DNA of 64,000 nucleotides from Thioalkalivibrio sp. XN8. GTDB lineage: Bacteria; Pseudomonadota; Gammaproteobacteria; Steroidobacterales; XN24. Shown here piece by piece: positions 1 through 64,000 of this stretch; within the stretch, counting starts at the first letter, position 1; each line of letters starts with the position of its first letter. Position numbers and translations under genes: made by a program. Where the stretch lies: contig NZ_JAALFH010000052.1 of assembly GCF_011058255.1 (NCBI RefSeq), positions 62,001 through 126,000 on the forward strand, read 5' to 3'. The notes beneath the pieces are model-generated. The model made no database searches. It was not told the origin of the DNA and saw only the letters and a program-made list of their open reading frames with translations.

Positions 1-1
1 A

Positions 2-73
2 TGGATCGAGGTGCGCTACGGCGAAGTCGTGGTGCACGACCCGGAGCGCCTGCTCGATCGGACGTCTGATTGA
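2..73 (+). CDS. C-terminal end of an unidentified protein (cut by window edge)
   Basis: An open frame enters from the left edge and stops at the TGA at 71-73. It gives a 23-residue tail ending in RLLDRTSD. The stop is followed only 12 bases later by the end of the minus-strand YidB-like gene, so the two are convergent. Nothing in so short a tail identifies the family. Confidence 0.4.
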   Translation, partial: WIEVRYGEVVVHDPERLLDRTSD

Positions 74-85
74 GCCCGGCCGGGT

Positions 86-607
86 TCAGCGCCCGAACTT
101 GCCGAGCATTCCCATCACGTCGTTGAGCGGGTTGCCGTCGCCGTCGGCATCGAGCATGGCAGCCAGCCCGCCGGCCCGGGCCTGGCTCGCCTGCGGCGCC
201 GCAGCACCCTCCTTGCTCATGTAGCCGGCCACCAGCATGCCGAGCATCGGCAGCATCTGCTTCAGGGTGTTCGCGTCCAGGCCAGTCTGGCCGGCAGCAT
301 TCTGCGCCACCGCGCGGCTGACGTCCTTGGAGCCGAAGATCTGGCCCAGCACCTGGTTGCCGTGCTCCAGGTTGGTCGGCTGGGAGCCGAGGACTTCGTC
401 CATCAGGCCGCTGCCACCCAGCTGGCCGAGCATGTCCAGCAGGCCGCCGGTGCCGCCGGGCTGGGCCCGGGCCTGCTCCTTGAAGCCGCCGAGGATCGCG
501 GGGAGCAGGGCTTCGGCGCCGCTGCGCGCCTGCTGTTCGTCGACACCCAGTTCGCGCGCCACGGCGCCCAGTCCGCCCATCTGCTGCAAAAGATCCGCTA
601 CCTGCAT
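86..607 (-). CDS. DUF937 / YidB-like protein
   Basis: The 173-residue product has no signal peptide or membrane segment and starts at an ATG preceded by a strong GGAGGA ribosome site. It is rich in Gly, Ala, Leu and Met and has the low-complexity helical pattern of the DUF937/YidB family: a leucine-rich start, a repeated LGGSGLMDEVLG-type stretch around residues 60-90, a segment 95-130 resembling the family's second helix pair, and a tail DADGDGNPLNDVMGMLGKFGR. The cellular role of the family is not established; E. coli YidB is shorter (about 130 residues). The product is cytoplasmic by prediction. It is divergent from the zinc peptidase gene, and the about 110 bases between them must hold both promoters. 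Confidence 0.75.
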   Translation of the reverse strand: MQVADLLQQMGGLGAVARELGVDEQQARSGAEALLPAILGGFKEQARAQPGGTGGLLDMLGQLGGSGLMDEVLGSQPTNLEHGNQVLGQIFGSKDVSRAVAQNAAGQTGLDANTLKQMLPMLGMLVAGYMSKEGAAAPQASQARAGGLAAMLDADGDGNPLNDVMGMLGKFGR

Positions 608-718
608 GACCCGTCCTCCGCGTGGAAAGTCGTCGGAGTATAGACGGGCTGCGTGACGGAAAGAAAAACCCTAGACTCGGGCCGACCGGGGCTTGGCGGG
701 CGGGGAGGGAGCCGACGC

Positions 719-1591
719 ATGAAGTGGAAGGGCCGGCGGGGCAGCACAAACGTGGAGGACGCGCGCGGCCGGCGCGTGGCGGCCGGCGTCGGCGGGCTGG
801 GCATGATCCTCAACCTGGTCGGCCGGACATTCGGCATGAAGGGCATCCTCCTGCTGGTCGTGCTCGGCTTCATCGGCTGGCAGCTCGGCCTGGTCGATCC
901 CGCGGCGCTGATGGGCGGCGGCCAGGTGCAGGAGACGGCCTACCAGCCCAGCCCCGAGGAGCAGGAGCGCTTCGAGTTCGTGCGGGTGGTGCTGGCGGAC
1001 ACCGAGGACGTCTGGGCGCGCGAGTTCGAGCGCATCGGACGCCAGTACCAGGAGCCCGAGCTCGTCATCTACCGCCGCCAGTACCCCACCGCCTGCGGCA
1101 TGGGCGACGCGCGCATGGGGCCCTTCTACTGTCCGGCGGACCGCAAGATCTACATCGACCTCTCGTTCTACGACGAGCTGGCCCAGGCCTTCGACGCGCC
1201 GGGCGATTTCGCCCAGGCCTACGTCATCGCCCACGAGGTCGGCCACCACGTGCAGAACCTGCTGGGTATCTCCGAGCAGGTCGCCCGGCTGCGCGGCCGG
1301 CCCGAGTACAACCAGTACTCGGTGCGGCTGGAGCTGCAGGCCGACTACCTGGCCGGCGTGTGGGCGCACCACAACCGCCAGTACCTGGAGCACGGCGACA
1401 TCGAGGAGGCCATGCGCGCCGCCAACCAGATCGGGGACGACGCCATCCAGCAGCGCACCCAGGGCCGGATCGCGCCGCACGCCTTCACCCACGGCACCTC
1501 GGAGCAGCGCATGCGGTGGTTCAACCTCGGGCTCCAGAGCGGCCGGATCGAGGAGGGCGACACCTTCCAGCTGCCGTACGAGCGGCTCTGA
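719..1591 (+). CDS. ypfJ: Putative neutral zinc metallopeptidase (YpfJ family)
   Basis: This 290-residue membrane-anchored protein belongs to the neutral zinc metallopeptidase (YpfJ, PF04228-type) family. The N-terminus (MKWKGRRGSTNVEDARG) is the family signature. One membrane helix spans about residues 42-60, and the rest should be periplasmic. The zinc site is HEVGH at 172-176 (H172, E173, H176) inside AYVIAHEVGHHVQNLLG. Further conserved blocks are ACGMGDARMGPFYCP, with two cysteines, and the family-typical C-terminal SEQRMRWFNLGL. The ATG at 719 was chosen over an upstream in-frame codon at 653 because the protein signature begins there and a GGGAGGGA ribosome site precedes it. A TAGACT box near 672 may be its -10 element. 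Substrate unknown. Confidence 0.88.
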   Translation: MKWKGRRGSTNVEDARGRRVAAGVGGLGMILNLVGRTFGMKGILLLVVLGFIGWQLGLVDPAALMGGGQVQETAYQPSPEEQERFEFVRVVLADTEDVWAREFERIGRQYQEPELVIYRRQYPTACGMGDARMGPFYCPADRKIYIDLSFYDELAQAFDAPGDFAQAYVIAHEVGHHVQNLLGISEQVARLRGRPEYNQYSVRLELQADYLAGVWAHHNRQYLEHGDIEEAMRAANQIGDDAIQQRTQGRIAPHAFTHGTSEQRMRWFNLGLQSGRIEEGDTFQLPYERL

Positions 1592-1609
1592 CGGGGCCGT
1601 GCCGGGTTT

Positions 1610-2644
1610 GTGGAGGCGTATTTTCAACAGCTGACCCTGCCGTGGATCGCCGCCGCATTCTTATTCGCGGGCGCGGTCATCGCGGTGGTCGGCACCGTCC
1701 TCACGGGGCTCGTGGACCGGCTGGCCGACCGGACGCGGCTGGGCGAGGCCATCAGCGGCGGCCTGCTCCTGGGCGCCACCACCTCGCTGCCGGACATCGT
1801 GGTCTCGGCCTCGGCCGCGGCGGCGGGGCACGCGGACCTGGCGGTGAGCAACGCGCTGGGCGGCATCGCGGTGCAGACGGTGTTCCTCGTGGTCGCGGAC
1901 ATGGCCTACCGGCGCGCCAACCTGGAGCATGCCGCGGCCTCGCTCACCAATCTCTTCAGCGCCACGCTGCTGATCGTGCTGCTCGCCACTGCGCTGCTGG
2001 CGGCCACCGGTCCCGACCTGGCGCTGTGGGCGATCCATCCCGCGACGCCGGCCCTGTTCCTGGTCTACCTGCTGGTCCAGCGCATGGCCGCGCGCCATCG
2101 CGAGGAACCCGCGTGGATTCCGGCCGAGACCGGGGAGACGGTGCGCGACGAGCCGGAGGCCCGCAACGTGCGCGCCTCCCTGGCCGGGCTGTGGCTGCGC
2201 TTTGCCGGCGCGGCGCTGACCGTCGCGGCGGCGGGCTACGTGGTGGCGCAAAGCGGCATCGCGCTGACCGAGAAGACCGGCCTCTCCGGCAGCCTGGTCG
2301 GCGTGATGTTCACCGGCTTCGTCACCTCCTGCGCCGAGCTGGTGATCGCGATTGCCGCCGTGCGGCGGGGCGCACTCACGCTGGCGGTCGGCGGGGTGAT
2401 CGGCGGCAACGCCTTCGATGCGCTGCTGATCCCCATCAGCGACATCGCCTACCGCGAGGGCTCCGTGTATCACGCCATCCCGGCGCAGCCGCTGTTCCTC
2501 ATTGGCGTGACCATCCTGATGACCGCCGTGCTGCTGCTGGGGCTGCTGCGACGCCAGCGTCGCGGGATCGGCAACATCGGCTTCGAGGGCGTGCTGGTGC
2601 TGCTGCTGTACGCCCTGATGGTGGCCTACCTGGTCTTCGCCTGA
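1610..2644 (+). CDS. CaCA-family sodium/calcium exchanger-like membrane protein
   Basis: The 344-residue protein has about ten hydrophobic helices in two halves, the layout of the calcium/cation antiporter superfamily. The first alpha-repeat is GATTSLPDIV with the acidic residue D62 (usually Glu in the family). The second is GFVTSCAELV with E243, followed by GGVIGGNAFD. A polar loop at about 160-190 separates the halves. It presumably exchanges Ca2+ or another cation for Na+ or H+ across the inner membrane; the Asp in repeat one may alter ion preference (inference). The start is a GTG at 1610, 18 bases after the peptidase stop, so the two may be co-transcribed. Confidence 0.78.
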   Translation: MEAYFQQLTLPWIAAAFLFAGAVIAVVGTVLTGLVDRLADRTRLGEAISGGLLLGATTSLPDIVVSASAAAAGHADLAVSNALGGIAVQTVFLVVADMAYRRANLEHAAASLTNLFSATLLIVLLATALLAATGPDLALWAIHPATPALFLVYLLVQRMAARHREEPAWIPAETGETVRDEPEARNVRASLAGLWLRFAGAALTVAAAGYVVAQSGIALTEKTGLSGSLVGVMFTGFVTSCAELVIAIAAVRRGALTLAVGGVIGGNAFDALLIPISDIAYREGSVYHAIPAQPLFLIGVTILMTAVLLLGLLRRQRRGIGNIGFEGVLVLLLYALMVAYLVFA

Positions 2645-2656
2645 CCCTGCGGGTCG

Positions 2657-3100
2657 TCAAGCGCTGGAAGCCCGAGCAGCCCCAGGACGGGAGCTGAGCC
2701 CCGCGATCGCCGTGGCGATGGCTTCCAGCTGATCCGGGCCCCAGTCTGCCGCCGGCGGCAGGTTGCCCCACACCACCCCCGGCCAGCACGGGTCATCGGG
2801 CCGGCGCCCGATGACGTGGACGTGAAGCTGGGGAACCAGGTTGCCGATGGCGGCGACGTTGACCTTCTTGGCGCCGTGCGCAGCCTTGAGATAGCGGGCG
2901 AGCGTGTCGATCTCCGCATCGAGCATGCGGCGGTCGGCAGCGTCGAGCTCGTACAGCTCGGTGGCCTCGCCATGCACCTCGGGCACGAGGATCAGCCAGG
3001 GCAACGACGCATTGCGGTACAGCAGCACCCGGCTCAGGGCGAACCGGCCGATGCTGTGGCAGTCCGCCTGCAGCCGCGGGTGCAGCTCGAATCCGGCCAT
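2657..3100 (-). CDS. HIT domain protein
   Basis: This 147-residue histidine-triad protein is a nucleotide hydrolase/transferase-type enzyme. The triad appears as PQLHVHVIGR near residues 95-104, the Q-x-H-x-H form in which the first His is replaced by Gln, as in several bacterial HIT proteins. The N-terminal part, FALSRVLLYRNASLPWLILVP, matches the start of the HIT fold. ATG 3100 was chosen because upstream in-frame codons fall inside the neighbouring lipoprotein gene and encode no HIT sequence. The gene lies 10 bases downstream of the NlpE/HslJ-like gene on the same strand, so co-transcription is likely. Substrate cannot be told from sequence. Confidence 0.88.
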   Translation of the reverse strand: MAGFELHPRLQADCHSIGRFALSRVLLYRNASLPWLILVPEVHGEATELYELDAADRRMLDAEIDTLARYLKAAHGAKKVNVAAIGNLVPQLHVHVIGRRPDDPCWPGVVWGNLPPAADWGPDQLEAIATAIAGLSSRPGAARASSA

Positions 3101-3110
3101 CGCCGCCGCG

Positions 3111-4238
3111 TTACTCCGGCACCACTTCGGACTGCACCACCAGGTCCAGCACGTAGAGGGCCCCGTCGCCGAACCGGTCGACCCGTAGCACGTTGCGGAT
3201 CCCGGCCTCGTGCGCATAGCCCTGGATCTCCGCGGCGAAGGGTTGCCACTCGGCGGGCTCGCCCACGGGGAGGCCCTGCTCGTCGAAAACCAGCTCCCGC
3301 ACCTGCAGGCAGCGCCCGTCGGCCCGCGCGGAGCCTTCGCAGGCCACGGTCTGCGGCGCGACCTCGAGGAACAGTCTCGTCGGCGCGCCGAAGCGGGCCG
3401 TCGGCGTCAGCTCCCCGCTCAGCAGCAGCGCCTCGCCGGTGCCGGCGAGCAGCGCCAGCGTCGGCTGCGGCCCCGGCACCAGCACCGTCGCCAGCGGCTC
3501 GGCCAGCAGCGCCCCGAGCGCCGCATCCGCCGCCATCAGCGGCGGCGGGCAGGCCATCATCGTGCTCATCGCCCCGGTCACGGCGAGCATCCCGTTCTCG
3601 TCGATCCCGAACGCGCCGCGCAGGCCGTTGCAGCCTCCCTGCGCGTGCAGGCGGTTACCGGCGAACCCGAACACGAAGGCGCGCTCGGGGTCGGGGAACA
3701 GCGCCTCGAGGCGCTGGTTGCCCGCATCGACGGCGTTCACCAGCGTCCAGCGATGGTCTTCGAGGACCTGGCCCAGGCCGGGCTCGCCGGTGCGCCAGTC
3801 GGCGCCGGCCAGCGGCAGCACGGCGTCGGTCCGGCCCCAGGCCGGCTGCGTCTGGCCGGGGTCGAGCCGCAACAGCCGCCCCTCGCCGACTGCGAAGCGC
3901 TGCGGTTCGCCCTCGCCGGCCAGCACGATGATGTTGCCGCCGGGCTCCCACTCGAACCGTCCCTGCGCCATCACGGGCGTGGCGCCGCTCGCCAGGCGCC
4001 GCGTGAAGAGCTCGAAGCTGCCGTCCTGTGCCAGCGTCAGCCGGGTGTGGACCCCGGCGCAATCCGCGCACGCGAGCACGCCCTCGTAGGTGCCCGCCCA
4101 GTCGAGCGCGTTACGGCTGGTGTGCATGTCGGGCGCGGGGGCCGGGGCGGGCGCCGCGGCCGGAGCGGGGGCAGCCGCCTGCTCGGGCTGGCAGCCCAGC
4201 AGCGTCGCGGCCAGGAAAAGGACGGGGAGGTATCGCAT
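3111..4238 (-). CDS. NlpE-like / META (HslJ)-like / DUF4377 lipoprotein
   Basis: The 375-residue lipoprotein has the lipobox LLGC at C16 and an Ala/Pro-rich linker (about 18-36). The first domain, about 45-150, resembles the NlpE N-terminal fold, with the C57-x-x-C60 motif in GVLACADC and GTYEG ahead of it. The second, about 155-265, is META/HslJ-like: W-T-L-V near its start, then GGCNGLRGAF and STMMACPPP. The last about 100 residues, with LFLEVAPQTVACEG and GRCLQVRE, resemble DUF4377, the domain often found behind META domains. NlpE senses envelope stress and copper in enterics; whether this fusion signals is unknown. Outer-membrane location is expected. A GGGGAGG ribosome site precedes the ATG. 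Confidence 0.82.
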   Translation of the reverse strand: MRYLPVLFLAATLLGCQPEQAAAPAPAAAPAPAPAPDMHTSRNALDWAGTYEGVLACADCAGVHTRLTLAQDGSFELFTRRLASGATPVMAQGRFEWEPGGNIIVLAGEGEPQRFAVGEGRLLRLDPGQTQPAWGRTDAVLPLAGADWRTGEPGLGQVLEDHRWTLVNAVDAGNQRLEALFPDPERAFVFGFAGNRLHAQGGCNGLRGAFGIDENGMLAVTGAMSTMMACPPPLMAADAALGALLAEPLATVLVPGPQPTLALLAGTGEALLLSGELTPTARFGAPTRLFLEVAPQTVACEGSARADGRCLQVRELVFDEQGLPVGEPAEWQPFAAEIQGYAHEAGIRNVLRVDRFGDGALYVLDLVVQSEVVPE

Positions 4239-4342
4239 GGCGGTTGGTATCCCTGCTGTTCATCACGCTGACGGAACTCTAGCAGGGCTGGCAGGGAATC
4301 ATCAGGGAATTCTCATGCCAGAAACGCATCGGGGCGGAAGCT

Positions 4343-4357
4343 AAAAAGCATTAGACG
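4343..4357 (+). promoter_or_regulatory. A-tract/ATTAGAC element upstream of arcD
   Basis: AAAAAGCATTAGACG lies about 90 bases before the arcD start. The same AAAA-n-n-ATTAGAC core, in the same orientation relative to the gene, occurs before the genes starting at 19202 (minus), 33165 and 43586. In the last two, TAGACA forms a good -35 hexamer 18 bases before GATACT. Here the matching -10 (around 4376) is poor, so promoter activity is only a suggestion. Confidence 0.35.
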
Positions 4358-4383
4358 CAACGGGAAGCGGTAAGCAACTTTAG

Positions 4384-4400
4384 GGGCCGACCCACGGCCC
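4384..4400 (+). other. Small perfect inverted repeat in the arcD leader
   Basis: GGGCCG and CGGCCC are separated by a 5-base loop, giving a 6-bp all-GC hairpin 45 bases before the arcD start. No T-run follows, so it is not a normal terminator. It could be a leader-RNA structure or chance in a GC-rich region. Confidence 0.3.
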
Positions 4401-4444
4401 TGGCCTCCGCGTGCTGCCGGGCCTCGAGCAGAAGGCAGCTGCCG

Positions 4445-5878
4445 ATGTCAGCATCGACCGTACAGAAACTCGCCCTTCCCGCGCTGGTCGCGATGGTCGT
4501 CGGCTCGATGGTCGGGTCCGGCATCTTCACGCTGCCGTCGCGCTTTGCTGCGGCCACCGGCGTCTACGGCGCGCTGATTGCCTGGGTGATCGCGGGCGGC
4601 GGCATGCTGATGCTCGGCTTCGTATTCCAGTCGCTGGCGCAGCGCAAGCCCGACATCGACTCCGGCATCTTCGCCTACGCCAAGTACGGCTTCGGCGAAT
4701 ACTGGGGCTTCGCCGCGGCGATCGGCTTCTGGCTCGGCACCTGCGTCGGCAACGTGTCCTACTGGGTGCTGATCAAGTCCACGCTCGGGGCCTTCTTCCC
4801 GGTGTTCGGCGACGGCAACACGCTCACCGCCGTGCTGGTGGCCTCGGCGCTGGTGTGGGGCTTCCACTTCCTTATCCTGCGCGGCGTGCAGGGCGCGGCC
4901 GGCATCAACAAGATCGTCACCATCGCCAAGATCGTGCCGCTGCTGGTGTTCATCGTGGTGCTGCTGTTCCACTTCGACCCCAAGATCTTCGCCGACAACC
5001 TGGTGGGCGGCGGGGCCGATGCCTCCTACGACACCATCTGGCAGCAGGTCCGCCGCACCATGCTGGTGACGGTGTTCGTCTTCATCGGCATCGAGGCGGC
5101 GAGCGTCTACTCGCGCTACGCCCGCGACCGCGCGGACGTCGGCCGGGCCACCGTGATCGGGTTTTTCATCGTCATTGCGCTGCTGGTGGCGGTCACCGTG
5201 CTGTCCTTCGGCGTGCTGCCGCGGGCCGAGATCGCCACCATGCGCGCTCCCTCGGTGGCCGGCGTGATGGAGAGCATGGTCGGGCCGTGGGGCGCCAAGT
5301 TCATTAGCGCCGGGCTGATCGTCTCCGTGCTCGGCGCCTACCTGGCCTGGTCGCTGCTGGCGGCCGAAGTGCCTTACCTGGCGGCGAAGTACGGCCTGTT
5401 CCCGAAGTACTTCGAAGAGACCAATGACGCCAAGGTGCCCAAGAACTCGCTGCTGCTGACCAACCTCGTGGTGCAGGCCTTCCTCATCATCACGATGTTC
5501 ACGCAGTATGCCTTCGTGGTCGCGCTCGAGCTGACCAGCGCGCTGACGCTGATCCCCTACCTGCTGGTGGCCGCCTACGGCCTGAAGCTGGCGTGGACCG
5601 GCGAAACCTACGAGCGGGACCCGGGGCTGCGCAAGAAAGAGCTCGTCATCGCCGGGGTGGCGACCTTCTACGCCCTGCTGATGATCTATGCCGGCGGCCT
5701 GAAGTACATCCTGCTGTCGGCCCTGATCTACCTGCCGTCGACGGTGCTGTACTACCGCGCCCGCTCCTCGATGAACCTGCCCGTGTTCGCCAAGAGCGAG
5801 GCCGTCCTGTTCGGCGTGATCGTCCTCGGTGCGGTGATCGCGATCTGGTCGCTGGCCACCGGGCAGATCACGATCTGA
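4445..5878 (+). CDS. arcD: Arginine/ornithine-type antiporter, APC basic amino-acid family
   Basis: This 477-residue inner-membrane protein has about twelve helices and the length of ArcD-type basic amino-acid antiporters. It opens with the APC signature VVGSMVGSGIFTLPSRF (about residues 18-34). Later family blocks include QSLAQRKPDIDSGIFAYA and AWSLLAAEVPYLAAK. AGAAGG lies 9 bases before the ATG. The arginine deiminase gene follows 27 bases downstream, a pairing that supports arginine import with export of a product (ornithine in the classic pathway). No ornithine transcarbamylase or carbamate kinase gene is adjacent, so the exchanged product here could be citrulline instead (inference). Confidence 0.88.
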   Translation: MSASTVQKLALPALVAMVVGSMVGSGIFTLPSRFAAATGVYGALIAWVIAGGGMLMLGFVFQSLAQRKPDIDSGIFAYAKYGFGEYWGFAAAIGFWLGTCVGNVSYWVLIKSTLGAFFPVFGDGNTLTAVLVASALVWGFHFLILRGVQGAAGINKIVTIAKIVPLLVFIVVLLFHFDPKIFADNLVGGGADASYDTIWQQVRRTMLVTVFVFIGIEAASVYSRYARDRADVGRATVIGFFIVIALLVAVTVLSFGVLPRAEIATMRAPSVAGVMESMVGPWGAKFISAGLIVSVLGAYLAWSLLAAEVPYLAAKYGLFPKYFEETNDAKVPKNSLLLTNLVVQAFLIITMFTQYAFVVALELTSALTLIPYLLVAAYGLKLAWTGETYERDPGLRKKELVIAGVATFYALLMIYAGGLKYILLSALIYLPSTVLYYRARSSMNLPVFAKSEAVLFGVIVLGAVIAIWSLATGQITI

Positions 5879-5905
5879 ATGAACTGCTGCAAGGGAGCAA
5901 GCGAC

Positions 5906-7159
5906 ATGACCGACCAGAACCCCGCCTTCGGCGTCCACTCGGAGGTCGGCCAGCTCCGCCTCGTGATGGTCTGCGCGCCGGGCCGCGCCCACCTGCGCCT
6001 GACCCCGTCGAACAACGACCGGCTGCTGTTCGACGACGTCATCTGGGTCGAGACCGCCAAGCGCGACCACTTCGACTTCATCCAGAAGATGCGCGACCGC
6101 GGCGTCGAAGTGATCGAAATGCACAACATGCTCGCCGAGACGGTGGCCGTCCCGGAGGCGAAACAGTGGATCCTCGACAACCAGGTCACGCCCAACGAGG
6201 TCGGCGTGAGCCTGATGGCCGAGACCCGTGCCTACCTCGAGTCGCTGGCGGACCGTGAGCTCGCCGAGACGCTGATCGGCGGCCTCTCCACCTACGACGT
6301 GCCGGACGACTTTGGCGGCGAGAAGCTCAAGCTGGTGCGCGAGGCGAACTCGGGCGTGGCCGAGTACCTGCTGCCGCCGCTGCCGAACACCCTCTACACC
6401 CGCGACACCACCTGCTGGATCTACGGCGGCGTGACGCTGAACCCGCTGTTCTGGCCGGCCCGGCACGAAGAGACCATCCTGGCCACCGCGATCTACAAGT
6501 TCCACCCGCGCTTCGCCGGCAAGGTGAAAGTGTGGTGGGGCGACCCGACCCGGCACTGGGGCCTGTCCACCTTCGAGGGCGGCGACATCATGCCCGTCGG
6601 CAAGGGCGTCGTGCTGATGGGCATGAGCGAGCGCACCTCGCGCCAGGCCATCGAGCAGGTGTCGCAGGCCCTGTTCGCGCAGGGCGCGGCCGAGCGGGTG
6701 ATCATCTGCGCCATGCCGAAGCTGCGCGCCGCCATGCACCTGGACACGGTGTTCACCTTCGCGGACCGCGACTGCGTGCTGCAGTACCCGGACATCATGG
6801 ACCACGTCCAGACCTTCTCCGTGTATCCCGCGGACGGGCCGGGCGGCATCGAGGTGCGCAAGGACCAGGGCCGCTTTGCCGAGGTGGTCGGCCGGGCGCT
6901 CGGCGTGAAGAAGATGCGCATCATCGAGACCGGCGGCAACGACTACATGCGCGAGCGCACCCAGTGGGACAGCGGCGCGAACCTGGTGTGCGCCGCGCCC
7001 GGCGTGGTGTTCGCCTACGACCGCAACACCTACACCAACACACTGCTGCGCAAGGCCGGCATCGAAGTCATCACCATCGACGGTTCGGAGCTCGGCCGCG
7101 GCCGGGGTGGCGGCCATTGCATGACCTGCCCGATCATCCGCGACCCGGTCGATTTCTGA
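5906..7159 (+). CDS. arcA: Arginine deiminase
   Basis: The 417-residue enzyme hydrolyses L-arginine to citrulline and ammonia in the cytoplasm. The catalytic residues known for arginine deiminases fall where expected: E224 in TFEGGD, H278 and D280 in MHLDTVF, and the nucleophile C408 in [17 protein letters not shown] near the N-terminus is also characteristic. ATG 5906 was chosen because an AAGGGAG ribosome site sits just before it and homologous sequence begins there, not at the in-frame ATG at 5879. It forms a two-gene unit with arcD. Without neighbouring arcB or arcC, the gene may serve acid or ammonia balance or nitrogen supply more than ATP formation. Confidence 0.95.
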
Positions 7160-7162
7160 TCG

Positions 7163-8269
7163 ATGCGGGCGATACCCGCGCTGGCGATGCTGCTGGTCCT
7201 GGCGCTGCCGGGCGCTGCTGCCGCCGACGCGGGGCCGGGCGCCGCATATCTCGAGCGTGGCCTCGCGTACCTCGCGCAGGGCGAGTACGCCCGCGCGGTG
7301 CTGGAGTTCGAACAGGTGCTGCAGCTCGAGTACCTCGGGACGGACGCGCGCGAAAGGGCCGAGGCCTACGCTGAGGTCGCCCGGCGCAACCGGCGCGGCG
7401 AGCGCCTGGGCTTCTCCAGCTTCGCCCAGGCGGGGCTGGGTTACTACCGCGAGAACACGACCGATAGCACCCGGGCGTCGGGCGCCGACCCGGCCCGCGA
7501 TCCCTTCGTGCTGGCGCGGCTCAATGGCGGGGCGACGTATCTGCCGGGGAACGACTGGTCACTCGACGGCAGCCTGGACTACCGCTTCCGCTACTACGAC
7601 GCGGCCGACCGGCGCAACGACAGCGACCTGCGCTGGAACGGCTCGGCCCGGCGCGCGCTGGACGGGGGCAGTGCAGCCGTCGGCGCCCGCGGCCGGACCA
7701 GCTACCGGGGCAACGGCCGCTATCGCAACGACTTCGGGGTGTTCGTCAGCCGCAGCTACCTGCTGGACAGCGACCACGGCATTGAGGCCACGGCCGACCT
7801 GCGGCGGCGGCAATACCCGTCGAGCCTGGCCGAGCGGAATCGCACGAATGCCGGCCTGGAGGTGAGCTGGACCCGGGCCGAGCGCGACGGTCGCGGGTCG
7901 CTCAGCATCAATGCCGGCCTTGGCTACGAGTGGCGCCGCAGCAGCGCACCGGATGGCGACGCGACCATCTACGGCGCCTCGGTGCACTGGGGCAGGGACC
8001 TGGGGGATTCGGCCTCGGTGTTCCTCTTCGGCTGGTACGAGCACAACGGCTTCCACGACGACCGGGTGCTGTATGACGAGACCGAGGCCCCGGTGGGCGC
8101 GAAGACCCGGGCCGACGACCTGTTCGAGTTCGGCGGCGGGCTGGTCTACCGGCTGGGCGGGGGCTGGACCGTGCGCCCGGAGATCCTGTACATCCGCGAC
8201 GAGAGCAACACGCTCTGGGGCAACTATTCCTCGACCGAGCTCTGGGTCGCTGTCCGGCGCGTGTTCTAG
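7163..8269 (+). CDS. TPR-containing outer-membrane beta-barrel protein
   Basis: The 368-residue protein begins with a signal peptide (MRAIPALAMLLVLALPGAAAA), then a single TPR-like segment at about 28-62 (YLERGLAYLAQGEYARAVLEFEQVL). The rest is an amphipathic beta-strand region of about 290 residues ending in Phe, the usual C-terminal signal for BAM-assembled barrels. A short TPR module before a barrel is reminiscent of Slam/DUF560 proteins, but this protein is shorter and I cannot assign it to that family with confidence. It starts 3 bases after the arcA stop with no clear ribosome site, so coupling to arcDA is possible. Function unknown. Confidence 0.65.
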   Translation: MRAIPALAMLLVLALPGAAAADAGPGAAYLERGLAYLAQGEYARAVLEFEQVLQLEYLGTDARERAEAYAEVARRNRRGERLGFSSFAQAGLGYYRENTTDSTRASGADPARDPFVLARLNGGATYLPGNDWSLDGSLDYRFRYYDAADRRNDSDLRWNGSARRALDGGSAAVGARGRTSYRGNGRYRNDFGVFVSRSYLLDSDHGIEATADLRRRQYPSSLAERNRTNAGLEVSWTRAERDGRGSLSINAGLGYEWRRSSAPDGDATIYGASVHWGRDLGDSASVFLFGWYEHNGFHDDRVLYDETEAPVGAKTRADDLFEFGGGLVYRLGGGWTVRPEILYIRDESNTLWGNYSSTELWVAVRRVF

Positions 8270-8277
8270 CCGGCTAG
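8266..8277. repeat. 12-bp palindrome spanning two convergent stop codons
   Basis: CTAGCCGGCTAG reads the same on both strands and contains the TAG stop of the plus-strand barrel gene and the TAG stop of the minus-strand CDF gene. It is a compact convergent junction with no T-tract and is probably not a terminator by itself. Confidence 0.4.
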
Positions 8278-9206
8278 ATCCAGCGCGTGTCGCCGGTCAC
8301 GGCGATCGACAGCCATGCATCTTCGAGCGGCTTGTCGAGCGCGCGCCAGATGCGCTCGCGCAGGGTGTCCTGTTGCGCCACGGTCTGGAGCGCAAAAGCG
8401 GGGCCGACCACGATGTCGATCTCGATGAAGTGGCGGCGCCCCCGTTTCACCACCCGAGGCACGTACCGGACGATGTCGTGCTCGCTCGTGATCTCCGCCA
8501 TGACCGCCTCCACGCGGCGCGTCACCTCGTCGTCGTCCCGCGTCATCAGCAGCACCTCCCGGAGATTGCGCCGCAGCACGCCGAGCGGCACCGGCAGCGC
8601 GATCAGCGCGAGCAGGGAAACCATCACCGGGTCCGCGTATTGGGCCCACACGCCATGCCTGGGCTCGCGCAGCAGGGGCAGGGCCGCAAAGGCGACCAGC
8701 GTGACCATGCTGAAGCCGAAATCGATGAGCCATTCCCTGGCGTCGTCCCTGATGAACTGGGAATCCACTTTGCGCGCCACCGTCATCTGGTACAGCCACA
8801 TGCCGAGGCAGATCGCCCCGCTCACCGCGCCGAACAGCATGACCTCGGCCGGGTCGACGGCGCGCCCGCCGGCCCGGATCCCCTCAATGCCATTGATGAA
8901 GGCGTAGATGCACACGACCAGCACCATGAACCCGTTGACGCTGAGCACCAGCGGCTCGATGTGGGAATAGCCGAAGGGAAAGCGCCGATCTTCCGGGCGG
9001 ACCACGAGCCGGGCGGCGAGCAGGCTCAACCCGGCGCCGATGAGGCTGAACAGTGAGAACACCCCGTTCAGGATGACGACCTCGGAGTCGATCCACAGGC
9101 CATAGCCGACGCTGCCGACCGCGATGGCGAGCACCGCGCCGATGGACCACTGCAGGGTCCGTTGCTCGAGCCGGTTCGCTGCAGCACGCGATAGCATTGC
9201 ATTCAT
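8274..9206 (-). CDS. Cation diffusion facilitator-like transporter with altered metal site
   Basis: The 310-residue protein has six helices and a C-terminal cytoplasmic domain of about 90 residues, as in CDF metal exporters. FPFGYSHIEPL (about 77-87) matches the family's FGHxRxE-type block after TM2. The transport site is odd: TM2 (about 42-60, VVILNGVFSLFSLIGAG) has neither the Asp nor the His of the usual D/H-xxx-D motif, and TM5 has E158-xxx-D162 where H-xxx-D is usual. It may transport a different ion or act without the classical site. The gene lies 10 bases downstream of the SLC13-like gene on the same strand. Confidence 0.75.
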   Translation of the reverse strand: MNAMLSRAAANRLEQRTLQWSIGAVLAIAVGSVGYGLWIDSEVVILNGVFSLFSLIGAGLSLLAARLVVRPEDRRFPFGYSHIEPLVLSVNGFMVLVVCIYAFINGIEGIRAGGRAVDPAEVMLFGAVSGAICLGMWLYQMTVARKVDSQFIRDDAREWLIDFGFSMVTLVAFAALPLLREPRHGVWAQYADPVMVSLLALIALPVPLGVLRRNLREVLLMTRDDDEVTRRVEAVMAEITSEHDIVRYVPRVVKRGRRHFIEIDIVVGPAFALQTVAQQDTLRERIWRALDKPLEDAWLSIAVTGDTRWI

Positions 9207-9216
9207 CCGAGGGTGA

Positions 9217-11040
9217 TCAGAGCGGCAGCAGCAGCGGCACCAGCAGCACGCTGGCGACGAGCACCACCAGGGCGAAAGGCACGCCGATACGGAGGAAGTC
9301 GGCGAAGCGGTAACCGCCGGGGCCGACCACCAGCGTGTTCACGGGGGAGGACACGGGCGTCATGAAGGCGGTGGAGGCCGCGAGCGCCACGATCATGGCG
9401 AAGGGCAGGGGCGAGGCCTCGAGATACTTCGCCACCGCGATGGCAACGGGGGCCATGAGGATGGCGGTCGCGGTATTGGAGATGAACATGCCGGTAAAGG
9501 CGGTGATGGCGAAGATCGCCGCCAGCACCAGGCGCGGGGACGCCTCGCCCACCACGGCAAGCAGGGCCTCTGCCGCCAGGTCCACGCCGCCGGTGCGCTC
9601 GAGCGCCAGCGAGAACGGCATCATGCCCACGATCAGCACCAGGCTCTTCCAGTTGATGGCGCGGTAGGCGCTGTTCATGTCGATGCAGCGGAACGCGCCG
9701 AGCAGCAGGCAGCCCAACAGGACCGCGTGCAGGTTGGGCAGCAGTCCGGAGACCATCAGCACGACCACCAGCGCCAGGATGGCCAGCGCCTGCGGCGCCC
9801 GGTCGTGGGCCGGCAGCACGTCGTCGAGCTCGGCCGGCAGGTTGAGCGGCACCAGCTCGTGCACGTCGTGCTGGAGGTTGCGGATGTCGCTCCAGAAGCC
9901 CGTCAGCAGCAAGGTGTCGCCGACGCGCAGCTTCTCCTCCAGCAGCCCTTCGCCGATCACCCGGTGGCCGCGGCGCAGCCCGATGGCGGTCAGGTCGAGG
10001 TCGCGATGGAGCCGCGTCTCCAGCACGGAGCGCCCGACGAAGCTCGACTCGGCCGGCACGATGGCCTCGATCATGCCGAGGTCCTGGGCCCGGTCGGTGA
10101 GGTAGAGATGGTTGGGGCAGAGCGGCAGCCGCTCCACGTGATACTCCTCGATCCACTGCTCGATCTGCATCTGCGGCGCGATGATGTCCAGCAGCAGGAT
10201 GTCGCCCGCCCGAATCCGTGTGGTCGGGGTCGGCCGCAGCAGGCGGCCGGAGGCGCGCTCAATGGCCAGCAGGTTGACGCCGGCGGCCCGCAGGTCGAGC
10301 GTCTCCTGGCTGTGGCCGACCACCGGCGAGTCCGGCCTGATCCGCACGCGGACTTCGCGCTCCGCCAGCGCGTAGCGCTCGATCCAGTCGCGAAAGCCCG
10401 GCCGGCGCGTCGCCTCCGCGCCATCCGCCTGCACCGCGGGCAGCCAGCGCCGCGCCAGCAGCATGTAGGCGATGCCGAGCACCAGCACCGTGATGCCGAT
10501 CGGGGTGATGGTGAAGAACTCGAAGCCCGGCTTGCCCTGGCGCAGCAGCTCCCCGTGGACGATCAGGTTCGGGGTGGTGGCGACCAGGGTCATCATGCCG
10601 CTGATCAGCGCCGCGACGCTCAGCGGCATCATCAGCCGCGCGGGCGCCGTGCCGGTGCTCTGGCAGATGCGCAGCACCACCGGGATGAAGATGGCGACGA
10701 TCGCGGTCGAGCTCATGATCGAGCCCACGATGCCGACCGTCGCCATCAGCAGCACCACCAGCCGCACGTCGCTGCCGCCGGAGGCGCGGCTGATCCAGTC
10801 GCCGAGGCGGCGCGCGATGCCGGTCCGCACCAGGCCTTCGCCGAGCACGAACAGCAGCGCGATCAGCACGATGTTCGGGTCCGAGAAGCCCGCGACGGCC
10901 TCGCCGATGGTGATCACGCCGGTGAAGGGGAGGGCCGCGATCATCAGCAGGGCGACCACGTCCATGCGGGGGCGGTTCAGCATGAACATCGCGACGGCCG
11001 ATGCCAGCAGGAGCAGGACGACGATCAGTTCCGGGCTCAT
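9217..11040 (-). CDS. SLC13/DASS-type transporter with two TrkA-C (RCK_C) domains
   Basis: The 607-residue inner-membrane protein has an N-terminal membrane half (about 1-200), a cytoplasmic insert (about 215-400) holding two RCK_C/TrkA-C domains (VRVRIRPDSPVVGHSQETL and AIVPAESSFVGRSVLETRL mark their starts), and a C-terminal membrane half (about 420-607). Transport signatures are MSSTAIVAIF in the first half and SNTATAILMAP in the second. This layout is common in bacterial sulfate/anion or Na+-coupled dicarboxylate-type carriers; the substrate is not clear. ATG 11040 was preferred to the in-frame TTG just before it. The CDF-like gene follows closely. Confidence 0.85.
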   Translation of the reverse strand: MSPELIVVLLLLASAVAMFMLNRPRMDVVALLMIAALPFTGVITIGEAVAGFSDPNIVLIALLFVLGEGLVRTGIARRLGDWISRASGGSDVRLVVLLMATVGIVGSIMSSTAIVAIFIPVVLRICQSTGTAPARLMMPLSVAALISGMMTLVATTPNLIVHGELLRQGKPGFEFFTITPIGITVLVLGIAYMLLARRWLPAVQADGAEATRRPGFRDWIERYALAEREVRVRIRPDSPVVGHSQETLDLRAAGVNLLAIERASGRLLRPTPTTRIRAGDILLLDIIAPQMQIEQWIEEYHVERLPLCPNHLYLTDRAQDLGMIEAIVPAESSFVGRSVLETRLHRDLDLTAIGLRRGHRVIGEGLLEEKLRVGDTLLLTGFWSDIRNLQHDVHELVPLNLPAELDDVLPAHDRAPQALAILALVVVLMVSGLLPNLHAVLLGCLLLGAFRCIDMNSAYRAINWKSLVLIVGMMPFSLALERTGGVDLAAEALLAVVGEASPRLVLAAIFAITAFTGMFISNTATAILMAPVAIAVAKYLEASPLPFAMIVALAASTAFMTPVSSPVNTLVVGPGGYRFADFLRIGVPFALVVLVASVLLVPLLLPL

Positions 11041-11055
11041 CAACAGGTACTCGGG

Positions 11056-14000
11056 TCAGTCGCGCTCGAAAGTGTAAAACAAGTCGCCGGCATGCTCGTC
11101 GCCCGAGATGGTCTCGAGCGACAGCCGCTGGTTCACTTGCAGGCGGAGGCGCAGCGTGTTGACCGTGTCGAACAGGCCGATGCCGTAGCCGACGTAGAGC
11201 CCGCCGCCGAGGTAGCGGCTCACCACCAGGGAAGTGCCCTCGCTCTCGGCGGCGAGGGCGACGTCGGCGAAGCCGAGCCGCTGGCCGAGGTCCTTGGCGA
11301 TCAGGTTGCCGCCCGACAGCGCGAGGGAGTTCGCCGCCTGGTTCACGACGCGCTGCTCGCCCGAGCGCAGGTCGGCCAGGCTCCGGCCCAGCGTGAGGTA
11401 GGCCAGCGCCTCGGCCTGCGGCATCGGTGGCTCCGAGTACACCGAGATCTCCGGCTGCTGCAGCGTGCCGCGCACCAGCGCGCCCGCCGTGACCTCCTCC
11501 AGCCGGCGCACGGCCCGGATCTCGAGCCCGGGGTTGTCGAGCGGCCCCCCGGTGTAGATCAGGCGACCCTGCTCGATCTCCAGCCGCTGGCCGAACGCGC
11601 CGAAGGTGCCGTCCACCACGCGCAGTTCGCCGCGGCCCCAGGGCAGCGCGTCCGGCTGGATCACGGTCAGGAGGCTGCCCTCGACCCCGCCCCTGAGGCC
11701 GGCGGCGTCGAGCTGGACGTCCGGCCCCACGGTGACGCGGACCCGGCTGGTGACCCGGAGGCCCTGCGACTCGGCCGGCACGTAGGCGCCGACCAGGACT
11801 TCGTCGGGACTCGCGGAGACGGTGGTCGCCCCGCCGAGCTCCGTGATGCGGGCGAAGGGAATCGCGACCTCGCCGCTGATCTCGAGCGCCCGGCCGGTGT
11901 AGCTGAATTCGAGGTCGGGGCTGGCCGCGACGCGGGCTTCCGCCAGGTTCACCAGCAGCAACTGTTCCCCGGACAGGGTGGCGCGGCCCGCCACGCCCTC
12001 GGCCGCCAGGTCGAAGCGGCCCTCGGTCCGGAACAGGCCTGCGCCGGAGCGGCCGGTGATCGTGAAGCCCAGCTCCCGCCCGGCCAGCGTGACCAGCGCC
12101 TCGAGCTGGTCGGGCCGCAGCCCGAGCCGCGGCATGTTGACCGAGCCGTCCCGCAGCGCGAGTTCTGCCTCGAGCGACGGGGCACCGAGGGTGCCCCCGA
12201 TGGTGGCCCGCAGCGTGGTGTCGCCCTTCAGCTCGGCCAGTTCCGGCACCAGGGCCGGCAGCAGGTGAACCTGGCCCAGGGTTGCCTCGATGCGGCCGGC
12301 GATGGGCAGGTCCGGCCGGTTCCAGCCCAGCGCCAGGCGCCCGTCCACGTGGTCGGCATCGGCCAGCGCCAGGCTCAGCTCGGCGCGCGCCGCATCCCCG
12401 TCGCCGGTGAGCTCCAGCAGGCCGCGCGCCCAGGACAGCAGCGCCTTGTCCTCCTCGTCGGCGAGCCGCAGTTCGCCCGCGGTCAGCTCCACCCGGCCGG
12501 CGAGGGCCTGGAACCGCTCGCCGTCCGCCTGGATGTCCACGTCCCCGCTCAGCACCCCGGTCGCGCGCAGGCCGGGGGTGAAGCGCTGGCTGAGCGGCGC
12601 CAGGTCCAGCCGCGCCAGCGTCGCGCTGCCGCGCAGCGGGCCGCTGCGGCGCCAGTCGCCCTCCAGGCACAGCAGCCCGAAGCTCCCGTCCATGCAGGCC
12701 TCGCCGAGCGACACGACCTCGCTGTCCACCGCCAGGCGCGCCGGCGCCTGCAGCGACCAGGCCGGCTCCCCCGCGGCGCTGAAAACGACGTCGGTCAGCA
12801 GCGCGTTCCAGCGGCGGTCGGCGAACGCGCCTTCCAGGGTCAGCAGGAAGGCCTGGTCGAGCCCCGGCCGGTCGAGCTCCAGCCGCGCGCGATGCGCCTG
12901 CGCTGACCCCGCCACCGCCAGCTCCAGTGCCTGCACCCGCTGCGACTGCCAGCGCAGGTCCCGGCCGGCGGCCTCGAGCTCGAGCGTCGGCGCCTGCCGC
13001 GTGCCGGCGAGCCGGGCTGAGGCGCGCAACGCGCCCGCGGCGTCGGGATGCAGCGTCGCCAGCGCGGGCACGTCGAGCGCCGCCGTCAGCGCCACGGCTG
13101 CCGGGTCGAGGCGCCCGCTGGCATTCAGCGAGGCGCCCCCGGCCGAGATGCGCGCCTGGCGCAGCACGTACTGGTCGGCGCCGACGTTCAGGTCGGCCTC
13201 GCCCGACAGCGGCACCGAGCGCAGCTCGCCGCGCAGCGCCTGCAAGCGGATGTCCAGGCCGCTCGCCGCGGACGGCAGGCCGCTGAGCCGCACCGACCCG
13301 GCCAGCCGGCCGGGCCATTCCGGCCAGAACGTCGCAGGGTCCAGGCCGGAGAAATCGAGCGCCAGGGTCGCCGCGTCGGCCGCGACGGTCCCGCTGCCCC
13401 CCAGGCGCATGCCGTCCTCGCGCGTGAGCTCGAGGCTGTCCAGCCGCACGACATCGTCCACCCAGCCGGCCCGGGCCGCGATGCCGGTGGGGCCGGGCAG
13501 GTAGCGCGGCAGCTCGACATCGCCGGCGACCGAGCTGTCCTCGAGGTCGCCCTCGACGCGCAGGCGCGCGGCCAGCCCCGCGATCGCCTCGGGCCACAGC
13601 TCGCCGCCCGGCGGCAGCGGCTCGACCACCAGGTCGACCGCCCATGACGGCGGTCCCGGCAGTCCGCGCACGATGCCGTCCAGCCGGGCGGCCAGCGGTG
13701 CGGAGAGGTCCTGCGACACCGCCAGCTCGGCCAGCGGCCCACGGGCCCGCGTGTGCCCGGCGAGCTCTTCGCCGGCCAGCGGCAGCTGCCAGCGCAGGTC
13801 GATATCCCATGCCTCCGCCGGGTCGAGCGAGAGCTGCGCGTTGCCGGCGGCCCGGCCCCGGCTGCTCGCCAGCTCGAGGCCTTGCAGCACGAGCCGGCGC
13901 CCGGCGGCCCGGCCGGACACCTCGAGATCCACGTCGGTCACGACCGGCGCGTCGTCGCCGGCGCGCAGCGCGCCGCCAGTGACGGCCAGCCGCTCGACGA

Positions 14001-14391
14001 TGACCTCGAACGGCAACGAGAACGGCGAGCCGGCGCCGGCCGTCGCCGCCGCGCCCGGCGCCGGCTCGCGGAGCTCGATCTCCGGCCGGGCGAGCCGCAG
14101 GTCCGTGGCGTGGAACGTTCCCCCGAGCAAGGCGCGTGGCCGCCAGTCCAGCTCCAGGCCGGCCAGCTCCGCGCGGAAGCCCGGCGTGTCGATCTCCAGG
14201 CGTCCCAGGCTGACGGGGCCGACCAGGCGACCCTCGATCTCGCCGGGGTCCAGGGTCACCGGCAGCCGCGGCAGCGCCAGCCCCGCCAGGAAACGCAGGC
14301 CGCTCGTGGTGCCGCCCAGCCAGCCGACGGCGCCGGCCAGCGCGATGACCAGCAGCAGCAACAGCAGGGCGGCAAGCTTGCGGTACTTCAC
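11056..14391 (-). CDS. tamB: Translocation and assembly module subunit TamB
   Basis: The 1111-residue protein has one N-terminal anchor helix (about 5-25, LAALLLLLLVIALAGAVGWL). A very long run of beta-rich repeats follows, and the C-terminal DUF490/TamB domain (about 760-1111) ends in the beta-signal-like LFYTFERD. The GTG start at 14391 overlaps the tamA stop in a GTGA quadruplet, a typical translational coupling. TamB spans the periplasm and works with TamA in the outer membrane, in outer-membrane protein assembly and anterograde phospholipid transport. It is slightly shorter than E. coli TamB (about 1259). Identification rests on the fold pattern plus the tamA neighbour. Confidence 0.9.
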   Translation of the reverse strand: MKYRKLAALLLLLLVIALAGAVGWLGGTTSGLRFLAGLALPRLPVTLDPGEIEGRLVGPVSLGRLEIDTPGFRAELAGLELDWRPRALLGGTFHATDLRLARPEIELREPAPGAAATAGAGSPFSLPFEVIVERLAVTGGALRAGDDAPVVTDVDLEVSGRAAGRRLVLQGLELASSRGRAAGNAQLSLDPAEAWDIDLRWQLPLAGEELAGHTRARGPLAELAVSQDLSAPLAARLDGIVRGLPGPPSWAVDLVVEPLPPGGELWPEAIAGLAARLRVEGDLEDSSVAGDVELPRYLPGPTGIAARAGWVDDVVRLDSLELTREDGMRLGGSGTVAADAATLALDFSGLDPATFWPEWPGRLAGSVRLSGLPSAASGLDIRLQALRGELRSVPLSGEADLNVGADQYVLRQARISAGGASLNASGRLDPAAVALTAALDVPALATLHPDAAGALRASARLAGTRQAPTLELEAAGRDLRWQSQRVQALELAVAGSAQAHRARLELDRPGLDQAFLLTLEGAFADRRWNALLTDVVFSAAGEPAWSLQAPARLAVDSEVVSLGEACMDGSFGLLCLEGDWRRSGPLRGSATLARLDLAPLSQRFTPGLRATGVLSGDVDIQADGERFQALAGRVELTAGELRLADEEDKALLSWARGLLELTGDGDAARAELSLALADADHVDGRLALGWNRPDLPIAGRIEATLGQVHLLPALVPELAELKGDTTLRATIGGTLGAPSLEAELALRDGSVNMPRLGLRPDQLEALVTLAGRELGFTITGRSGAGLFRTEGRFDLAAEGVAGRATLSGEQLLLVNLAEARVAASPDLEFSYTGRALEISGEVAIPFARITELGGATTVSASPDEVLVGAYVPAESQGLRVTSRVRVTVGPDVQLDAAGLRGGVEGSLLTVIQPDALPWGRGELRVVDGTFGAFGQRLEIEQGRLIYTGGPLDNPGLEIRAVRRLEEVTAGALVRGTLQQPEISVYSEPPMPQAEALAYLTLGRSLADLRSGEQRVVNQAANSLALSGGNLIAKDLGQRLGFADVALAAESEGTSLVVSRYLGGGLYVGYGIGLFDTVNTLRLRLQVNQRLSLETISGDEHAGDLFYTFERD

Positions 14392-16151
14392 AGGTCGGGC
14401 CTGATGGACAGGTAGAAACGCCAGTCGAGGCTCTCGGTGACCGAGCGCGCGGCGCCGATGCGCACCGTGCCCACGGGCGTGAGGATGTTGACGGCGGCCC
14501 CGACGGCGACCTCGACGTCGAGCTCGAAAGTGTCGAGCGCGTTGCCGGCGTCGACGAAGGCGGCGAGCGCCAGGCGGTTCCACACGCGCCGTTCCGCCTC
14601 GAGGCTGCCGAAGACCAGGTGGCGGCCGCCGATGACGTTGCCGTTCGCGTCCCGCGGCCCCAGCGTGTTCAGGTCGTAGCCGCGCACGCTCATATCGCCG
14701 CCGGCAAAGAAGCGCTGCGAGGCGGGCAGGGCGCCGAAATCGTCCACCAGCCCGATGCCGACGCTGCTGCGCCCGAAGAAGCGCCAGTCCTGGCCCAGCG
14801 ACCGCACCAGGTTGGCGTCCGCTTCGAAGCGCAGGAAATTCGTGCCCGCGCCGAGCGCCTCGTGCGAGCCGCGCAGGTCGCCGCGCAGGCGGAAGCCGCG
14901 CCGGGTGACCAGGACGTCGTCCGCCACGAGCCGCTCCACGCTCACGCCCGGCAGCACCAGCAGGTCCTCCAACTCCGGCTCGCCGGGCACGCGCGTCCGC
15001 TCTTCCAGCAGGTCGGTGTAGAGGATGCGCTGCCAGCCGCTGCGCAGCCGCGTCACCTGGGACACGCCGAGCTGCGCGCGCCGGCTTTCCAGGTCGCCGA
15101 GATCCTCGTAGGCCAGGCTGCCGCGGAACAGCAGCCGCTCATTGAGCGGGTCGTCGAGCGGGACCAGGTAGCGGGCGGACAGCTCGTTGAAATTCTGCGA
15201 CACCCGGAGCAGGGCGCTGGCGGAATGGCCCCGGTCATTGAGCCGGCGCCAGTCGATCCCCAGGGTGCCGCGGAAGCCCGTGTCGGTGGCGTAGCCGATG
15301 CCGGCGCGAATCCGCTGCCGTCGGGTGGGCGTCGTCTCGATGTTCACCGGCACGGTGAGGGTCGCCGGATCCGGCGTGCCGGCCTCGACCACGACGCTGG
15401 CGAAATACAGCGTGTCGGTCATCCGGTACTGCGCCTGCAGCAGGGCGTCGGCGTTGTAGTAGTCGCCCGCCGGGATGTTGACGATGCGGGCCACGAGATC
15501 CTCGTTCAGGATGTCCTGCCTGATCGTCACCTCGCCGAAGCGATAGCGCGGGCCGGTGTCGAGATGCAGCACGACCCGCGCCGCGGACTCGGCCACGTCG
15601 ACCTCGAGCCGGCGGACCTCGAACTGCGCCTCGAAGTAGCCGCGCATCGCGGCCACGCCCTGCAGGCTGTTGCGCAGCCGGTCGTGTTCCTGGTGCCGCA
15701 GCCGCCGGCCGACGCGCAGCGGGCTCTGCTCGATGACGCGCAGCAGCTGCTCGTCGCCGCTGCCCGCGCCGCTCAGCCGGACGTCGATCTCGCTCACGAT
15801 CACGGGGTCGCCGGGATCGATGTCGATGACGGCGAGCCACTGCTCGCCTTCCAGTTGCAGGCGGCTCTCGATGTGCGGACGGTAAAAGCCGAACGGGCGC
15901 ATCGCCTCGCGCGCCTCGCGCGGCACCCGGCCGTGCAGCCGGCGGACCGCGGCCGCCGACAGGTTCTCCCGGTCGGCCAGCCGCAGCAGCGTCAGGGAGC
16001 CGCGGATGTTGTCCTCGATCTCGCGGTCGACGCCGCTGATCTCGACCCGGATCGGGGCGCCGGCGGCGTGCGTCGGCGCCGGCAGGAGGGCGCAGCACGC
16101 CAGCAGCAGGACGAGGATGCCTCGTCCTGCTGTCGGCGCGCGACTAGTCAC
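14388..16151 (-). CDS. tamA: Outer-membrane assembly factor TamA (Omp85 family)
   Basis: The 587-residue protein (E. coli TamA has 577) carries a signal peptide ending near PAPTHA and three POTRA-like domains (about 32-260). The 16-strand Omp85 barrel contains the L6-loop-type motif FFAGGDMSVRGYDLNTLGP and ends in FYLSIRPDL. The GTG at 16151 was chosen because it gives a proper signal peptide; it overlaps the stop region of the upstream glycine-zipper gene by 8 bases, and tamB overlaps its own stop by 4. The three genes therefore look co-translated. No strong Shine-Dalgarno precedes the GTG, consistent with coupling. Confidence 0.9.
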   Translation of the reverse strand: MTSRAPTAGRGILVLLLACCALLPAPTHAAGAPIRVEISGVDREIEDNIRGSLTLLRLADRENLSAAAVRRLHGRVPREAREAMRPFGFYRPHIESRLQLEGEQWLAVIDIDPGDPVIVSEIDVRLSGAGSGDEQLLRVIEQSPLRVGRRLRHQEHDRLRNSLQGVAAMRGYFEAQFEVRRLEVDVAESAARVVLHLDTGPRYRFGEVTIRQDILNEDLVARIVNIPAGDYYNADALLQAQYRMTDTLYFASVVVEAGTPDPATLTVPVNIETTPTRRQRIRAGIGYATDTGFRGTLGIDWRRLNDRGHSASALLRVSQNFNELSARYLVPLDDPLNERLLFRGSLAYEDLGDLESRRAQLGVSQVTRLRSGWQRILYTDLLEERTRVPGEPELEDLLVLPGVSVERLVADDVLVTRRGFRLRGDLRGSHEALGAGTNFLRFEADANLVRSLGQDWRFFGRSSVGIGLVDDFGALPASQRFFAGGDMSVRGYDLNTLGPRDANGNVIGGRHLVFGSLEAERRVWNRLALAAFVDAGNALDTFELDVEVAVGAAVNILTPVGTVRIGAARSVTESLDWRFYLSIRPDL

Positions 16152-16731
16152 ACAACAGGCGAACCCGGCGCTCGGCCCGGTCGAACTCCTCGTCCGTGAC
16201 GGCGGCGAGCAGCTGCTCCTTGGCGGCGATGCAGGCATTCGCTGCGGCCTCGGCCTGGGCCGGCGCGGCGGCCGCGGCGGTCGCCGCGGCCAGGGCGGCT
16301 TCGCAGCGCTCGTCCGCCGCCAGGCGGATGTTGTTGAACTTGCCGCGTTCCACGGAGACGCAGTCGCCCGTGCGCAGCCCGGCCTGCTCGGTCACGATCC
16401 GGATGGTGTTGGTCCCACCGATCAGCACCGTGTATTCGAAGCCGGTCGAGGAGCCGGCGGCGGCGCCCACCCGGCCGCCGACCGCCGCGCCGCCGATGCC
16501 GCGCAGCGCGCGGTTGCTGCGCGACTGGCCGGAGCCGCTCGCTACGCCCGCGATGCCGCCGAGCAGCGCGCCGGCAGCCTGGGCATCCGGGTTCTGCAGC
16601 TCGACCTGGCGCACCGCGGTGATGCGGCCATAGCTGACCGTCGTGCTCTGGGCATGGACTTCGGTGGCCACGAGGGCGCAGGCCAGCGTCGCCACGGCGA
16701 CCAGGTGAACAGGCTTGAAGTTGAGGTTCAT
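16144..16731 (-). CDS. Glycine-zipper surface protein (SlyB-like)
   Basis: The 195-residue protein has a signal peptide cleaved after VHAQ. It carries YGRITAVRQVEL at the N-terminus of the mature part, as in SlyB/17-kDa antigen proteins, and a glycine zipper at about 53-92 (GALLGGIAGVASGSG, then GGAAVGGRVGAAAGSS). No lipobox cysteine is visible, so it is probably not lipidated, unlike SlyB. An Ala-rich, helical C-terminus with two cysteines (about 140-195) is not part of the usual family and may form a small bundle. GGGAG precedes the ATG. Its overlap with tamA suggests a role in outer-membrane maintenance (inference). Confidence 0.78.
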   Translation of the reverse strand: MNLNFKPVHLVAVATLACALVATEVHAQSTTVSYGRITAVRQVELQNPDAQAAGALLGGIAGVASGSGQSRSNRALRGIGGAAVGGRVGAAAGSSTGFEYTVLIGGTNTIRIVTEQAGLRTGDCVSVERGKFNNIRLAADERCEAALAAATAAAAAPAQAEAAANACIAAKEQLLAAVTDEEFDRAERRVRLLCD

Positions 16732-16763
16732 GGGTCTTTTCTCCCGTCAGAGGTAAGGATGAT

Positions 16764-17351
16764 TCAGAGGCTGGGGCCGAGCGGGAAGGTGCGGAACATC
16801 CGGTGCACGGCGTCGTCGAGCGCCGGGCCCAGGTCGTTCATCGTCCGCTGCATCAGCCGCTTGCTCGCCACGCCTTCCCAGACCAGCATGTTCAGCCGCC
16901 GGTCGATGACGTCCACGTTGAGCTGCCCCTCCGTGAACTGGTCGACCTCGATGCGCGAGTGGCTGGGCCACCGGGGGTGGCCGCGCCACGGGTCGTAGAA
17001 GCCGCGGCGGTGGTGCCAGTAGGTCGGGCCCACCCAGGGATCCGGCGTGGACCGGACCCGCAGTTGCTCCGCCACGTGGGCATGGAAGTTCACCAGCAGG
17101 TCCGCCTGGGCCGGGTCGGCCACGAACTGCAGGCCGCGGACTTCCAGTTCCCGGCGGGTCGAGAACACCAGCTGCTGCGAGACCAGCGTGTGGAAGCCGG
17201 CGCGGTCCGTGCTCAGCGGGGTCGCGAAGCTGAAGGTGCGATAGGCGCCGAAATCGACGCCCGGCGCCGACTCCGTTCTCACGGTCGGGGCCGACGCGCA
17301 GCCGGCCAGGACGAGGGCGGCCAGCAGGCCGAGCCATTTCATGGACTTCAT
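16764..17351 (-). CDS. DUF4136 lipoprotein
   Basis: The 195-residue protein starts with MKSMKWLGLLAALVLAGCASA, a clear lipobox LAGC. DFGAYRTFSFATPLS follows, the opening of the DUF4136 family, and then QADLLVNFHAHVAEQLRV. A His/Trp-rich loop (YWHHRRGFYDPWRG) lies in the middle, and the family-typical ending LVWEGVASKRL...DDAVHRMFRTFP closes it. The family consists of outer-membrane lipoproteins of unknown function. ATG 17351 was selected because CGGAGTAG lies just upstream; an earlier ATG at 17372 would only lengthen the n-region. It sits between two other minus-strand envelope genes. Confidence 0.82.
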   Translation of the reverse strand: MKSMKWLGLLAALVLAGCASAPTVRTESAPGVDFGAYRTFSFATPLSTDRAGFHTLVSQQLVFSTRRELEVRGLQFVADPAQADLLVNFHAHVAEQLRVRSTPDPWVGPTYWHHRRGFYDPWRGHPRWPSHSRIEVDQFTEGQLNVDVIDRRLNMLVWEGVASKRLMQRTMNDLGPALDDAVHRMFRTFPLGPSL

Positions 17352-17404
17352 CGCGCTACTCCGTGCAAACATACGAGGGTTCCTCCTGCCGGCCGGCAGC
17401 CGGC

Positions 17405-18445
17405 TCAACGCGCGCCGAAGCGGTACAGGGCGCCGAGCGAGACCATGAACACCCGGGTGTCATGGAAATTCACGTCCGAATCGTCCTCGCCCCACAGGAC
17501 GCTGCCGACCGCCTGCCAGCGACCGCTGGCGGTCGGCAACCGGTAGAACAGCGTCGTGTCGAGGGCGAAGCGATCGGAATCGATCCGGCGCCCGTAGAGG
17601 GGATTGGGCTCATCACGGCTGGTGCCGCCGAGGATGACGTTGGTGGCGACGGTGTAGGCGGACGTCAGGTAAACGTAGCTCAGCTGCAGGCGATAACTGT
17701 CGCCGGCGATGGCGCCCCCGTCGCGATCGTCGACGGTATAGCGAATGAACGGGCGCAGCAGGTGGTTGCGGCCGGCGCCGAGACGATAGAGGTAGGAGAC
17801 GTCGATGGAGGCCTGGGTCCCGTCGCGCCGCAGCGCCGCCTGGCAGGCCGCGTCGCACGCGACGCTGACGACGCCCTGGCCGCTGCGCTCGGTGTCGAAA
17901 GACAGGTCGCGGAACGTGAGGCCCAGCTGGAAGGCTGAGCCCATGAACCGGCCCCACTGCAGCCGCACGCCAGTGGCGTCGCGATCGGTCTCCTCCCGCC
18001 GCACGCCCTCGGCGTAGGGATCTTCCCAGGCCTTGGTCTGGATGCCGCTGGCCAGGGCGGCGACCTCGATCGTGCCTGCGCCGCCCACGTTCGTGCGGAC
18101 GCCGAACTGGGTCACCGCATCCAGGGTGACCAGGTCCTCGAGAGAGTTGCCGAGGAAGAACTGCCAGCCGCCCGCGGTGGTGTAGCTGAGCTCGCCCGTG
18201 GCCAGGGGATGGAAAGTGTCGTCGCTCGACGGCCGCTGGTTGATCGACCCGATGACCGGGTCGCCGACCTCGATGAGGCTGTTGCCGACCACGACATTGC
18301 TGCGCACGTCGGTGGATCCGGCGGCCACGACCACGAAGCCGCGCCAGCCCGGCGTGGCGGGCACCGGGTCGACCGCGAGCGCCGGCGCTGAGACGGCGGC
18401 CGCGAGCGCAGCTACGAATACCAAGCGGGGACGCACACCGGACAT
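17405..18445 (-). CDS. Outer-membrane beta-barrel protein, possibly DUF2860-type
   Basis: The 346-residue secreted protein has a signal peptide (to about residue 24, APALA) and then GWRGFVVVAAGSTDVRSNVVVGNSL. Alternating polar and hydrophobic strands run to the C-terminus (MVSLGALYRFGAR). The opening resembles the DUF2860 porin-like family, but this is a memory-based suggestion. Two cysteines at about 196-200 (ACDAACQ) may form a disulfide in a loop. An AGGAG site precedes the ATG. The gene is 10 bases downstream of another barrel gene on the same strand, so the two are likely one transcript. Confidence 0.6.
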   Translation of the reverse strand: MSGVRPRLVFVAALAAAVSAPALAVDPVPATPGWRGFVVVAAGSTDVRSNVVVGNSLIEVGDPVIGSINQRPSSDDTFHPLATGELSYTTAGGWQFFLGNSLEDLVTLDAVTQFGVRTNVGGAGTIEVAALASGIQTKAWEDPYAEGVRREETDRDATGVRLQWGRFMGSAFQLGLTFRDLSFDTERSGQGVVSVACDAACQAALRRDGTQASIDVSYLYRLGAGRNHLLRPFIRYTVDDRDGGAIAGDSYRLQLSYVYLTSAYTVATNVILGGTSRDEPNPLYGRRIDSDRFALDTTLFYRLPTASGRWQAVGSVLWGEDDSDVNFHDTRVFMVSLGALYRFGAR

Positions 18446-18455
18446 CAGCCGACTC

Positions 18456-19202
18456 CTAGAAGGACCAGGCGACGCCGGCGCCCGGGCCGTACTGGCTCAG
18501 GTCGTAGCGCTGGAAATTGATGCCGCTGCCGGTCTCATAGTCGTACGAGATGTATCGATATCCCAGGTACCAGGAGAAGTTGGGCGTCTGCTGCCGCACC
18601 AGCGTCGCCCAGCCGTGCAGCGTGAGGTCCGAGCCGATGCCGAAGCCGCCGATGTCGCCCCGGAGGCTGAGCGACCAGTTGTCGTCGAGCTGCGACGTGT
18701 AGTGCAGGCCCACCAGCGGGTCCACCCAGTCCGCGTCGCGGCTGGCGGACACGTTCTGGCCGGCGGCGCCGAGCCGGAGGTCGGCCGACAGGTCGAAGTA
18801 GGCGAGCGAGAACAGTCCCTCGAGGCGCGGGCTGAAGCGGCGCCCCACGGTGCCCATCACCGTCAGCTGGTCGGTATTGAGGCGCGCGCCGACGATGCCC
18901 TGGGGGCCGGTCCCGCGGTCGCCGAGGCTCATGTAGGTTGCGTCGGCGCTGAACGACCAGGTGCCGTTCTCGAGCCGGTACTGGCCCATCGCGCCGAACT
19001 TCAGCGCATCGAACACGTCCGAGATGCTCTTGTCGACCTCGACGGTGACGGGGCCGATCTGCGCCTCGCCGTCGATGCTGACGCCCATCCCGTACAAGTA
19101 AATGGTCTGCCGCCACTCGCCGGACGAATCCTGGGCCAGCGCCGGCGCGGCGATCATCAGGGACGCGGCGAGTGCCGCGGCGGTCTTGCTTGCTCTGAAC
19201 AT
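18456..19202 (-). CDS. Outer-membrane beta-barrel protein of unknown function
   Basis: The 248-residue product has a signal peptide ending at PALAQ (about 24) and a compact barrel of eight to ten predicted strands ending WSF. The aromatic last residue is typical of BAM substrates. Repeated motifs such as WSFSADATYMSLGD and WSLSLRGDIGGFGIGSD show the outer-membrane strand pattern. ATG 19202 was chosen because the signal peptide begins there and AGGGTGG lies just upstream. It heads the minus-strand pair with the following porin-like gene. An ATTAGAC element about 130 bases upstream may mark its promoter. Confidence 0.65.
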   Translation of the reverse strand: MFRASKTAAALAASLMIAAPALAQDSSGEWRQTIYLYGMGVSIDGEAQIGPVTVEVDKSISDVFDALKFGAMGQYRLENGTWSFSADATYMSLGDRGTGPQGIVGARLNTDQLTVMGTVGRRFSPRLEGLFSLAYFDLSADLRLGAAGQNVSASRDADWVDPLVGLHYTSQLDDNWSLSLRGDIGGFGIGSDLTLHGWATLVRQQTPNFSWYLGYRYISYDYETGSGINFQRYDLSQYGPGAGVAWSF

Positions 19203-19331
19203 GGTCCACCCTGGTTGTTGTGCAGCGGGCACCGGGCGGGACGCCGCGGTTCGGCGGTCGATCCCCGCCCATGGCCGGGACCCGGCCAAAGTTGCCTGGA
19301 TGCCATGAATTTGCCCCAGCGCTGCCGGCCC

Positions 19332-19346
19332 GTCTAATGTGTTTTT
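19332..19346 (-). promoter_or_regulatory. A-tract/ATTAGAC element upstream of the barrel gene at 19202
   Basis: On the minus strand this reads AAAAACACATTAGAC, pointing at the gene that starts at 19202 about 130 bases away. It is the same core and orientation as the elements at 4343, 32963 and 43451. A plausible -10 at the right distance is weak. Confidence 0.3.
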
Positions 19347-19423
19347 GCTTCGGCTCCGATAGGTTTTTCGCATCGAGATTCAACCGGTACCGCTGCGACC
19401 GATGCCGTTGCCGGTGCCAGAAT

Positions 19424-21091
19424 ATGAACCCTATGGCTGAGCGACCGCCGGGCAGGTTGGGACAGGGTTGGGCTGGCTTGAGCATCGTCGGGGTGCTGGT
19501 CGGCACGCTGTTCTTCGCCGTCTCGCTGTCGCCCTCGCTGCTGCCCCGGCCTTTTGTCGTCCAGGGCATCCTGTCCGGCGCGTCTTTTGCCGTCGGCTAC
19601 GCGCTGGGGGTCGCCGGCCTGGCGACCTGGAACTTCCTCGGGCTGCCGGTCGCGGCCGGGCGGTCCCGTCGGGTCCTGGTGCTCGGGGCCGGGGCGCTGT
19701 GCGCGGTGGTTGCGCTGGCGTTTCTCTGGCAGGCCTCGAACTGGCAGAACTCCCTCCGGGCCCTGATGGGCATGGACCAGGACTGGGGCCTGGAGCCGAC
19801 GGTCGTCGGTCCGGTTGCGTTGCTGGTGTTTCTCGTGCTGCTGGCGCTGGCGCGGCTGTTCCGGCGCCTGTCCCGTTTCCTCTCGACGCGCCTGAAGGCC
19901 TATGTGCCGCGGCGCGTGTCCTACATGGTCGCCGTCGTCGCCTCCGTGGTGGTGTTCTGGTCGCTCATCGACGGGGTGCTGGTGGGTGCGGTGCTGCGGA
20001 CGGCCGACCGCTCCTTCCAGCAGCTCGATGCGCTGATCGAGGCCGACCTGCCGCTGCCGTCGCGCCCGGAGCAGACGGGCAGCGCCGCGTCCCTGGTCGA
20101 CTGGTCGACTTTAGGCCGGCAGGGACGGCGGTTCGTGGCCGGCGGGCCCGACGGGGCGGCGCTGAGCGCGTTTTTCGCCGCGGACCTGCCGGCGCCGATC
20201 CGCGTCTACGTGGGCCTGAACTCGGCCGACTCTCCGGAGGACCGGGCGCGGCTGGCGCTGGAAGAGCTGATTCGCGCCGGCGGCTTCGAGCGCTCGGTGC
20301 TGGTGCTGGCGACGCCCACGGGCACCGGCTGGATCGACCCGGCCGGGCAGGACCCGCTCGAATACCTGCTCCGGGGCGACATCGCCACCGTGGCCGTGCA
20401 GTACTCCTACCTGAACAGCCCGCTGGCCCTGCTGACCAAGGGCGCCTACGGTGCGGAAACGGCGCGGGTCGTGTTCCGGGAGATCTACGGCTACTGGCGC
20501 GAGCTGCCGCCGGACTCGCGGCCGCGCCTGTTCCTCAGCGGGCTGAGCCTCGGCTCGCTCAACTCGGACCTGTCCTTCGACCTGTTCGACATCATCGACG
20601 ATCCCTTCGACGGCGTGCTCTGGGTCGGCCCGCCGTTCCGCAACGAGAGCTGGCGGCGGATGGTTCGCGAGCGGGCGCCCGGCTCGCCGGCCTGGCTGCC
20701 GGTGTTTCGCGACGGGGCCGTGGTCCGGTTCACGCTCGGGGCGGGTGACGAGCCGCAGGAGGCGATGGCCGACTACGCGCCCTGGGGCGACTTCCGGATC
20801 GTCGTGCTGCAGTACCCGAGCGACCCGATCACCTTTTTCGAGCCCAGCGCCGCCTGGCGCGCGCCCGCCTGGATGAAGCCGCCGCGCGGGCCGGGCGTGA
20901 CGCCCGACCTGCGCTGGTTCCCGGTCGTCACCATGTTGCAGCTGGGCGCCGACATGATGGTCGGCACCGCGCCCCCCGGCTTCGGCCACGAGTACGCGCC
21001 CCGCGACTACCTAAGCGCCTGGCGGGCGCTGATTGCGCCCGCCGGCTGGACCCCGGCCGAGCTCGAGCGGCTGGAGCGGCTGTTCGAGTGA
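19424..21091 (+). CDS. Membrane alpha/beta-hydrolase family protein (Abhydrolase_9 type)
   Basis: The 555-residue protein has an N-terminal membrane domain with about five helices (about 15-215), including VSLSPSLLPRPFVVQGILSG, the hallmark of the Abhydrolase_9 N-terminal domain. A predicted alpha/beta-hydrolase domain of about 300 residues follows. The nucleophile motif is GLSLG with S375 in LFLSGLSLGSLNSD. FDGVLWVGPPFRNESWR and FVVTMLQLGADMM-like blocks follow. The substrate is unknown; a lipid or ester in the membrane is plausible. The start could be 19424 or the ATG at 19433; neither has a strong ribosome site. It is divergent from the barrel gene at 19202. Confidence 0.82.
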   Translation: MNPMAERPPGRLGQGWAGLSIVGVLVGTLFFAVSLSPSLLPRPFVVQGILSGASFAVGYALGVAGLATWNFLGLPVAAGRSRRVLVLGAGALCAVVALAFLWQASNWQNSLRALMGMDQDWGLEPTVVGPVALLVFLVLLALARLFRRLSRFLSTRLKAYVPRRVSYMVAVVASVVVFWSLIDGVLVGAVLRTADRSFQQLDALIEADLPLPSRPEQTGSAASLVDWSTLGRQGRRFVAGGPDGAALSAFFAADLPAPIRVYVGLNSADSPEDRARLALEELIRAGGFERSVLVLATPTGTGWIDPAGQDPLEYLLRGDIATVAVQYSYLNSPLALLTKGAYGAETARVVFREIYGYWRELPPDSRPRLFLSGLSLGSLNSDLSFDLFDIIDDPFDGVLWVGPPFRNESWRRMVRERAPGSPAWLPVFRDGAVVRFTLGAGDEPQEAMADYAPWGDFRIVVLQYPSDPITFFEPSAAWRAPAWMKPPRGPGVTPDLRWFPVVTMLQLGADMMVGTAPPGFGHEYAPRDYLSAWRALIAPAGWTPAELERLERLFE

Positions 21092-21115
21092 CGCGGCGCG
21101 CGGGCGACGGAAGCC

Positions 21116-22453
21116 TCAGTCCCGCTTCGTGACCAGGGGCGGGAACCACTCGCCCCGCCGGACGACCTCCTTGGGGACATAGGCGCGCCAGTTCAGGGAG
21201 AACATCCGCCCGGGCGCTGTCGGCAGCCAGTTCGACTCGGGAATCCCGGCCACCGGCTCTGGCCCGAGCACCAGGGTCAGTGAGCCGTCGGGGTTGGTCC
21301 GGGTGTTGGAGTGCGAGCTCAGCATGAAGCGGTCAAGCCGGTTGGGCACCGGCATGAAGTCCGGCACGCCCACCAGGTGCACCGACCAGAAGGCGTGCAC
21401 CACGTCCTGCGGCAGCGCGTCGTTGGGGAAGTGCAGTAGGTAGGTCTTGCTGCCGTCCAGCGGCCGGCCGGCCTCGTCGCGGGTCCCGATGAAATAGACC
21501 ACCTCGTGCGAGTTGTTGGCCCAGATGCCGATCAGGTTCGCGCCGCTGCGGGTCCAGAACTCCTCGCCGTAGTTGCCGAGAATCATGGCGGTGCCGAGCC
21601 AGTTGTTGCGCGCCTGGCCGCCTTCCTGGGTGGCATAGCGCATGAACCGCGGAATGACCTGGTCGCGGAGGGTCTTGTCGATGGCCGCCCGCTGCGCCGG
21701 GTCCTTGGTCGCGAGCGCCACTGCCCGGACCTGGGCCTGCAGCTGCGCGGCGATCGGCGACACGTCCGGGGCGCTCTTGAGCAGGTCCTCGGTCGCGTCG
21801 AACAGCTCCACGCCGACCAGTTGCGCGTGGTCGAACTCGGGGATCTTCACGGCGGGCGGGAACTTCGGCTCGCCAAGCGGGCTGATGCTGATCTGGCGCT
21901 GCAGCGCCACCGCGCCCTCGCGGTCGTTCTGCAGCTCGACCCGCGCCAGCATCTTCGCCTTGTAGGAGCGCAGCTCGATGCGGACCGCGTCGTCCGGGAT
22001 CGCCACGCGGGAGCCCGGCGCGACGAAGGCGAACTTGCCATAGGGCTGCAGCGGGTAATTGCGCTCGTGGATGTTGGTCAGGGTCTCCCCCCACTCGTCG
22101 AGGATCTGCGCCGTGTAGTAGCGGCCCTCGATCTTCGGAATCTCGAGCACGACGGGCGTGTCGTCGTCGACCGCGATCCAGGCCTCGGTGTTGGCGACCC
22201 CGAGGTTCGGGTTGACGAAGTCGGCCGATCCGAGGCGATTGTGGAAGGCTACGTTGTAGCCGCCCTGGGCCGCTATATCGAGATGCTCCTGGCGCACCAC
22301 CAGGGCGCGCCCGATCAGGTACACGTAGGCGTCGGCGATGACCTGTTCGTCGAGCGCCGGGGAGGCGGCGCGCGCCTGGATGGGCGCGGCGAGCGTGGCC
22401 AGGAGGGCCAGGCCGGCCGCCAGGCCATGGAGTGCGCGAAGTGTCGTGCTCAC
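21116..22453 (-). CDS. DUF1254/DUF1214 secreted protein (paralog 1)
   Basis: The 445-residue product has a signal peptide (to about ARAAS) and a DUF1254 domain (about 32-150) with DAYVYLIGRALVVRQ and PKIEGRYYTAQILDEWGETLTNI. A DUF1214 domain (about 330-440) contains HFPNDALPQDVVHAFWSVHLV, NPDGSLTLVLGPEP and a closing NWRAYVPKEVV. Proteins of this pair are periplasmic or secreted with no agreed function. The GTG at 22453 is preceded by GGGAGAG. The gene is divergent from the Crp-type regulator, and an ATTG...CAAT dyad (22522-22541) sits about 41 bp before its predicted start of transcription. It is one of four paralogs within 11 kb. Confidence 0.88.
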   Translation of the reverse strand: MSTTLRALHGLAAGLALLATLAAPIQARAASPALDEQVIADAYVYLIGRALVVRQEHLDIAAQGGYNVAFHNRLGSADFVNPNLGVANTEAWIAVDDDTPVVLEIPKIEGRYYTAQILDEWGETLTNIHERNYPLQPYGKFAFVAPGSRVAIPDDAVRIELRSYKAKMLARVELQNDREGAVALQRQISISPLGEPKFPPAVKIPEFDHAQLVGVELFDATEDLLKSAPDVSPIAAQLQAQVRAVALATKDPAQRAAIDKTLRDQVIPRFMRYATQEGGQARNNWLGTAMILGNYGEEFWTRSGANLIGIWANNSHEVVYFIGTRDEAGRPLDGSKTYLLHFPNDALPQDVVHAFWSVHLVGVPDFMPVPNRLDRFMLSSHSNTRTNPDGSLTLVLGPEPVAGIPESNWLPTAPGRMFSLNWRAYVPKEVVRRGEWFPPLVTKRD

Positions 22454-22497
22454 GGTTTCTCTCCCTCGAAGCAAGGCCGTACGCGAGTTAACGCTTG

Positions 22498-22541
22498 ATT
22501 CTAGGAAGCGCCCCCCGGAAGATTGGCCGGGCGCGCACAAT
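22498..22541 (-). promoter_or_regulatory. Promoter with Crp-like dyad, site A (drives DUF1254 paralog 1)
   Basis: On the transcribed (minus) strand the 20-bp site at 22541-22522 has half-sites ATTGTGCG and CGGCCAAT, followed 18 bases later by the -10 hexamer TAGAAT (22503-22498). The dyad centre lies about 41 bp before the predicted +1 (22491), the place of class II CRP/FNR activators. The dyad is also only 17 bases before the regulator ATG at 22559, so it could control that gene as well. Confidence 0.65.
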
Positions 22542-22558
22542 CCCGGGGGTTTTTTTGG

Positions 22559-23266
22559 ATGTCCCGACTGCCGATTCCTGAACGCGTGGCGATCCTCAAG
22601 GACAACGAGGGCTGGTTCGGGCGCGCCCCCGAGGAATTCCAGGACGCGGTCCTCGGCCGGTGCGCCTGGGTGACCTGTCCGGCCGGCCAGCCGATCTACC
22701 GGGCCACCGATTCGCACGTCAATTTTTGCGGCATCGTGGATGGCGCGGTCGAGATCTACTCGCGGTTCGGCGCCGGCGACAACCCTTTGCTGCATATCCT
22801 CCACGAGGGCGCCTGGATCGGCTACGGTACGGTCGTGGGCCGGAGCGCGCCGCGGGTCACCGCCTTGGCGCGCGTCGAGACGCTGATGGCGGCCATCCCG
22901 GACCGGGTCCTCCGCTCGCTGCTCGCAAAAAGGCCCGAATGGTGGGAGGCGATCGCCAGCGGCATCATGGAGTACGGTGATACGGCGATCTCCGCCTACG
23001 CCGACTCGCTGCTGGACGACCATGAGCGCCGCTGCGCCAGCGTGCTGCTGCGCATCACGGGACTGAACCCGCCGCGGCGCTCGCGCCCGGGGCGGACCGA
23101 CGTGCCGGTGACGCAGGAAGAGCTGGCGACGATGGCGCATGTCTCCCGTACCACGCTGGCGCAGGTGCTGAGGACATTCGAGGCCCGCGGCCTGGTCGAG
23201 CGCGGTTACCGGACGTTGCGGGTTGCCGATGCGCCCGGTTTGCGAGCCCTCGCGACGGGGTGGTGA
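22559..23266 (+). CDS. Crp/Fnr-family transcriptional regulator
   Basis: The 235-residue regulator has an N-terminal beta-roll sensor (about 15-125, VDGAVEIYSRFGAG to LARVETLMAAIP), a dimer helix, and a winged helix at about 165-225. The recognition helix is VSRTTLAQVLRTFEARG (from 195): the CRP-like Arg is R197, while the Glu and second Arg of CRP are T198 and Q202. No Fnr-type cysteine cluster is present, and the cAMP-binding Arg-Ser pair is not obvious, so the effector is unknown. It sits beside dyad site A and is my candidate for the factor binding all five dyads between 22 and 44 kb. Confidence 0.88.
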   Translation: MSRLPIPERVAILKDNEGWFGRAPEEFQDAVLGRCAWVTCPAGQPIYRATDSHVNFCGIVDGAVEIYSRFGAGDNPLLHILHEGAWIGYGTVVGRSAPRVTALARVETLMAAIPDRVLRSLLAKRPEWWEAIASGIMEYGDTAISAYADSLLDDHERRCASVLLRITGLNPPRRSRPGRTDVPVTQEELATMAHVSRTTLAQVLRTFEARGLVERGYRTLRVADAPGLRALATGW

Positions 23267-23272
23267 GAAGCC

Positions 23273-24241
23273 TCAGGCCGCCGGGGCGGCGGCCTGGAAA
23301 ACTTCCTCGAGCAGCGCCTCGTTGCGCGCCACGACCTCGAGCTCGAGCTCTCGCACCTGGTCCTTGAACAGCTCGACGGCCGGCGCCGTGGCGCGCGACG
23401 CCAGCGTGATGAAGCCATAGTCCACCCGCAGCCACGGCCGGCGGAACGGCAGCACCGCCAGCTCGCCCCGCTGCAGCCAGGGCTCGAGCAGCAGCGGCAC
23501 GGCCACGCCGAGGGCGTCGGTCCGGGCGACGATGTTGCAGGCGGCCTCGAGGTCTTCCACCAGGATCGGCGGGAACAGTTCGCCGGTGTCCTGATCGAGG
23601 TGGCGATTGTGCGGGAACAGCCGCGCGAGGCGGAACGGGATCGGGATGCCGGCGAAGGGATACTCGTCGAGGTCGGCGTGGGAGAGCGCGTCGTCGCGGT
23701 CCAGCAGGGGATGGCCGGTGCGGCAGTAGAACACCATCTCGTGGCGCGCGACCGCCTCGACCTCGAGCTCGGGCGTGTCGTGCAGGTGGCCGATCTCGCC
23801 GAAACCGATGTCCACCTGCCGGCTGCGCACCCGTCGTTCCACGTCGCGGCAGGGACGCGTTTCGAGCCGGGCCTGCAGGCCCGGATGTTCCCCCAGCAGC
23901 TGCGCCATGGCCCGGACGCCGGAGAGCCGGGCCGCCGTCACGCTCATGCCGACCGCGAGGCGCCCGACGCCGAGGCCCTTCATGGCGCTCATCTCGCGCT
24001 CCAGCTCCGCGGCCTCGGCGAGGATGGCCTCGGCCCGGCGCAGGAAGACCTCGCCGTAGGGCGTCAGGGTCACCTCGCTGGACTCGCGATCGAACAAGGG
24101 CACCCCGAGCGCTTCCTCGAGGTTGTGGATGCTGCGGGAGAGGGCGGGCTGCGACAGGTGCTGCGCCTCGGCGGCGCGACGAAAGCCGCCGTGGCGCGAG
24201 ACGGCGAGGGCGTGGGCGATCTGGCGCAGCTTCATTCGCAT
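23273..24241 (-). CDS. LysR-family regulator (paralog 1)
   Basis: The 322-residue protein has an N-terminal winged helix (AAEAQHLSQPALSRSIHNLEEALGVPLFDR, about 21-52) and a periplasmic-binding-like effector domain (about 92-300). It ends with helices rich in Glu and Val. The second LysR gene at 31907-32875 has the same length and very similar sequence, including MKGLGVGR and PWLRVDYGFI, so the two are duplicates. Its promoter carries dyad site B. It is convergent with the Crp-type gene (6 bases between stops) and divergent from the BASS transporter. The effector is unknown. Confidence 0.92.
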   Translation of the reverse strand: MRMKLRQIAHALAVSRHGGFRRAAEAQHLSQPALSRSIHNLEEALGVPLFDRESSEVTLTPYGEVFLRRAEAILAEAAELEREMSAMKGLGVGRLAVGMSVTAARLSGVRAMAQLLGEHPGLQARLETRPCRDVERRVRSRQVDIGFGEIGHLHDTPELEVEAVARHEMVFYCRTGHPLLDRDDALSHADLDEYPFAGIPIPFRLARLFPHNRHLDQDTGELFPPILVEDLEAACNIVARTDALGVAVPLLLEPWLQRGELAVLPFRRPWLRVDYGFITLASRATAPAVELFKDQVRELELEVVARNEALLEEVFQAAAPAA

Positions 24242-24281
24242 GGTTGGGCGGCCTCGAGCCGGAAGGCGCGGATACGGCTTG

Positions 24282-24325
24282 ATTCTAGGCAGCGGCACCC
24301 CGAAGATTGTTCGACACCGCACAAT
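24282..24325 (-). promoter_or_regulatory. Promoter with Crp-like dyad, site B (LysR paralog 1)
   Basis: Read on the minus strand, half-sites ATTGTGCG and CGAACAAT (24325-24306) are followed 18 bases later by TAGAAT (24287-24282). The predicted +1 is near 24275, 34 bases before the LysR ATG. The dyad also lies 44 bases upstream of the divergent BASS transporter start, so it may act in both directions. Confidence 0.62.
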
Positions 24326-24368
24326 GTCGGGACAAAGTTGGCGCATCGGAGGCTGCCGGATCCCGCCC

Positions 24369-25241
24369 ATGACGCTCGAGACCCTTTTCGCGATCATCGT
24401 GTTCCTGATGATGGCCATCGTCGGCACCGACATCACGCGCGGGCAACTGGACGCCTCGCTGCGCATGCGCCGGGCGCTCGCCGGGGGCACGCTGGGGCAG
24501 CTGGTGCTCCTGCCCATGCTGGCGCTGCTGATGATCTGGCTGCTCCAGCCGCATCCGGCGCTGGCGGTCGGGCTGCTGCTCATAGCGGTCAGCCCGGGCG
24601 GGGTACTGTCCAACTACTACTGCTCCGTCGCCCGGCTGAACGTGGCGTTCTCGATTGCGCTGACGGCGGTTTCCGGGGTAGTCGCCCTGGCGGCGATGCC
24701 CCTCCTGTTTGCGGCGCTCGTACCCGCCGCGCTCGGGCTCGAGGCGTTCCGGGTGCCGGTGGGCGAAATGACGGCCCGCCTGGTGTTGTTCCTGCTGCTG
24801 CCGGTGGCGCTCGGCATGGCGCTGCGGCACCGCTTTCCGGCTGTCTTCGAGCGCGGCCGGCGGCTTGTGCGGGTTTTCGGCTTCAGCCTGCTCGCGGTGT
24901 TTCTCGCTCTCTTGTTCGCCGATCAGCGCGAGGCCGTCGCCGCGCTGTTCGGCGAGGCCGTGGTGCTGACGGCCGGCTTCACGCTGCTGGCCCTCCTGGC
25001 CGGGTGGGTCAGCGGGCGCGTGCTCAGCCTGGACCCCGGCGACCGTTTGGTGCTGGCAATCGAGTTCGGGGTGCGCAACGCGGGCATCGCCGCGCTGCTC
25101 GCAGTGACGACCTTCCAGCAGCGCGAGTTCGCGGTCTTCAGCGCGTTCTTCGTGCTGCTCCAGGCGCCGTTACTGCTGATCGCCGTGATGCTGCGCCGGC
25201 GCCTGGCGGACTCACCGGACCCCGGCCTGCGCGTCGGCTGA
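24369..25241 (+). CDS. BASS-family (bile acid:Na+ symporter-like) transporter
   Basis: The 290-residue protein has about nine to ten hydrophobic helices. It carries family-like blocks PGGVLSNYYCSVARLNVAFSIALTAVS (about 79-105) and EFGVRNAGIAALLAVTTF (about 233-250), which correspond to the two substrate/Na+ crossing regions of the BASS family. It should carry an organic anion across the inner membrane; substrates in the family range from bile salts to pyruvate and pantoate. A GGAGG lies 16 bases upstream of ATG 24369, rather far, so the start is not certain. Setting between two LysR/Crp-linked operators points to uptake of the inducer or substrate of this cluster. Confidence 0.8.
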   Translation: MTLETLFAIIVFLMMAIVGTDITRGQLDASLRMRRALAGGTLGQLVLLPMLALLMIWLLQPHPALAVGLLLIAVSPGGVLSNYYCSVARLNVAFSIALTAVSGVVALAAMPLLFAALVPAALGLEAFRVPVGEMTARLVLFLLLPVALGMALRHRFPAVFERGRRLVRVFGFSLLAVFLALLFADQREAVAALFGEAVVLTAGFTLLALLAGWVSGRVLSLDPGDRLVLAIEFGVRNAGIAALLAVTTFQQREFAVFSAFFVLLQAPLLLIAVMLRRRLADSPDPGLRVG

Positions 25242-25255
25242 CACGCAGGCCGGGG
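25220..25255. terminator. GC-rich inverted repeat over the BASS gene stop
   Basis: A 12-bp perfect inverted repeat (CCCCGGCCTGCG / CGCAGGCCGGGG, 12-base loop) covers the stop codon of the BASS gene and lies before the convergent end of DUF1254 paralog 2. Its symmetry would work for both directions. There is no T-tract, so intrinsic termination is uncertain. Confidence 0.4.
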
Positions 25256-25275
25256 CCCGGCGGGAGCGGCCGCTG

Positions 25276-26784
25276 TCAGTCGACAGGAACGGCGTCGCCG
25301 GGCCGCCAGGTCTGGTCGAACCACGGCTCGAGCGGGCCGAAGAGGCGCATGATGACGAAGTAGCCGCGGCCTGGCCGGGTCTGCACCCAGTTGCCCTCGC
25401 GGCCCTCCGGCGGTTGCGGGCCAAACCAGACAGTGTAACTGCCGTCCGGGTTGGGGGTGAGGCCTTCCCGGTTGCTGTCGATGCCCGCGGAGCGCTGGTC
25501 GGTCTCGAGCAGGGAGCGGGTCTGGTTGTCGTAGACGGTGAAGGCCCAGAAATTGCGGGCGGGGACCGGGCCCGGCAGGGTGAGGCTGTAGGTCCTGCTG
25601 CCGTCCAGGTAGTCGCCGTTGACGTCGCGCGTGAAGTAGGGATAGACCGAGCCCGCGCCGACCTGCGGCGTAACCATCGATTCCGAGTGGCCGGTCACGC
25701 TGTAGTACCAGCGCGTCCGGTCATCGAGCGACAGGCTGTCGTCCACCAGGAAATCCCAGGTTCCTTTCCAATCGAAGTACTGCCGGTCCGGCCAGACTCG
25801 CAGCCGCTCGGAGTCCCGCGGCGCAAAGGTGATGGCGCGGGCGTACGCATTGCCGATGGCGACCGCCTCGGTCAGGAGCTTCCGGGTGCGTGCGTCGGGC
25901 TCGAAGGGCTGTCCCTTGCGGATACCGATCGCCGCAAAGGTGGCGTAGAGCTGCGGCTCGAACAGCTCGGGCGGTTCGTTCTGCACCACCCGGTTCAGCT
26001 CTTCGAAATAGCTAAAGTCGTTGCTGAAAATGGTGTTGAACTGCACACCTGTCGCATCGACGACGCGCACGGGCGGCGCCTTGCCGGCCAGAGCGAGGGG
26101 ATAGATGTTGAAGTCCCGGCGCGCCGAGTCCACCGCCGCGTCGACGTTCCCGCCCTCGATGAAGAACCGGAAGAACAGGAGGTTGCGGTTGGACGGCGTG
26201 CGGATGACGAAGTAGCCGTCGGGGATCGGGCCCTCGTAGTCCGACCGCACGAAGAGATAACGGCCGCCCTTGCCCTGGTCCGGGCCGACGAAGCCGACAT
26301 CGGTGATGTAGTGCATCATGCCGTCCATCACCGGGCCCAGCACGCGGGGCGGAACCACCATCACGATCGGGCCGTCGGCCACGTTCAGCTCGGCCGACCC
26401 GTAGACGGTCGAGGTGTTGGGGGTCAGGAACAACATGCGGGCGTCCATGAACCGCGTGATGACCAGGTCGCCCGGGTTGACGCCGATGCTCTTGTAGCCA
26501 TCCATCATGCCCTGGATCGAAGTGGCCGACAGGCCCGAGAGAAAGGCCTCCACGCCCCGCGACACCGTGAGGAAATCATGCGCCTTCTCGGCGGTCTCGG
26601 CGCTCGGCATGCCGTCGCGGAAGCTGAGCGTTCCCAATAGCTCGGTTTCTGCTTGATCCGGCGTCGTGATCGACGGCGGCACTTTGGCGCTATAGCGGGG
26701 GGGCTGGTCCGCGGCGTTGGCCGGCGCCATCCATGCGGCGACCGCGCAGGCACAGGCAAGGACGAGATGATTCCTGGTTTTCAT
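25276..26784 (-). CDS. DUF1254/DUF1214 secreted protein (paralog 2)
   Basis: The 502-residue protein has a signal peptide (cleavage near PANAADQ). DUF1254-like sequence follows (about 75-200, with NPGDLVITRFMDARMLFLTPNTSTVYGSAEL and FVGPDQGKGGRYLFVRSDY), then a middle linker and a DUF1214 domain (about 390-495, with TYSLTLPGPVPARNFWAFTVYD and NPDGSYTVWFGPQPPEGREGNW). CGGAG precedes the ATG. It has its own promoter with dyad site C. It resembles paralog 3 more than paralogs 1 and 4, sharing a signal peptide of the NHL...A.VCAVAAW type. Function unknown. Confidence 0.88.
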   Translation of the reverse strand: MKTRNHLVLACACAVAAWMAPANAADQPPRYSAKVPPSITTPDQAETELLGTLSFRDGMPSAETAEKAHDFLTVSRGVEAFLSGLSATSIQGMMDGYKSIGVNPGDLVITRFMDARMLFLTPNTSTVYGSAELNVADGPIVMVVPPRVLGPVMDGMMHYITDVGFVGPDQGKGGRYLFVRSDYEGPIPDGYFVIRTPSNRNLLFFRFFIEGGNVDAAVDSARRDFNIYPLALAGKAPPVRVVDATGVQFNTIFSNDFSYFEELNRVVQNEPPELFEPQLYATFAAIGIRKGQPFEPDARTRKLLTEAVAIGNAYARAITFAPRDSERLRVWPDRQYFDWKGTWDFLVDDSLSLDDRTRWYYSVTGHSESMVTPQVGAGSVYPYFTRDVNGDYLDGSRTYSLTLPGPVPARNFWAFTVYDNQTRSLLETDQRSAGIDSNREGLTPNPDGSYTVWFGPQPPEGREGNWVQTRPGRGYFVIMRLFGPLEPWFDQTWRPGDAVPVD

Positions 26785-26848
26785 GGCAACAACTCCGTGA
26801 GATGCGGCGCCTGGTGATGACCGGCGGCAGCCGGTTCTACTGCTCCGG

Positions 26849-26893
26849 ATTCTATGGAGCAGCGCTCGGGGAAATTGCTCGGCCGCGCGCAAT
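26849..26893 (-). promoter_or_regulatory. Promoter with Crp-like dyad, site C (DUF1254 paralog 2)
   Basis: On the minus strand the dyad at 26893-26874 has half-sites ATTGCGCG and CGAGCAAT. TAGAAT (26854-26849) follows after 19 bases. The predicted +1 is near 26842, 58 bases before the start codon. TGCTCC and GGAGCA (26841-26861) form an extra 6-bp inverted repeat around the -10 box that the other sites lack. Confidence 0.6.
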
Positions 26894-26943
26894 CCGGAGC
26901 TTTTCCGACTTGCCCCGGCGTGTCCTGCGCATGACACGCCGCC

Positions 26944-28878
26944 TCAAGTGCCGATGGGCCCGCCGTCCAGCTTGCGGATCGCCACGGTGGCCGAGCGCGG
27001 CCGGCCGTCCGGCCTGAAGTCGGGCCAGTTCGAGTACTTCCTCGGGTCCGCCGGGTTGCTGTGCAGGTTGGGCACCTCGAGGTTGTCCTCGCGCGGGGTG
27101 AGGGGCTCGCCCGGGTGCTGGATATTGACGAACATCGTGCTCCCGTCCGGGGTGAGCGTCAGGCCGGTGATCTCGCAGCCGACCGGGCCGGTGAGGAAGC
27201 GCCGCACCTCGCCCGTGGCCGGGTCGCAGGCCAGCATCTGGTTGTTGCCGAGTCCCTGGAACTCGCCCCGGCCTTTCTCGTCGGAGGTGATGTCGGTCTG
27301 GATCCAGAGCACGCCGCGCGTGTCCATTGCCAGCCCGTCGGGGCAGGCGAAGCTGTCGCCGCGGATGTTGCCGCGCGCCTCCGGCCGCTCGTTGTCCGGG
27401 TCGCCGGCCAGCAGCAGGTGTCGCCAGGAGAACGTGGTTGCGTCGAAGTCCTCGTCCTCGGTCCACTGGATGATGTGGCCCATGGTGTTGTTGGCGCGCG
27501 GGTTGGCCGCATCCACGCCGGGACGGCCCGGCGCACCCCGCCGGCTGTTGTTGGTCAGGGTGCAGTACACGGTGCGCCCGCCCTGGTCGATTGCGATCCA
27601 CTCCGGCCGGTCCATCTTCGTCGCGCCGAGCAGGTCGCTCGCCTGGCGGCTGCGGACCAGCACCGCACCCTGGTCGGCGAAACCGTTGTCGGCGGTCAGC
27701 GGCCCCTCGCCCTGCACCAGCGGCAGCCAGCGGCCGGTACCGTCGGCGTCGAAGCGCGCGACGTACAGGGTGCCGTGGTCGAGGAGGGTGGCGTTGGCCC
27801 TGGCGCCGCCAGGCGCGATCCGGTCGCGGCTGACGAACTTGTAGATGTACTCGAAGCGCGCGTCCTCGCCGGAGTAAACCACCGCACGGCCGTCGCGGGT
27901 GGTCGCGACCCAGGCGCCCTCCTTCGCGCCGCGGCCGAGCGCGGTGCGCTTCACCGGCATCGCCGCCGGATCAAACGGATCGATCTCGACGATCCAGCCG
28001 AAGCGGTGGAACTCGTTCGGGTGGCGGCCCGCGTCGAAGCGCGGATCGTGCTCGCCCCAGCGCGACAGGCCGGTCCGCAGCAGGCCCCAGCGGCGCTGGT
28101 CGGCACCGCGCTCGGCCGGGCCGTCGAAGTAGAAGGCCCAGTTCTCCTCGGCGCTGAGATAGGTGCCCCAGGGCGTCATCCCGCTGCCGCAGTTGTTCAA
28201 CGTGCCGAGCACGGTGCGGCCATCCGGGTCGGCCTCGGTCTGCAGCAGCGCATGCCCGGCCGCGGGCCCGCTGACCTTGAACGGCGTGCGCGCGGTGTAG
28301 CGCCGGGCGTACTTCGACGGGCGCACCATTTCCCAGCGGCCGTCCCGCAACTCGACTTCGATCACCGCCACGCCGTGGGCCGCCTGCGCCTTGGCGACCT
28401 TCTCCGCGGTCCAGTTGCTCTTCCCGTCCGGGAACAACAGGCCGTCGTCGGTGTACTCGTGGTTCATCACCAGCAGGCCGCGCGTGCTGCTGCCGTCAAT
28501 GGGGTAGTAGTGGATGCCGTCGTGGTGCATGCCCATCTGCGCCGCCTGGTCGGCCGCGCTGTTGCTCGCGTCCCAGCGAAAGGCCGGCATGTTGCCCGGC
28601 ACGCCGACCGGCTCGCCCCACGCGGCGATGGGCACGGCCTCGTAGCCCTCCGGCACCAGCACCAGGTCCGCCTCGCTCACCGGCACCGGCTGGAAGCCGA
28701 GCAGCGGGCCGCGGCCGGCGGCGAAAGCCCGGCCGGCCAGCCAGGGCGAGAGCGCGCCGACCGCCAGCGCGCCGATGCCGCCCAGCAGGAACACCCGCCG
28801 CGCCGGGTCCGAGACTTCGTGGATGGACGGGTTGGCGCTGCGGTTGCTGTCCTCCATCGAGTCGAAGTCTTTGGCCAT
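26944..28878 (-). CDS. PhoX-like protein (DUF839), Tat substrate
   Basis: The 644-residue protein has a twin-arginine signal, ARRVFLLGGIGALAVG (about 27-42), and the PhoX/DUF839 layout: GFQPVPVSEADLVLVPEGYEA at the start, then blade-like repeats with VMNHEYTDDG, NNCGSGMTPWGTYLSAEEN, RFGWIVEIDPF and TLTNNSRRG. PhoX enzymes are Ca2+/Fe-dependent periplasmic phosphatases, but many DUF839 proteins are uncharacterised, so phosphatase activity here is only likely. It is the last gene of a three-gene minus-strand unit: 3 bases separate it from DUF1254 paralog 3. Being in one transcript with two DUF1254 proteins suggests work on the same periplasmic substrate. Confidence 0.87.
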   Translation of the reverse strand: MAKDFDSMEDSNRSANPSIHEVSDPARRVFLLGGIGALAVGALSPWLAGRAFAAGRGPLLGFQPVPVSEADLVLVPEGYEAVPIAAWGEPVGVPGNMPAFRWDASNSAADQAAQMGMHHDGIHYYPIDGSSTRGLLVMNHEYTDDGLLFPDGKSNWTAEKVAKAQAAHGVAVIEVELRDGRWEMVRPSKYARRYTARTPFKVSGPAAGHALLQTEADPDGRTVLGTLNNCGSGMTPWGTYLSAEENWAFYFDGPAERGADQRRWGLLRTGLSRWGEHDPRFDAGRHPNEFHRFGWIVEIDPFDPAAMPVKRTALGRGAKEGAWVATTRDGRAVVYSGEDARFEYIYKFVSRDRIAPGGARANATLLDHGTLYVARFDADGTGRWLPLVQGEGPLTADNGFADQGAVLVRSRQASDLLGATKMDRPEWIAIDQGGRTVYCTLTNNSRRGAPGRPGVDAANPRANNTMGHIIQWTEDEDFDATTFSWRHLLLAGDPDNERPEARGNIRGDSFACPDGLAMDTRGVLWIQTDITSDEKGRGEFQGLGNNQMLACDPATGEVRRFLTGPVGCEITGLTLTPDGSTMFVNIQHPGEPLTPREDNLEVPNLHSNPADPRKYSNWPDFRPDGRPRSATVAIRKLDGGPIGT

Positions 28879-28881
28879 CGC

Positions 28882-30354
28882 TCACTCGATCTCGACGATG
28901 TTGCCCATCTTCCACGAGCGGTCGAAGAACGCCTTCGTCGGCGAGTACCAGCGGAAATAGGTGAACCAGCCCTTCTCCGGGTTGGTCTGGATCCAGTTGG
29001 CCTCGGGCACGCCGTCCGGCTTCTCGGGGGAGAACACCAGGCGCACGGCGCCGTCGGCGTTGGCGACCAGCGGTTGGCGGCTGTTGACCTCGGTCTTGCC
29101 CTGCGGGTTGATGATCATGCCGCGGGTGTCGACGTCGTAAAGGACGACCGACCAGAAGTTCAGCATCGGCACGTCCTTCGGCACGACCAGTTCGTAGGTC
29201 TTCGCGCCGTCCAGCCACCGGCCAGCGTCGTCCTTGTACGAAGCGAGGTACTGGATGCCGGCGTCGACGATCGGTGTCGTGTTGGCCTCGGTGACGGTGA
29301 TGGCCTCGTAGAAATAGGCAGATCGCGCATCAATCTCCATGTGGGTCGCGGCCATATGGTCGAGCGGACTTTCCATGAACAGGATGTACTGCCACTGGGA
29401 CTTCGGATCATCGGTCCAGTGCCTGACCGGGTCCCGCTTGAAAAAGCTGTTGCCCATTGCCCAGGTCTCGCCGACCAGCACCGCCTCGGTGAGTATTTCC
29501 TGCTGGTAGGGCGTCGGATTGAATGGCTTGCCCTTTTCGATGCCGAGGTTCCTCAACCCCTGCAGCACGGCCATGTCGCGCTCTTCGATCGGATTGATCT
29601 GAAGTACCTCGTGGACCAGCCGCCAGTATTCCAGTCCGCGGGGCTGGTAGTTCCACCAGTCCCGGTTCGGCGCCTCGAAGATGCGGATTTTCGACTCCTG
29701 GCCGAGGCCATGGATCTTGTGCGCCTTGAGAATGCGCTCCCCTTCCTCCGGGTCCGGGGTCAGGATGCGGGTGCCGATGAACACCGTGTTGGCCTTGGAA
29801 GTGATGACAAAATCGGCCCCGTGATTTTCGGGAACCGGCGTGCCTTCGAGCACGATCAGGAACTTACCGCCCCGGCCGCGGTCCGGGCCGACCATGCCGG
29901 TATCCGAGACCGGCCGCTGCCAGATATCGAGAACGCCGCCGCCGGTGGGCCCGGGCGGCACCTCGTACATGAGCAGGCCACCGGTGTCGCTCAGTTCGGC
30001 CCAGCTGACAATGTAGGTCGTGGTGTCGTTCGGGGTCAGGATGGGCAGTTTCTGCTCGGTGGTGCGGTAAATGACCAGGTCACCCGCCTTGCCGCCGAGA
30101 GGGCCAAAATGCGCGTTGCGAAACGTCTGGAAGCCGACGGCCGGAAGGTAATGGATGTAGGCCTGCACGGCGCGCTGGTAGTCGACCTCTTCGCGCACGC
30201 GCTCGACGGTGGCGTCGGTCGGATAGCCGTTGGCTTCGAATTCGAGCACGCCGGCGCGGGTTTCATGGCGGGCCGGCTCGGCCGCATTGGCCAGCGGTGC
30301 CCATGCAGCGACTGCGCAGACGCAGGCGATGGCGAGATGGTTCATGTGCTTCAT
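28882..30354 (-). CDS. DUF1254/DUF1214 secreted protein (paralog 3)
   Basis: The 490-residue protein has a signal peptide (cleavage near LANAAEP). Its DUF1254-type region (about 50-170) shows KAGDLVIYRTTEQKLPILTPNDTTTYIVSWAEL and MVGPDRGRGGKFLIV, and its DUF1214-type region (about 375-480) shows TYELVVPKDVPMLNFWSVVLYD and PDGVPEANWIQTNPEKGWFTYFRWY. The middle (about 180-370) is long. It follows paralog 4 by 19 bases and precedes the PhoX-like gene by 3, so it is the middle gene of one transcript. Closest in sequence style to paralog 2. Activity unknown. Confidence 0.88.
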   Translation of the reverse strand: MKHMNHLAIACVCAVAAWAPLANAAEPARHETRAGVLEFEANGYPTDATVERVREEVDYQRAVQAYIHYLPAVGFQTFRNAHFGPLGGKAGDLVIYRTTEQKLPILTPNDTTTYIVSWAELSDTGGLLMYEVPPGPTGGGVLDIWQRPVSDTGMVGPDRGRGGKFLIVLEGTPVPENHGADFVITSKANTVFIGTRILTPDPEEGERILKAHKIHGLGQESKIRIFEAPNRDWWNYQPRGLEYWRLVHEVLQINPIEERDMAVLQGLRNLGIEKGKPFNPTPYQQEILTEAVLVGETWAMGNSFFKRDPVRHWTDDPKSQWQYILFMESPLDHMAATHMEIDARSAYFYEAITVTEANTTPIVDAGIQYLASYKDDAGRWLDGAKTYELVVPKDVPMLNFWSVVLYDVDTRGMIINPQGKTEVNSRQPLVANADGAVRLVFSPEKPDGVPEANWIQTNPEKGWFTYFRWYSPTKAFFDRSWKMGNIVEIE

Positions 30355-30373
30355 GGCAACAGCTCCGTGAAAT

Positions 30374-31774
30374 TCAGCGCTTGGTGATGGCCGGCGGCAG
30401 CCAGTCGCCGGTCAGGATCGGCGGACGCGGGGAGTAGTGCCGCGTCACCAGGTAGAAACGCCCCTGGGGCGCGGGCAGCCAGTTCGCCCGCTCTTTCGGA
30501 TCGGTCGGTTCCGCGTGCTGGAGGAAGACCTCGAGCGTGCCGTCCTCCTCGTACACGATTCCCCTCGTGCGGTCGCCGAACGAGTAGCGGTCGATGGGGT
30601 TGGGGACAAAGAGCTGGTTCTCGGCCGAGTACATCGTGACCGACCAGAAGCCCGCGACCGGCGGTGGCGGGGCGTAGCGCAGGACGTAGCGGTTGGCGCC
30701 GTCCAGCGGCACGCCGGCGCCGTCGACGAAGGCGACGTCATAGGTGCTGATCTCGGCCGGGTTCCACAGCAGCCCGAGCATCGACGCGGCAGCCGCGATG
30801 ACGGGATCGCCGCTCTTGCGCTTGGCCAGGCGGGCGAGCTGCCAGTTGTTCTCGACAGGCACGGCCCGCGGCATGCGTTGGGCGATGATCCGGTGCGCGT
30901 CTGCCGTGGCCCGTTCAAGGCCGCGTTGCGCCTGGGGCGAGAGCTTGTCCCAGTCGAAGCCGGTGGCCGGGTCCATGCCGATCTCGCGCAGCCAGCCGGC
31001 CATCGCGTCGTCCATCGGGTTGCCGAGGCGGGGCGAGAGCCGAAGCACCTGGTTGAGGGTCGTGAAGTAGGCCTTCGCGTTGGTCAGTTCGTGGCGCGTG
31101 AAGCGCGGGAAGTCGGCCGGATTCGGCTTGGGCCGGGTGACCTTGGCCGCGCCCCACTGGCTGAGCGGGACGAGCTTGAAGCCCTTCTGCAGCGCAACCG
31201 CTGCGGGCAGGTCCGGGTCGCCGTCAACGGCGATGCGGGGCAGCGTCCAGATGATCGGCGTGCCCATGTCGACCCGCTGCACGCCCTCGGGCAGCACGCC
31301 CTGCCAGCCGGGCGCGCACAAGGCAAAGGCGCCGCCGCGGGTGCCGACCGTGTCCCACGACAGGTTGGCGTCGAAATCGTGGTGCATGTCGCTGACGGGC
31401 ACCCAGTACTGCCGGTCGCCCATCGGCGGGATCACGAGGACGACCGGTTCGGCGCGCAGGTCGAGGAAGGCGCGCAGGTAGATCGTGTCGTTGTTGGGGG
31501 TGATGACCCAGTCGTCCTTGCTCGTGATCAGGCGGTCGAAGACGAAGTACTCGTTGACCGTCCGGTCATGACCGCGGCCGGGGTCGAACGAGGTCTCCCA
31601 CAGCGTCCGGTAGAGGTCCATCAGCGGAAAATGGCTGATGTAGGCCTGCACGCCGACGGTGTAGGCGAGGTTCTCGTCCTGCGCGGGCTCGGTGGCGCGC
31701 GCCGGTGAGAATGCTGCAGCAGCGACCAGCAGGCCGGCGGCGAGCCAGCCCTCCAGGATTCTTGACTTGGACAC
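30374..31774 (-). CDS. DUF1254/DUF1214 secreted protein (paralog 4)
   Basis: The 466-residue protein has a signal peptide (SKSRILEGWLAAGLLVAAAAFSPARA). Its DUF1254 domain (about 35-155) is of the more classical kind: AYTVGVQAYISHFPLMDLYRTLW, TPNNDTIYLRAFLDLRAEPVVL and DRQYWVPVSDMHHDF. The DUF1214 domain (about 350-460) contains VLRYAPPPPVAGFWSVTMYSAENQLFVPNP and WLPAPQGRFYLVTRHYSP. The GTG at 31774 was chosen because GGGAGGG lies 8 bases upstream and the signal peptide starts there. It is the first gene of the unit with paralog 3 and the PhoX-like gene, driven from dyad site D. Confidence 0.88.
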   Translation of the reverse strand: MSKSRILEGWLAAGLLVAAAAFSPARATEPAQDENLAYTVGVQAYISHFPLMDLYRTLWETSFDPGRGHDRTVNEYFVFDRLITSKDDWVITPNNDTIYLRAFLDLRAEPVVLVIPPMGDRQYWVPVSDMHHDFDANLSWDTVGTRGGAFALCAPGWQGVLPEGVQRVDMGTPIIWTLPRIAVDGDPDLPAAVALQKGFKLVPLSQWGAAKVTRPKPNPADFPRFTRHELTNAKAYFTTLNQVLRLSPRLGNPMDDAMAGWLREIGMDPATGFDWDKLSPQAQRGLERATADAHRIIAQRMPRAVPVENNWQLARLAKRKSGDPVIAAAASMLGLLWNPAEISTYDVAFVDGAGVPLDGANRYVLRYAPPPPVAGFWSVTMYSAENQLFVPNPIDRYSFGDRTRGIVYEEDGTLEVFLQHAEPTDPKERANWLPAPQGRFYLVTRHYSPRPPILTGDWLPPAITKR

Positions 31775-31815
31775 GACTTGACCCTCCCATGCCCACATGC
31801 GTGGGTTTGAGCTCG

Positions 31816-31859
31816 ATTCTAGGGAGAGATGCGTGGAACATTGTGCGAGTCCGCACAAT
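31816..31859 (-). promoter_or_regulatory. Promoter with Crp-like dyad, site D (DUF1254 x2 + PhoX operon)
   Basis: This is the most symmetric copy: ATTGTGCG and CGCACAAT around a 4-base spacer at 31840-31859. On the minus strand TAGAAT (31821-31816) begins 18 bases after the dyad. The predicted +1 is near 31809, 35 bases before the GTG of DUF1254 paralog 4. Confidence 0.7.
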
Positions 31860-31906
31860 CGGGAGCGCCCGTGCACGGCCCGCACGCGGCGGGCGGGTGA
31901 CGGTCC

Positions 31907-32875
31907 TCAGGTCGCCGGGGCTGCGCGACCGAACAGCTCTGCCATCAGCGCCCGGTTGCGCTGCTCGAGCTCGGGCTCGGCCGCCCGGACCAGCGCCATG
32001 AAAGCCGCCGCGGCGGGCGACACGCTGCGGGCCGCGAGCCGGATGAAACCGTAATCCACCCGCAGCCAGGGTGCTCGGAACGGGACCACCGCGATCTCGC
32101 CGCTACGCAGGCGCGGCTCGATGGACACTGGAACGCACACCCCGAAGGCGTCGGTTGCGGCCACGATAGCGCATACCGCGTTGAGATCCTCGACCACCAC
32201 CGGCGGGAAAATGTCCCCCGTTTTCTCATCGACGGTGCCGTTGCGCGGGAACAGGTGCGCCAGGCGGTAGGGGACCGGGGGTCCGACGAAGGTGTAAGCG
32301 TCGATGTCCCCGGTAGTGACCGGCATGTCCCGGCCCAACAGGGGATGACCGGCCCGGCAGAAAAACACCACCTCGTGCTGGGCGACGGACTCGACATAGA
32401 GCTCCGACGCTTCCTGCAGGTGTGCGATTTCGCCGAAGCCGAGGTCCACCTGGCGGTTGCGCACCAGCCGTTCCGTGTCGCGCCAGTTCTGGTGCTCCAG
32501 CCTGACCTGCAGCCCGGGATGCTCCGCCAGCAGCTGCGCCAGCGCGGGAATCCCGGACACCCGGGCTGCGTTCGCCCCCATGGCGACGGAGAAGCGCCCG
32601 ACGCCCAGGCCCTTCATCAGGTTCATTTCCCGCTCGAGCTCGTCGGCCTCGACCAGCAGGGCCTGGGCCCGGTGGAGGAAGACCTCGCCGAAGGCGGTGA
32701 GCGTGACCTCGGTGGCCTCCCGGTCGAACAGTTGCACGCCGAGGGATTCCTCCAGGTTGTGGATGCTGCGCGACAGGGCCGGCTGGGAGATGTGCTGCTC
32801 CTCGGCGGCGCGCCGGAAGCTGTGGTGTTTCCAGACGGCGAGGGCGTGGGCGAGTTGGCGGAGCTTGAAGCGCAT
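31907..32875 (-). CDS. LysR-family regulator (paralog 2)
   Basis: The 322-residue regulator has a winged helix at about 21-52 (AAEEQHISQPALSRSIHNLEESLGVQLFDR) and an effector domain at about 92-300 ending PWLRVDYGFIRLAARSVSP. It is nearly the same length as, and clearly duplicated with, the LysR protein at 23273-24241; differences concentrate in the effector domain, e.g. the C-terminal helices. ATG 32875 was chosen over an upstream TTG. It lies between the DUF1254/PhoX operon and the start of the plus-strand sulfatase operon, so it could control either or both. The 289-base gap upstream carries the 60-bp promoter-like repeat at 32941. Confidence 0.92.
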   Translation of the reverse strand: MRFKLRQLAHALAVWKHHSFRRAAEEQHISQPALSRSIHNLEESLGVQLFDREATEVTLTAFGEVFLHRAQALLVEADELEREMNLMKGLGVGRFSVAMGANAARVSGIPALAQLLAEHPGLQVRLEHQNWRDTERLVRNRQVDLGFGEIAHLQEASELYVESVAQHEVVFFCRAGHPLLGRDMPVTTGDIDAYTFVGPPVPYRLAHLFPRNGTVDEKTGDIFPPVVVEDLNAVCAIVAATDAFGVCVPVSIEPRLRSGEIAVVPFRAPWLRVDYGFIRLAARSVSPAAAAFMALVRAAEPELEQRNRALMAELFGRAAPAT

Positions 32876-32940
32876 GCGCAAAAGGTATCAGCCGCGGCAC
32901 GGAAATGCACCAGCTTCTCCCGCGCGCATCGGCTTACGGA

Positions 32941-33000
32941 AAAGTTATGAGCGATTGACCAGAAAAGCATTAGACAGCCCGCAGTTCACGTTCCGATACT
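32941..33000 (+). promoter_or_regulatory. 60-bp promoter module P1 (copy of the one at 43429)
   Basis: This stretch matches 43429-43488 at 47 of 60 positions without gaps. Both copies contain AAAGTTATGAG, then ACCAGAAAAG, TAGACA (32971-32976, a near-perfect -35) and GATACT (32995-33000, a possible -10) with an 18-base spacer. The predicted +1 is near 33007, about 160 bases before the first gene of the sulfatase cluster (33165). The conserved A-rich part upstream of the -35 looks like an UP element or activator site. Rest of the 32876-33164 gap: nothing else recognised. Confidence 0.5.
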
Positions 33001-33164
33001 GCAAAGGGCGCCTGTCGGCTCATGGAAAGTCGGGCAATCGCCTCCCATACGTGGCGTTTTCGCGGCACGGCCGCGGCAGCGCCCGTAACTCATGAGACCG
33101 AGCGGCGCGCGAAGACGGGCCTCCCCAATCGGCCAGTACACAGGATTCAGGACAAGCCCGGACG

Positions 33165-33665
33165 ATGACTCAGCCAGTAACCCGGTCCCAGGTGCTTCTC
33201 GCTCGATTGGTGCTCGCGCTGATCATCATGTTCACGATCGCGGGCCTGCTCTTGTACGGCTTTTCGGCCGAGGCCCGTGCCCGCATCTGGTACAACCTGG
33301 TCGGGCGCCAGGACGGTCCGATGGTCTTCCGCTACTTCCTGCAGCCGACCATGGGCGCGATCGCGGCGTGGCGGGCCGGCCTGGTCGATGCGCGCACCGG
33401 GCGCTCGCCGTTTCTGTGGGGGGCTATCACCGAGCCGGCCGAGCGGCGCGCCCGCTTCGACGAGGCGCTGGTCGCCACGTCGCGCATCATCCTGCTCGGA
33501 CTGGTGATGGACATCATCTACCAGGCGATCGTTTTAGATTACTTCTTCCCCGGCGAGGCCGTGATCTTCGCGCTCGCGCTCGCCTTCGTGCCCTACGTCA
33601 TCCTGCGAGGGCTGTTCGCGCGCGCAGCGCGCTGGTGGTTCGGTCGGCAAAAGGATCTCGCCTGA
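33165..33665 (+). CDS. Small inner-membrane protein, unknown
   Basis: The 166-residue protein has an N-terminal helix (about 10-30), a polar middle (about 33-100) and two C-terminal helices (about 104-124 and 130-150). I do not recognise the family. Its stop codon overlaps the start of the DUF202 gene in TGATG, so it is the first gene of a translationally coupled set. AGGA lies upstream at a loose distance. Being in front of a sulfatase/maturase set suggests an envelope role but nothing more specific. Confidence 0.75.
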   Translation: MTQPVTRSQVLLARLVLALIIMFTIAGLLLYGFSAEARARIWYNLVGRQDGPMVFRYFLQPTMGAIAAWRAGLVDARTGRSPFLWGAITEPAERRARFDEALVATSRIILLGLVMDIIYQAIVLDYFFPGEAVIFALALAFVPYVILRGLFARAARWWFGRQKDLA

Positions 33666-34132
33666 TGAGTACGGGGCAGACTGGCGCTGGCGGGCGACAG
33701 TTCGAAGTCCGGGTGACCTCGGACAGTCACTTCGCCTGGGTGCGCACCCGTCTGGCCGTCGAACGCACGATGATGGCCTACATGCGCACGTCGGTGTCGC
33801 TGATCGCGTTCGGCTTCACGATCTTCCAGTTCATCCAGCGCGTCCACGAGGTTCGCGTGAACGACCTCCGCTTTCCCTATGCCGCGTGGTGGCTGGGGCT
33901 TGCCCTGATCCTGTGCGGCGTGGCGGCTGCGATCGTCTCGCTCTGGGAGTATCGGCGGCAGATCGACTACCTCTGGAGCAAGTCGTACAGTGCCATCGCC
34001 GGCGAGCAGCCGGAGCCGGCGTTCACGTCGCTCTTTGCGATCACCGGCGTCCTGATCGTCATCGGACTGTTCGCCTTCTTTGCCGTGCTGCTGAGCCTCC
34101 CTGCCTCTGCTCTGCCGTGGGGCGGCGGATGA
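33665..34132 (+). CDS. DUF202 (YidH-type) inner-membrane protein
   Basis: The 155-residue protein has the DUF202 signature FAWVRTRLAVERTMMAYMRTSVSLIAFGFTIFQF (about 24-58). Two further helices lie at about 72-93 and 122-145. The family is of unknown function in the inner membrane. It starts inside the preceding stop (TGATG) and its own stop overlaps the maturase start (ATGA), so the three proteins should be made in linked amounts. Confidence 0.85.
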   Translation: MSTGQTGAGGRQFEVRVTSDSHFAWVRTRLAVERTMMAYMRTSVSLIAFGFTIFQFIQRVHEVRVNDLRFPYAAWWLGLALILCGVAAAIVSLWEYRRQIDYLWSKSYSAIAGEQPEPAFTSLFAITGVLIVIGLFAFFAVLLSLPASALPWGGG

Positions 34133-35544
34133 CCACTGCCAGGGCACCCGGGGGCGGAACTCCGCTGCTGCCAGCGGACGCACCGCTCGGCTTCCACCTG
34201 CTCGCCAAGCCGAGCGGGTCCACCTGCAATATCGACTGCACCTACTGCTTCTTCCTGTCGAAGGAAGCGCTGTACCCGAACGACCGGCACCGCATGTCGG
34301 AGGCCACCCTCGAGGCCTATCTGCGCCAGCTGCTCGAGTCGCACCGCACGCCGCACGTCACGGTCGCCTGGCAGGGCGGCGAGTCCACGCTGATGAAGCT
34401 CGAGTTCTTCCGGCGCGCCGTCGAGCTGGTGGAGAAGTACCGGCGGCCCGGGCAGGTCGTGCAGCACACGTTCCAGACCAACGGCCTGCTGCTGGACGAT
34501 GCCTGGTGCGCATTTTTCAAGGAGCACGGCTTCCTCGTCGGCCTGAGCGTGGACGGCCCGCGCGAGATCCACGACACTTATCGTGTCGACCGTCGCGGCC
34601 AGGGCACTTTCCACCTGGTGATGCGCGGCTGGGAGTTCCTGCGCAAGCACGAGGTCGACTTCAACATCCTCTGCACCGTCAACGCCGCCAACCAGCAGCA
34701 CGGCCTCGAGGTCTACCGCTTCTTCCGCGACGAGCTCGGCGCGAAGTGGGTGCAGTTCATCCCCATCATCGAGCGTGCCACCGAACAGACCATAGCCATC
34801 GCCAACAAGGGCTGGAGCGAGCAGGCCGGCAAGAAGCGCCTGCTGTACACGCAGACCGGCAACCTGGTCACCGAGCGCACGGTGGGCCCCAGGCAGTACG
34901 GCCAGTTCCTGATCGACGTCTTCGAGGAGTGGGTGCGCCACGACGTCGGCGAAGTGTACGTGCAGCTGTTCGACGTCACGCTGGAAGCCTTCTTCGACCG
35001 CCACCTGCTCTGTATCCACGCGCCGACCTGCGGCTACGGCCCGGCGCTCGAGCACAACGGCGACTTGTACTCCTGCGATCACTTCGTCGAGCCGGAGTAC
35101 AAGCTCGGCAACATCCACGAGCGGCACATGCTCGAGATGGTCGCCTCGCCGGCGCAACGCAAGTTTGGTGATGCCAAGCGCGACACGCTGACCGCCCAGT
35201 GCCGCAACTGCAAGGTGCTCAACTGGTGCAATGGCGGCTGCCCGAAGGACCGCTTCGCGCTGTCGCGCGACGGCGAGCCGGGCCAGAACTATCTTTGCCC
35301 CGGGCTCGAGCTTTTCTTCACCCACGTCGGCCCGACCTTCAACCTGATGGTGCAGCTGCTGCGCCAGGGGCGCGCGCCGGCCGACGTGATGACCGCCATC
35401 CGCGAACAGGACGCACGGCTCGGGCCGTACCGCCCCTGTCCCTGCGGCAGTGGCCGCAAGTTCCGCTTCTGTCACGGCGAGAAGGGCCGTGCCACGCAGC
35501 CCCTGGCGATGGCCCGTGAGGCGAGCACCGCGGCCGATACCTGA
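34129..35544 (+). CDS. Radical-SAM anaerobic sulfatase-maturating enzyme with SEC-C tail
   Basis: The 471-residue enzyme should convert an active-site Cys or Ser of a sulfatase to formylglycine. The radical-SAM cluster is C33-x3-C37-x2-C40 (GSTCNIDCTYCFF). Downstream come the SAM motif WQGGES and SPASM-type cysteines: CIHAPTCGYGPALEHNGDLYSCDHF and CRNCKVLNWCNGGC. The C-terminus adds a zinc-type SEC-C motif, C437-P-C439 ... C448-H449 (CPCGSGRKFRFCHG), not usual for the family. It begins in an ATGA overlap with the DUF202 gene and lies 43 bases before the sulfatase gene, its expected substrate. Assignment to the anSME group is firm; the added tail's role is unknown. Confidence 0.93.
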   Translation: MTTARAPGGGTPLLPADAPLGFHLLAKPSGSTCNIDCTYCFFLSKEALYPNDRHRMSEATLEAYLRQLLESHRTPHVTVAWQGGESTLMKLEFFRRAVELVEKYRRPGQVVQHTFQTNGLLLDDAWCAFFKEHGFLVGLSVDGPREIHDTYRVDRRGQGTFHLVMRGWEFLRKHEVDFNILCTVNAANQQHGLEVYRFFRDELGAKWVQFIPIIERATEQTIAIANKGWSEQAGKKRLLYTQTGNLVTERTVGPRQYGQFLIDVFEEWVRHDVGEVYVQLFDVTLEAFFDRHLLCIHAPTCGYGPALEHNGDLYSCDHFVEPEYKLGNIHERHMLEMVASPAQRKFGDAKRDTLTAQCRNCKVLNWCNGGCPKDRFALSRDGEPGQNYLCPGLELFFTHVGPTFNLMVQLLRQGRAPADVMTAIREQDARLGPYRPCPCGSGRKFRFCHGEKGRATQPLAMAREASTAADT

Positions 35545-35587
35545 CCCCGATTCACGATTTACGCACGACACGATGGAGAGAAGAGAC

Positions 35588-37078
35588 ATGCCAGCGAAAA
35601 AACCGAATTTCCTGATCCTCTGGGGCGACGACATCGGCTGGTGGAACATCAGCTACAACAGTCGCGGCCAGATGGGCTACCGGACGCCGAACATCGACCG
35701 CGTAGGCAACGAAGGCATCGCCTTCACCGACTACTACGCGCAGCAGAGCTGCACCGCCGGCCGGGCCGCGTTCATGACCGGCCAGAACCCGATCCGCACC
35801 GGGCTGACCAAGGTCGGCATGCCGGGCGCCCCCAACGGCCTGATGGCCGACGACCCGACCATCGCCGAGCTGCTGAAGCCGCTGGGCTACACCACGGGCC
35901 AGTTCGGCAAGAACCACTTCGGCGACCGCGACGAGCATTTGCCGACGATGCACGGCTTCGACGAGTTCTTCGGCAACCTGTATCACCTGAACGCCGAGGA
36001 GGAGCCGGAGCACGAGGACTACCCGAAGGACCCGGAGTTCAAGAAGCGCTTCGGCCCGCGCGGCGTCCTGCACTGCAAGGCAGACGGCAAGGGCGGCCAG
36101 ACGATCACTGACACCGGGCCGCTGACGATCAAGCGCATGGAGACGATCGACGACGAGGTGACGGAGCATGCCCTGCGCTTCATCGACGAAGCGCATGAGG
36201 CGAACACGCCGTTTTTCCTCTGGTGGAACACGACCGCGATGCACTTCCGCACGCACTGTGCGGAGAAGCACAAGGGCAAGAGCGGCCAGGGCGAGTACAA
36301 CGACGTCATGGTCGCGCACGACGAGAACGTCGGGAAGATGCTGGACAAGCTCGACGAGCTCGGCATCGCCGACGACACGATCGTGATGTACTCGACCGAC
36401 AACGGCGTGCACTACAACACCTGGCCGGACGCCGGCATCACGCCGTTCCGCTCAGAGAAGAACACGAACTGGGAAGGCGGCTGGCGGGTGCCCTGCTTCG
36501 TACGCTGGCCGGGCCAGTTCGAGGCCGGCAAGGTGATCAACGGCGTCGTCTCCCACCAGGACTGGCTGGCGACCTTCCTGGCCGCCGCGGGCGTGCCCGA
36601 CATAACGGAGAAGCTGCTCGAAGGCCACAAGGCAGGCGACAAGACCTTCAAGGTGCACCTCGACGGTTTCAACATGCTGCCCTACCTGAAAGGCGAGGTG
36701 AAGGAGAGCCCGCGGAAGTTCTTCTTCTACATCAGTGACGACGGCGACATCCTGGCGATTCGCATGCAAGACTGGAAGGTCGTGCTGATGGAGCAGCGCG
36801 CCAAGCAGCTGGCGTGCTGGGCGGAGCCGTTCGTGAAACTGCGGGTCCCGAAGATGTTCAACCTGCGGCGCGACCCGTTCGAGCGGGCCGACGAGAACTC
36901 GAACACTTACTATGACTGGTTGATCTCGCACGCCTACATCATCTACGCGATGCAAGGACTCGTGGCCCAGCAGATCGAGGCGTTCAAGCAGTTCCCGCCG
37001 AGGCAGAAGCCTGCGTCCTTCAACCTCGACATGGTGATGCGCGACCTGGAATCCGCCGGCGGCGGCGGCCACCACTGA
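35588..37078 (+). CDS. Arylsulfatase-type sulfatase without signal peptide
   Basis: The 496-residue sulfatase begins directly with PNFLILWGDDIGWWN (metal ligands D14, D15), so it has no export signal and should act in the cytoplasm. The formylglycine motif is C55-T-A-G-R59, i.e. C-x-A-x-R in place of the common C-x-P-x-R. K/H-rich catalytic blocks include GKNHFGDRDEHLP and YSTDNGVHYNTWPD (metal-binding D and N). It ends in a His/Gly tail. GGAGAG precedes the ATG. The preceding maturase probably modifies C55. The substrate is not readable; an imported sulfate ester is the natural guess, since BASS and SulP transporters lie nearby. Confidence 0.93.
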   Translation: MPAKKPNFLILWGDDIGWWNISYNSRGQMGYRTPNIDRVGNEGIAFTDYYAQQSCTAGRAAFMTGQNPIRTGLTKVGMPGAPNGLMADDPTIAELLKPLGYTTGQFGKNHFGDRDEHLPTMHGFDEFFGNLYHLNAEEEPEHEDYPKDPEFKKRFGPRGVLHCKADGKGGQTITDTGPLTIKRMETIDDEVTEHALRFIDEAHEANTPFFLWWNTTAMHFRTHCAEKHKGKSGQGEYNDVMVAHDENVGKMLDKLDELGIADDTIVMYSTDNGVHYNTWPDAGITPFRSEKNTNWEGGWRVPCFVRWPGQFEAGKVINGVVSHQDWLATFLAAAGVPDITEKLLEGHKAGDKTFKVHLDGFNMLPYLKGEVKESPRKFFFYISDDGDILAIRMQDWKVVLMEQRAKQLACWAEPFVKLRVPKMFNLRRDPFERADENSNTYYDWLISHAYIIYAMQGLVAQQIEAFKQFPPRQKPASFNLDMVMRDLESAGGGGHH

Positions 37079-37088
37079 CGCTCGGTGC

Positions 37089-37116
37089 GCCCCGGCCGGT
37101 GACTGCCGGCCGGGGC
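37089..37116 (+). other. Strong GC hairpin between sulfatase and DUF1622 genes
   Basis: GCCCCGGCCGG and its complement CCGGCCGGGGC enclose a 6-base loop: an 11-bp perfect stem 10 bases after the sulfatase stop. No T-run follows. It may stabilise the upstream mRNA or weaken read-through to the downstream genes. Confidence 0.45.
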
Positions 37117-37145
37117 CCAGCCGATCCCGCACCGAAGGACCGACC

Positions 37146-37538
37146 ATGAACGAATGGCTCGCCATCGTCGTCGCCCACGTCGTCACGATCATCCAGGCCA
37201 TGGCACTGGTGGTCGTTGTTTTCGGGACGCTGCAGGCCTTCGCGCACAGCGTGCGCGCGATGTTCCGGCCGTCGCCCGGCGGCGGCGATTTCCACGCCGG
37301 CTACATCCGGTTCGCACGCTGGCTGATCGCCGGGCTGACCTTTCAGCTCGCCGCCGACATCGTGCAGACGGCCTTCGCCCCGAGCTGGGACGAGGTCGGG
37401 CAGCTGGCCGCCATTGCCGCGATCCGGGCCTTCATCAACTACTTCCTCGAGCACGATCTGGCGCAGGAGGAAAAGAGGCGGCGCGCGGCACAGTCCAGCC
37501 CGCCCGATCGCGGCGCAGATACGCAAAAGGCGATATGA
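37146..37538 (+). CDS. DUF1622 membrane protein
   Basis: The 130-residue protein has an N-terminal helix (about 7-30) and the DUF1622 core RWLIAGLTFQLAADIVQTAF...WDEVGQLAAIAAIRAFINYFLEHDL (about 58-105). A charged tail follows. The family is of unknown function and inner-membrane by prediction. GAAGGA precedes the ATG, and its stop overlaps the start of the next gene in ATGA. Confidence 0.85.
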   Translation: MNEWLAIVVAHVVTIIQAMALVVVVFGTLQAFAHSVRAMFRPSPGGGDFHAGYIRFARWLIAGLTFQLAADIVQTAFAPSWDEVGQLAAIAAIRAFINYFLEHDLAQEEKRRRAAQSSPPDRGADTQKAI

Positions 37539-39142
37539 CTGCACAGCCTGAAGCGCATATCGCGCCCACGCCGGACCCGTTGCCGTCGTGGAACGACGAG
37601 GCGGCCAGGCACAGCATCATCGCGTTCGTCGACAGCGTGACGCGCGAGGACTCGCCGGCGTTCGTCCCCGTGGCCGAACGCATCGCAACCTTCGACAACG
37701 ATGGCACGCTGTGGTGCGAGCAGCCGGTGCCCGTGCAGATGTATTTCGCGCTCGACCGGGTCGTCGCGCTTGCTGACCTGCATCCCGAGTGGCGGAACCG
37801 CGAACCGTTCGCGTCGCTGCTGCGCGGCGACCTCGAGTGCGCCCTGGCCGGCGGCGAGGCGGGCCTCCTGGAGGTCGTCATGGCCACGCATGCCGGCATG
37901 ACGACGACCGAGTTCGCACAAGTCGTCGAGCAATGGATTGCCAGCGCTCGACACCCGGAGACCGGCAGGCCGTACACCGATATGATCTATCGGCCGATGC
38001 TCGAGCTGCTGGCCTACCTGCATGCCAAGGACTTCAAGACCTTCATCGTGTCGGCGGGGGGCGTGGAGTTCATGCGCGTGTGGGCCGAGCGCGTCTACGG
38101 CGTGCCGCCCGAGCAGGTGATCGGCAGCAGCATCAAGACGAAATTCGAGGTGCGTGATGGCCGGCCGGTCCTCGCCCGCCTGCCTGAACTGAGCTTCTAC
38201 AACGACAAGGCCGACAAGGTCGTCGCGATTCACCATTACATCGGCCGCCGGCCGCTCGCCGCGTTCGGCAATTCGGCGGGCGACCAGCACATGATCGAGT
38301 ACACGCTGGGCGGGGAGGGCCCGCGCTTCGGACTGCTGCTCCTGCACGACGACGCGGCGCGCGAATATGCGTACGGCCCGGCACTGGGGCTGCCCGAGCC
38401 GTCGCTCGGTGCGTTCCCCCAGGCGCTGCTCGACCAGGCGCATGCGGCCGGCTGGACGGTCGTCAGCATGAAGGCGGACTGGAACCAGGTCTTCTCCTTT
38501 GAGCCGAGCTCGGTCACTGCGATCAACATCCTGCTCGAGCCAGACGCCACCATGGTCGAGCGTGCGCAGCAGGACAACGCGCGGCTGCGCGCCGTGTTCC
38601 CGCCGGGCTTCGCGCTGGACGCGACCCATCATCCCCACGTCACGCTGCTCCAGCGCTTCGTCCGCACGGCGGACCTCGAGCGCGTTTACGCAGCCGCCGG
38701 CGCGGCGATCGCCGACTTCGACCTCGGCGCCCTGCGGCTGGAGGCCTGCAAGTACTACTACATGCCGAGCGGCCCTGTCGGTCTCGCGGGCATCGTCGCG
38801 AAGCCGGTGCCGGCGCTGGTCGAACTGCAGCGGGCGCTGGTCGAGGCCGTCGCGCCGTTCACGGCGACAACCGGATTTCCGGAAGCCTTCTTCACGACCC
38901 CGGACGACCCGGTGATCGATCCGGCGGTTATCGACTACGTGGCCGGGTTCGTGCCGCGCTCGAGCGGCGACCACTTCAAGCCGCACGTGACGATCGGCAT
39001 CGGACCCCGCGACTACCTCGACCGCATGCTCGCCGAGCCGTTCGAGCCGTTCACGTTCTCGCCGGCCGGGGCAGCCGTCTACCAGCTGGGGAATTTCGGC
39101 ACCGCGCGGAAGAAGCTGCGTGCATGGCCGACGCAACGCTGA
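37535..39142 (+). CDS. HAD phosphatase fused to a 2H (LigT-like) phosphoesterase
   Basis: The 535-residue protein joins two enzymes. Residues about 45-320 are a HAD-type phosphatase, similar to phosphoserine-phosphatase-like proteins, with F-D54-N-D56-G-T and IVSAGGVEFMRVW, then GNSAGDQHMIEY. Residues about 325-535 look like a 2'-5' RNA ligase/LigT-type 2H phosphoesterase with both catalytic motifs, H368-V-T370 (HHPHVTLL) and H484-V-T486 (FKPHVTIGI). There is no signal peptide. It begins in an ATGA overlap with the DUF1622 gene and overlaps the next gene by 19 bases. A phosphorylated or cyclic-phosphate small molecule or RNA end is the likely substrate; which one is unknown. Confidence 0.82.
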   Translation: MTAQPEAHIAPTPDPLPSWNDEAARHSIIAFVDSVTREDSPAFVPVAERIATFDNDGTLWCEQPVPVQMYFALDRVVALADLHPEWRNREPFASLLRGDLECALAGGEAGLLEVVMATHAGMTTTEFAQVVEQWIASARHPETGRPYTDMIYRPMLELLAYLHAKDFKTFIVSAGGVEFMRVWAERVYGVPPEQVIGSSIKTKFEVRDGRPVLARLPELSFYNDKADKVVAIHHYIGRRPLAAFGNSAGDQHMIEYTLGGEGPRFGLLLLHDDAAREYAYGPALGLPEPSLGAFPQALLDQAHAAGWTVVSMKADWNQVFSFEPSSVTAINILLEPDATMVERAQQDNARLRAVFPPGFALDATHHPHVTLLQRFVRTADLERVYAAAGAAIADFDLGALRLEACKYYYMPSGPVGLAGIVAKPVPALVELQRALVEAVAPFTATTGFPEAFFTTPDDPVIDPAVIDYVAGFVPRSSGDHFKPHVTIGIGPRDYLDRMLAEPFEPFTFSPAGAAVYQLGNFGTARKKLRAWPTQR

Positions 39143-40284
39143 ATTCGCCGGGCGCCGGATTCTCGCTGCTGGGCGGGCCGCTGCATCGGCTCGCCAGCCG
39201 CGCAGGGCTAGTGCGCCACGGCAACAACACTGTCCTGGTCGGCGTGGTCCTGGGCCTCGTGCCATGGCTGATCGGCGTGCTGCTGGCGGCCGCGGAAGGC
39301 CATCTCGCGCAGCTGTTCTCCGTGGAAGTGATCGGCGCGCACGTGCGCCTGCTCGTGGCCATTCCACTGTTTTTCCTTTGCGAGACGATATTCGACCCGC
39401 AGCTCGGCAGGTTCGCCCGCTACTGCAGGCGAACCGGACTGCTCACGGCCGAGGCGCTGGCTGCGTTCGAGACCCGGCTCGCCCGGATCATGCGCTGGCG
39501 GGATGCCTGGGTGCCGGAAGTGGTGTGCCTGGCGGCCGCGGTACTGCTGGCGCTCGCCAGCCCGAGTACCCCCTGGGGCGGCGTGACGTCCGGCCCCGCT
39601 GCGGAAGGCGCCGCATCCCTCGCCTGGTGGTGGTGGGTCGTGGGCTTGGCGCTGTTCCGGTTCCTGCTGTTCCGGTGGATCTGGCGCTTCGCGCTCTGGT
39701 GCTACCTGCTCTGGCACCTGTCGTGGCTGGACCTGCGCCTGATGCCGGCCCATGCGGACGGGTGCGGCGGCCTGGCCATCCTCGGGGACGTGCAGTTGCA
39801 CCTGCTGCCCCTGGTCGTCGCGATCTCTGCGGTGCTGTCCGCCTCGTTCGCGGAGGACATCGTTGCCGGCCGCGTGCCGCTCGAGCTCATGTATGTGGCC
39901 TTCGTGGCGATACTGCTCGGTGCCAGCCTGCTGCTGCTTGGACCCCTGGCAGTCTTCGCGCCCCGCCTCTGGGCGTGCCGGCAGCAGGGCCTGCACGATC
40001 ACATGGAGCTGGCCGCGCAATACGCGTCCGCGTTCCAACGCAAGTGGTTCGACGCGGATACCTCGATGGACGAAGCACTGCTCGGCTCGGCGGACATCCA
40101 GACGCTGGCCGATCTTTCGACGAGCGTCACCATCGTCCGCAACATGCGGTTACTTCCGATCGGGCCGAGGATGCTGTGGTCACTCGCCGGCAGTACCCTG
40201 TTACCGATGCTGCCGCTGCTCGCACTCGAGTATCCCCTGGCGACGATGATCGACCAGATCGTCAATCGTCTGATCGGGCTGTGA
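39124..40284 (+). CDS. Polytopic inner-membrane protein, unknown
   Basis: The 386-residue protein has about six hydrophobic helices (two at about 38-90, three at about 134-215 and a last one near 350-385). Charged cytoplasmic segments lie between them, e.g. RYCRRTGLLTAEALAAFETRL and MELAAQYASAFQRKWFDADTSMDEALLGSADIQTLADL. I do not recognise the family with confidence. Its start lies inside the end of the fusion gene (19-base overlap), so it belongs to the same operon. Confidence 0.72.
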   Translation: MADATLNSPGAGFSLLGGPLHRLASRAGLVRHGNNTVLVGVVLGLVPWLIGVLLAAAEGHLAQLFSVEVIGAHVRLLVAIPLFFLCETIFDPQLGRFARYCRRTGLLTAEALAAFETRLARIMRWRDAWVPEVVCLAAAVLLALASPSTPWGGVTSGPAAEGAASLAWWWWVVGLALFRFLLFRWIWRFALWCYLLWHLSWLDLRLMPAHADGCGGLAILGDVQLHLLPLVVAISAVLSASFAEDIVAGRVPLELMYVAFVAILLGASLLLLGPLAVFAPRLWACRQQGLHDHMELAAQYASAFQRKWFDADTSMDEALLGSADIQTLADLSTSVTIVRNMRLLPIGPRMLWSLAGSTLLPMLPLLALEYPLATMIDQIVNRLIGL

Positions 40285-40400
40285 CCCGGGTATCCAGCTT
40301 CCGGGGTCTGCAATATGCGCTACATCTATAAGCCATTGGCCATCGCCTTCGCGGGCATCGTGCCCCAATCCCTTCGCCGACTGCAGCATGAGGAATCGTT

Positions 40401-40778
40401 ATGAGCAACTTCTGGGACGTCTTCTGGTTAATGGTCTCCAGCTTCTTCTTCATCGCGTACCTTCTTATCATGTTCCAGATCGTCGTCGACCTGTTCAGGG
40501 ACGGCGGACTGGGCGGCGGATGGAAGGTGCTGTGGATGGTCGGCCTGATCTTCCTGCCGGTCCTGACGGCAATCATCTACATCATCACCCGCGGCGAGGG
40601 CATGGCCGCGCGGCAGCAGGCCAGCGTGCAGCGAGCCAAGGCCGATACCGAGGCCTACATCAAGGATGTGGCCGGCAAATCCCCGGCCGCGCACATTGCC
40701 GAGGCCAAGGCGCTGTTAGACGCGGGCACGATCACGCAGGCGGAGTTCGACCAGCTGAAAGCCAAGGCGTTGGCTTGA
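40401..40778 (+). CDS. PLDc_N-type membrane protein with SHOCT tail
   Basis: The 125-residue protein has two membrane helices (about 8-28 and 42-64) of the phospholipase-D nuclease N-terminal type (FLPVLTAIIYIITRGEGMA). A linker follows, and then a C-terminal SHOCT motif at about 96-123 (EAKALLDAGTITQAEFDQLKAKAL). Such proteins are small membrane modules of unknown role. GAGGA precedes the ATG. The 116 bases before it hold no gene. Confidence 0.85.
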   Translation: MSNFWDVFWLMVSSFFFIAYLLIMFQIVVDLFRDGGLGGGWKVLWMVGLIFLPVLTAIIYIITRGEGMAARQQASVQRAKADTEAYIKDVAGKSPAAHIAEAKALLDAGTITQAEFDQLKAKALA

Positions 40779-40842
40779 CGCGTATCGCCCGCATGGCCAC
40801 TCTCGACAACAAGTTCATGCTGCCGTGCGGGGCGCCAGAAGC

Positions 40843-41706
40843 ATGAGTGCATCACGCTCGGTCGGTGATTTTCTCGGGGAGATCTACCGTACCTACATCG
40901 TCGAGATGCCGAATAATTTCGCCGCGGCACTGTCTTACTATTCGCTGTTCTCCCTGGTCCCGACGCTCTACATCGCGCTCCTGATTGCGCGGTTGTTCAT
41001 CGACGACATGGCCGCAATACAGTTCCTGTTCGCCAGGGTCGAGCTCGTGATGGGGACCGAGGTCGCTGAGTTCTTGCAGGATGCCCTCGAGAGAATTGCC
41101 GAGGAATCATCGAGTCGCGCCAATATTGATCTTGTCGTCACTTCGTTGGCCCTGCTGTTGAGTGCGTCGCTGGTGTTCTTCAAGCTGCAGTACGCCCTGA
41201 ACACGATCTGGAAGGTCCCGCCGGCGGCCAAAGGGCAGACGAAAGCGTTCCTGGTGAACCGGCTGATCTCCTTTGCGATGGTTTTGTGTGCCGGGATCCT
41301 GATCCTCGTCATTTCGCTGTCAAATCTGCTGCTTTCCTTCTTCGGTTCCCTGCTCCAGTTGCAGATGGATGTTCCTTACCTGAATGCCGGCACGAACTGG
41401 CTCATCTACGGCACCGCAATTGCACTGACCTTCAGGTTCCTTCCCGATGCGCGAATCAGCTGGAGAGCGGCACTGGTCGGCGCGGGCGTGACGGCCTTCC
41501 TGCTGTTGGCCGGCACGAAAATGCTGGGATGGTACCTGGCCAGGGGACACGTCGGCTCCGCCTTCGAAGCGGCTGGCACCGTGGCCGTGCTGTTGATCGC
41601 GATCTATTTCCTGGCCCAGTTTTTTATCTTCGGGTCCGTGTTCACCAGGGTTTTTGCCGAGTTTTACGCCGGAGGCATCCGGCCCCGGAATGCGCCTGGT
41701 TCCTGA
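40843..41706 (+). CDS. YihY/BrkB-family membrane protein
   Basis: The 287-residue protein has about six helices and the family features: MPNNFAAALSYYSLFSLVPTLYIALLIA near the N-terminus, KLQYALNTIWKVPP, and RFLPDARISWRAALVGAGVTAFLLLAGTKMLGWYL. The family is called virulence factor BrkB or YihY, but its function is not settled. ATG 40843 was preferred to an upstream GTG at 40825. Its base composition looks less GC-rich than its neighbours, which could hint at a different origin. It lies 64 bases after the SHOCT gene and 28 bases before the SulP gene. Confidence 0.88.
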   Translation: MSASRSVGDFLGEIYRTYIVEMPNNFAAALSYYSLFSLVPTLYIALLIARLFIDDMAAIQFLFARVELVMGTEVAEFLQDALERIAEESSSRANIDLVVTSLALLLSASLVFFKLQYALNTIWKVPPAAKGQTKAFLVNRLISFAMVLCAGILILVISLSNLLLSFFGSLLQLQMDVPYLNAGTNWLIYGTAIALTFRFLPDARISWRAALVGAGVTAFLLLAGTKMLGWYLARGHVGSAFEAAGTVAVLLIAIYFLAQFFIFGSVFTRVFAEFYAGGIRPRNAPGS

Positions 41707-41734
41707 GAACCGTGGCGGGATCGAGGAGGCACCG

Positions 41735-43429
41735 ATGAACAAGGAGAGTGGGAACCCTGGGGGCGGACGCTTGTCGAGACTGCGCCACGACCTGGTGGCG
41801 GGTGCAGGGATCTGGGCGCTGCTGACCCCGGTGTCGATCGCGCTCGCAGGGCTGGTGGGCGTTGCTCCGGTCGTCGGCCTGGTGACCGTGCCGCTGGCGA
41901 TTGTCGGCTATGTGCTGTTCGGAGGGTCCAGGTTGATGGTGGCGGGCCCCGATGCCGCTGTCGCCGTGCTCGCTGGCAGCACCCTGGCACTGGTCGCCGG
42001 TAGCGACGTCCCCGCAGCCCAGCTCGCGGCCACTCTGGCGCTGCTGGTTGGCGTATTCTACCTGGGGTTCTCGTTCCTCAAGATGGGCTGGATCGCGGAC
42101 CTCATTCCGTATCCGGTGCTGAAAGGTCTCATCGAAGGGCTCGTCTGGGTAACGATCCTCAAGCAGGTCGACACCCTGCTCGGGCTCGAGTTGACCTTGT
42201 CAACAGGCAGCACTCTGGAGAGGCTGTTGGAGCTGCTGCGCTCGCTGCAGCACATTCATATCCCCACGGCGCTGCTGGGCATGATTTCGCTCGTGACCCT
42301 GGTCGCGCTGAAGCGCTATGCGCCGGCGCTACCGGGACCCTTCGTCGTCCTCGTGGCCTCGACGCTGGGGGTCAGCGTGCTGGGGTTGCACGCCGGCCCC
42401 GGCATCGCGGTGCTAGGCGCGATCGACCTCGAGGGGCTGGCGCTGCCCGTTCCGGTCGCGGCGTTTTCGCTGGACACCGTGACTACGCTCGCACCGGGTG
42501 CGCTGGCCATCGTGGTGATCGGCTACGCCAAGTCGATCGGCGCACTGATGTACGCCACCGAACGTTCAGGGGAGGACCTGAACCTGGATCGCGAACTGCG
42601 TGCGCTGGGCGGCTCCAATATAGTCGCAGGCCTCGGTGGCGGCTATGCCGTGGCGGGCTCGCTGAGCGCCACTGCCCTGAGCATCCAGGCTGGCGGCCGG
42701 AGCCAGGCGGCCGGCATCACGGCCGCAGTGTTGTCCGTGGTCGTCATCGCCTTTTTTACGCCGGCACTGGCGACGCTGCCGCTGACAGCACTGGCGGCGA
42801 TCGTCATCACGGTACTGCTGGGATTGTCGGACTTCGGTTACTTCGCCCGACTGTGGTCGCAACGCCGGGGCGAGTGCCTGCTGGCGATCGTGGTGCTGCT
42901 CGCGGTGCTGCTGTTCGACATCGTCGGCGGGTTGCTGGTCGGCACGGTCCTGGCGCTGTTCGCCCTCGGGCGTCACGTGCGCTCGCCGCCGTGCGCGGTC
43001 GTGGGGCGTACGCCGACGGGGGCGTTCGTCGATGTCGCCGAGCATTCACAGGCACGCGAGATTCCCGGCATGCTGATCTGGCGGCAGTACGGGCCGCTGG
43101 TCTTCCTGAACGCCCGCGAGCTCGCCGGCAAGCTCAAGGAGCTCGCGGCCGCCCGTGGCGACGTACGGGTCGTCGTGATAGACGCGACGGCGGCCGCCGG
43201 GATCGACACGACAGCAGCCAATGCATTCCTCGCCGCGGCCAGGAGCCTGGGCGCGCAGGGTATCGAGCTCTGGCTGGTTAATCCCCGTGAGCGCGGCTGG
43301 CTGCTCGTCGTACAGGTGACGCAGGCCGCGAACGCGCCGCTGCCGCCGAAGTTCGACTCGCTGCAGGAAGCGGTGGATCACTACGAACGTACGCAATCCG
43401 CTGCTCGCGGGACGCAGCCGCACACATGA
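41735..43429 (+). CDS. SulP-family anion transporter with STAS domain
   Basis: The 564-residue protein has about eleven to twelve helices (about 25-410), with WALLTPVSIALAGLVGVAPVVGL and the SulP-like block VAGPDAAVAVLAGS. A cytoplasmic STAS domain (about 430-550) ends with MLIWRQYGPLVFLNARELAGKLKEL and VVVIDATAAAGIDTTAANAFL. SulP proteins move sulfate, bicarbonate or other anions. Position at the end of a sulfatase operon suggests handling released sulfate (inference; direction unknown). The ATG at 41735 has GAGGAGG upstream. Its stop touches the promoter module at 43429. Confidence 0.9.
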   Translation: MNKESGNPGGGRLSRLRHDLVAGAGIWALLTPVSIALAGLVGVAPVVGLVTVPLAIVGYVLFGGSRLMVAGPDAAVAVLAGSTLALVAGSDVPAAQLAATLALLVGVFYLGFSFLKMGWIADLIPYPVLKGLIEGLVWVTILKQVDTLLGLELTLSTGSTLERLLELLRSLQHIHIPTALLGMISLVTLVALKRYAPALPGPFVVLVASTLGVSVLGLHAGPGIAVLGAIDLEGLALPVPVAAFSLDTVTTLAPGALAIVVIGYAKSIGALMYATERSGEDLNLDRELRALGGSNIVAGLGGGYAVAGSLSATALSIQAGGRSQAAGITAAVLSVVVIAFFTPALATLPLTALAAIVITVLLGLSDFGYFARLWSQRRGECLLAIVVLLAVLLFDIVGGLLVGTVLALFALGRHVRSPPCAVVGRTPTGAFVDVAEHSQAREIPGMLIWRQYGPLVFLNARELAGKLKELAAARGDVRVVVIDATAAAGIDTTAANAFLAAARSLGAQGIELWLVNPRERGWLLVVQVTQAANAPLPPKFDSLQEAVDHYERTQSAARGTQPHT

Positions 43430-43488
43430 AAGTTATGAGTCGTTTACCAGAAAAGTATTAGACAGGCGCCGGTTCGCGTCTTGATACT
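43429..43488 (+). promoter_or_regulatory. 60-bp promoter module P2 (copy of the one at 32941)
   Basis: Identical to 32941-33000 at 47 of 60 positions. It keeps AAAGTTATGAG, ACCAGAAAAG, TAGACA (43459-43464) and GATACT (43483-43488) with an 18-base spacer. It starts at the SulP stop codon and lies upstream of dyad site E, so the gene at 43586 appears to have two promoters in tandem. Confidence 0.5.
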
Positions 43489-43502
43489 TTCCAATCCGCC
43501 CG

Positions 43503-43546
43503 ATTGTGCGAGACCGGACAATCTTCCCGGGCCGTCTCACTAGAAT
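43503..43546 (+). promoter_or_regulatory. Promoter with Crp-like dyad, site E (outer-membrane protein gene)
   Basis: Half-sites ATTGTGCG and CGGACAAT (43503-43522) are followed 18 bases later by TAGAAT (43541-43546). The predicted +1 is near 43553, 33 bases before the ATG at 43586. It is the only one of the five sites on the plus strand, and the whole arrangement is mirrored accordingly. Confidence 0.65.
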
Positions 43547-43585
43547 CTGGCCGGTGCCCCCCGTCCGGCCCAGGAGTCCCTGACC

Positions 43586-44404
43586 ATGTCGAGAACCAGA
43601 CACCATCTTGCCTCGATCTGCGCCGTCCTGCTGGGCGCGACTGCCGCCATGGCGCCAGCGCTCGCAACCGAGTCCGAACAGGAGCTGGCCCGGCAGCTGA
43701 CCAACCCGGTCGCGGCCCTGATCAGCGTGCCGATCCAGCTCAACTACAACGGCGACGTAGGCCCCGTGGACGACGGCGAGCAGTGGGTGCTCAACATCCA
43801 GCCGGTCATCCCTTTCGACCTCAATGAAGACTGGAACCTGATCTCGCGCACCATCCTGCCGCTCGTGGACCAGAGCGATATCTTCCCGGGCGCGGGCAGC
43901 CAGAGCGGCATCGGCGACACGGTGCAAAGCGTGTTTTTCTCGCCGAAGGCGCCCACTGCGGGCGGCTGGATCTGGGGCGCCGGCCCCGTGTTCCTCCTGC
44001 CGACGGGAAGCGACGACCTCTTGACCACCGACAAGTGGGGCATTGGCCCGACCGGCGTCGCCCTGCGCCAGCAGGGACCGTGGACGGTCGGCGTGCTGGG
44101 CAATCACATCTGGTCCTTTGCCGGCGAAAGCGCCCGCGACGATATCAGCGCCACTTTCATCCAGCCCTTCATGTCGTTTACCACGCCGACGGCATGGACC
44201 TACACTCTGCAGTCGGAGAGCACCTACGACTGGGAAAACAGCGAATGGCAGATCCCGATCCGGGGCGTCGTCTCGAAGGTCACGCGCGTCGGCAGCCAGC
44301 TGATGAGCGTCGCGGGGGGCGTGAATTACTGGGTGCAGAGCACCGACCGCGGGCCGGAAGGATGGGGCTTCCGCTTCACCGTCACCCTGCTGTTCCCGAG
44401 ATAG
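43586..44404 (+). CDS. Outer-membrane transporter-like protein (phenol MetA_deg type)
   Basis: The 272-residue protein has a signal peptide (to about PALATES). The mature barrel resembles the MetA-pathway/phenol-degradation outer-membrane family: NPVAALISVPIQLNYNGDVGP, then ISRTILPLVDQSDIFPGAGSQSGIGDTVQSVFFSP and GAGPVFLLPTGSD. It ends RFTVTLLFPR. Such barrels are often tied to import of aromatic or hydrophobic compounds, though proof is scarce. It has dyad site E and module P2 upstream, tying it to the DUF1254/LysR cluster. Confidence 0.82.
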   Translation: MSRTRHHLASICAVLLGATAAMAPALATESEQELARQLTNPVAALISVPIQLNYNGDVGPVDDGEQWVLNIQPVIPFDLNEDWNLISRTILPLVDQSDIFPGAGSQSGIGDTVQSVFFSPKAPTAGGWIWGAGPVFLLPTGSDDLLTTDKWGIGPTGVALRQQGPWTVGVLGNHIWSFAGESARDDISATFIQPFMSFTTPTAWTYTLQSESTYDWENSEWQIPIRGVVSKVTRVGSQLMSVAGGVNYWVQSTDRGPEGWGFRFTVTLLFPR

Positions 44405-46674
44405 GGCAAATCAAACAAGGCTCGCGCGGGGCCTGGGCGAGTCTCCCCCCCGTGTTGCTGCTGCTCGCAGCACCGCTGTGGGCCCAGCCGACGCTTGCAG
44501 CAGAGGTCGCGGCGCCCGATCGTCCGCGCATCGGGCTGGCGCTCGGCGGCGGTGGCGCCCGCGGCGGCGCCCACGTCGGCGTGCTTGCGGTGCTGGAAGA
44601 ACTGCGCGTTCCCATCGACTGTATCGCCGGCACCAGCATGGGCGCCCTGGTCGGCGCGACCTATGCCGCGGGCGTGCCCATGGAGCGCATCGAGCGCCAG
44701 ATCCTGGACGCTGACTGGAGCGCCACCATCGGCTCGGCGGGGCGTCGTTCCAAGCTGCCGATGCAGCGCAAGCTGGCCGGCATCACCTACAGCAACAGCA
44801 TCGAGCTGGCGATCTCGCGCCAGGGGCTCCAGGGGGCCTCCGGCCTCGTGTCCACGCAAAACATCGAGGGTTTCTTCCGGGCCGTGGTCGGCGGCGCCCG
44901 CGACATCGATGATTTCGACCAGCTGCCGATCCCCTTCCGCGCCGTGGCCACCGACCTGGCGACAAGCCAGATGGTGGTCATCGGCACGGGCGACCTGATC
45001 CGCGCGATGCGCGCCAGCATGGCGGTGCCGGGCGTCTTCGCCCCGGTGCTGGAGGGCGACATGGTGCTCGCCGACGGCGGCATGATGCGCAACCTGCCGG
45101 TGGACGTGGCGCGGGGGCTGTGCGCCGACGTGGTGATTGCCGTGTCGCTGGAGGCGCCGCCGCCGACCCTTGGCCAGTTGCAGGGGGCGCTGGCGATCAC
45201 GGGCCGCTCGTTCAGCGCGATGGTCATCGCCAACGAACGGGCGCAGCTGGCCAGCCTCACGGAGCGTGACGTTGCGGTGATCGTGCCGACCGGCGACATC
45301 GGCTCCACGCAGTTCGGCCGCGTGCCGGAAACCCTGTCGCTGGGCGAGGCTTCAGCGCGGCGGGTAGCGGCGGAGCTGTCACGCTACGCCGTATCGGAGG
45401 ACGAGTACCGGGCCTGGCGGGCCGGGATCGACCGGCCGGAGCACGGCCTGGTTCGCGTGGCGGAAATCCGCTTCCAGCCGCTGCAGCATGCCTCGGTGGA
45501 CTTCCTCAGGACGCGCCTGGTGACGCAGCCGGGAGACGAGGTTTCCGTTGCGGCCCTGGAAGCCGACATGAGCCGGGTCTACGCCAGCGGCGACTTCGAG
45601 CGCGTCGGCTACCACCTCCCGCCGGGCCCCGGCGGCGGCGCGATCGTCGAAATCGAGGCGGTGGAACGTCCCGGCGGGACCGACTTCATCCGCTTCGACG
45701 TCGGGCTGGCGGGCGCAACCGATGGGGATACCCAGTTCGTGCTGCGCGCAGATCATCGGCGCGAGTGGGTGAATGATCTTGGCGGCCAGTGGCGCAACAC
45801 TGTGCAGCTCGGCACATTCGGCCTGCTGGACTCGGCGTTCTACCAGCCGCTCGACGTCCCGCAGCGCTACTTCGTGGAACCCGGCGCGAGTGTCGGTCGC
45901 TCACTGGAGAATTTTTACGACGACGGCGACCGCGTGGCGCGCTATGACCTGGTCGAGGCGCAGCTGCGGCTCGACGGCGGCGTCAACTTCGGCAACCACG
46001 CCCGCGCCACGGCCGGGCTGCGCTGGGGCAGCACCGAGTTCGACGAGGATATCCGCAGCATCGACGCGGTGGACACGACGCGCCGCCGCGACGCCAACCT
46101 GCATTTCACAGCGCTCTACGACACCCGCAACGCGGCGGCCCTGCCGACGCGCGGCATGTTCGCCCAGCTCAGCTACACCAGTTCCGGCAGCTGGCTGGGC
46201 GGTGAGTTCGATTACGACGTGATCGAGGGCGTGGCGAGCCGGTCGCTGCCATGGTCGAATGGCACCGTGCTGCTGGCCGCGGGCGCCGGCCGCCTGGTGA
46301 GCGGCGAGCTGCCCCGGCACCGGGATTTCAAGGTCGGGGGCATCCGCAGTTTCCCGGCCTTTGCGCCGGGGGAACTGCGCGGGGAGGGCTACTGGACGGC
46401 GTCAGCGAACTGGGCCCTGCGGCTGATCGACCTGGCGCCGGCGTTCGGCCAGAGAGTATTCGGCAGCCTCGGCCTGCACGCCGCCGGCATGACCGACCGG
46501 CTCGACGGTGTGGACGAGGGGACCCTGTTCGGGGTTTCCCTGGCCATCGGTGCGCGCACGGCCTTCGGGCCCTTTATCCTTGCCGTGGGCGCCGCTGACA
46601 ATGGCCGCGCCCAGCTCCAGTTCGCGCTCGGCCGCCCGATTCCGGAAGGCACGCTGCTCGACCGCCTGCAATAG
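44362..46674 (+). CDS. PlpD-like patatin phospholipase autotransporter (type Vd)
   Basis: The protein has a patatin domain, then a POTRA-like domain and a barrel of about 16 strands, the type Vd secretion design of PlpD. The oxyanion loop is GGGGARGGAH, the nucleophile is the Ser of GTSMG (S92 from this start) and the partner Asp lies in DGGM (D238). POTRA-like sequence follows about residue 365 (VRVAEIRFQPLQHASVDFL). The barrel then runs to the end, with FKVGGIRSFPAFAPGELRGEGYW. The start is uncertain: ATG 44362 (770 aa, overlapping the preceding gene by 43 bases) or GTG 44452 (740 aa, closer to PlpD length but with an uncharged signal n-region). Expected lipase A activity, with the product displayed or released. 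Confidence 0.85.
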   Translation: MGLPLHRHPAVPEIGQIKQGSRGAWASLPPVLLLLAAPLWAQPTLAAEVAAPDRPRIGLALGGGGARGGAHVGVLAVLEELRVPIDCIAGTSMGALVGATYAAGVPMERIERQILDADWSATIGSAGRRSKLPMQRKLAGITYSNSIELAISRQGLQGASGLVSTQNIEGFFRAVVGGARDIDDFDQLPIPFRAVATDLATSQMVVIGTGDLIRAMRASMAVPGVFAPVLEGDMVLADGGMMRNLPVDVARGLCADVVIAVSLEAPPPTLGQLQGALAITGRSFSAMVIANERAQLASLTERDVAVIVPTGDIGSTQFGRVPETLSLGEASARRVAAELSRYAVSEDEYRAWRAGIDRPEHGLVRVAEIRFQPLQHASVDFLRTRLVTQPGDEVSVAALEADMSRVYASGDFERVGYHLPPGPGGGAIVEIEAVERPGGTDFIRFDVGLAGATDGDTQFVLRADHRREWVNDLGGQWRNTVQLGTFGLLDSAFYQPLDVPQRYFVEPGASVGRSLENFYDDGDRVARYDLVEAQLRLDGGVNFGNHARATAGLRWGSTEFDEDIRSIDAVDTTRRRDANLHFTALYDTRNAAALPTRGMFAQLSYTSSGSWLGGEFDYDVIEGVASRSLPWSNGTVLLAAGAGRLVSGELPRHRDFKVGGIRSFPAFAPGELRGEGYWTASANWALRLIDLAPAFGQRVFGSLGLHAAGMTDRLDGVDEGTLFGVSLAIGARTAFGPFILAVGAADNGRAQLQFALGRPIPEGTLLDRLQ

Positions 46675-46702
46675 ACCGGCATCGGCCGACAGGACGGAAC
46701 GC

Positions 46703-48160
46703 ATGACTCGCGCCGCCGCCACGGCCCCATTCGGGGCGCACTGGATCCTGGTAGCAGCTGCCGCGCTGCTGCTGCAGGCCTGCTCGGGCCCGCCGCTGAG
46801 CCCTTGGCACACCGAGACCCTGGACGAGGAGTTCACGGCGCGCAAGGCCGACGAAATCCGCAGCTTCGAGGATTACCTGCAGCTCGAGGAGCGCCTGTTC
46901 GCGCAGCTGGAGGAAAAGGTCTACGCGCAGACCGGGACCGGCCCCGAGTATGCGCTGGTGCGCTTCAGCAAGGGCAGCATCGCCGATCCGGCAGTCCGTG
47001 CGCCGAACTGGAACCGCAGCTTCGAGTTGCTGCCCGCGGCGGACCCCGTCGGCGGCGTGTTGCTGCTGCACGGGATGTCGGACTCGCCTTACAGCCTGCG
47101 CGCGCTCGGTGAAGCGCTGCAGGCGCGCGGCTACCAGGTGGTGGGCCTGCGGCTGCCGGGGCACGGCACCTCGCCGGCCGGGCTGCGCACGGTCTCGGTG
47201 GCGGACATGGCGGCCGCAGTGCGCCTTGCCATGGCGCACCTCGCGACCAGCCTCGGCGGCAAGCCCGTTCACCTCGTCGGCTACTCGAACGGCGCGACGC
47301 TGGCCCTGGACTTCACGCTGGCGGCGCTGGACGGGGCCGCGGCGCCGGTGCCGGCGAGCCTGGTGCTGGTCTCGCCGGCGGTCGGGATCAGTCCCGCGGC
47401 CGCGCTGGCGGCTTGGAAGCGGCGCCTGTCGGTCCTGCCCGGCCTCGGCGGCCTCGGCTGGCTGGCGATCGAGCCGGAGTTCGACCCCTACAAGTACAAC
47501 TCCTTCGCCACCAACGCGGGCGAGCAGGTGCACCGGCTGACCGCGTCCGTCGCCCGCCGCATCGCCGAGCGGGAACGCGCAGGCGGGTTGCAGGACTTTC
47601 CGCCGACGCTGGTGTTCAAATCGGACGTGGACGCCACTGTGTCCACGACGGCGGTGGTGCAGCGGCTGCTCGGGCGCCTGGCGGGCGGGCGCCACGAGCT
47701 GGTGCTGTTCGACATCAACCGCTACGCGGCCAAGTCGATTCTCACGGCGGTCGATCCCCGGTCCCTGTCGATGCAGGTGGCGGGCAACCCCGGCCTGCCG
47801 TTCGCCGTGACGCTGGTGACCAACGAGCACGAGGACAGCCCGTCGGTCGTGGCGCGGCGCCAGCCGCCGCGGTCGGCCGCGACCGGGCCGGCCGAGCCGC
47901 TCGGCCTCGCATGGCCGGCCGGCGTGATTTCGCTGTCGCACGTGGCGCTGCCGTTTCCGCCGGACGATCCGCTTTACGGCCAGCGCCCGCCGGAGAGCGA
48001 GGACCTGCTGTTTCTCGGCCAGATGGCGATCCAGGGCGAACGCGGGCTGCTGCTGTTTCCCGCCGACTGGCTGCTCCGCCTGCGGCACAACCCCTTCTAT
48101 CCCTATCTCGAGGCACGCGCGCTGGACTGGATCAGCGCCGGTGGCGCGACGGTCGAGTGA
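46703..48160 (+). CDS. Alpha/beta-hydrolase lipoprotein
   Basis: The 485-residue protein has a lipobox LLQACS (Cys about 27). Its hydrolase core, about 105-300, has LLLHGMSDSPYSLRALGEAL (oxyanion region) and the nucleophile motif GYSNG in VHLVGYSNGATLAL, close to lysophospholipase/esterase families. A long insert of unclear type follows (about 345-440). It is separated by 28 bases from the patatin gene, and the pair suggests linked lipid metabolism in the envelope. The ATG is preceded by GGACGGAA. Confidence 0.8.
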   Translation: MTRAAATAPFGAHWILVAAAALLLQACSGPPLSPWHTETLDEEFTARKADEIRSFEDYLQLEERLFAQLEEKVYAQTGTGPEYALVRFSKGSIADPAVRAPNWNRSFELLPAADPVGGVLLLHGMSDSPYSLRALGEALQARGYQVVGLRLPGHGTSPAGLRTVSVADMAAAVRLAMAHLATSLGGKPVHLVGYSNGATLALDFTLAALDGAAAPVPASLVLVSPAVGISPAAALAAWKRRLSVLPGLGGLGWLAIEPEFDPYKYNSFATNAGEQVHRLTASVARRIAERERAGGLQDFPPTLVFKSDVDATVSTTAVVQRLLGRLAGGRHELVLFDINRYAAKSILTAVDPRSLSMQVAGNPGLPFAVTLVTNEHEDSPSVVARRQPPRSAATGPAEPLGLAWPAGVISLSHVALPFPPDDPLYGQRPPESEDLLFLGQMAIQGERGLLLFPADWLLRLRHNPFYPYLEARALDWISAGGATVE

Positions 48161-48175
48161 GGCGAGCGGCCCCGG

Positions 48176-49000
48176 TCAAGTCGCGGCGGCGGCGTCGAGG
48201 TCGATCTTGAACAGCCGCGCGGCGTTACGCCAGGCGATGCCCTCCTTGGCCTCGTCCGCCAGCTCCAGGCCGTCGAAGAACTTGCGATAGGTACGCATTC
48301 CGGCCAGCGGCCAGTCGGTGCCGTACATGAGCTGCTTACCGGGATCGCCCATGTAGCTGATCATGTCGCGCACGCGCTGGACCATGTAGCGCTCGAACTC
48401 GTAGTGGAAGTCGCCGAGCGTCAGCCCCGAGATGTCGGCCAGCACGTTGTCGTTCTTGTACAGCACCTCCGCCGCGTCCTGGAACCACGGGTTGCCCAGG
48501 TGGCAGATGACGAACTGCACGTCCGGGAAGTCCACCGCGACGTCGTCCACCAGCAGCGGATGGGCCTGCCGGACCTTGGCGTGCTTCGAGTAGGTGTCGC
48601 CGCAATGGATCATCACCGGCACCTCGTGCTTGGCGGCGATGCGGAACACGCTCTCGAGCGACGGATCGTTGATGGCGAAACGGTCGTAGCCGGGATAGAG
48701 CTTGATCCCCTTCACCAGGCCGCTGCGGATGCGCTCCTCCATGTTGAACAGGTCGGTGCGTTCCTCGGGATCGCGCCAGCGCAGCCCCTCGATGATGGTG
48801 ATGCGCGGGTCGCCGTTCACGGCGCGGATGACCTCGTCCACGTGCGGCCGCTGGGCGTTGACCTTGTAGGACGTGAGCACCACGGCATGGTCGACACCGT
48901 TCGCGTCCATGGCGGCATACAGCTCGGCCAGGGCGTCGTTGACGGTGCGCTGGCGGTTCTCTTCGTAGGTGTTCAGGTGTACATGGCAGTCGATCAGCAT
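48176..49000 (-). CDS. Amidohydrolase (amidohydrolase_2 family)
   Basis: The 274-residue protein is a TIM-barrel metal-dependent hydrolase or decarboxylase. MLIDCHVHLN at the N-terminus supplies the HxH metal ligands (H6, H8). MIHCGDTY and ICHLGNPW give further His ligands, and MYGTDWPLAGM contains the Asp. No signal peptide is present. The start could also be the ATG at 49009; ATG 49000 gives a product that begins directly with the metal motif. It is convergent with the hydrolase gene and divergent from copB. Natural substrate unknown. Confidence 0.85.
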   Translation of the reverse strand: MLIDCHVHLNTYEENRQRTVNDALAELYAAMDANGVDHAVVLTSYKVNAQRPHVDEVIRAVNGDPRITIIEGLRWRDPEERTDLFNMEERIRSGLVKGIKLYPGYDRFAINDPSLESVFRIAAKHEVPVMIHCGDTYSKHAKVRQAHPLLVDDVAVDFPDVQFVICHLGNPWFQDAAEVLYKNDNVLADISGLTLGDFHYEFERYMVQRVRDMISYMGDPGKQLMYGTDWPLAGMRTYRKFFDGLELADEAKEGIAWRNAARLFKIDLDAAAAT

Positions 49001-49068
49001 GCCCCTCATCCTAACGCATCCGGCCGCCGGCATGCGGCGCGGCGCGCTGCTAGACTCAGGTAGAGCGC

Positions 49069-51096
49069 ATGAACGAGCAGGCCGACAAAACGGGCGAGCA
49101 GCAGCACGGCGAATCGCACGACACGTCGCACGACCACGAGCACATGGTCCGCGATTTCCGGCGGCGATTCTGGATCTCGCTCGCGCTCACCGTCCCGATC
49201 CTGGCGCTGTCGCCGCTGATCCAGCGCTTCCTCGGCATCGAGGGCCTGCTCGACTTTCCCGGCGACGACTACGTGTTGTTCGGCCTCGCCACCGCCGTGT
49301 TCTTCTACGGCGGCTGGCCCTTCCTCACCGGCCTGGCCGGCGAGCTCCGGGATCGCCAGCCCGGCATGATGACCCTGATCGGGCTGGCCATCACCGTGGC
49401 CTATGCCTATTCCTCGGCGGTGGTGTTCGGGCTGCGCGGCGAGGTCTTCTTCTGGGAGCTGGCGACCCTGATCGTCGTCATGCTGCTCGGGCACTGGGTG
49501 GAGATGCGCTCGGTCATGGGCGCTTCGGGCGCGCTCGAGGAGCTGGTGAAGCTGATGCCGGACAAGGCGACGCGGATCAGGGAGTCCGGCGACACCGAGG
49601 AGGTGCCGGTGCGCGAGCTGTCCGCCGGCGACCGGGTCCTGGTGCGGCCCGGCGAGAAGATTCCCGTCGACGGCGAGATCGTGGACGGCCGGACCAGCGT
49701 GGACGAGTCCATGCTGACCGGCGAGTCGCAGCCGGTCGAGAAAGACGAGGGCGACGAGGTGGTCGGCGGCTCGGTCAACGGCGATGGCTCGATCAAGATC
49801 GAGGTGCAGAAGACCGGCGCAGAGACCTACCTGTCGCAGGTCGTCGAAATGGTGCGCAAGGCGCAGGAGTCGCGCTCGAAGAGCCAGAACATGGCCGATC
49901 GTGCCGCCGGCTGGCTGACCTACCTCGCCATCACCGTCGGCCTGGTCACGCTGTTCACCTGGCTGGCCCTCGGCCAGAGTTTCACCTATTCGCTCTCGCG
50001 CATGGTCACGGTCATGGTCATCACCTGCCCGCACGCGCTGGGCCTGGCGGTGCCGCTGGTGGTTGCCGTGAGCACCAGCATGGGCGCCAGGGGCGGCCTG
50101 CTGATCCGCGACCGCACCGCCTTCGAGCGCGCCCGCGATCTTGCGGCCGTGATCTTCGACAAGACCGGCACGCTGACCGAGGGCCGCTTCGGCGTCAGCG
50201 ACGTGTTCGCCGCCGGCGAGCGCGAGCCCGACGAGGTGCTGGCGCTGGCCGCGGCGCTGGAGAGCCACTCCGAGCACCCGATCGCCAGGGGCATCGTGCG
50301 CGAGGCCGAAAATAGGGCGCTGGACTTCGGTAGCCCGGAGGACTTCGAGGCCATCAAGGGCCGCGGCGCCGAGGGCAGGGTGGACGGGCACAGCGTGAAG
50401 GCCGTGAGCCCGAAGTACCTGGAGGAGGAGGGGCTGTCCTTCGAGCGCGACGACGTGCGCGAGGCGGCCGCAGAGGGCAAGACCGTCATCTACGTGATCG
50501 AGGACGGCGAGGTGGCCGGCGCGGTGGCGCTGTCCGACATCGTGCGCGAGGAATCCCGCGAGGCGGTGAAGCAGCTCAAGGAGATGGGTATCCGCTGCCT
50601 GATGCTGACCGGCGACGTCGAGCCGGTGGCCGCGCGCGTGGCCGAGGAGCTCGGGCTGGACGAGTACTTCGCCGGGGTGCTGCCCGACCAGAAAGCGGAG
50701 AAGGTGAAGGCCGTGAAGGCGGAGGGCGGCGTGGTGGCGATGGTCGGCGACGGCGTCAACGACGCGCCGGCGCTGGTCGAGGCGGATCTCGGCGTGGCCA
50801 TCGGCGCGGGCACCGACGTAGCGGTGCAGTCGGCGGACGTCGTGCTGGTGCAGAACGATCCCCGCGACGTGGTCTCGATCGTCAAGCTCTCAAGCGCGAC
50901 CTGGCGCAAGATGCTGCAGAACTTTGCGCTCGCCACCGGCTACAACGTGGTCGCCATCCCGCTGGCGGCCGGGGTAGCCGTGGCCTGGGGCATCGTGCTG
51001 TCGCCGGCCGTCGGCGCGGCGCTGATGTCGGCGAGCACGGTGCTGGTGGCGATCAACGCCAAGCTGCTGTCCCGGGCCGACGTGCTCGCCGGCTGA
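49069..51096 (+). CDS. copB: Copper-translocating P-type ATPase, CopB/CPH type
   Basis: The 675-residue P1B ATPase has a His-rich N-terminus (about 12-27, [14 protein letters not shown]) and no CxxC domain. TM6 contains C320-P321-H322 (ITCPHALGL), the CPH form of the IB-3 group that moves Cu+ or Cu2+. The phosphorylated D364 lies in DKTGT. TGES and GDGVND also appear. A TAGACT box lies only about 15 bases before the ATG. It should export copper across the inner membrane. No CueR- or CopRS-type regulator is adjacent. Symbol assigned on motif grounds. Confidence 0.93.
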
Positions 51097-51116
51097 GGCG
51101 CTGCTACTCTCCACGC

Positions 51117-52037
51117 ATGCGCAATCCAGCCATCGCCGTCGTCGCGGCCTGCCTGTGCGGCGGGCACGCCGCAGCAGGGGACCTGCATGTCCTGGCTGCC
51201 GGCGATCTGCGGCTCGAGATCGAGGTGGCGACGGACCGGCTCGCGGCGGAATTCGGGCCGCGCTTCGACCGCACCGCCGTCGTGCGCAGCGTGATGCTGG
51301 ACGGGATCGAGCTGCTGGGGCCGTGGGGCCTGCCCGACGAGTTCGGCCTCTACGGCGACGGCGTGCTCGGCTTCGAGTCGGCCGCCGTGGACGACACCTT
51401 CACCAAGATCGGCATCGGCCGGCTGCGGCGTGACACCGGCGCGGACTACCGGTTCGATCATCCGTACCCCGTCGCTACGCTGTTCCCCGTGGAGGTGACA
51501 GCGGGCGAGCGCACGCTGACCGTCGGCCAGCACTCGGACGGCGAGGGACCCTGGCAGTACCGCTACCGCAAGACCTATGAACTGCACGGCCCGGACGCCC
51601 TGACGATCCGCTACGAGCTCAGCAACACCGGCGCCGTCGGGTGGAGCTTCGAGCACTACAACCACCACTGGTTCCGGCTGGGCGACCTGCCGGTCGGCCC
51701 GGGCTACCGCGTGGTCACGGGCTACGCGCTGCCGGCGGCCGAGACTGCGCTCGATCGCACCGGGTCTGCGCTCGGGCTGGCGGAGCCGCTGGCCGCGGGC
51801 GCGGCAGCCTATTACGCCGGCGAACTGGCCGGGGTCCCGGCCGGCTCGAACACTTTCGCCTGGGAAGTCGAGGGCGTGCCGGTCGTACGCTACCGGGCGT
51901 CTTTCCCGCCGGCACGATTCGCGCTCTACGCCGACGCCCGCGGCTTTTGCCCGGAGGTATTCAAGCGCGCCGCCCTGGAGCCCGGCGAAACAGCGACTTG
52001 GTCGGCGACCTACCGGTTCACCGGGCCGCCGCGTTAA
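51117..52037 (+). CDS. Secreted galactose-mutarotase-like fold protein
   Basis: The 306-residue protein has a signal peptide (to about HAAAG) and a beta-rich body. FEHYNHHWFRLGD near residue 178 and FCPEVFKRAALEPGETATWSATYRF near the end are like the sugar-binding aldose-1-epimerase superfamily. I infer only a fold-level similarity; the catalytic pair is not secure. It starts 20 bases after copB and could share its transcript. Periplasmic by prediction. Confidence 0.6.
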   Translation: MRNPAIAVVAACLCGGHAAAGDLHVLAAGDLRLEIEVATDRLAAEFGPRFDRTAVVRSVMLDGIELLGPWGLPDEFGLYGDGVLGFESAAVDDTFTKIGIGRLRRDTGADYRFDHPYPVATLFPVEVTAGERTLTVGQHSDGEGPWQYRYRKTYELHGPDALTIRYELSNTGAVGWSFEHYNHHWFRLGDLPVGPGYRVVTGYALPAAETALDRTGSALGLAEPLAAGAAAYYAGELAGVPAGSNTFAWEVEGVPVVRYRASFPPARFALYADARGFCPEVFKRAALEPGETATWSATYRFTGPPR

Positions 52038-52099
52038 GCCCGGCCGCGGGAGAAGCCCGCCGGCCGGTAGCCGCCGGCGAAAGCGGCTATGGTTGCGGC

Positions 52100-52993
52100 A
52101 TGGCGAAAGGACGTCGCGCGCCCGATGAAAACCTGGTGCTGGTCGCCCTGGCGGCCTTCTGCTGGGGCCTTTCCGGCGGCATTGCCGGGATCCTGGTCAA
52201 CGCCGGCTGGGATGCGACGGTCGTGGCTTTTTACCGCGGCGCCATCGGGCTGCTGTTCGTGTTCGGCTGGCTGGCCACGCACCCGGCCCGCAGCGGCCTG
52301 GCCGATCCCCTGTTGTGGTTATGGGCGATCATCGCCGGCCTGGGCGTGGCCGGCAACTTCACGTTTTACTTCGTCAGCATCGAGAACGGCAGCGTCGCCG
52401 TCGCGGTCACGCTGATGTACTGCGCGCCGGTGTACGTCTATATCGTCTCCTTCGTGCTCAAGCTCGAAGCCCCCAATGCTTACCGGTGGCTCGGCATCGG
52501 GCTGGTGATGCTCGGCATCGTGTTGCTCACCGGTATTCACGATGTCGCCGCCAGCGGCATCACGGCGCTCGGCGTCGTCGCCGGGGTGCTGTCCGGCATG
52601 TGCTACGCGCTCTTCATCTTCGGCTTCAAGTACGCCACGCTGCATGGCAGCCCCCAGGCCGTGCTGACCATCGCGCTCGCGGCGCTGGTCGCCATCCTCA
52701 GCTGGCCGGCCGACCTCGACCAGGTGGCGGCGGTCCCGGCTTCGTCGTACTTGTGGCTCTTCATCCTCCTCGGCGTGCTGGGCGCGGGTGTGTCGTTCTT
52801 TCTCTACGTCGTCGGCATGCGCCGGGCCCGGCCGACGAGCGCCGCGGTTGTCGCCATGATCGAGCCGATCACGGCGGCGTTGTTCGCGGTCGCGATCCTG
52901 GGCGAAACCCTGGGCGGGCTGCAGCTCGCCGGCATGGTGCTGATCCTGTTCACCGTCGCGGCCCTGAGCATCGGCTCCACCGCCCATGATTGA
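52100..52993 (+). CDS. EamA/DMT-family transporter
   Basis: The 297-residue protein has ten helices in two EamA repeats (about 8-140 and 152-290). AFCWGLSGGIAGILVNAG and VVAFYRGAIGLLFVFGWLA mark the first. The second ends with PTSAAVVAMIEPITAALFAVAILGETL, the family's usual ending motif. It should export or import a small metabolite across the inner membrane. ATG 52100 has no strong ribosome site but begins the first helix pair. It is one of two EamA genes of equal length (297 aa) within 2 kb; the barrel gene at 53011 lies between them. Confidence 0.88.
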   Translation: MAKGRRAPDENLVLVALAAFCWGLSGGIAGILVNAGWDATVVAFYRGAIGLLFVFGWLATHPARSGLADPLLWLWAIIAGLGVAGNFTFYFVSIENGSVAVAVTLMYCAPVYVYIVSFVLKLEAPNAYRWLGIGLVMLGIVLLTGIHDVAASGITALGVVAGVLSGMCYALFIFGFKYATLHGSPQAVLTIALAALVAILSWPADLDQVAAVPASSYLWLFILLGVLGAGVSFFLYVVGMRRARPTSAAVVAMIEPITAALFAVAILGETLGGLQLAGMVLILFTVAALSIGSTAHD

Positions 52994-53010
52994 GCCGCCC
53001 GCCTCGCCGG

Positions 53011-53976
53011 TCAGGGGCGCTGCTGGAAGCGGGCCTCCATCTCGAACATGATCGCGGGCACGCCATCGTAGTCGCTGTCCCTGGGGAACACGACCTGCGG
53101 GGCGACCGAGAACCAGAGCCAGCGCCGCCAGACCTGTTGCCGGTACCGCAGCCGGATCCTGCTGGACTCGAGCACCGTGTTGGGATAGGTCTCGAAGAAG
53201 TTGTTCCAGCTGATCGCCAGGGCGCGCCGCTCGTCGATGCGCCGCTGCCAGCTGAAGTTCAACTGGGGAAACACCCCGTTCTCATCCTCGTACCAGTCCA
53301 CCAGCGCCGTGGTACGAAACAGCCACTGGCTGCCCAGCAGCCGCTCCAGCTGCAGTTCACTGCGCGCATCCCAGAGGGTGTCGGTGTACCAGGAAACTCG
53401 CTGGACGAACCGCAGGTCCCAGCTCCCCAGTCGCCACGTGTGGCGGTAGCGGGGCTGCAAATAGAAGGCGGCGCTGCCGTCGCGCGAGCGGACGCCCGCG
53501 CTCAGGCTCAGGTTGCGACGATCGCTGCGGCGGAAATAGAAGGTGAGGGCGGCCCCGAGGCTGCTGTCGTTCGTGCCGCGGATATCCTCTTCGATATCTT
53601 CCCAGTCGGTGTCGGTCGTGTCGAAGTCCTGGGTCGACTGGGAGACGGTCAGGCGCACGCGGTCCTCCAGGTAGGGCAGGTTGAGGCGCAGGCTGTTCCT
53701 GACCCGGAAGTCCGTGCCTTCCCCCTGCTCGGTGAAACTGCTGACCCCGAGGCTCAGGCGAGTCGTGTTGGCTTCGGATTCGAAGTTGTCGTGGCCGAAG
53801 AACGAGTCGATCCAGGCCGCGGTGTCCGCGACCCGGGCCGAGACGAGTTGCTGCACCGCGTCCACGGCCGTGTCACCACTTTCCGGCAACGGCTCCTCGG
53901 CACGGCACGGCGCCTGCAGCAGGATGCCGAGCGTTAGCAATGTGACCAGGCTTGGAACACGGTGGATCCTGACCAT
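53011..53976 (-). CDS. Outer-membrane beta-barrel protein, unknown
   Basis: The 321-residue protein has a signal peptide (to about PCRAEE). A helix-like, charged segment (about 28-60) precedes a barrel-like run of strands with alternating aromatic residues (SFFGHDNFESEANTTRLSLGVSS, NLSLSAGVRSRDGSAAFYL, RQQVWRRWLWFSVAPQVVFPRDSDYDG). It ends MEARFQQRP. No family is recognised. AGGGTG precedes ATG 53976. It is convergent with the EamA gene at 52100 and divergent from the one at 54098. Confidence 0.7.
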   Translation of the reverse strand: MVRIHRVPSLVTLLTLGILLQAPCRAEEPLPESGDTAVDAVQQLVSARVADTAAWIDSFFGHDNFESEANTTRLSLGVSSFTEQGEGTDFRVRNSLRLNLPYLEDRVRLTVSQSTQDFDTTDTDWEDIEEDIRGTNDSSLGAALTFYFRRSDRRNLSLSAGVRSRDGSAAFYLQPRYRHTWRLGSWDLRFVQRVSWYTDTLWDARSELQLERLLGSQWLFRTTALVDWYEDENGVFPQLNFSWQRRIDERRALAISWNNFFETYPNTVLESSRIRLRYRQQVWRRWLWFSVAPQVVFPRDSDYDGVPAIMFEMEARFQQRP

Positions 53977-54097
53977 CGCACCCTTTTTAGCACGTAAGGC
54001 CCGGGTCCGCCGCGGGCCTGGCCCAGGCCTGCCGCTGAGGCGAGTAAACCGGTCGGCGCCTGCTAGACTGCCGCGGTCGCCCGGCCCGGTAGTCGCG

Positions 54098-54991
54098 ATG
54101 CAATCCAGCAATGACCAGCGCGCCCTGCTCTTCGGCCTCGGCGCCGTGCTGCTCTGGTCCACCGTCGCCACCGCCTTCAAGCTCTCGCTGCAGTACCTGT
54201 CGCCGGTGCAGCTTCTGGCCTGGGCGAGCATGGTGTCGCTGCTCACGCTCGGGGCGCTGCTGCTGGCCGCCGGCCGGTTCGCCGAGGTGCTGCGCGGCAG
54301 CCGCCGCGACTACCTGCGCTCGCTGGCACTCGGCCTGATCAACCCGCTGTGCTACTACCTCGTGCTGTTCGAGGCCTACGACCGCCTGCCGGCACAGGAG
54401 GCGCAGCCGCTGAATTACACCTGGGCATTCACGCTGGCGCTCCTGGCCGTGCCGCTGCTGGGCCACCGCCTGACCCGCGCGGACGTGCTCGGCGGGCTCG
54501 TCGCCTACGCGGGCGTGTGGGTGATCGCCACGCGCGGCAATGTGTTCGGCCTCGAGTTCGCCAACCCGGCCGGGGTCGCGCTGGCGCTGGGCAGCACCGT
54601 GCTGTGGGCGCTGTACTGGGTTTACAGCACGCGCGACCAGCGCGATCCGCTGGTGGCGCTGTTCTGCAACTTCGCCCTCGGGCTGCCGTTCGTGCTGCTG
54701 GTGTGCGCGCTCACCGACGGGCTGGTGCCGGGCGACTGGCGGGGGCTGGCCGGCGCCGCGTGGGTGGGGGTGTTCGAGATGGGGCTCGCCTTCGCCCTGT
54801 GGCTCAGCGCGCTGCGCCTGACCAGCAGCGCCTCGCGCATCGGCAACCTGATCTTCCTCTCGCCCTTCCTGTCGCTGTTCTTCATCCGCACCTTCGTGGG
54901 CGAGGCGATCCTGCCTTCGACCTGGCTGGGGCTCGGCCTGATCGTCGCCGGGCTCGCGGCCCAGCAGTGGCTGCGGCCCCGTGCGCGGTGA
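54098..54991 (+). CDS. EamA/DMT-family transporter
   Basis: The 297-residue protein has ten helices in two EamA repeats. LLFGLGAVLLWSTVATAFKLSLQYLSP opens the first, and GVFEMGLAFALWLSALRLTSSASRIGNLIFLSPFLSLFF marks the second. It lies downstream of a TAGACT box (about 54063). The substrate is unknown. The sequence differs enough from the EamA protein at 52100 that the two are not recent copies. Confidence 0.88.
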   Translation: MQSSNDQRALLFGLGAVLLWSTVATAFKLSLQYLSPVQLLAWASMVSLLTLGALLLAAGRFAEVLRGSRRDYLRSLALGLINPLCYYLVLFEAYDRLPAQEAQPLNYTWAFTLALLAVPLLGHRLTRADVLGGLVAYAGVWVIATRGNVFGLEFANPAGVALALGSTVLWALYWVYSTRDQRDPLVALFCNFALGLPFVLLVCALTDGLVPGDWRGLAGAAWVGVFEMGLAFALWLSALRLTSSASRIGNLIFLSPFLSLFFIRTFVGEAILPSTWLGLGLIVAGLAAQQWLRPRAR

Positions 54992-55027
54992 GGCCCCGGC
55001 CCTGGACGGCCTTTAGGTATATCTACG

Positions 55028-55048
55028 AATGATAATCACTCGCATTCG
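55028..55048 (+). promoter_or_regulatory. Fur-box-like operator
   Basis: GAATGATAATCACTCGCATTC is 21 bases long; its core TGATAAT-n-A matches 11 of 14 fixed positions of the 7-1-7 Fur consensus. AATG and CATT at its ends make it symmetric. It contains GATAAT (55031-55036), a good -10 hexamer, so bound repressor would block this promoter. No obvious -35 hexamer lies at the standard distance. Confidence 0.55.
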
Positions 55049-55189
55049 ATGGGAATTCCTGTTAGGGTTACCGCAGGCCAGCTGGAAACGGGTTCGCCAC
55101 GGTCGCGGCCCGGTTCCGGCGACCCCGAACCCGAAGCCCCCGATGGCAAACGCTTGGAGGTTACAGCGCGGCTGCAACCTCCTTTTTTT
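55043..55189 (+). ncRNA. Candidate Fur-controlled small RNA
   Basis: Transcription from the GATAAT in the Fur-box region would start near 55043 and run into a strong intrinsic terminator at 55156-55189. That gives an RNA of about 147 nt with no convincing reading frame. Fur-repressed sRNAs of this size (RyhB, PrrF, NrrF) are common in Proteobacteria. Sequence similarity to any of them is not claimed. The alternative is that the terminator merely ends the EamA transcript and the promoter serves the cupin gene. Confidence 0.4.
55156..55189 (+). terminator. Intrinsic terminator
   Basis: A 7-bp stem GGAGGTT/AACCTCC and, inside it, CAGC/GCTG around a 3-base loop with a single A-C mismatch are followed by seven T's. 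It is the strongest terminator-like signal in the window and lies between the Fur-box promoter and the cupin gene. Confidence 0.75.
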
Positions 55190-55277
55190 GCCCGATCGCG
55201 CGCTGGGGCCGCCTCTGCAGCACTCCCGCGAAAGGTCTAAGCTCGGGAGACATGCATCCACAACGAGGGAAAGCGGC

Positions 55278-55664
55278 ATGCGAATCTCCAAAGAGGACAT
55301 CCCGATCAAGATCGACGCGCCCGGCGCGGTCGCGCGGCAGCAGCAGGATTTCGGCGACGCCTCGGGCTACGGCGACATCGGCGCCGAGTACTTCACCATG
55401 GATGCCGGGACCGACCTGGCGCCCATGTTCGAGGGGCTCGAGGACGACGCCTGCCAGGCGCCCCACTGGGGCTACCTCATCAAGGGCGAGGTGACGGTGA
55501 GCTATACCGACGGCAGCGAGGAGACGGTGCGCAGCGGTGACCTGTTCTACTGGCCGCCCGGCCACTCGGTGCGCGTCGGGCAGGACGCGGAGATGATCCT
55601 GTTCAGCCCGCAGCACGAGCACACGCCGGTCATGGACCACATTAACCGGAAGTTGCACGGCTAG
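55278..55664 (+). CDS. Small cupin-domain protein
   Basis: The 128-residue protein is a single cupin barrel. APHWGYLIKGEVTVSYTDGSEETVRSGDLFYWPPGHSVRVGQDAEMILFSP covers the two cupin motifs, with the His of HWGYL and the later GDLFYWPPGHSV. The ATG is preceded by GAGGGAAA. Function is not specified for such short cupins. It has no signal peptide. A terminator follows at 55692. Confidence 0.85.
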   Translation: MRISKEDIPIKIDAPGAVARQQQDFGDASGYGDIGAEYFTMDAGTDLAPMFEGLEDDACQAPHWGYLIKGEVTVSYTDGSEETVRSGDLFYWPPGHSVRVGQDAEMILFSPQHEHTPVMDHINRKLHG

Positions 55665-55691
55665 CCGAAGCCGGCGACTGGTCCGGGAGAA

Positions 55692-55716
55692 GCCCCGCTC
55701 CGTGCGGGGCTTTTCT
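55692..55716 (+). terminator. Intrinsic terminator after the cupin gene
   Basis: A 7-bp stem GCCCCGC/GCGGGGC with a 5-base loop is followed by TTTTCTTT. It begins 27 bases after the cupin stop. Confidence 0.8.
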
Positions 55717-55789
55717 TTAGCAGTCCACAACTGACCGAATCGCGTTTATCCTGCATCTCTCGACGACAGAAAGGGCGACGCGGGAGGCC

Positions 55790-57871
55790 ATGGCAGGGAG
55801 CTCGTTTTTCGCGGAACTCCGTAAGCGGAAGGTGATCCAGTCCGCCGCGATCTACTTTGCGGTGGCCTGGGCTGTCGTGGAGGTCACGGTCACCGTCGTC
55901 GAGCAGCTGTTCCTGCCGCAGTGGGTGTCGACCGTCACGGTCAGCGCCTTCGTCATGGGGTTTCCGGTAGCGATGTTCCTCGCCTGGACCTTCGATCTCA
56001 CTGCCGAGGGCCTGGAGCGCACCGTCGTTTCCAGCCGGCGGGGCAAGGCCACCATCGTCGCCGCCCTGCTGCTGCTGGTCGCCGGAACGGCCGGCCTGTT
56101 CTTCCTCATCAGGCCGGGACTGGAGTCCAATGTCGAACAGGCGCGAGCGGTTTCGGTCCTGCCCAACAGCATCGCGGTCCTGCCGTTCGAGAACACCGGA
56201 CAGGACCTCGAAGACGCCTACCTGAGCGACGGTCTCAGCGACGAGTTGCGCGACCAGCTCAGCCGGGTACCGGGGGTGCGGGTCGCGGCGCGGTCTTCGT
56301 CGATCGCCGCCCGCCGGCAGGGCCTGGGCGCCCAGGGCGCCTCGGAGAAGCTTGGCGTCGCTACCCTGGTCGAGGGGAGCATGCGCCGCCAGGGCAGCCG
56401 GCTGCGCATTTCGGTGCAGCTGATCGAAGGCCGGACCGGTCTCGCGCTCTGGTCGGAGACCTATGAGCGCAGCCCGGCCGAGCTGGTGAAGATCCAGGAG
56501 GAGATCGTCCGCGCGGTGGCCGGGCTGGTGCTGCCGGAAGGCGACCACGAACTGGGTCACCCCGCGACGCTGGACGCGTCCGCCCATGAGCTGATGCTGC
56601 TGGCAAGGTATTACGAGCAGCGGGTCCGGGATCGCGAGACGGTGGACGTGAACCTGCTGGTGCAGGCCGTGGACCTGTACCGCCAGGCCACCGCAGCCGA
56701 TCCCGCATCGGCGCTGGCGCATGCCCGGCTGGGCGCCGCGCTGCTGTACCTGGGCGACGTCGACGGCGCCGAGGCGCCGATCTTCAAGGCGCTCGCGCTC
56801 GACCCGGCGCTGTCGGAAGTGCAGAACACCGTCGGGCTCTACTACTGGGCCCGGGGCCTGCCGGCGGCCGGCCCGGCGTTCGAACGGGCCGTGGCGCTCA
56901 GCAGCAACAACGTCGATGCCTTGCACAACTACGCCGAGTGGCACTGGTTCCAGTACGACCGGGGCGGCTTGCCGGAACTGCTCGAGCGGGCGGTGGCGCT
57001 CGACCCGCTCTCCCTGTCGCGCCACGCAGCGCTCGGGGAGTACTACGGCAAAGAGGGGCAGGTCGACAAGGTGCGGGCCATCATCGGCGACGTGAAGGAG
57101 CTGTTTGACGGCGTCGAGTCCTATCGCCTGGTAGGGCATCTGCAGGCCCTCATGGGCAACGTCGACGAGGCCATCGCCTGGACCCTGCGGGCGCGCGATG
57201 CCGAACCCGACAACCCGGATCACCGCGGCCGGCTGGCCGAGTTGTATGCCATTCTCGGCGACTTCGAGACCACCCTGGCGCTCGAGCCCGAGCCCAGCCT
57301 CGGCCTGCTGTTCCTGATGCGGCGTTACCAGCAGCTGATCGACCTGGCGGAACTCCTGATGATCGAGTATCCGGACGACATCAGCGTGCGCCACCTGCTC
57401 GCCTTCGCCTACCACGCCACCGGTGATCACCCGGCGGCCATTCGTATCCTGAGCATGACCGGCCAGCCCGACATCATGCTCAACAATACGACCCGGACCA
57501 TCGGCGACCAGCTCGGCTTCTTTACCCTGATCGACGCGCTGGCCGCGGCAGGAGAAAAGGAAACGGCCCGCATGCTGGCCGAGGCGGTAGACCGGTTTCA
57601 CACGGGTTACAACACCAGCTGGTGGTACCACTTCCACATCGGCTGCACGACGGCGCTTCTGGGCCGGACCGAAGTCAGTCTCGACCGCTTCGCCCTGATC
57701 AAGGACAGCCCGGAGCTGCCCTGGGAGTCACTGCTGCGCGATTCATACTGCGTGCAGCGGCTGGCCGAAGACCCGGTCTACCAGGACGTGCTGCGTCATA
57801 CGGAAGCGCGCCGGCAGGCGCTCCGCGAACGCCTCCCCGCGACCCTGGCGGCCCATAAGGTGGCGCTCTGA
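55790..57871 (+). CDS. Membrane-anchored TolB-like/TPR protein
   Basis: The 693-residue protein has three N-terminal helices (about 17-38, 44-62, 85-106). A TolB/FlgO-like domain follows at about 125-240, starting AVLPFENTGQDLEDAYLSDGLSDELRDQL and containing VEGSMRRQGSRLRISVQLIEG. Many TPR-like units then run to the C-terminus (about 255-690). Proteins of this design are widespread in environmental Proteobacteria and are often fused to adenylate cyclase or kinase domains, which are absent here. Role unknown. A related protein lies at the right end of the window (62685-64000). Confidence 0.82.
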   Translation: MAGSSFFAELRKRKVIQSAAIYFAVAWAVVEVTVTVVEQLFLPQWVSTVTVSAFVMGFPVAMFLAWTFDLTAEGLERTVVSSRRGKATIVAALLLLVAGTAGLFFLIRPGLESNVEQARAVSVLPNSIAVLPFENTGQDLEDAYLSDGLSDELRDQLSRVPGVRVAARSSSIAARRQGLGAQGASEKLGVATLVEGSMRRQGSRLRISVQLIEGRTGLALWSETYERSPAELVKIQEEIVRAVAGLVLPEGDHELGHPATLDASAHELMLLARYYEQRVRDRETVDVNLLVQAVDLYRQATAADPASALAHARLGAALLYLGDVDGAEAPIFKALALDPALSEVQNTVGLYYWARGLPAAGPAFERAVALSSNNVDALHNYAEWHWFQYDRGGLPELLERAVALDPLSLSRHAALGEYYGKEGQVDKVRAIIGDVKELFDGVESYRLVGHLQALMGNVDEAIAWTLRARDAEPDNPDHRGRLAELYAILGDFETTLALEPEPSLGLLFLMRRYQQLIDLAELLMIEYPDDISVRHLLAFAYHATGDHPAAIRILSMTGQPDIMLNNTTRTIGDQLGFFTLIDALAAAGEKETARMLAEAVDRFHTGYNTSWWYHFHIGCTTALLGRTEVSLDRFALIKDSPELPWESLLRDSYCVQRLAEDPVYQDVLRHTEARRQALRERLPATLAAHKVAL

Positions 57872-58846
57872 TCAGTCGCGGCCGAAGTAGCGGGTGATCC
57901 CGAGGGTGAACGCATTGTCGACCTCGTTCGACTGGTCCGTATACACCCCGGTGTAGTACTGGAACGAAACAACGTTCCTTTGCGTGAGGACGTAATCGAG
58001 GCCGAGGCCGACGTTCGTGTAGCGGTGCGCCAGCAACCGGTCGTGCTGCCACCAGATCGGCGTGTCGAAGTCCGCCGGGTTTCCGTAGAGCGGATCGTCC
58101 GTGATGTCCTGCGGCATCCGCAGCCCGTTGGGCGTGTTCTTGTAGGAGACGAACAGGCTGGCAAAGAACCTCGGCGTGAAGTAGTAACCGGCCGAGCCGA
58201 ACGCGAGCCAGTGGTTGACGTTGACCCCCAGCGACTGCTCGCTGATGACGTAGGCGACGCTGGCCCCGAAATACCAGTCGGAAAAGTAGGGCTGGAAGCC
58301 GAAGTCCACGCCAATGGGGACACGCCACAGGTTCGGCCCGATGATCGCCTTGCCGTAGAAGGGGTAATCGGTCGTGGGTACGCCGTAGGAGATGAAGGGC
58401 GTCACGCTCAGCGGTCCTTCGAGCGCGTGGTAGCGCACGCCGACGGTCAGGTCCTGGAAGCCGCCGTGGTAATCGCCGTCGTCCACGAGCGTGCGGTCCG
58501 GCGGGTCGAAGTTGACGAACTCCGCGAAGTTGTGCGGCCCTGTGCCCTGGTGCTGTTTCTGGATGTACGGCAGGCTGGCGAACACCGTCCAGCGCGGACC
58601 CAGCGCGTAGTCGCCGGAAAGCAGCAGGACATGGGAGTCGGTGGTGCCGACGTCGCCGCCCTGCTGGAAGAGCGCGGAGTCGTCGTAGAAATCACCGGTG
58701 CGTATGTACTGGTACTCGATCCGCAGGCTGGCGTCGCCCCTCGACTGGGCCTGGGCAGCCGCTGGGGCCGCCTCGAGCAGAAGACCCAGCGCGCCGAGCG
58801 CGATCAGGGGTAACGGCTGGTGGTGGTCGGAGAACACGGAAGTCAC
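57872..58846 (-). CDS. Outer-membrane beta-barrel protein, transporter-like
   Basis: The 324-residue protein has a GTG start and a signal peptide (to about PAAAQA). The body is barrel-like: LLLSGDYALGPRWTVFASLPYIQ, FQDLTVGVRYHALEGPLSVTPFISYGVP and a final TLGITRYFGRD. The style resembles phenol-MetA-type outer-membrane proteins. Its stop abuts the convergent TPR gene directly. No family name is secure. Confidence 0.68.
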   Translation of the reverse strand: MTSVFSDHHQPLPLIALGALGLLLEAAPAAAQAQSRGDASLRIEYQYIRTGDFYDDSALFQQGGDVGTTDSHVLLLSGDYALGPRWTVFASLPYIQKQHQGTGPHNFAEFVNFDPPDRTLVDDGDYHGGFQDLTVGVRYHALEGPLSVTPFISYGVPTTDYPFYGKAIIGPNLWRVPIGVDFGFQPYFSDWYFGASVAYVISEQSLGVNVNHWLAFGSAGYYFTPRFFASLFVSYKNTPNGLRMPQDITDDPLYGNPADFDTPIWWQHDRLLAHRYTNVGLGLDYVLTQRNVVSFQYYTGVYTDQSNEVDNAFTLGITRYFGRD

Positions 58847-58876
58847 GGCTTGCGATGCTCCCCGATTGAACGAGGC

Positions 58877-59347
58877 CTAGGTGCCTGAGCGCTTCAGTGA
58901 CTCATGGATTGCCCTGAGGTAATGCTTGATCTCGTGCCGATCGGCAACCATGACCTTGGCGTAGTCTCGCTGCGCGATTTCCGCCTCGCTCTTGTTCAGG
59001 GCTACGGGCAGGAAGTCGGTCCTCGCCGCGGTGTTGCTCACCTCCACTGCGGCGCGGTCGTTGTAAGGGGCGATCACGACATCGTACTCGCCCCGGGCGA
59101 GCACATTGCTGAGTTCGACCTGGTTGTCCACCACGCGCACGCCATGCCCCGCGTCGGCGAGCGCTGCAGCGAGCTGCTGGGCACTTTCGGAATGGCCATA
59201 CACCAGGACATTGCCCGGCAAGGGCGCCGTATAGACCCGGTAGGCAACGTTCTGGCCGACACGGTAGAGGCTGTCCCCGCAAGCCAGCGTGGATGAGGAG
59301 GCGAACATCGCCATCAGAGCAACGAGAACCTTGAGGCGGCTTTGCAT
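58877..59347 (-). CDS. Exported protein with Rossmann-like pattern, unknown
   Basis: The 156-residue protein has a signal peptide (to about TLACGDS). GNVLVYGHSESAQQLAAALADAGHGVRVVDNQVELSNVLARGEYDVVIAPY reads as alternating strands and helices, resembling a receiver or Rossmann-like fold, though the usual phospho-acceptor pattern is not evident. GGAGG lies 8 bases before ATG 59347. The gap to the convergent barrel gene is 30 bases, and the two are on the same strand, so they may share a transcript. The gap 59348-59494 shows no gene. Confidence 0.6.
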   Translation of the reverse strand: MQSRLKVLVALMAMFASSSTLACGDSLYRVGQNVAYRVYTAPLPGNVLVYGHSESAQQLAAALADAGHGVRVVDNQVELSNVLARGEYDVVIAPYNDRAAVEVSNTAARTDFLPVALNKSEAEIAQRDYAKVMVADRHEIKHYLRAIHESLKRSGT

Positions 59348-59494
59348 TGTTCGATCCTCCACCCGATAAGCGCAGGGCAGTCTGCAACATTACTAGCACA
59401 GGTCTGTATCAGCGCAAAGCCCTTTGTTGCCGGGGCGTTTGGCGCGGCGCAGCATCGCGCGCCCGCCGCAGAACGGACGGGAACGCGGCTTTTC

Positions 59495-60415
59495 TCAGCC
59501 GGCCAGCGCCTCGCAGGCCGCCCACAACGCGCTGGCGCGCTCCCGGCGCAGGGCCGGGTCGGAGTCGCGGAGCCGCATCAGGCCCCGCGTGCTGTGGTAG
59601 TAACCGCCCTTTACCAGCCCTGGCTGCGTCGCACAGTAGAGGCTGGTCTGGGCGCCGGATACCGGGTCGAGCATCACGAGCGACTTGCCCCAGCCGAACA
59701 GGCCGGTGCTACTGCCGAAGAGCTCGCTGGTGACCACGCCCGGATGGGCGGCCGTGACGGTCAGTCCCAGGTGCCGGCGCTGCAGCTCGCCGGCGATCCA
59801 GAGGTTGCCTAGCTTGCTGCGGCAGTAGGCGTACATGCCGCCGAGCAGCCCGCGGTAGCGGTAGTCGGGCGTGCAGTCCTCCTGCAACGCATAGATGTCG
59901 CCCGTTACGACGACCACCCGGGCGTCGGCGGCGAGCAGCCCCGCCTGCAGCATTGCGCGGCGCAGCGCGAAGTGGCCCAGCACGTTGGTGCCGAAGGCGA
60001 TCTCGTGCCCCTGGGCGGTGGTCGCGTAGCGCTGCGGCCAGATCCCGGCATTCTCGACCAGGATCTCGATCTGTCGCCCGCCGAGGCGGCCGGCGACGGC
60101 CGCGGCGCAGGCCGGCACGGTGTGCAGGTCGTCCAGCCGCAGCGGCACCAGCGTGACGCGTCCGGCGGCGTCGCCCAGGGATGCCAGGAAAGCCTCGCCC
60201 CTGGCCGGATTGCGGCAGGTCGCGAGCAGCGTCGCGCCGCGGGCCAGCAGCCCGCGCGCCGTGGCCGCGCCGATCCCGCTGGTGGCGCCCGTCACCAGCG
60301 CGACCTTGCCGTCGAGCCGGGGGGTGTCGGGGCAGACCAGCCCGCGGCTGCGCTGGTGCAGCCAGCAGCTCGCAGTGCGCAGCCAGGGGTTGTTGGGGGG
60401 GTGTGGTGTCGTCAT
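59495..60415 (-). CDS. Short-chain dehydrogenase/reductase with altered catalytic Ser
   Basis: The 306-residue SDR has the cofactor motif TGATSGIG (about 42-49). The usual NNAG is ENAG in ILVENAGIW. The catalytic YxxxK is present as YCRSK, but the Ser that normally precedes it is replaced: VVVVTGDIYAL has Gly/Asp where S-S is typical. Activity may therefore be changed or lost. TTAGAC about 25 bases upstream may be the -10 box. The nearest relatives would be retinol-dehydrogenase-like SDRs, e.g. HPGVVTSELF. Confidence 0.85.
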   Translation of the reverse strand: MTTPHPPNNPWLRTASCWLHQRSRGLVCPDTPRLDGKVALVTGATSGIGAATARGLLARGATLLATCRNPARGEAFLASLGDAAGRVTLVPLRLDDLHTVPACAAAVAGRLGGRQIEILVENAGIWPQRYATTAQGHEIAFGTNVLGHFALRRAMLQAGLLAADARVVVVTGDIYALQEDCTPDYRYRGLLGGMYAYCRSKLGNLWIAGELQRRHLGLTVTAAHPGVVTSELFGSSTGLFGWGKSLVMLDPVSGAQTSLYCATQPGLVKGGYYHSTRGLMRLRDSDPALRRERASALWAACEALAG

Positions 60416-60486
60416 GGTCGTCCCAGGCGCCGGTCACGGAGTCTAACAAGCGCCCGCCCGCCACGCCGCTGCTATCATCCGCGCCC

Positions 60487-61497
60487 ATGAAGGCCACTAC
60501 TGCGCCCGTGCCGGTGTCGCCCGCCGCCATTGCTGCGGCGGCACAGCTGCTGCGGGACGGCGGGGTGGTGGCGATCCCGACCGAGACGGTCTACGGGCTC
60601 GGCGCGGTGGCGATGAACCCGGCCGCGGTGCGGCGGGTATTCGCCATCAAGGGCCGGCCGGCAAACCACCCGCTCATCGTCCACCTGGCCTCGGCCGAGG
60701 CCCTGCCGGAGTGGGCGCGCGAGATCCCGGACTCGGCCTGGCGGCTGGCCGAGCGCTTCTGGCCCGGGCCGCTCACCCTGGTACTGCTGCGCCAGCCGCA
60801 GGTGCCCGACGAGGTCACCGGGGGCCAGGACTCGGTGGCGCTCAGGGTGCCGGCGCAGCCGGTGGCGCGCGAGCTGATCGCCCTGGCGGGGCCGCTGGCC
60901 GCGCCGTCCGCCAACCGCTTCGGCCGAGTCTCGCCGACCACCGCCCAGCATGTGCTGGCGGAGCTCGGCGGCGACGTGGACATGATTCTCGACGCCGGTC
61001 CCTGCAGGGTCGGGCTCGAGTCCACCATCCTCAGCCTCATCGACGACGAGCCGGCGCTGCTGCGCCCCGGCCGCGTCACCGTGGCCGAAATCGAGGCGGT
61101 GCTCGGCCGCCCGGTCGTCCCGCCGCCACAGGCGCTGCGCGCGCCCGGCCGGCTCGCCTCACACTATGCGCCGGCCACGCCGCTGGAGCTGGTCGCGGCG
61201 AGCGAACTCCCGAAGCGCCTTGCCGCTTCGAGCGCGGCGGGCACGCACGTCGCGGTGCTCGCGCACAGCCCCGAGGCCATCGCCGCTGCCGGGGTGGCCG
61301 GCGCCGCGGTGACCGAGATGCCGGCCGCTGCTGCGGAGTACGGCCAGCTGCTGTACGCCACGCTGCGCCGGCTCGACGCAGTCGGCCACGAACTGATCCT
61401 GGTGGAAGCGCCGCCGCCGGCGCCCGAGTGGCTGGCGGTGCGGGACCGCCTCAGTCGCGCTGCGCATCGCGACCGGCCGGCACCCGGGCCCGCATGA
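60487..61497 (+). CDS. L-threonylcarbamoyladenylate synthase (Sua5 type)
   Basis: The 336-residue protein makes the threonylcarbamoyl-AMP used for tRNA t6A modification. The YrdC domain (about 12-205) has GGVVAIPTETVYGLGA, KGRPANHPLIVHL and PSANRFGRVSPT. A C-terminal Sua5 domain (about 220-336) makes it the longer Sua5 form, not TsaC. It is divergent from the SDR gene, with about 70 bases between them. Essential or near-essential in most bacteria. Cytoplasmic. Confidence 0.93.
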   Translation: MKATTAPVPVSPAAIAAAAQLLRDGGVVAIPTETVYGLGAVAMNPAAVRRVFAIKGRPANHPLIVHLASAEALPEWAREIPDSAWRLAERFWPGPLTLVLLRQPQVPDEVTGGQDSVALRVPAQPVARELIALAGPLAAPSANRFGRVSPTTAQHVLAELGGDVDMILDAGPCRVGLESTILSLIDDEPALLRPGRVTVAEIEAVLGRPVVPPPQALRAPGRLASHYAPATPLELVAASELPKRLAASSAAGTHVAVLAHSPEAIAAAGVAGAAVTEMPAAAAEYGQLLYATLRRLDAVGHELILVEAPPPAPEWLAVRDRLSRAAHRDRPAPGPA

Positions 61498-61498
61498 G

Positions 61499-62638
61499 CT
61501 ACTCGAGCGGGCGGTCGAGCTCGGTTGTCCAGGTATCCAGGGCCGGGCGCGGATTCAGGTTTTCGTCGTACAGGCCGGTGTCGCGCCAGATCCGCGCGAT
61601 TGGATCCTGTTGCAGCGGGTCGTTCCACAGCGAGTCGTAGTCCACGAGGAAGAACCACACGATGAACTGCGCGTCCAGCGACGCAGCCGCGGCGAAGAGC
61701 CGTCCGAGGTAGGCGTCCTGCCTGGCGGCGTCGCTCGCAATGTCGACGCCGAAGGCCGGGATCGTGAGCCGCTCCGCCGGCCAGCCGGTCTCGGCGATGG
61801 CGACCGGCTTGCCCCCGGCCAGGGCCGTGACCTGGGACAGCCAGTCGGGCGGGAGGCTGGCCGGGTCGCCCCGATTCTCATGGTCGAAGAACACGAAGGG
61901 ATAGACGCTGATGCCGACGACGTCGACGTGCTCGAGCAAATCGGGCAGTGCGGCGCGCAGGGTCGCTGCCGCGGGCGAATCCGGCGACTTGAGACCAACG
62001 CTCGCCATGAGCTGGACATCCGGGAACTCGGCGCGCAACGTGCCGGCCACGGCGGCCGTGAAAGCCACCAGGCTGTCGAAGGCGGCGATGTCGTTCAACG
62101 CGAGTTCGCTGACCTCGATGCCGAGGTTGAAATACTCGGGGGTGAAGCGCCGGACCAGGTCCGCGGCGAAGTTGGTGTAGGCGGTGATCACGGCGGGGTC
62201 GTCCAGCGAGCGCGTATCCCATGGCGGCGGCAGCGGCTGGTTGGTCGCGTCGCCCCAGTAACCCGCCAGCCCGTCCCGGGCGCCGTTCAGGGGGCTCAGC
62301 GCCAGGTAGCTGCGCATGCCGGCGGGAGTCCGGTCCAGCCGCGTCCGGATTTCATCCTCGACTGCCGCCGGATACGGGATCCCATCGAGGGCTTCCTGCC
62401 ATGGAATGCCGGCATCCAGATGGTGGGCAATGAAGTCGCCCCGCGCAGCGATCTCCGCGTAGACGAAATTGACGGCGTCCGGGGTCGCGGCATAGGGCCA
62501 GGGGGTGAAACCGAGCTCGTAGGTCCTGGTGTCGGTTGCGGGCGGCGGCAGGGGCGCCGGATTCGAGCCGCCGCCACAGCCCTGCAGCAGGCCTCCCACA
62601 GCGAGCCATGTCAGCAGCCTGAAACGCCTTCCAGGCAT
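61499..62638 (-). CDS. Lipoprotein glycoside hydrolase-like protein (clan GH-A pattern)
   Basis: The 379-residue protein starts MPGRRFRLLTWLAVGGLLQGCGGG, a lipobox with Cys about 21. The body resembles a TIM-barrel glycosidase. E175 in NLGIEVSEL could be the acid/base and E283 in VAIAETGWP the nucleophile; the latter matches the AETGWP-type motif of GH53 and related families. The sequence around it contains VGISVYPF. Carbohydrate substrate unknown. ATG 62638 was chosen since it gives the lipobox at the correct distance. It is convergent with sua5 (1 base apart). Confidence 0.75.
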   Translation of the reverse strand: MPGRRFRLLTWLAVGGLLQGCGGGSNPAPLPPPATDTRTYELGFTPWPYAATPDAVNFVYAEIAARGDFIAHHLDAGIPWQEALDGIPYPAAVEDEIRTRLDRTPAGMRSYLALSPLNGARDGLAGYWGDATNQPLPPPWDTRSLDDPAVITAYTNFAADLVRRFTPEYFNLGIEVSELALNDIAAFDSLVAFTAAVAGTLRAEFPDVQLMASVGLKSPDSPAAATLRAALPDLLEHVDVVGISVYPFVFFDHENRGDPASLPPDWLSQVTALAGGKPVAIAETGWPAERLTIPAFGVDIASDAARQDAYLGRLFAAAASLDAQFIVWFFLVDYDSLWNDPLQQDPIARIWRDTGLYDENLNPRPALDTWTTELDRPLE

Positions 62639-62684
62639 GAACGGATTATCGGCAAACCCGCCTGGGGGAATATGCGTTGCGCAC

Positions 62685-64000
62685 TTAACCACCCGTCAAC
62701 GCAATAAACTCGGGATCCTCGCGCAGCGGATCGAGGTCGGGGTCGTTCTTGGTCCAGCCCGGGATGTCGGTGCCGCCGGCGATGGCCTGGCGCAGCGCGT
62801 CCACGGCCTTCCGGATTTCGCCGAGCTGGGCATACAGGCAGGCGCCGTTGTACAGCATCACCGAGTCGCCGGGGCTCATTTCCAGCGCGGTGGAGCCCTC
62901 CTCGATCGCGTCGTCGCGCCGGCCCAGCTCGACCAGTGAAATGGCGTAGAACATCCGGGCCCGGGAGTCATCGGGGTTCTGCAGCAGATACGTCGGCAAC
63001 ACGTCGTCGGCCAGCTTGATGGCCAGGGCGTCTGCCTCCTCCATTTCACCCATGACCTGCAGCGCCATGCGCAGGTCCTTGTAGGCGACGTAGAAACGCG
63101 GCTTCAGCTCGATCACCCGCCGGCACAGTTCGGCCGCTTCCTTGGCGTTGCCCAGGGTCAGGTGGATCCTGCTGAGGATCCAGTGGGCGATGAAGTCATC
63201 GGGGTTGAGCTCGATGGCCTTGCGGCCCGATTCCGCCGCCTCGTCGAACTTGCCCCAGCTGAAATACGAGAGGCCCATGGCGGTGTAGGCCTCGGGCAGG
63301 TTGTTGTCGTACATCAGCGCCTTGAAGCTGAGCTCCTGGGCCTTGGTCCGGTACTCCTCCTTGCGCGAGAAATACTGGTACATCTGGCCGTAGGCGCTGG
63401 AACAGGCGGCATAGGCGGCGGCGTAGCGCGGGTCCAGCTCGATCGCCTTTTCGAACAGCTGGATGGCGTACTCGACGCTGCGCTTGGTGAGCCGATACAG
63501 GTAGTCCTGGCCCCGCAGGTACAGGTCGTAGGCGTTCGCGTTGACGGTCTGGCGCTTGGTCAGCGAGACCTCTTCGGCGAAGCTGAGCCGCAGCTTCAGC
63601 GCCTCGACGATCTGCTTCGCCACCTGCTCCTGGATGTCGAAGATGTCGTCCAGCATGCCCTTGTAGGTGTTGCCCCACAGCTGCCGGTTGGTCGCGGCGT
63701 CCACCAGCTGCACGGTAATGCGCACGGATTCCCGGAAGCGCCGCACACTGCCGCCCACGACATAGCGCGCGCCGAGCTCCTTGCCGATGGCCCGGATGTC
63801 CTGCTTCGTGTCCTTGTACTGCGTCGAGGCCCAGCGCGAGATGAGGTCGATCTCGCTGACCAGCGACAGGCGCGCGATGAGCTCTTCCGTCAGGCCGTCG
63901 CTGAAATAGTCGGTCTCTTCGTCCGGGCTGATGTTGTGGAAGGGCAGCACCGCCAGCGCGCCGGGCTCGATGGCGTGGTCGGCCTCGGGCGGGGACGGGG
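62685..64000 (-). CDS. TolB-like/TPR protein, 5' end beyond window
   Basis: The visible 438 residues run open to the right edge, so the true start is outside. The TolB/FlgO-like part, LAVLPFHNISPDEETDYFSDGLTEELIARLSLV, is followed by GGSVRRFRESVRITVQLVDAATNRQLW. Then come about six to seven TPR-like units, ending in a short C-terminal piece, DPDLDPLREDPEFIALTGG. Such C-terminal TPR arrays are found behind kinase, cyclase or winged-helix domains, which would lie outside the window. It is same-strand and 46 bases before the glycosidase gene. Confidence 0.82.
   Translation of the reverse strand, partial: PSPPEADHAIEPGALAVLPFHNISPDEETDYFSDGLTEELIARLSLVSEIDLISRWASTQYKDTKQDIRAIGKELGARYVVGGSVRRFRESVRITVQLVDAATNRQLWGNTYKGMLDDIFDIQEQVAKQIVEALKLRLSFAEEVSLTKRQTVNANAYDLYLRGQDYLYRLTKRSVEYAIQLFEKAIELDPRYAAAYAACSSAYGQMYQYFSRKEEYRTKAQELSFKALMYDNNLPEAYTAMGLSYFSWGKFDEAAESGRKAIELNPDDFIAHWILSRIHLTLGNAKEAAELCRRVIELKPRFYVAYKDLRMALQVMGEMEEADALAIKLADDVLPTYLLQNPDDSRARMFYAISLVELGRRDDAIEEGSTALEMSPGDSVMLYNGACLYAQLGEIRKAVDALRQAIAGGTDIPGWTKNDPDLDPLREDPEFIALTGG

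Follow-up and report, generated by a model that had tools for sequence, protein, structure and literature searches.

A candidate Fur-repressed transcription unit with its own terminator upstream of a cupin gene in Thioalkalivibrio sp. XN8

Analysis of a 64,000-nucleotide stretch of contig NZ_JAALFH010000052.1 from Thioalkalivibrio sp. XN8 (hereafter the window) revealed a Fur box that is followed on the same strand by an intrinsic terminator. We consider a short, independently terminated, Fur-repressed transcription unit to be the best explanation of this arrangement, with a probability of roughly 0.57, and the product of the unit would probably be a non-coding RNA of ~147 nt. The Fur box, the terminator, the gene-free interval between them and the absence of relatives were established directly from the sequence, and from these we infer transcription, a response to iron, pairing and an involvement of Hfq. 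In the proposed mechanism, Fur would repress the unit in the presence of iron; when iron is short, Fur would leave the box and RNA polymerase would start near 55043. Transcription would then stop at the T-run near 55189, giving the ~147-nt RNA, which would most likely base-pair with mRNAs, perhaps through a C-rich stretch adjoining the terminator, and the U7 tail of the terminator would be of the kind bound by Hfq. Such an RNA, if made, would be at most a fresh, lineage-specific instance of an already known regulator type. The features are listed in Table 1.

Table 1. Features of the candidate unit and its flanks (positions of the window).
Feature	Positions	Strand	Basis or remark
EamA-family transporter gene (eamA), upstream, conserved left flank	54098..54991	+	PF00892
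Fur box AATGATAATCACTCGCATT	55028..55046	+	2 mismatches vs AATGATAATCATTCTCATT
Putative -10, GATAAT	55031..55036	+	inside the Fur box; 5/6 match; no recognisable -35
Predicted Fur-repressed RNA, ~147 nt	55043..55189	+	start deduced from the -10 and 3' end from the T-run
C-rich stretch ACCCGAAGCCCCCGATGGCAAACGCT, putative seed (RNA nt 87-112)	55129..55154	+	suggested by the interaction scan only
Intrinsic terminator	55156..55189	+	stem of two 12-nt arms with a single mismatch, loop of 3 nt, then T7
Candidate -10 (TAAGCT) for a separate promoter of the cupin gene, past the terminator	55238..55243	+	putative, from sequence inspection
Small single-domain cupin gene (128 aa), downstream	55278..55664	+	Cupin_2/Cupin_3 matches

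Fur box, promoter elements and terminator

The Fur box AATGATAATCACTCGCATT agrees with AATGATAATCATTCTCATT, a common form of this motif, at 17 of 19 positions and differs at the other two, and its dyad is widened by the flanking bases to CGAATG...CATTCG (55026-55048). Upon scanning the window with up to three mismatches allowed, we found this site to be the sole match, and 100 shuffles of the window gave none. At the same threshold, the 3.1 Mb genome contained four sites, among which the present one ranked best, and the reversed-pattern control of the scan returned no match in the genome. The Fur-box-like site claimed in the first-pass annotation was thus borne out, with no such match expected by chance. 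Another of the four sites directly precedes bfd-bfr, which encodes the bacterioferritin-associated ferredoxin and bacterioferritin and is a classical, textbook Fur target. The occurrence of the AATGATAATCATTCTCATT-class motif before bfd-bfr as well indicated that this class of motif is in use in the organism. The bfd-bfr Fur box itself, ATTGACAATCATTCGCATT (L149, 1657-1675; G000:C27:163656-163674), recurred unchanged in the congener G001 and almost unchanged in G009, G010 and G012, and the TTGACA that it contains may be a -35.

The same annotation had described a good -10 overlapping the box, and this part of the claim was only partially upheld. In particular, GATAAT lies inside the box and agrees with the -10 consensus at five of six positions, but neither a -35 at a distance of 16-18 nt nor a TG extension (extended -10) was present, and no complete sigma-70 promoter emerged from the promoter scan, which leaves the promoter half documented. 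With respect to what is expected of Fur-regulated trans-acting sRNAs, a predicted Fur box was therefore found at the putative promoter, with the -10 within it and no -35.

The terminator consists of the stem GGAGGTTACAGC-GCG-GCTGCAACCTCC at 55156-55182, followed by T7 at 55183-55189, and its predicted fold has an energy of -16.4 kcal/mol (z -3.1). It was missed by a simple terminator scan because of the single internal mismatch in the stem. Terminators of the same grade were counted in an 862 kb sample out of the 3.1 Mb genome, which also served for the target counts below; 17 were found over the two strands together, corresponding to ~0.01 per strand-kb in this GC-rich genome, so that the probability of a random one lying no more than 250 nt from any particular site is ~0.25%. 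The end of the Fur box and the start of the terminator stem are separated by 110 nt, in agreement with the strong terminator that had been noted about 110 bases further on.

The interval between the two elements had been described as devoid of a credible gene, which was consistent with our results, as its small ORFs gave no Pfam match and read through the terminator. The second expected feature of Fur-regulated sRNAs, a short non-coding unit closed by an intrinsic terminator, was predicted from the sequence, with no protein family assigned to the ORFs. The further statement that the window offers no other explanation for the terminator was too strong, as the terminator may be the leftover of a lost Fur-regulated gene or may insulate the cupin gene from eamA. 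The body of the predicted RNA folded no better than its shuffles (z +0.5). We also observed an open reading frame of 211 codons (55029-55664) that runs from the Fur box across the terminator and into the cupin gene; this frame is probably an effect of high GC content, because the cupin gene has a start and a ribosome-binding site of its own.

Flanking genes and distribution of the unit

The upstream gene eamA is well conserved, with 90-91% protein identity and 86-88% DNA identity to its counterparts in both congeners. Between eamA and the TPR protein gene, which is the next gene that they have in common, the three congeneric genomes each carry different DNA. In G001, an unrelated ORF resembling a secreted protein (judged by eye) stands where the source genome has the cupin gene with its preceding Fur box and terminator, and in G002 the slot is occupied by an NADPH-dependent-reductase-like gene and a short-chain dehydrogenase, both judged by eye from the sequences. 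Genes therefore appear to come and go at this position. The variable slot spans 54992-55720 of the window, 2389-3345 of L148 and 1-1488 of L147.

To describe the distribution of the layout, 246 genomes of the order were searched for a Fur box with a T6 run 112-142 bases further on. This pattern occurred in two of these genomes, and the reversed-pattern controls gave zero matches. The second case, in G197, was attributed to chance, since there the Fur box belongs to feoA and the T-run lies inside a neighbouring hydrolase gene; among the 246 genomes of the order, this spacing of Fur box and T-run is thus genuinely present only in the source genome. BLAST searches with the locus against its own genome, 59 relatives, the family and 369 genomes of the class revealed only short GC-rich matches. 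No relative of the RNA body was found elsewhere in either congener or in the family, no credible relative and none carrying a Fur box was found among the 369 class genomes, and the plasmid and viral collections searched gave no matches to the locus. A separate arrangement was observed in G010 (G010:C10; L156, 2099-2196), where a T7-tailed hairpin lies 73 nt beyond the Fur box AATGCAAATCATTCTCATT, in a region with several Fur boxes. We rejected it as a second example, as the hairpin seems to terminate the neighbouring gene and probably works in both directions, and a short Fur-controlled RNA in this stretch is a possible reading of its sequence.

The unit is absent from the congeners and the ~80 cupin relatives that were checked have no box, from which we conclude that it is not an ancient RNA of the whole genus and that it did not come with the cupin gene as an inherited leader. 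As a tentative, more specific form of the preferred reading, to which we give clearly less than an even chance, the unit may encode a recently gained, species-specific Fur-controlled sRNA that is unrelated to the described iron sRNAs and pairs through its C-rich stretch with the ribosome-binding sites of a novel group of mRNAs. If so, this would be an iron sRNA observed shortly after it arose in a variable gene slot, perhaps from coding remains. Iron-responsive sRNAs across bacteria have a common control logic and unlike sequences, and their origins are largely open; a unit of Fur box and terminator that is found in one species, with other genes in its place in the congeners, would offer a tractable case of how an sRNA appears or disappears.

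An alternative reading, which is one of the two serious rivals although we regard it as unlikely, is that the Fur box drives the cupin gene. In that case, the terminator in the 230-nt leader would act as an attenuator or damper, so that the cupin would be produced at low iron only if polymerase reads through or a regulated switch operates. All of these elements, from the box to the cupin gene, do point in the same direction within 250 nt, and there is no minus-strand gene able to use the Fur box. However, none of the ~80 cupin relatives that were checked had an upstream Fur box or a similar leader, which rules out co-transfer of the leader with the cupin gene and indicates that it is not an inherited cupin leader; relatives of the protein (56-69% identical) were found in many phyla. 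The good ribosome-binding site of the cupin gene and its possible own promoter past the terminator also argue against this reading, as do the facts that no alternative arm capable of opening the terminator was seen and that the riboswitch families gave no matches.

The other serious rival, similarly improbable in our estimation, is that the promoter and the terminator were left behind by a Fur-regulated gene that was deleted or has decayed, in which case a functionless transcript may persist. The differences in the eamA-TPR segment across the three congeneric genomes and the lack of conservation of the RNA body are compatible with such a loss, and a faint reading-frame trace points in the same direction. 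The best class-wide BLAST match covered 42 of 54 bases within a DUF3604 gene (L227), with the reading frame shared and no Fur box at the matching gene. Protein comparison lengthened this match weakly and in a collinear manner over RPL...HS..MG...SGDPE..PDGKR, and, of 2526 genome windows, only 13 reached the DUF3604 profile score of the segment. The trace nevertheless is weak, also in profile tests against shuffles and real windows, with an E-value of ~0.02 once the number of genomes is taken into account, an equally high score in 0.5% of random windows and no Pfam match, and no DUF3604 gene was found beside related cupins or within the 862 kb sample. The Fur box and the terminator are, moreover, both intact, which suggests retention. 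The trace thus weakly keeps alive the notion that the RNA body may consist of coding remains under a Fur promoter; if the unit were merely the remnant of a lost gene, it would matter little.

Comparison with known iron-responsive RNAs and predicted targets

We compared the candidate with the Fur-regulated sRNAs described in other bacteria. PrrF1 and PrrF2 of Pseudomonas (RF00444) have a Fur box right at the promoter, a short RNA, an intrinsic terminator and an intergenic position in common with it; in contrast, the candidate has no sequence or structure match to them, occurs as a single copy and is not predicted to pair with the usual iron-sparing targets. RyhB of Enterobacteria (RF00057) likewise has a Fur-repressed promoter followed by a terminator, whereas the candidate has no Rfam match, its predicted pairing with sodB and sdhC is at background and, at ~147 nt, it is longer than RyhB, which has a length of about 90 nt. 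In Haemophilus influenzae, HrrF was shown to be iron- and Fur-regulated and is conserved across the Pasteurellaceae (PMC4144887), unlike the candidate, which was not found even within its own genus. BrrF of Burkholderia cenocepacia derives from hemP transcription without a Fur box of its own, is conserved in several genera and has sodB, fumA and sdhC among its targets (PMC7377471); it resembles the candidate as a functional analogue of unrelated sequence, and such RNAs arise independently. Together, HrrF and BrrF demonstrate that unrelated sequences can fill the role of a Fur-regulated sRNA (PMC4144887, PMC7377471). The candidate resembles Fur-regulated sRNAs in its predicted control logic and is a homologue of neither RyhB nor PrrF.

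The covariance search for related RNAs that the first-pass annotation had proposed yielded nothing relevant in Rfam. No relevant family was detected in the window at the gathering score, and even with E-values up to 10 there was nothing relevant at the locus, with RyhB (RF00057), NrrF and other iron sRNAs included in the search. The PrrF model (RF00444) had no match in the source genome, and 29 relatives gave only weak matches, all of which were below the cut-off.

Predicted targets were obtained with an accessibility-weighted scan of 609 predicted gene starts, in which the ranks are rough (the quick gene caller misplaced the cupin gene). Predicted pairings with ribosome-binding sites were concentrated on the C-rich stretch, without coherent targets, and the top predicted partners were acyl-carrier-like and metallopeptidase-like proteins (judged by eye) rather than iron genes. 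The start regions of the two sod genes (superoxide dismutases), sdhC, bfd and bfr showed predicted pairing at background; as target prediction from a single genome has low power, these scores do not decide for or against an iron-sparing role. We also found that RNA nt 6-14 (CGAUGGGAA) are perfectly complementary over nine bases to TTCCCATCG in sdhC at +74..+82. This complement was given little weight, because TTCCCATCG occurs five times in the 862 kb sample (both strands) and because its position in sdhC is not where such pairing usually takes place. In the sdhC gene (L223, minus strand), TTCCCATCG covers codons ~25-28 and falls within the SISHR motif of SdhC.

These comparisons bear on the original proposal of a RyhB/PrrF-type iron-sparing RNA, of which the layout stood and the rest found no support, given that no Rfam relation, no PrrF and no pairing above background at sod, sdhC, bfd or bfr were detected and that other genes fill its place in the congeners. 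A true iron-sparing RNA, acting as a repressor of mRNAs such as those of sodB and sdh, is very unlikely: the fitting layout and the nine complementary bases in sdhC speak for it, but the sdhC site lies outside the translation-initiation region, and a core iron-sparing regulator would be expected to have been retained in the genus, from which the candidate is absent. Least credible of all is a coincidence between an AT-rich, Fur-like patch that Fur does not bind and what would be the eamA terminator, for although the -35 is absent, the patch lies directly 3' of the eamA end and no terminator was seen nearer to eamA, a site of this quality is expected zero times in 64 kb and is the best in the genome, and a strong terminator so close by has the low chance frequency given above.

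Two further Fur boxes were also observed. In the source genome, AATAAGAACCATTCTCATT lies upstream of a gene for a porin-like outer-membrane protein, as judged by eye (L150, 1490-1512; G000:C30:60493-60511), and in the congener G002 (G002:C28; L139, 1501-1519) a Fur box is located immediately before a gene that was judged by eye to encode a Fur-family regulator.
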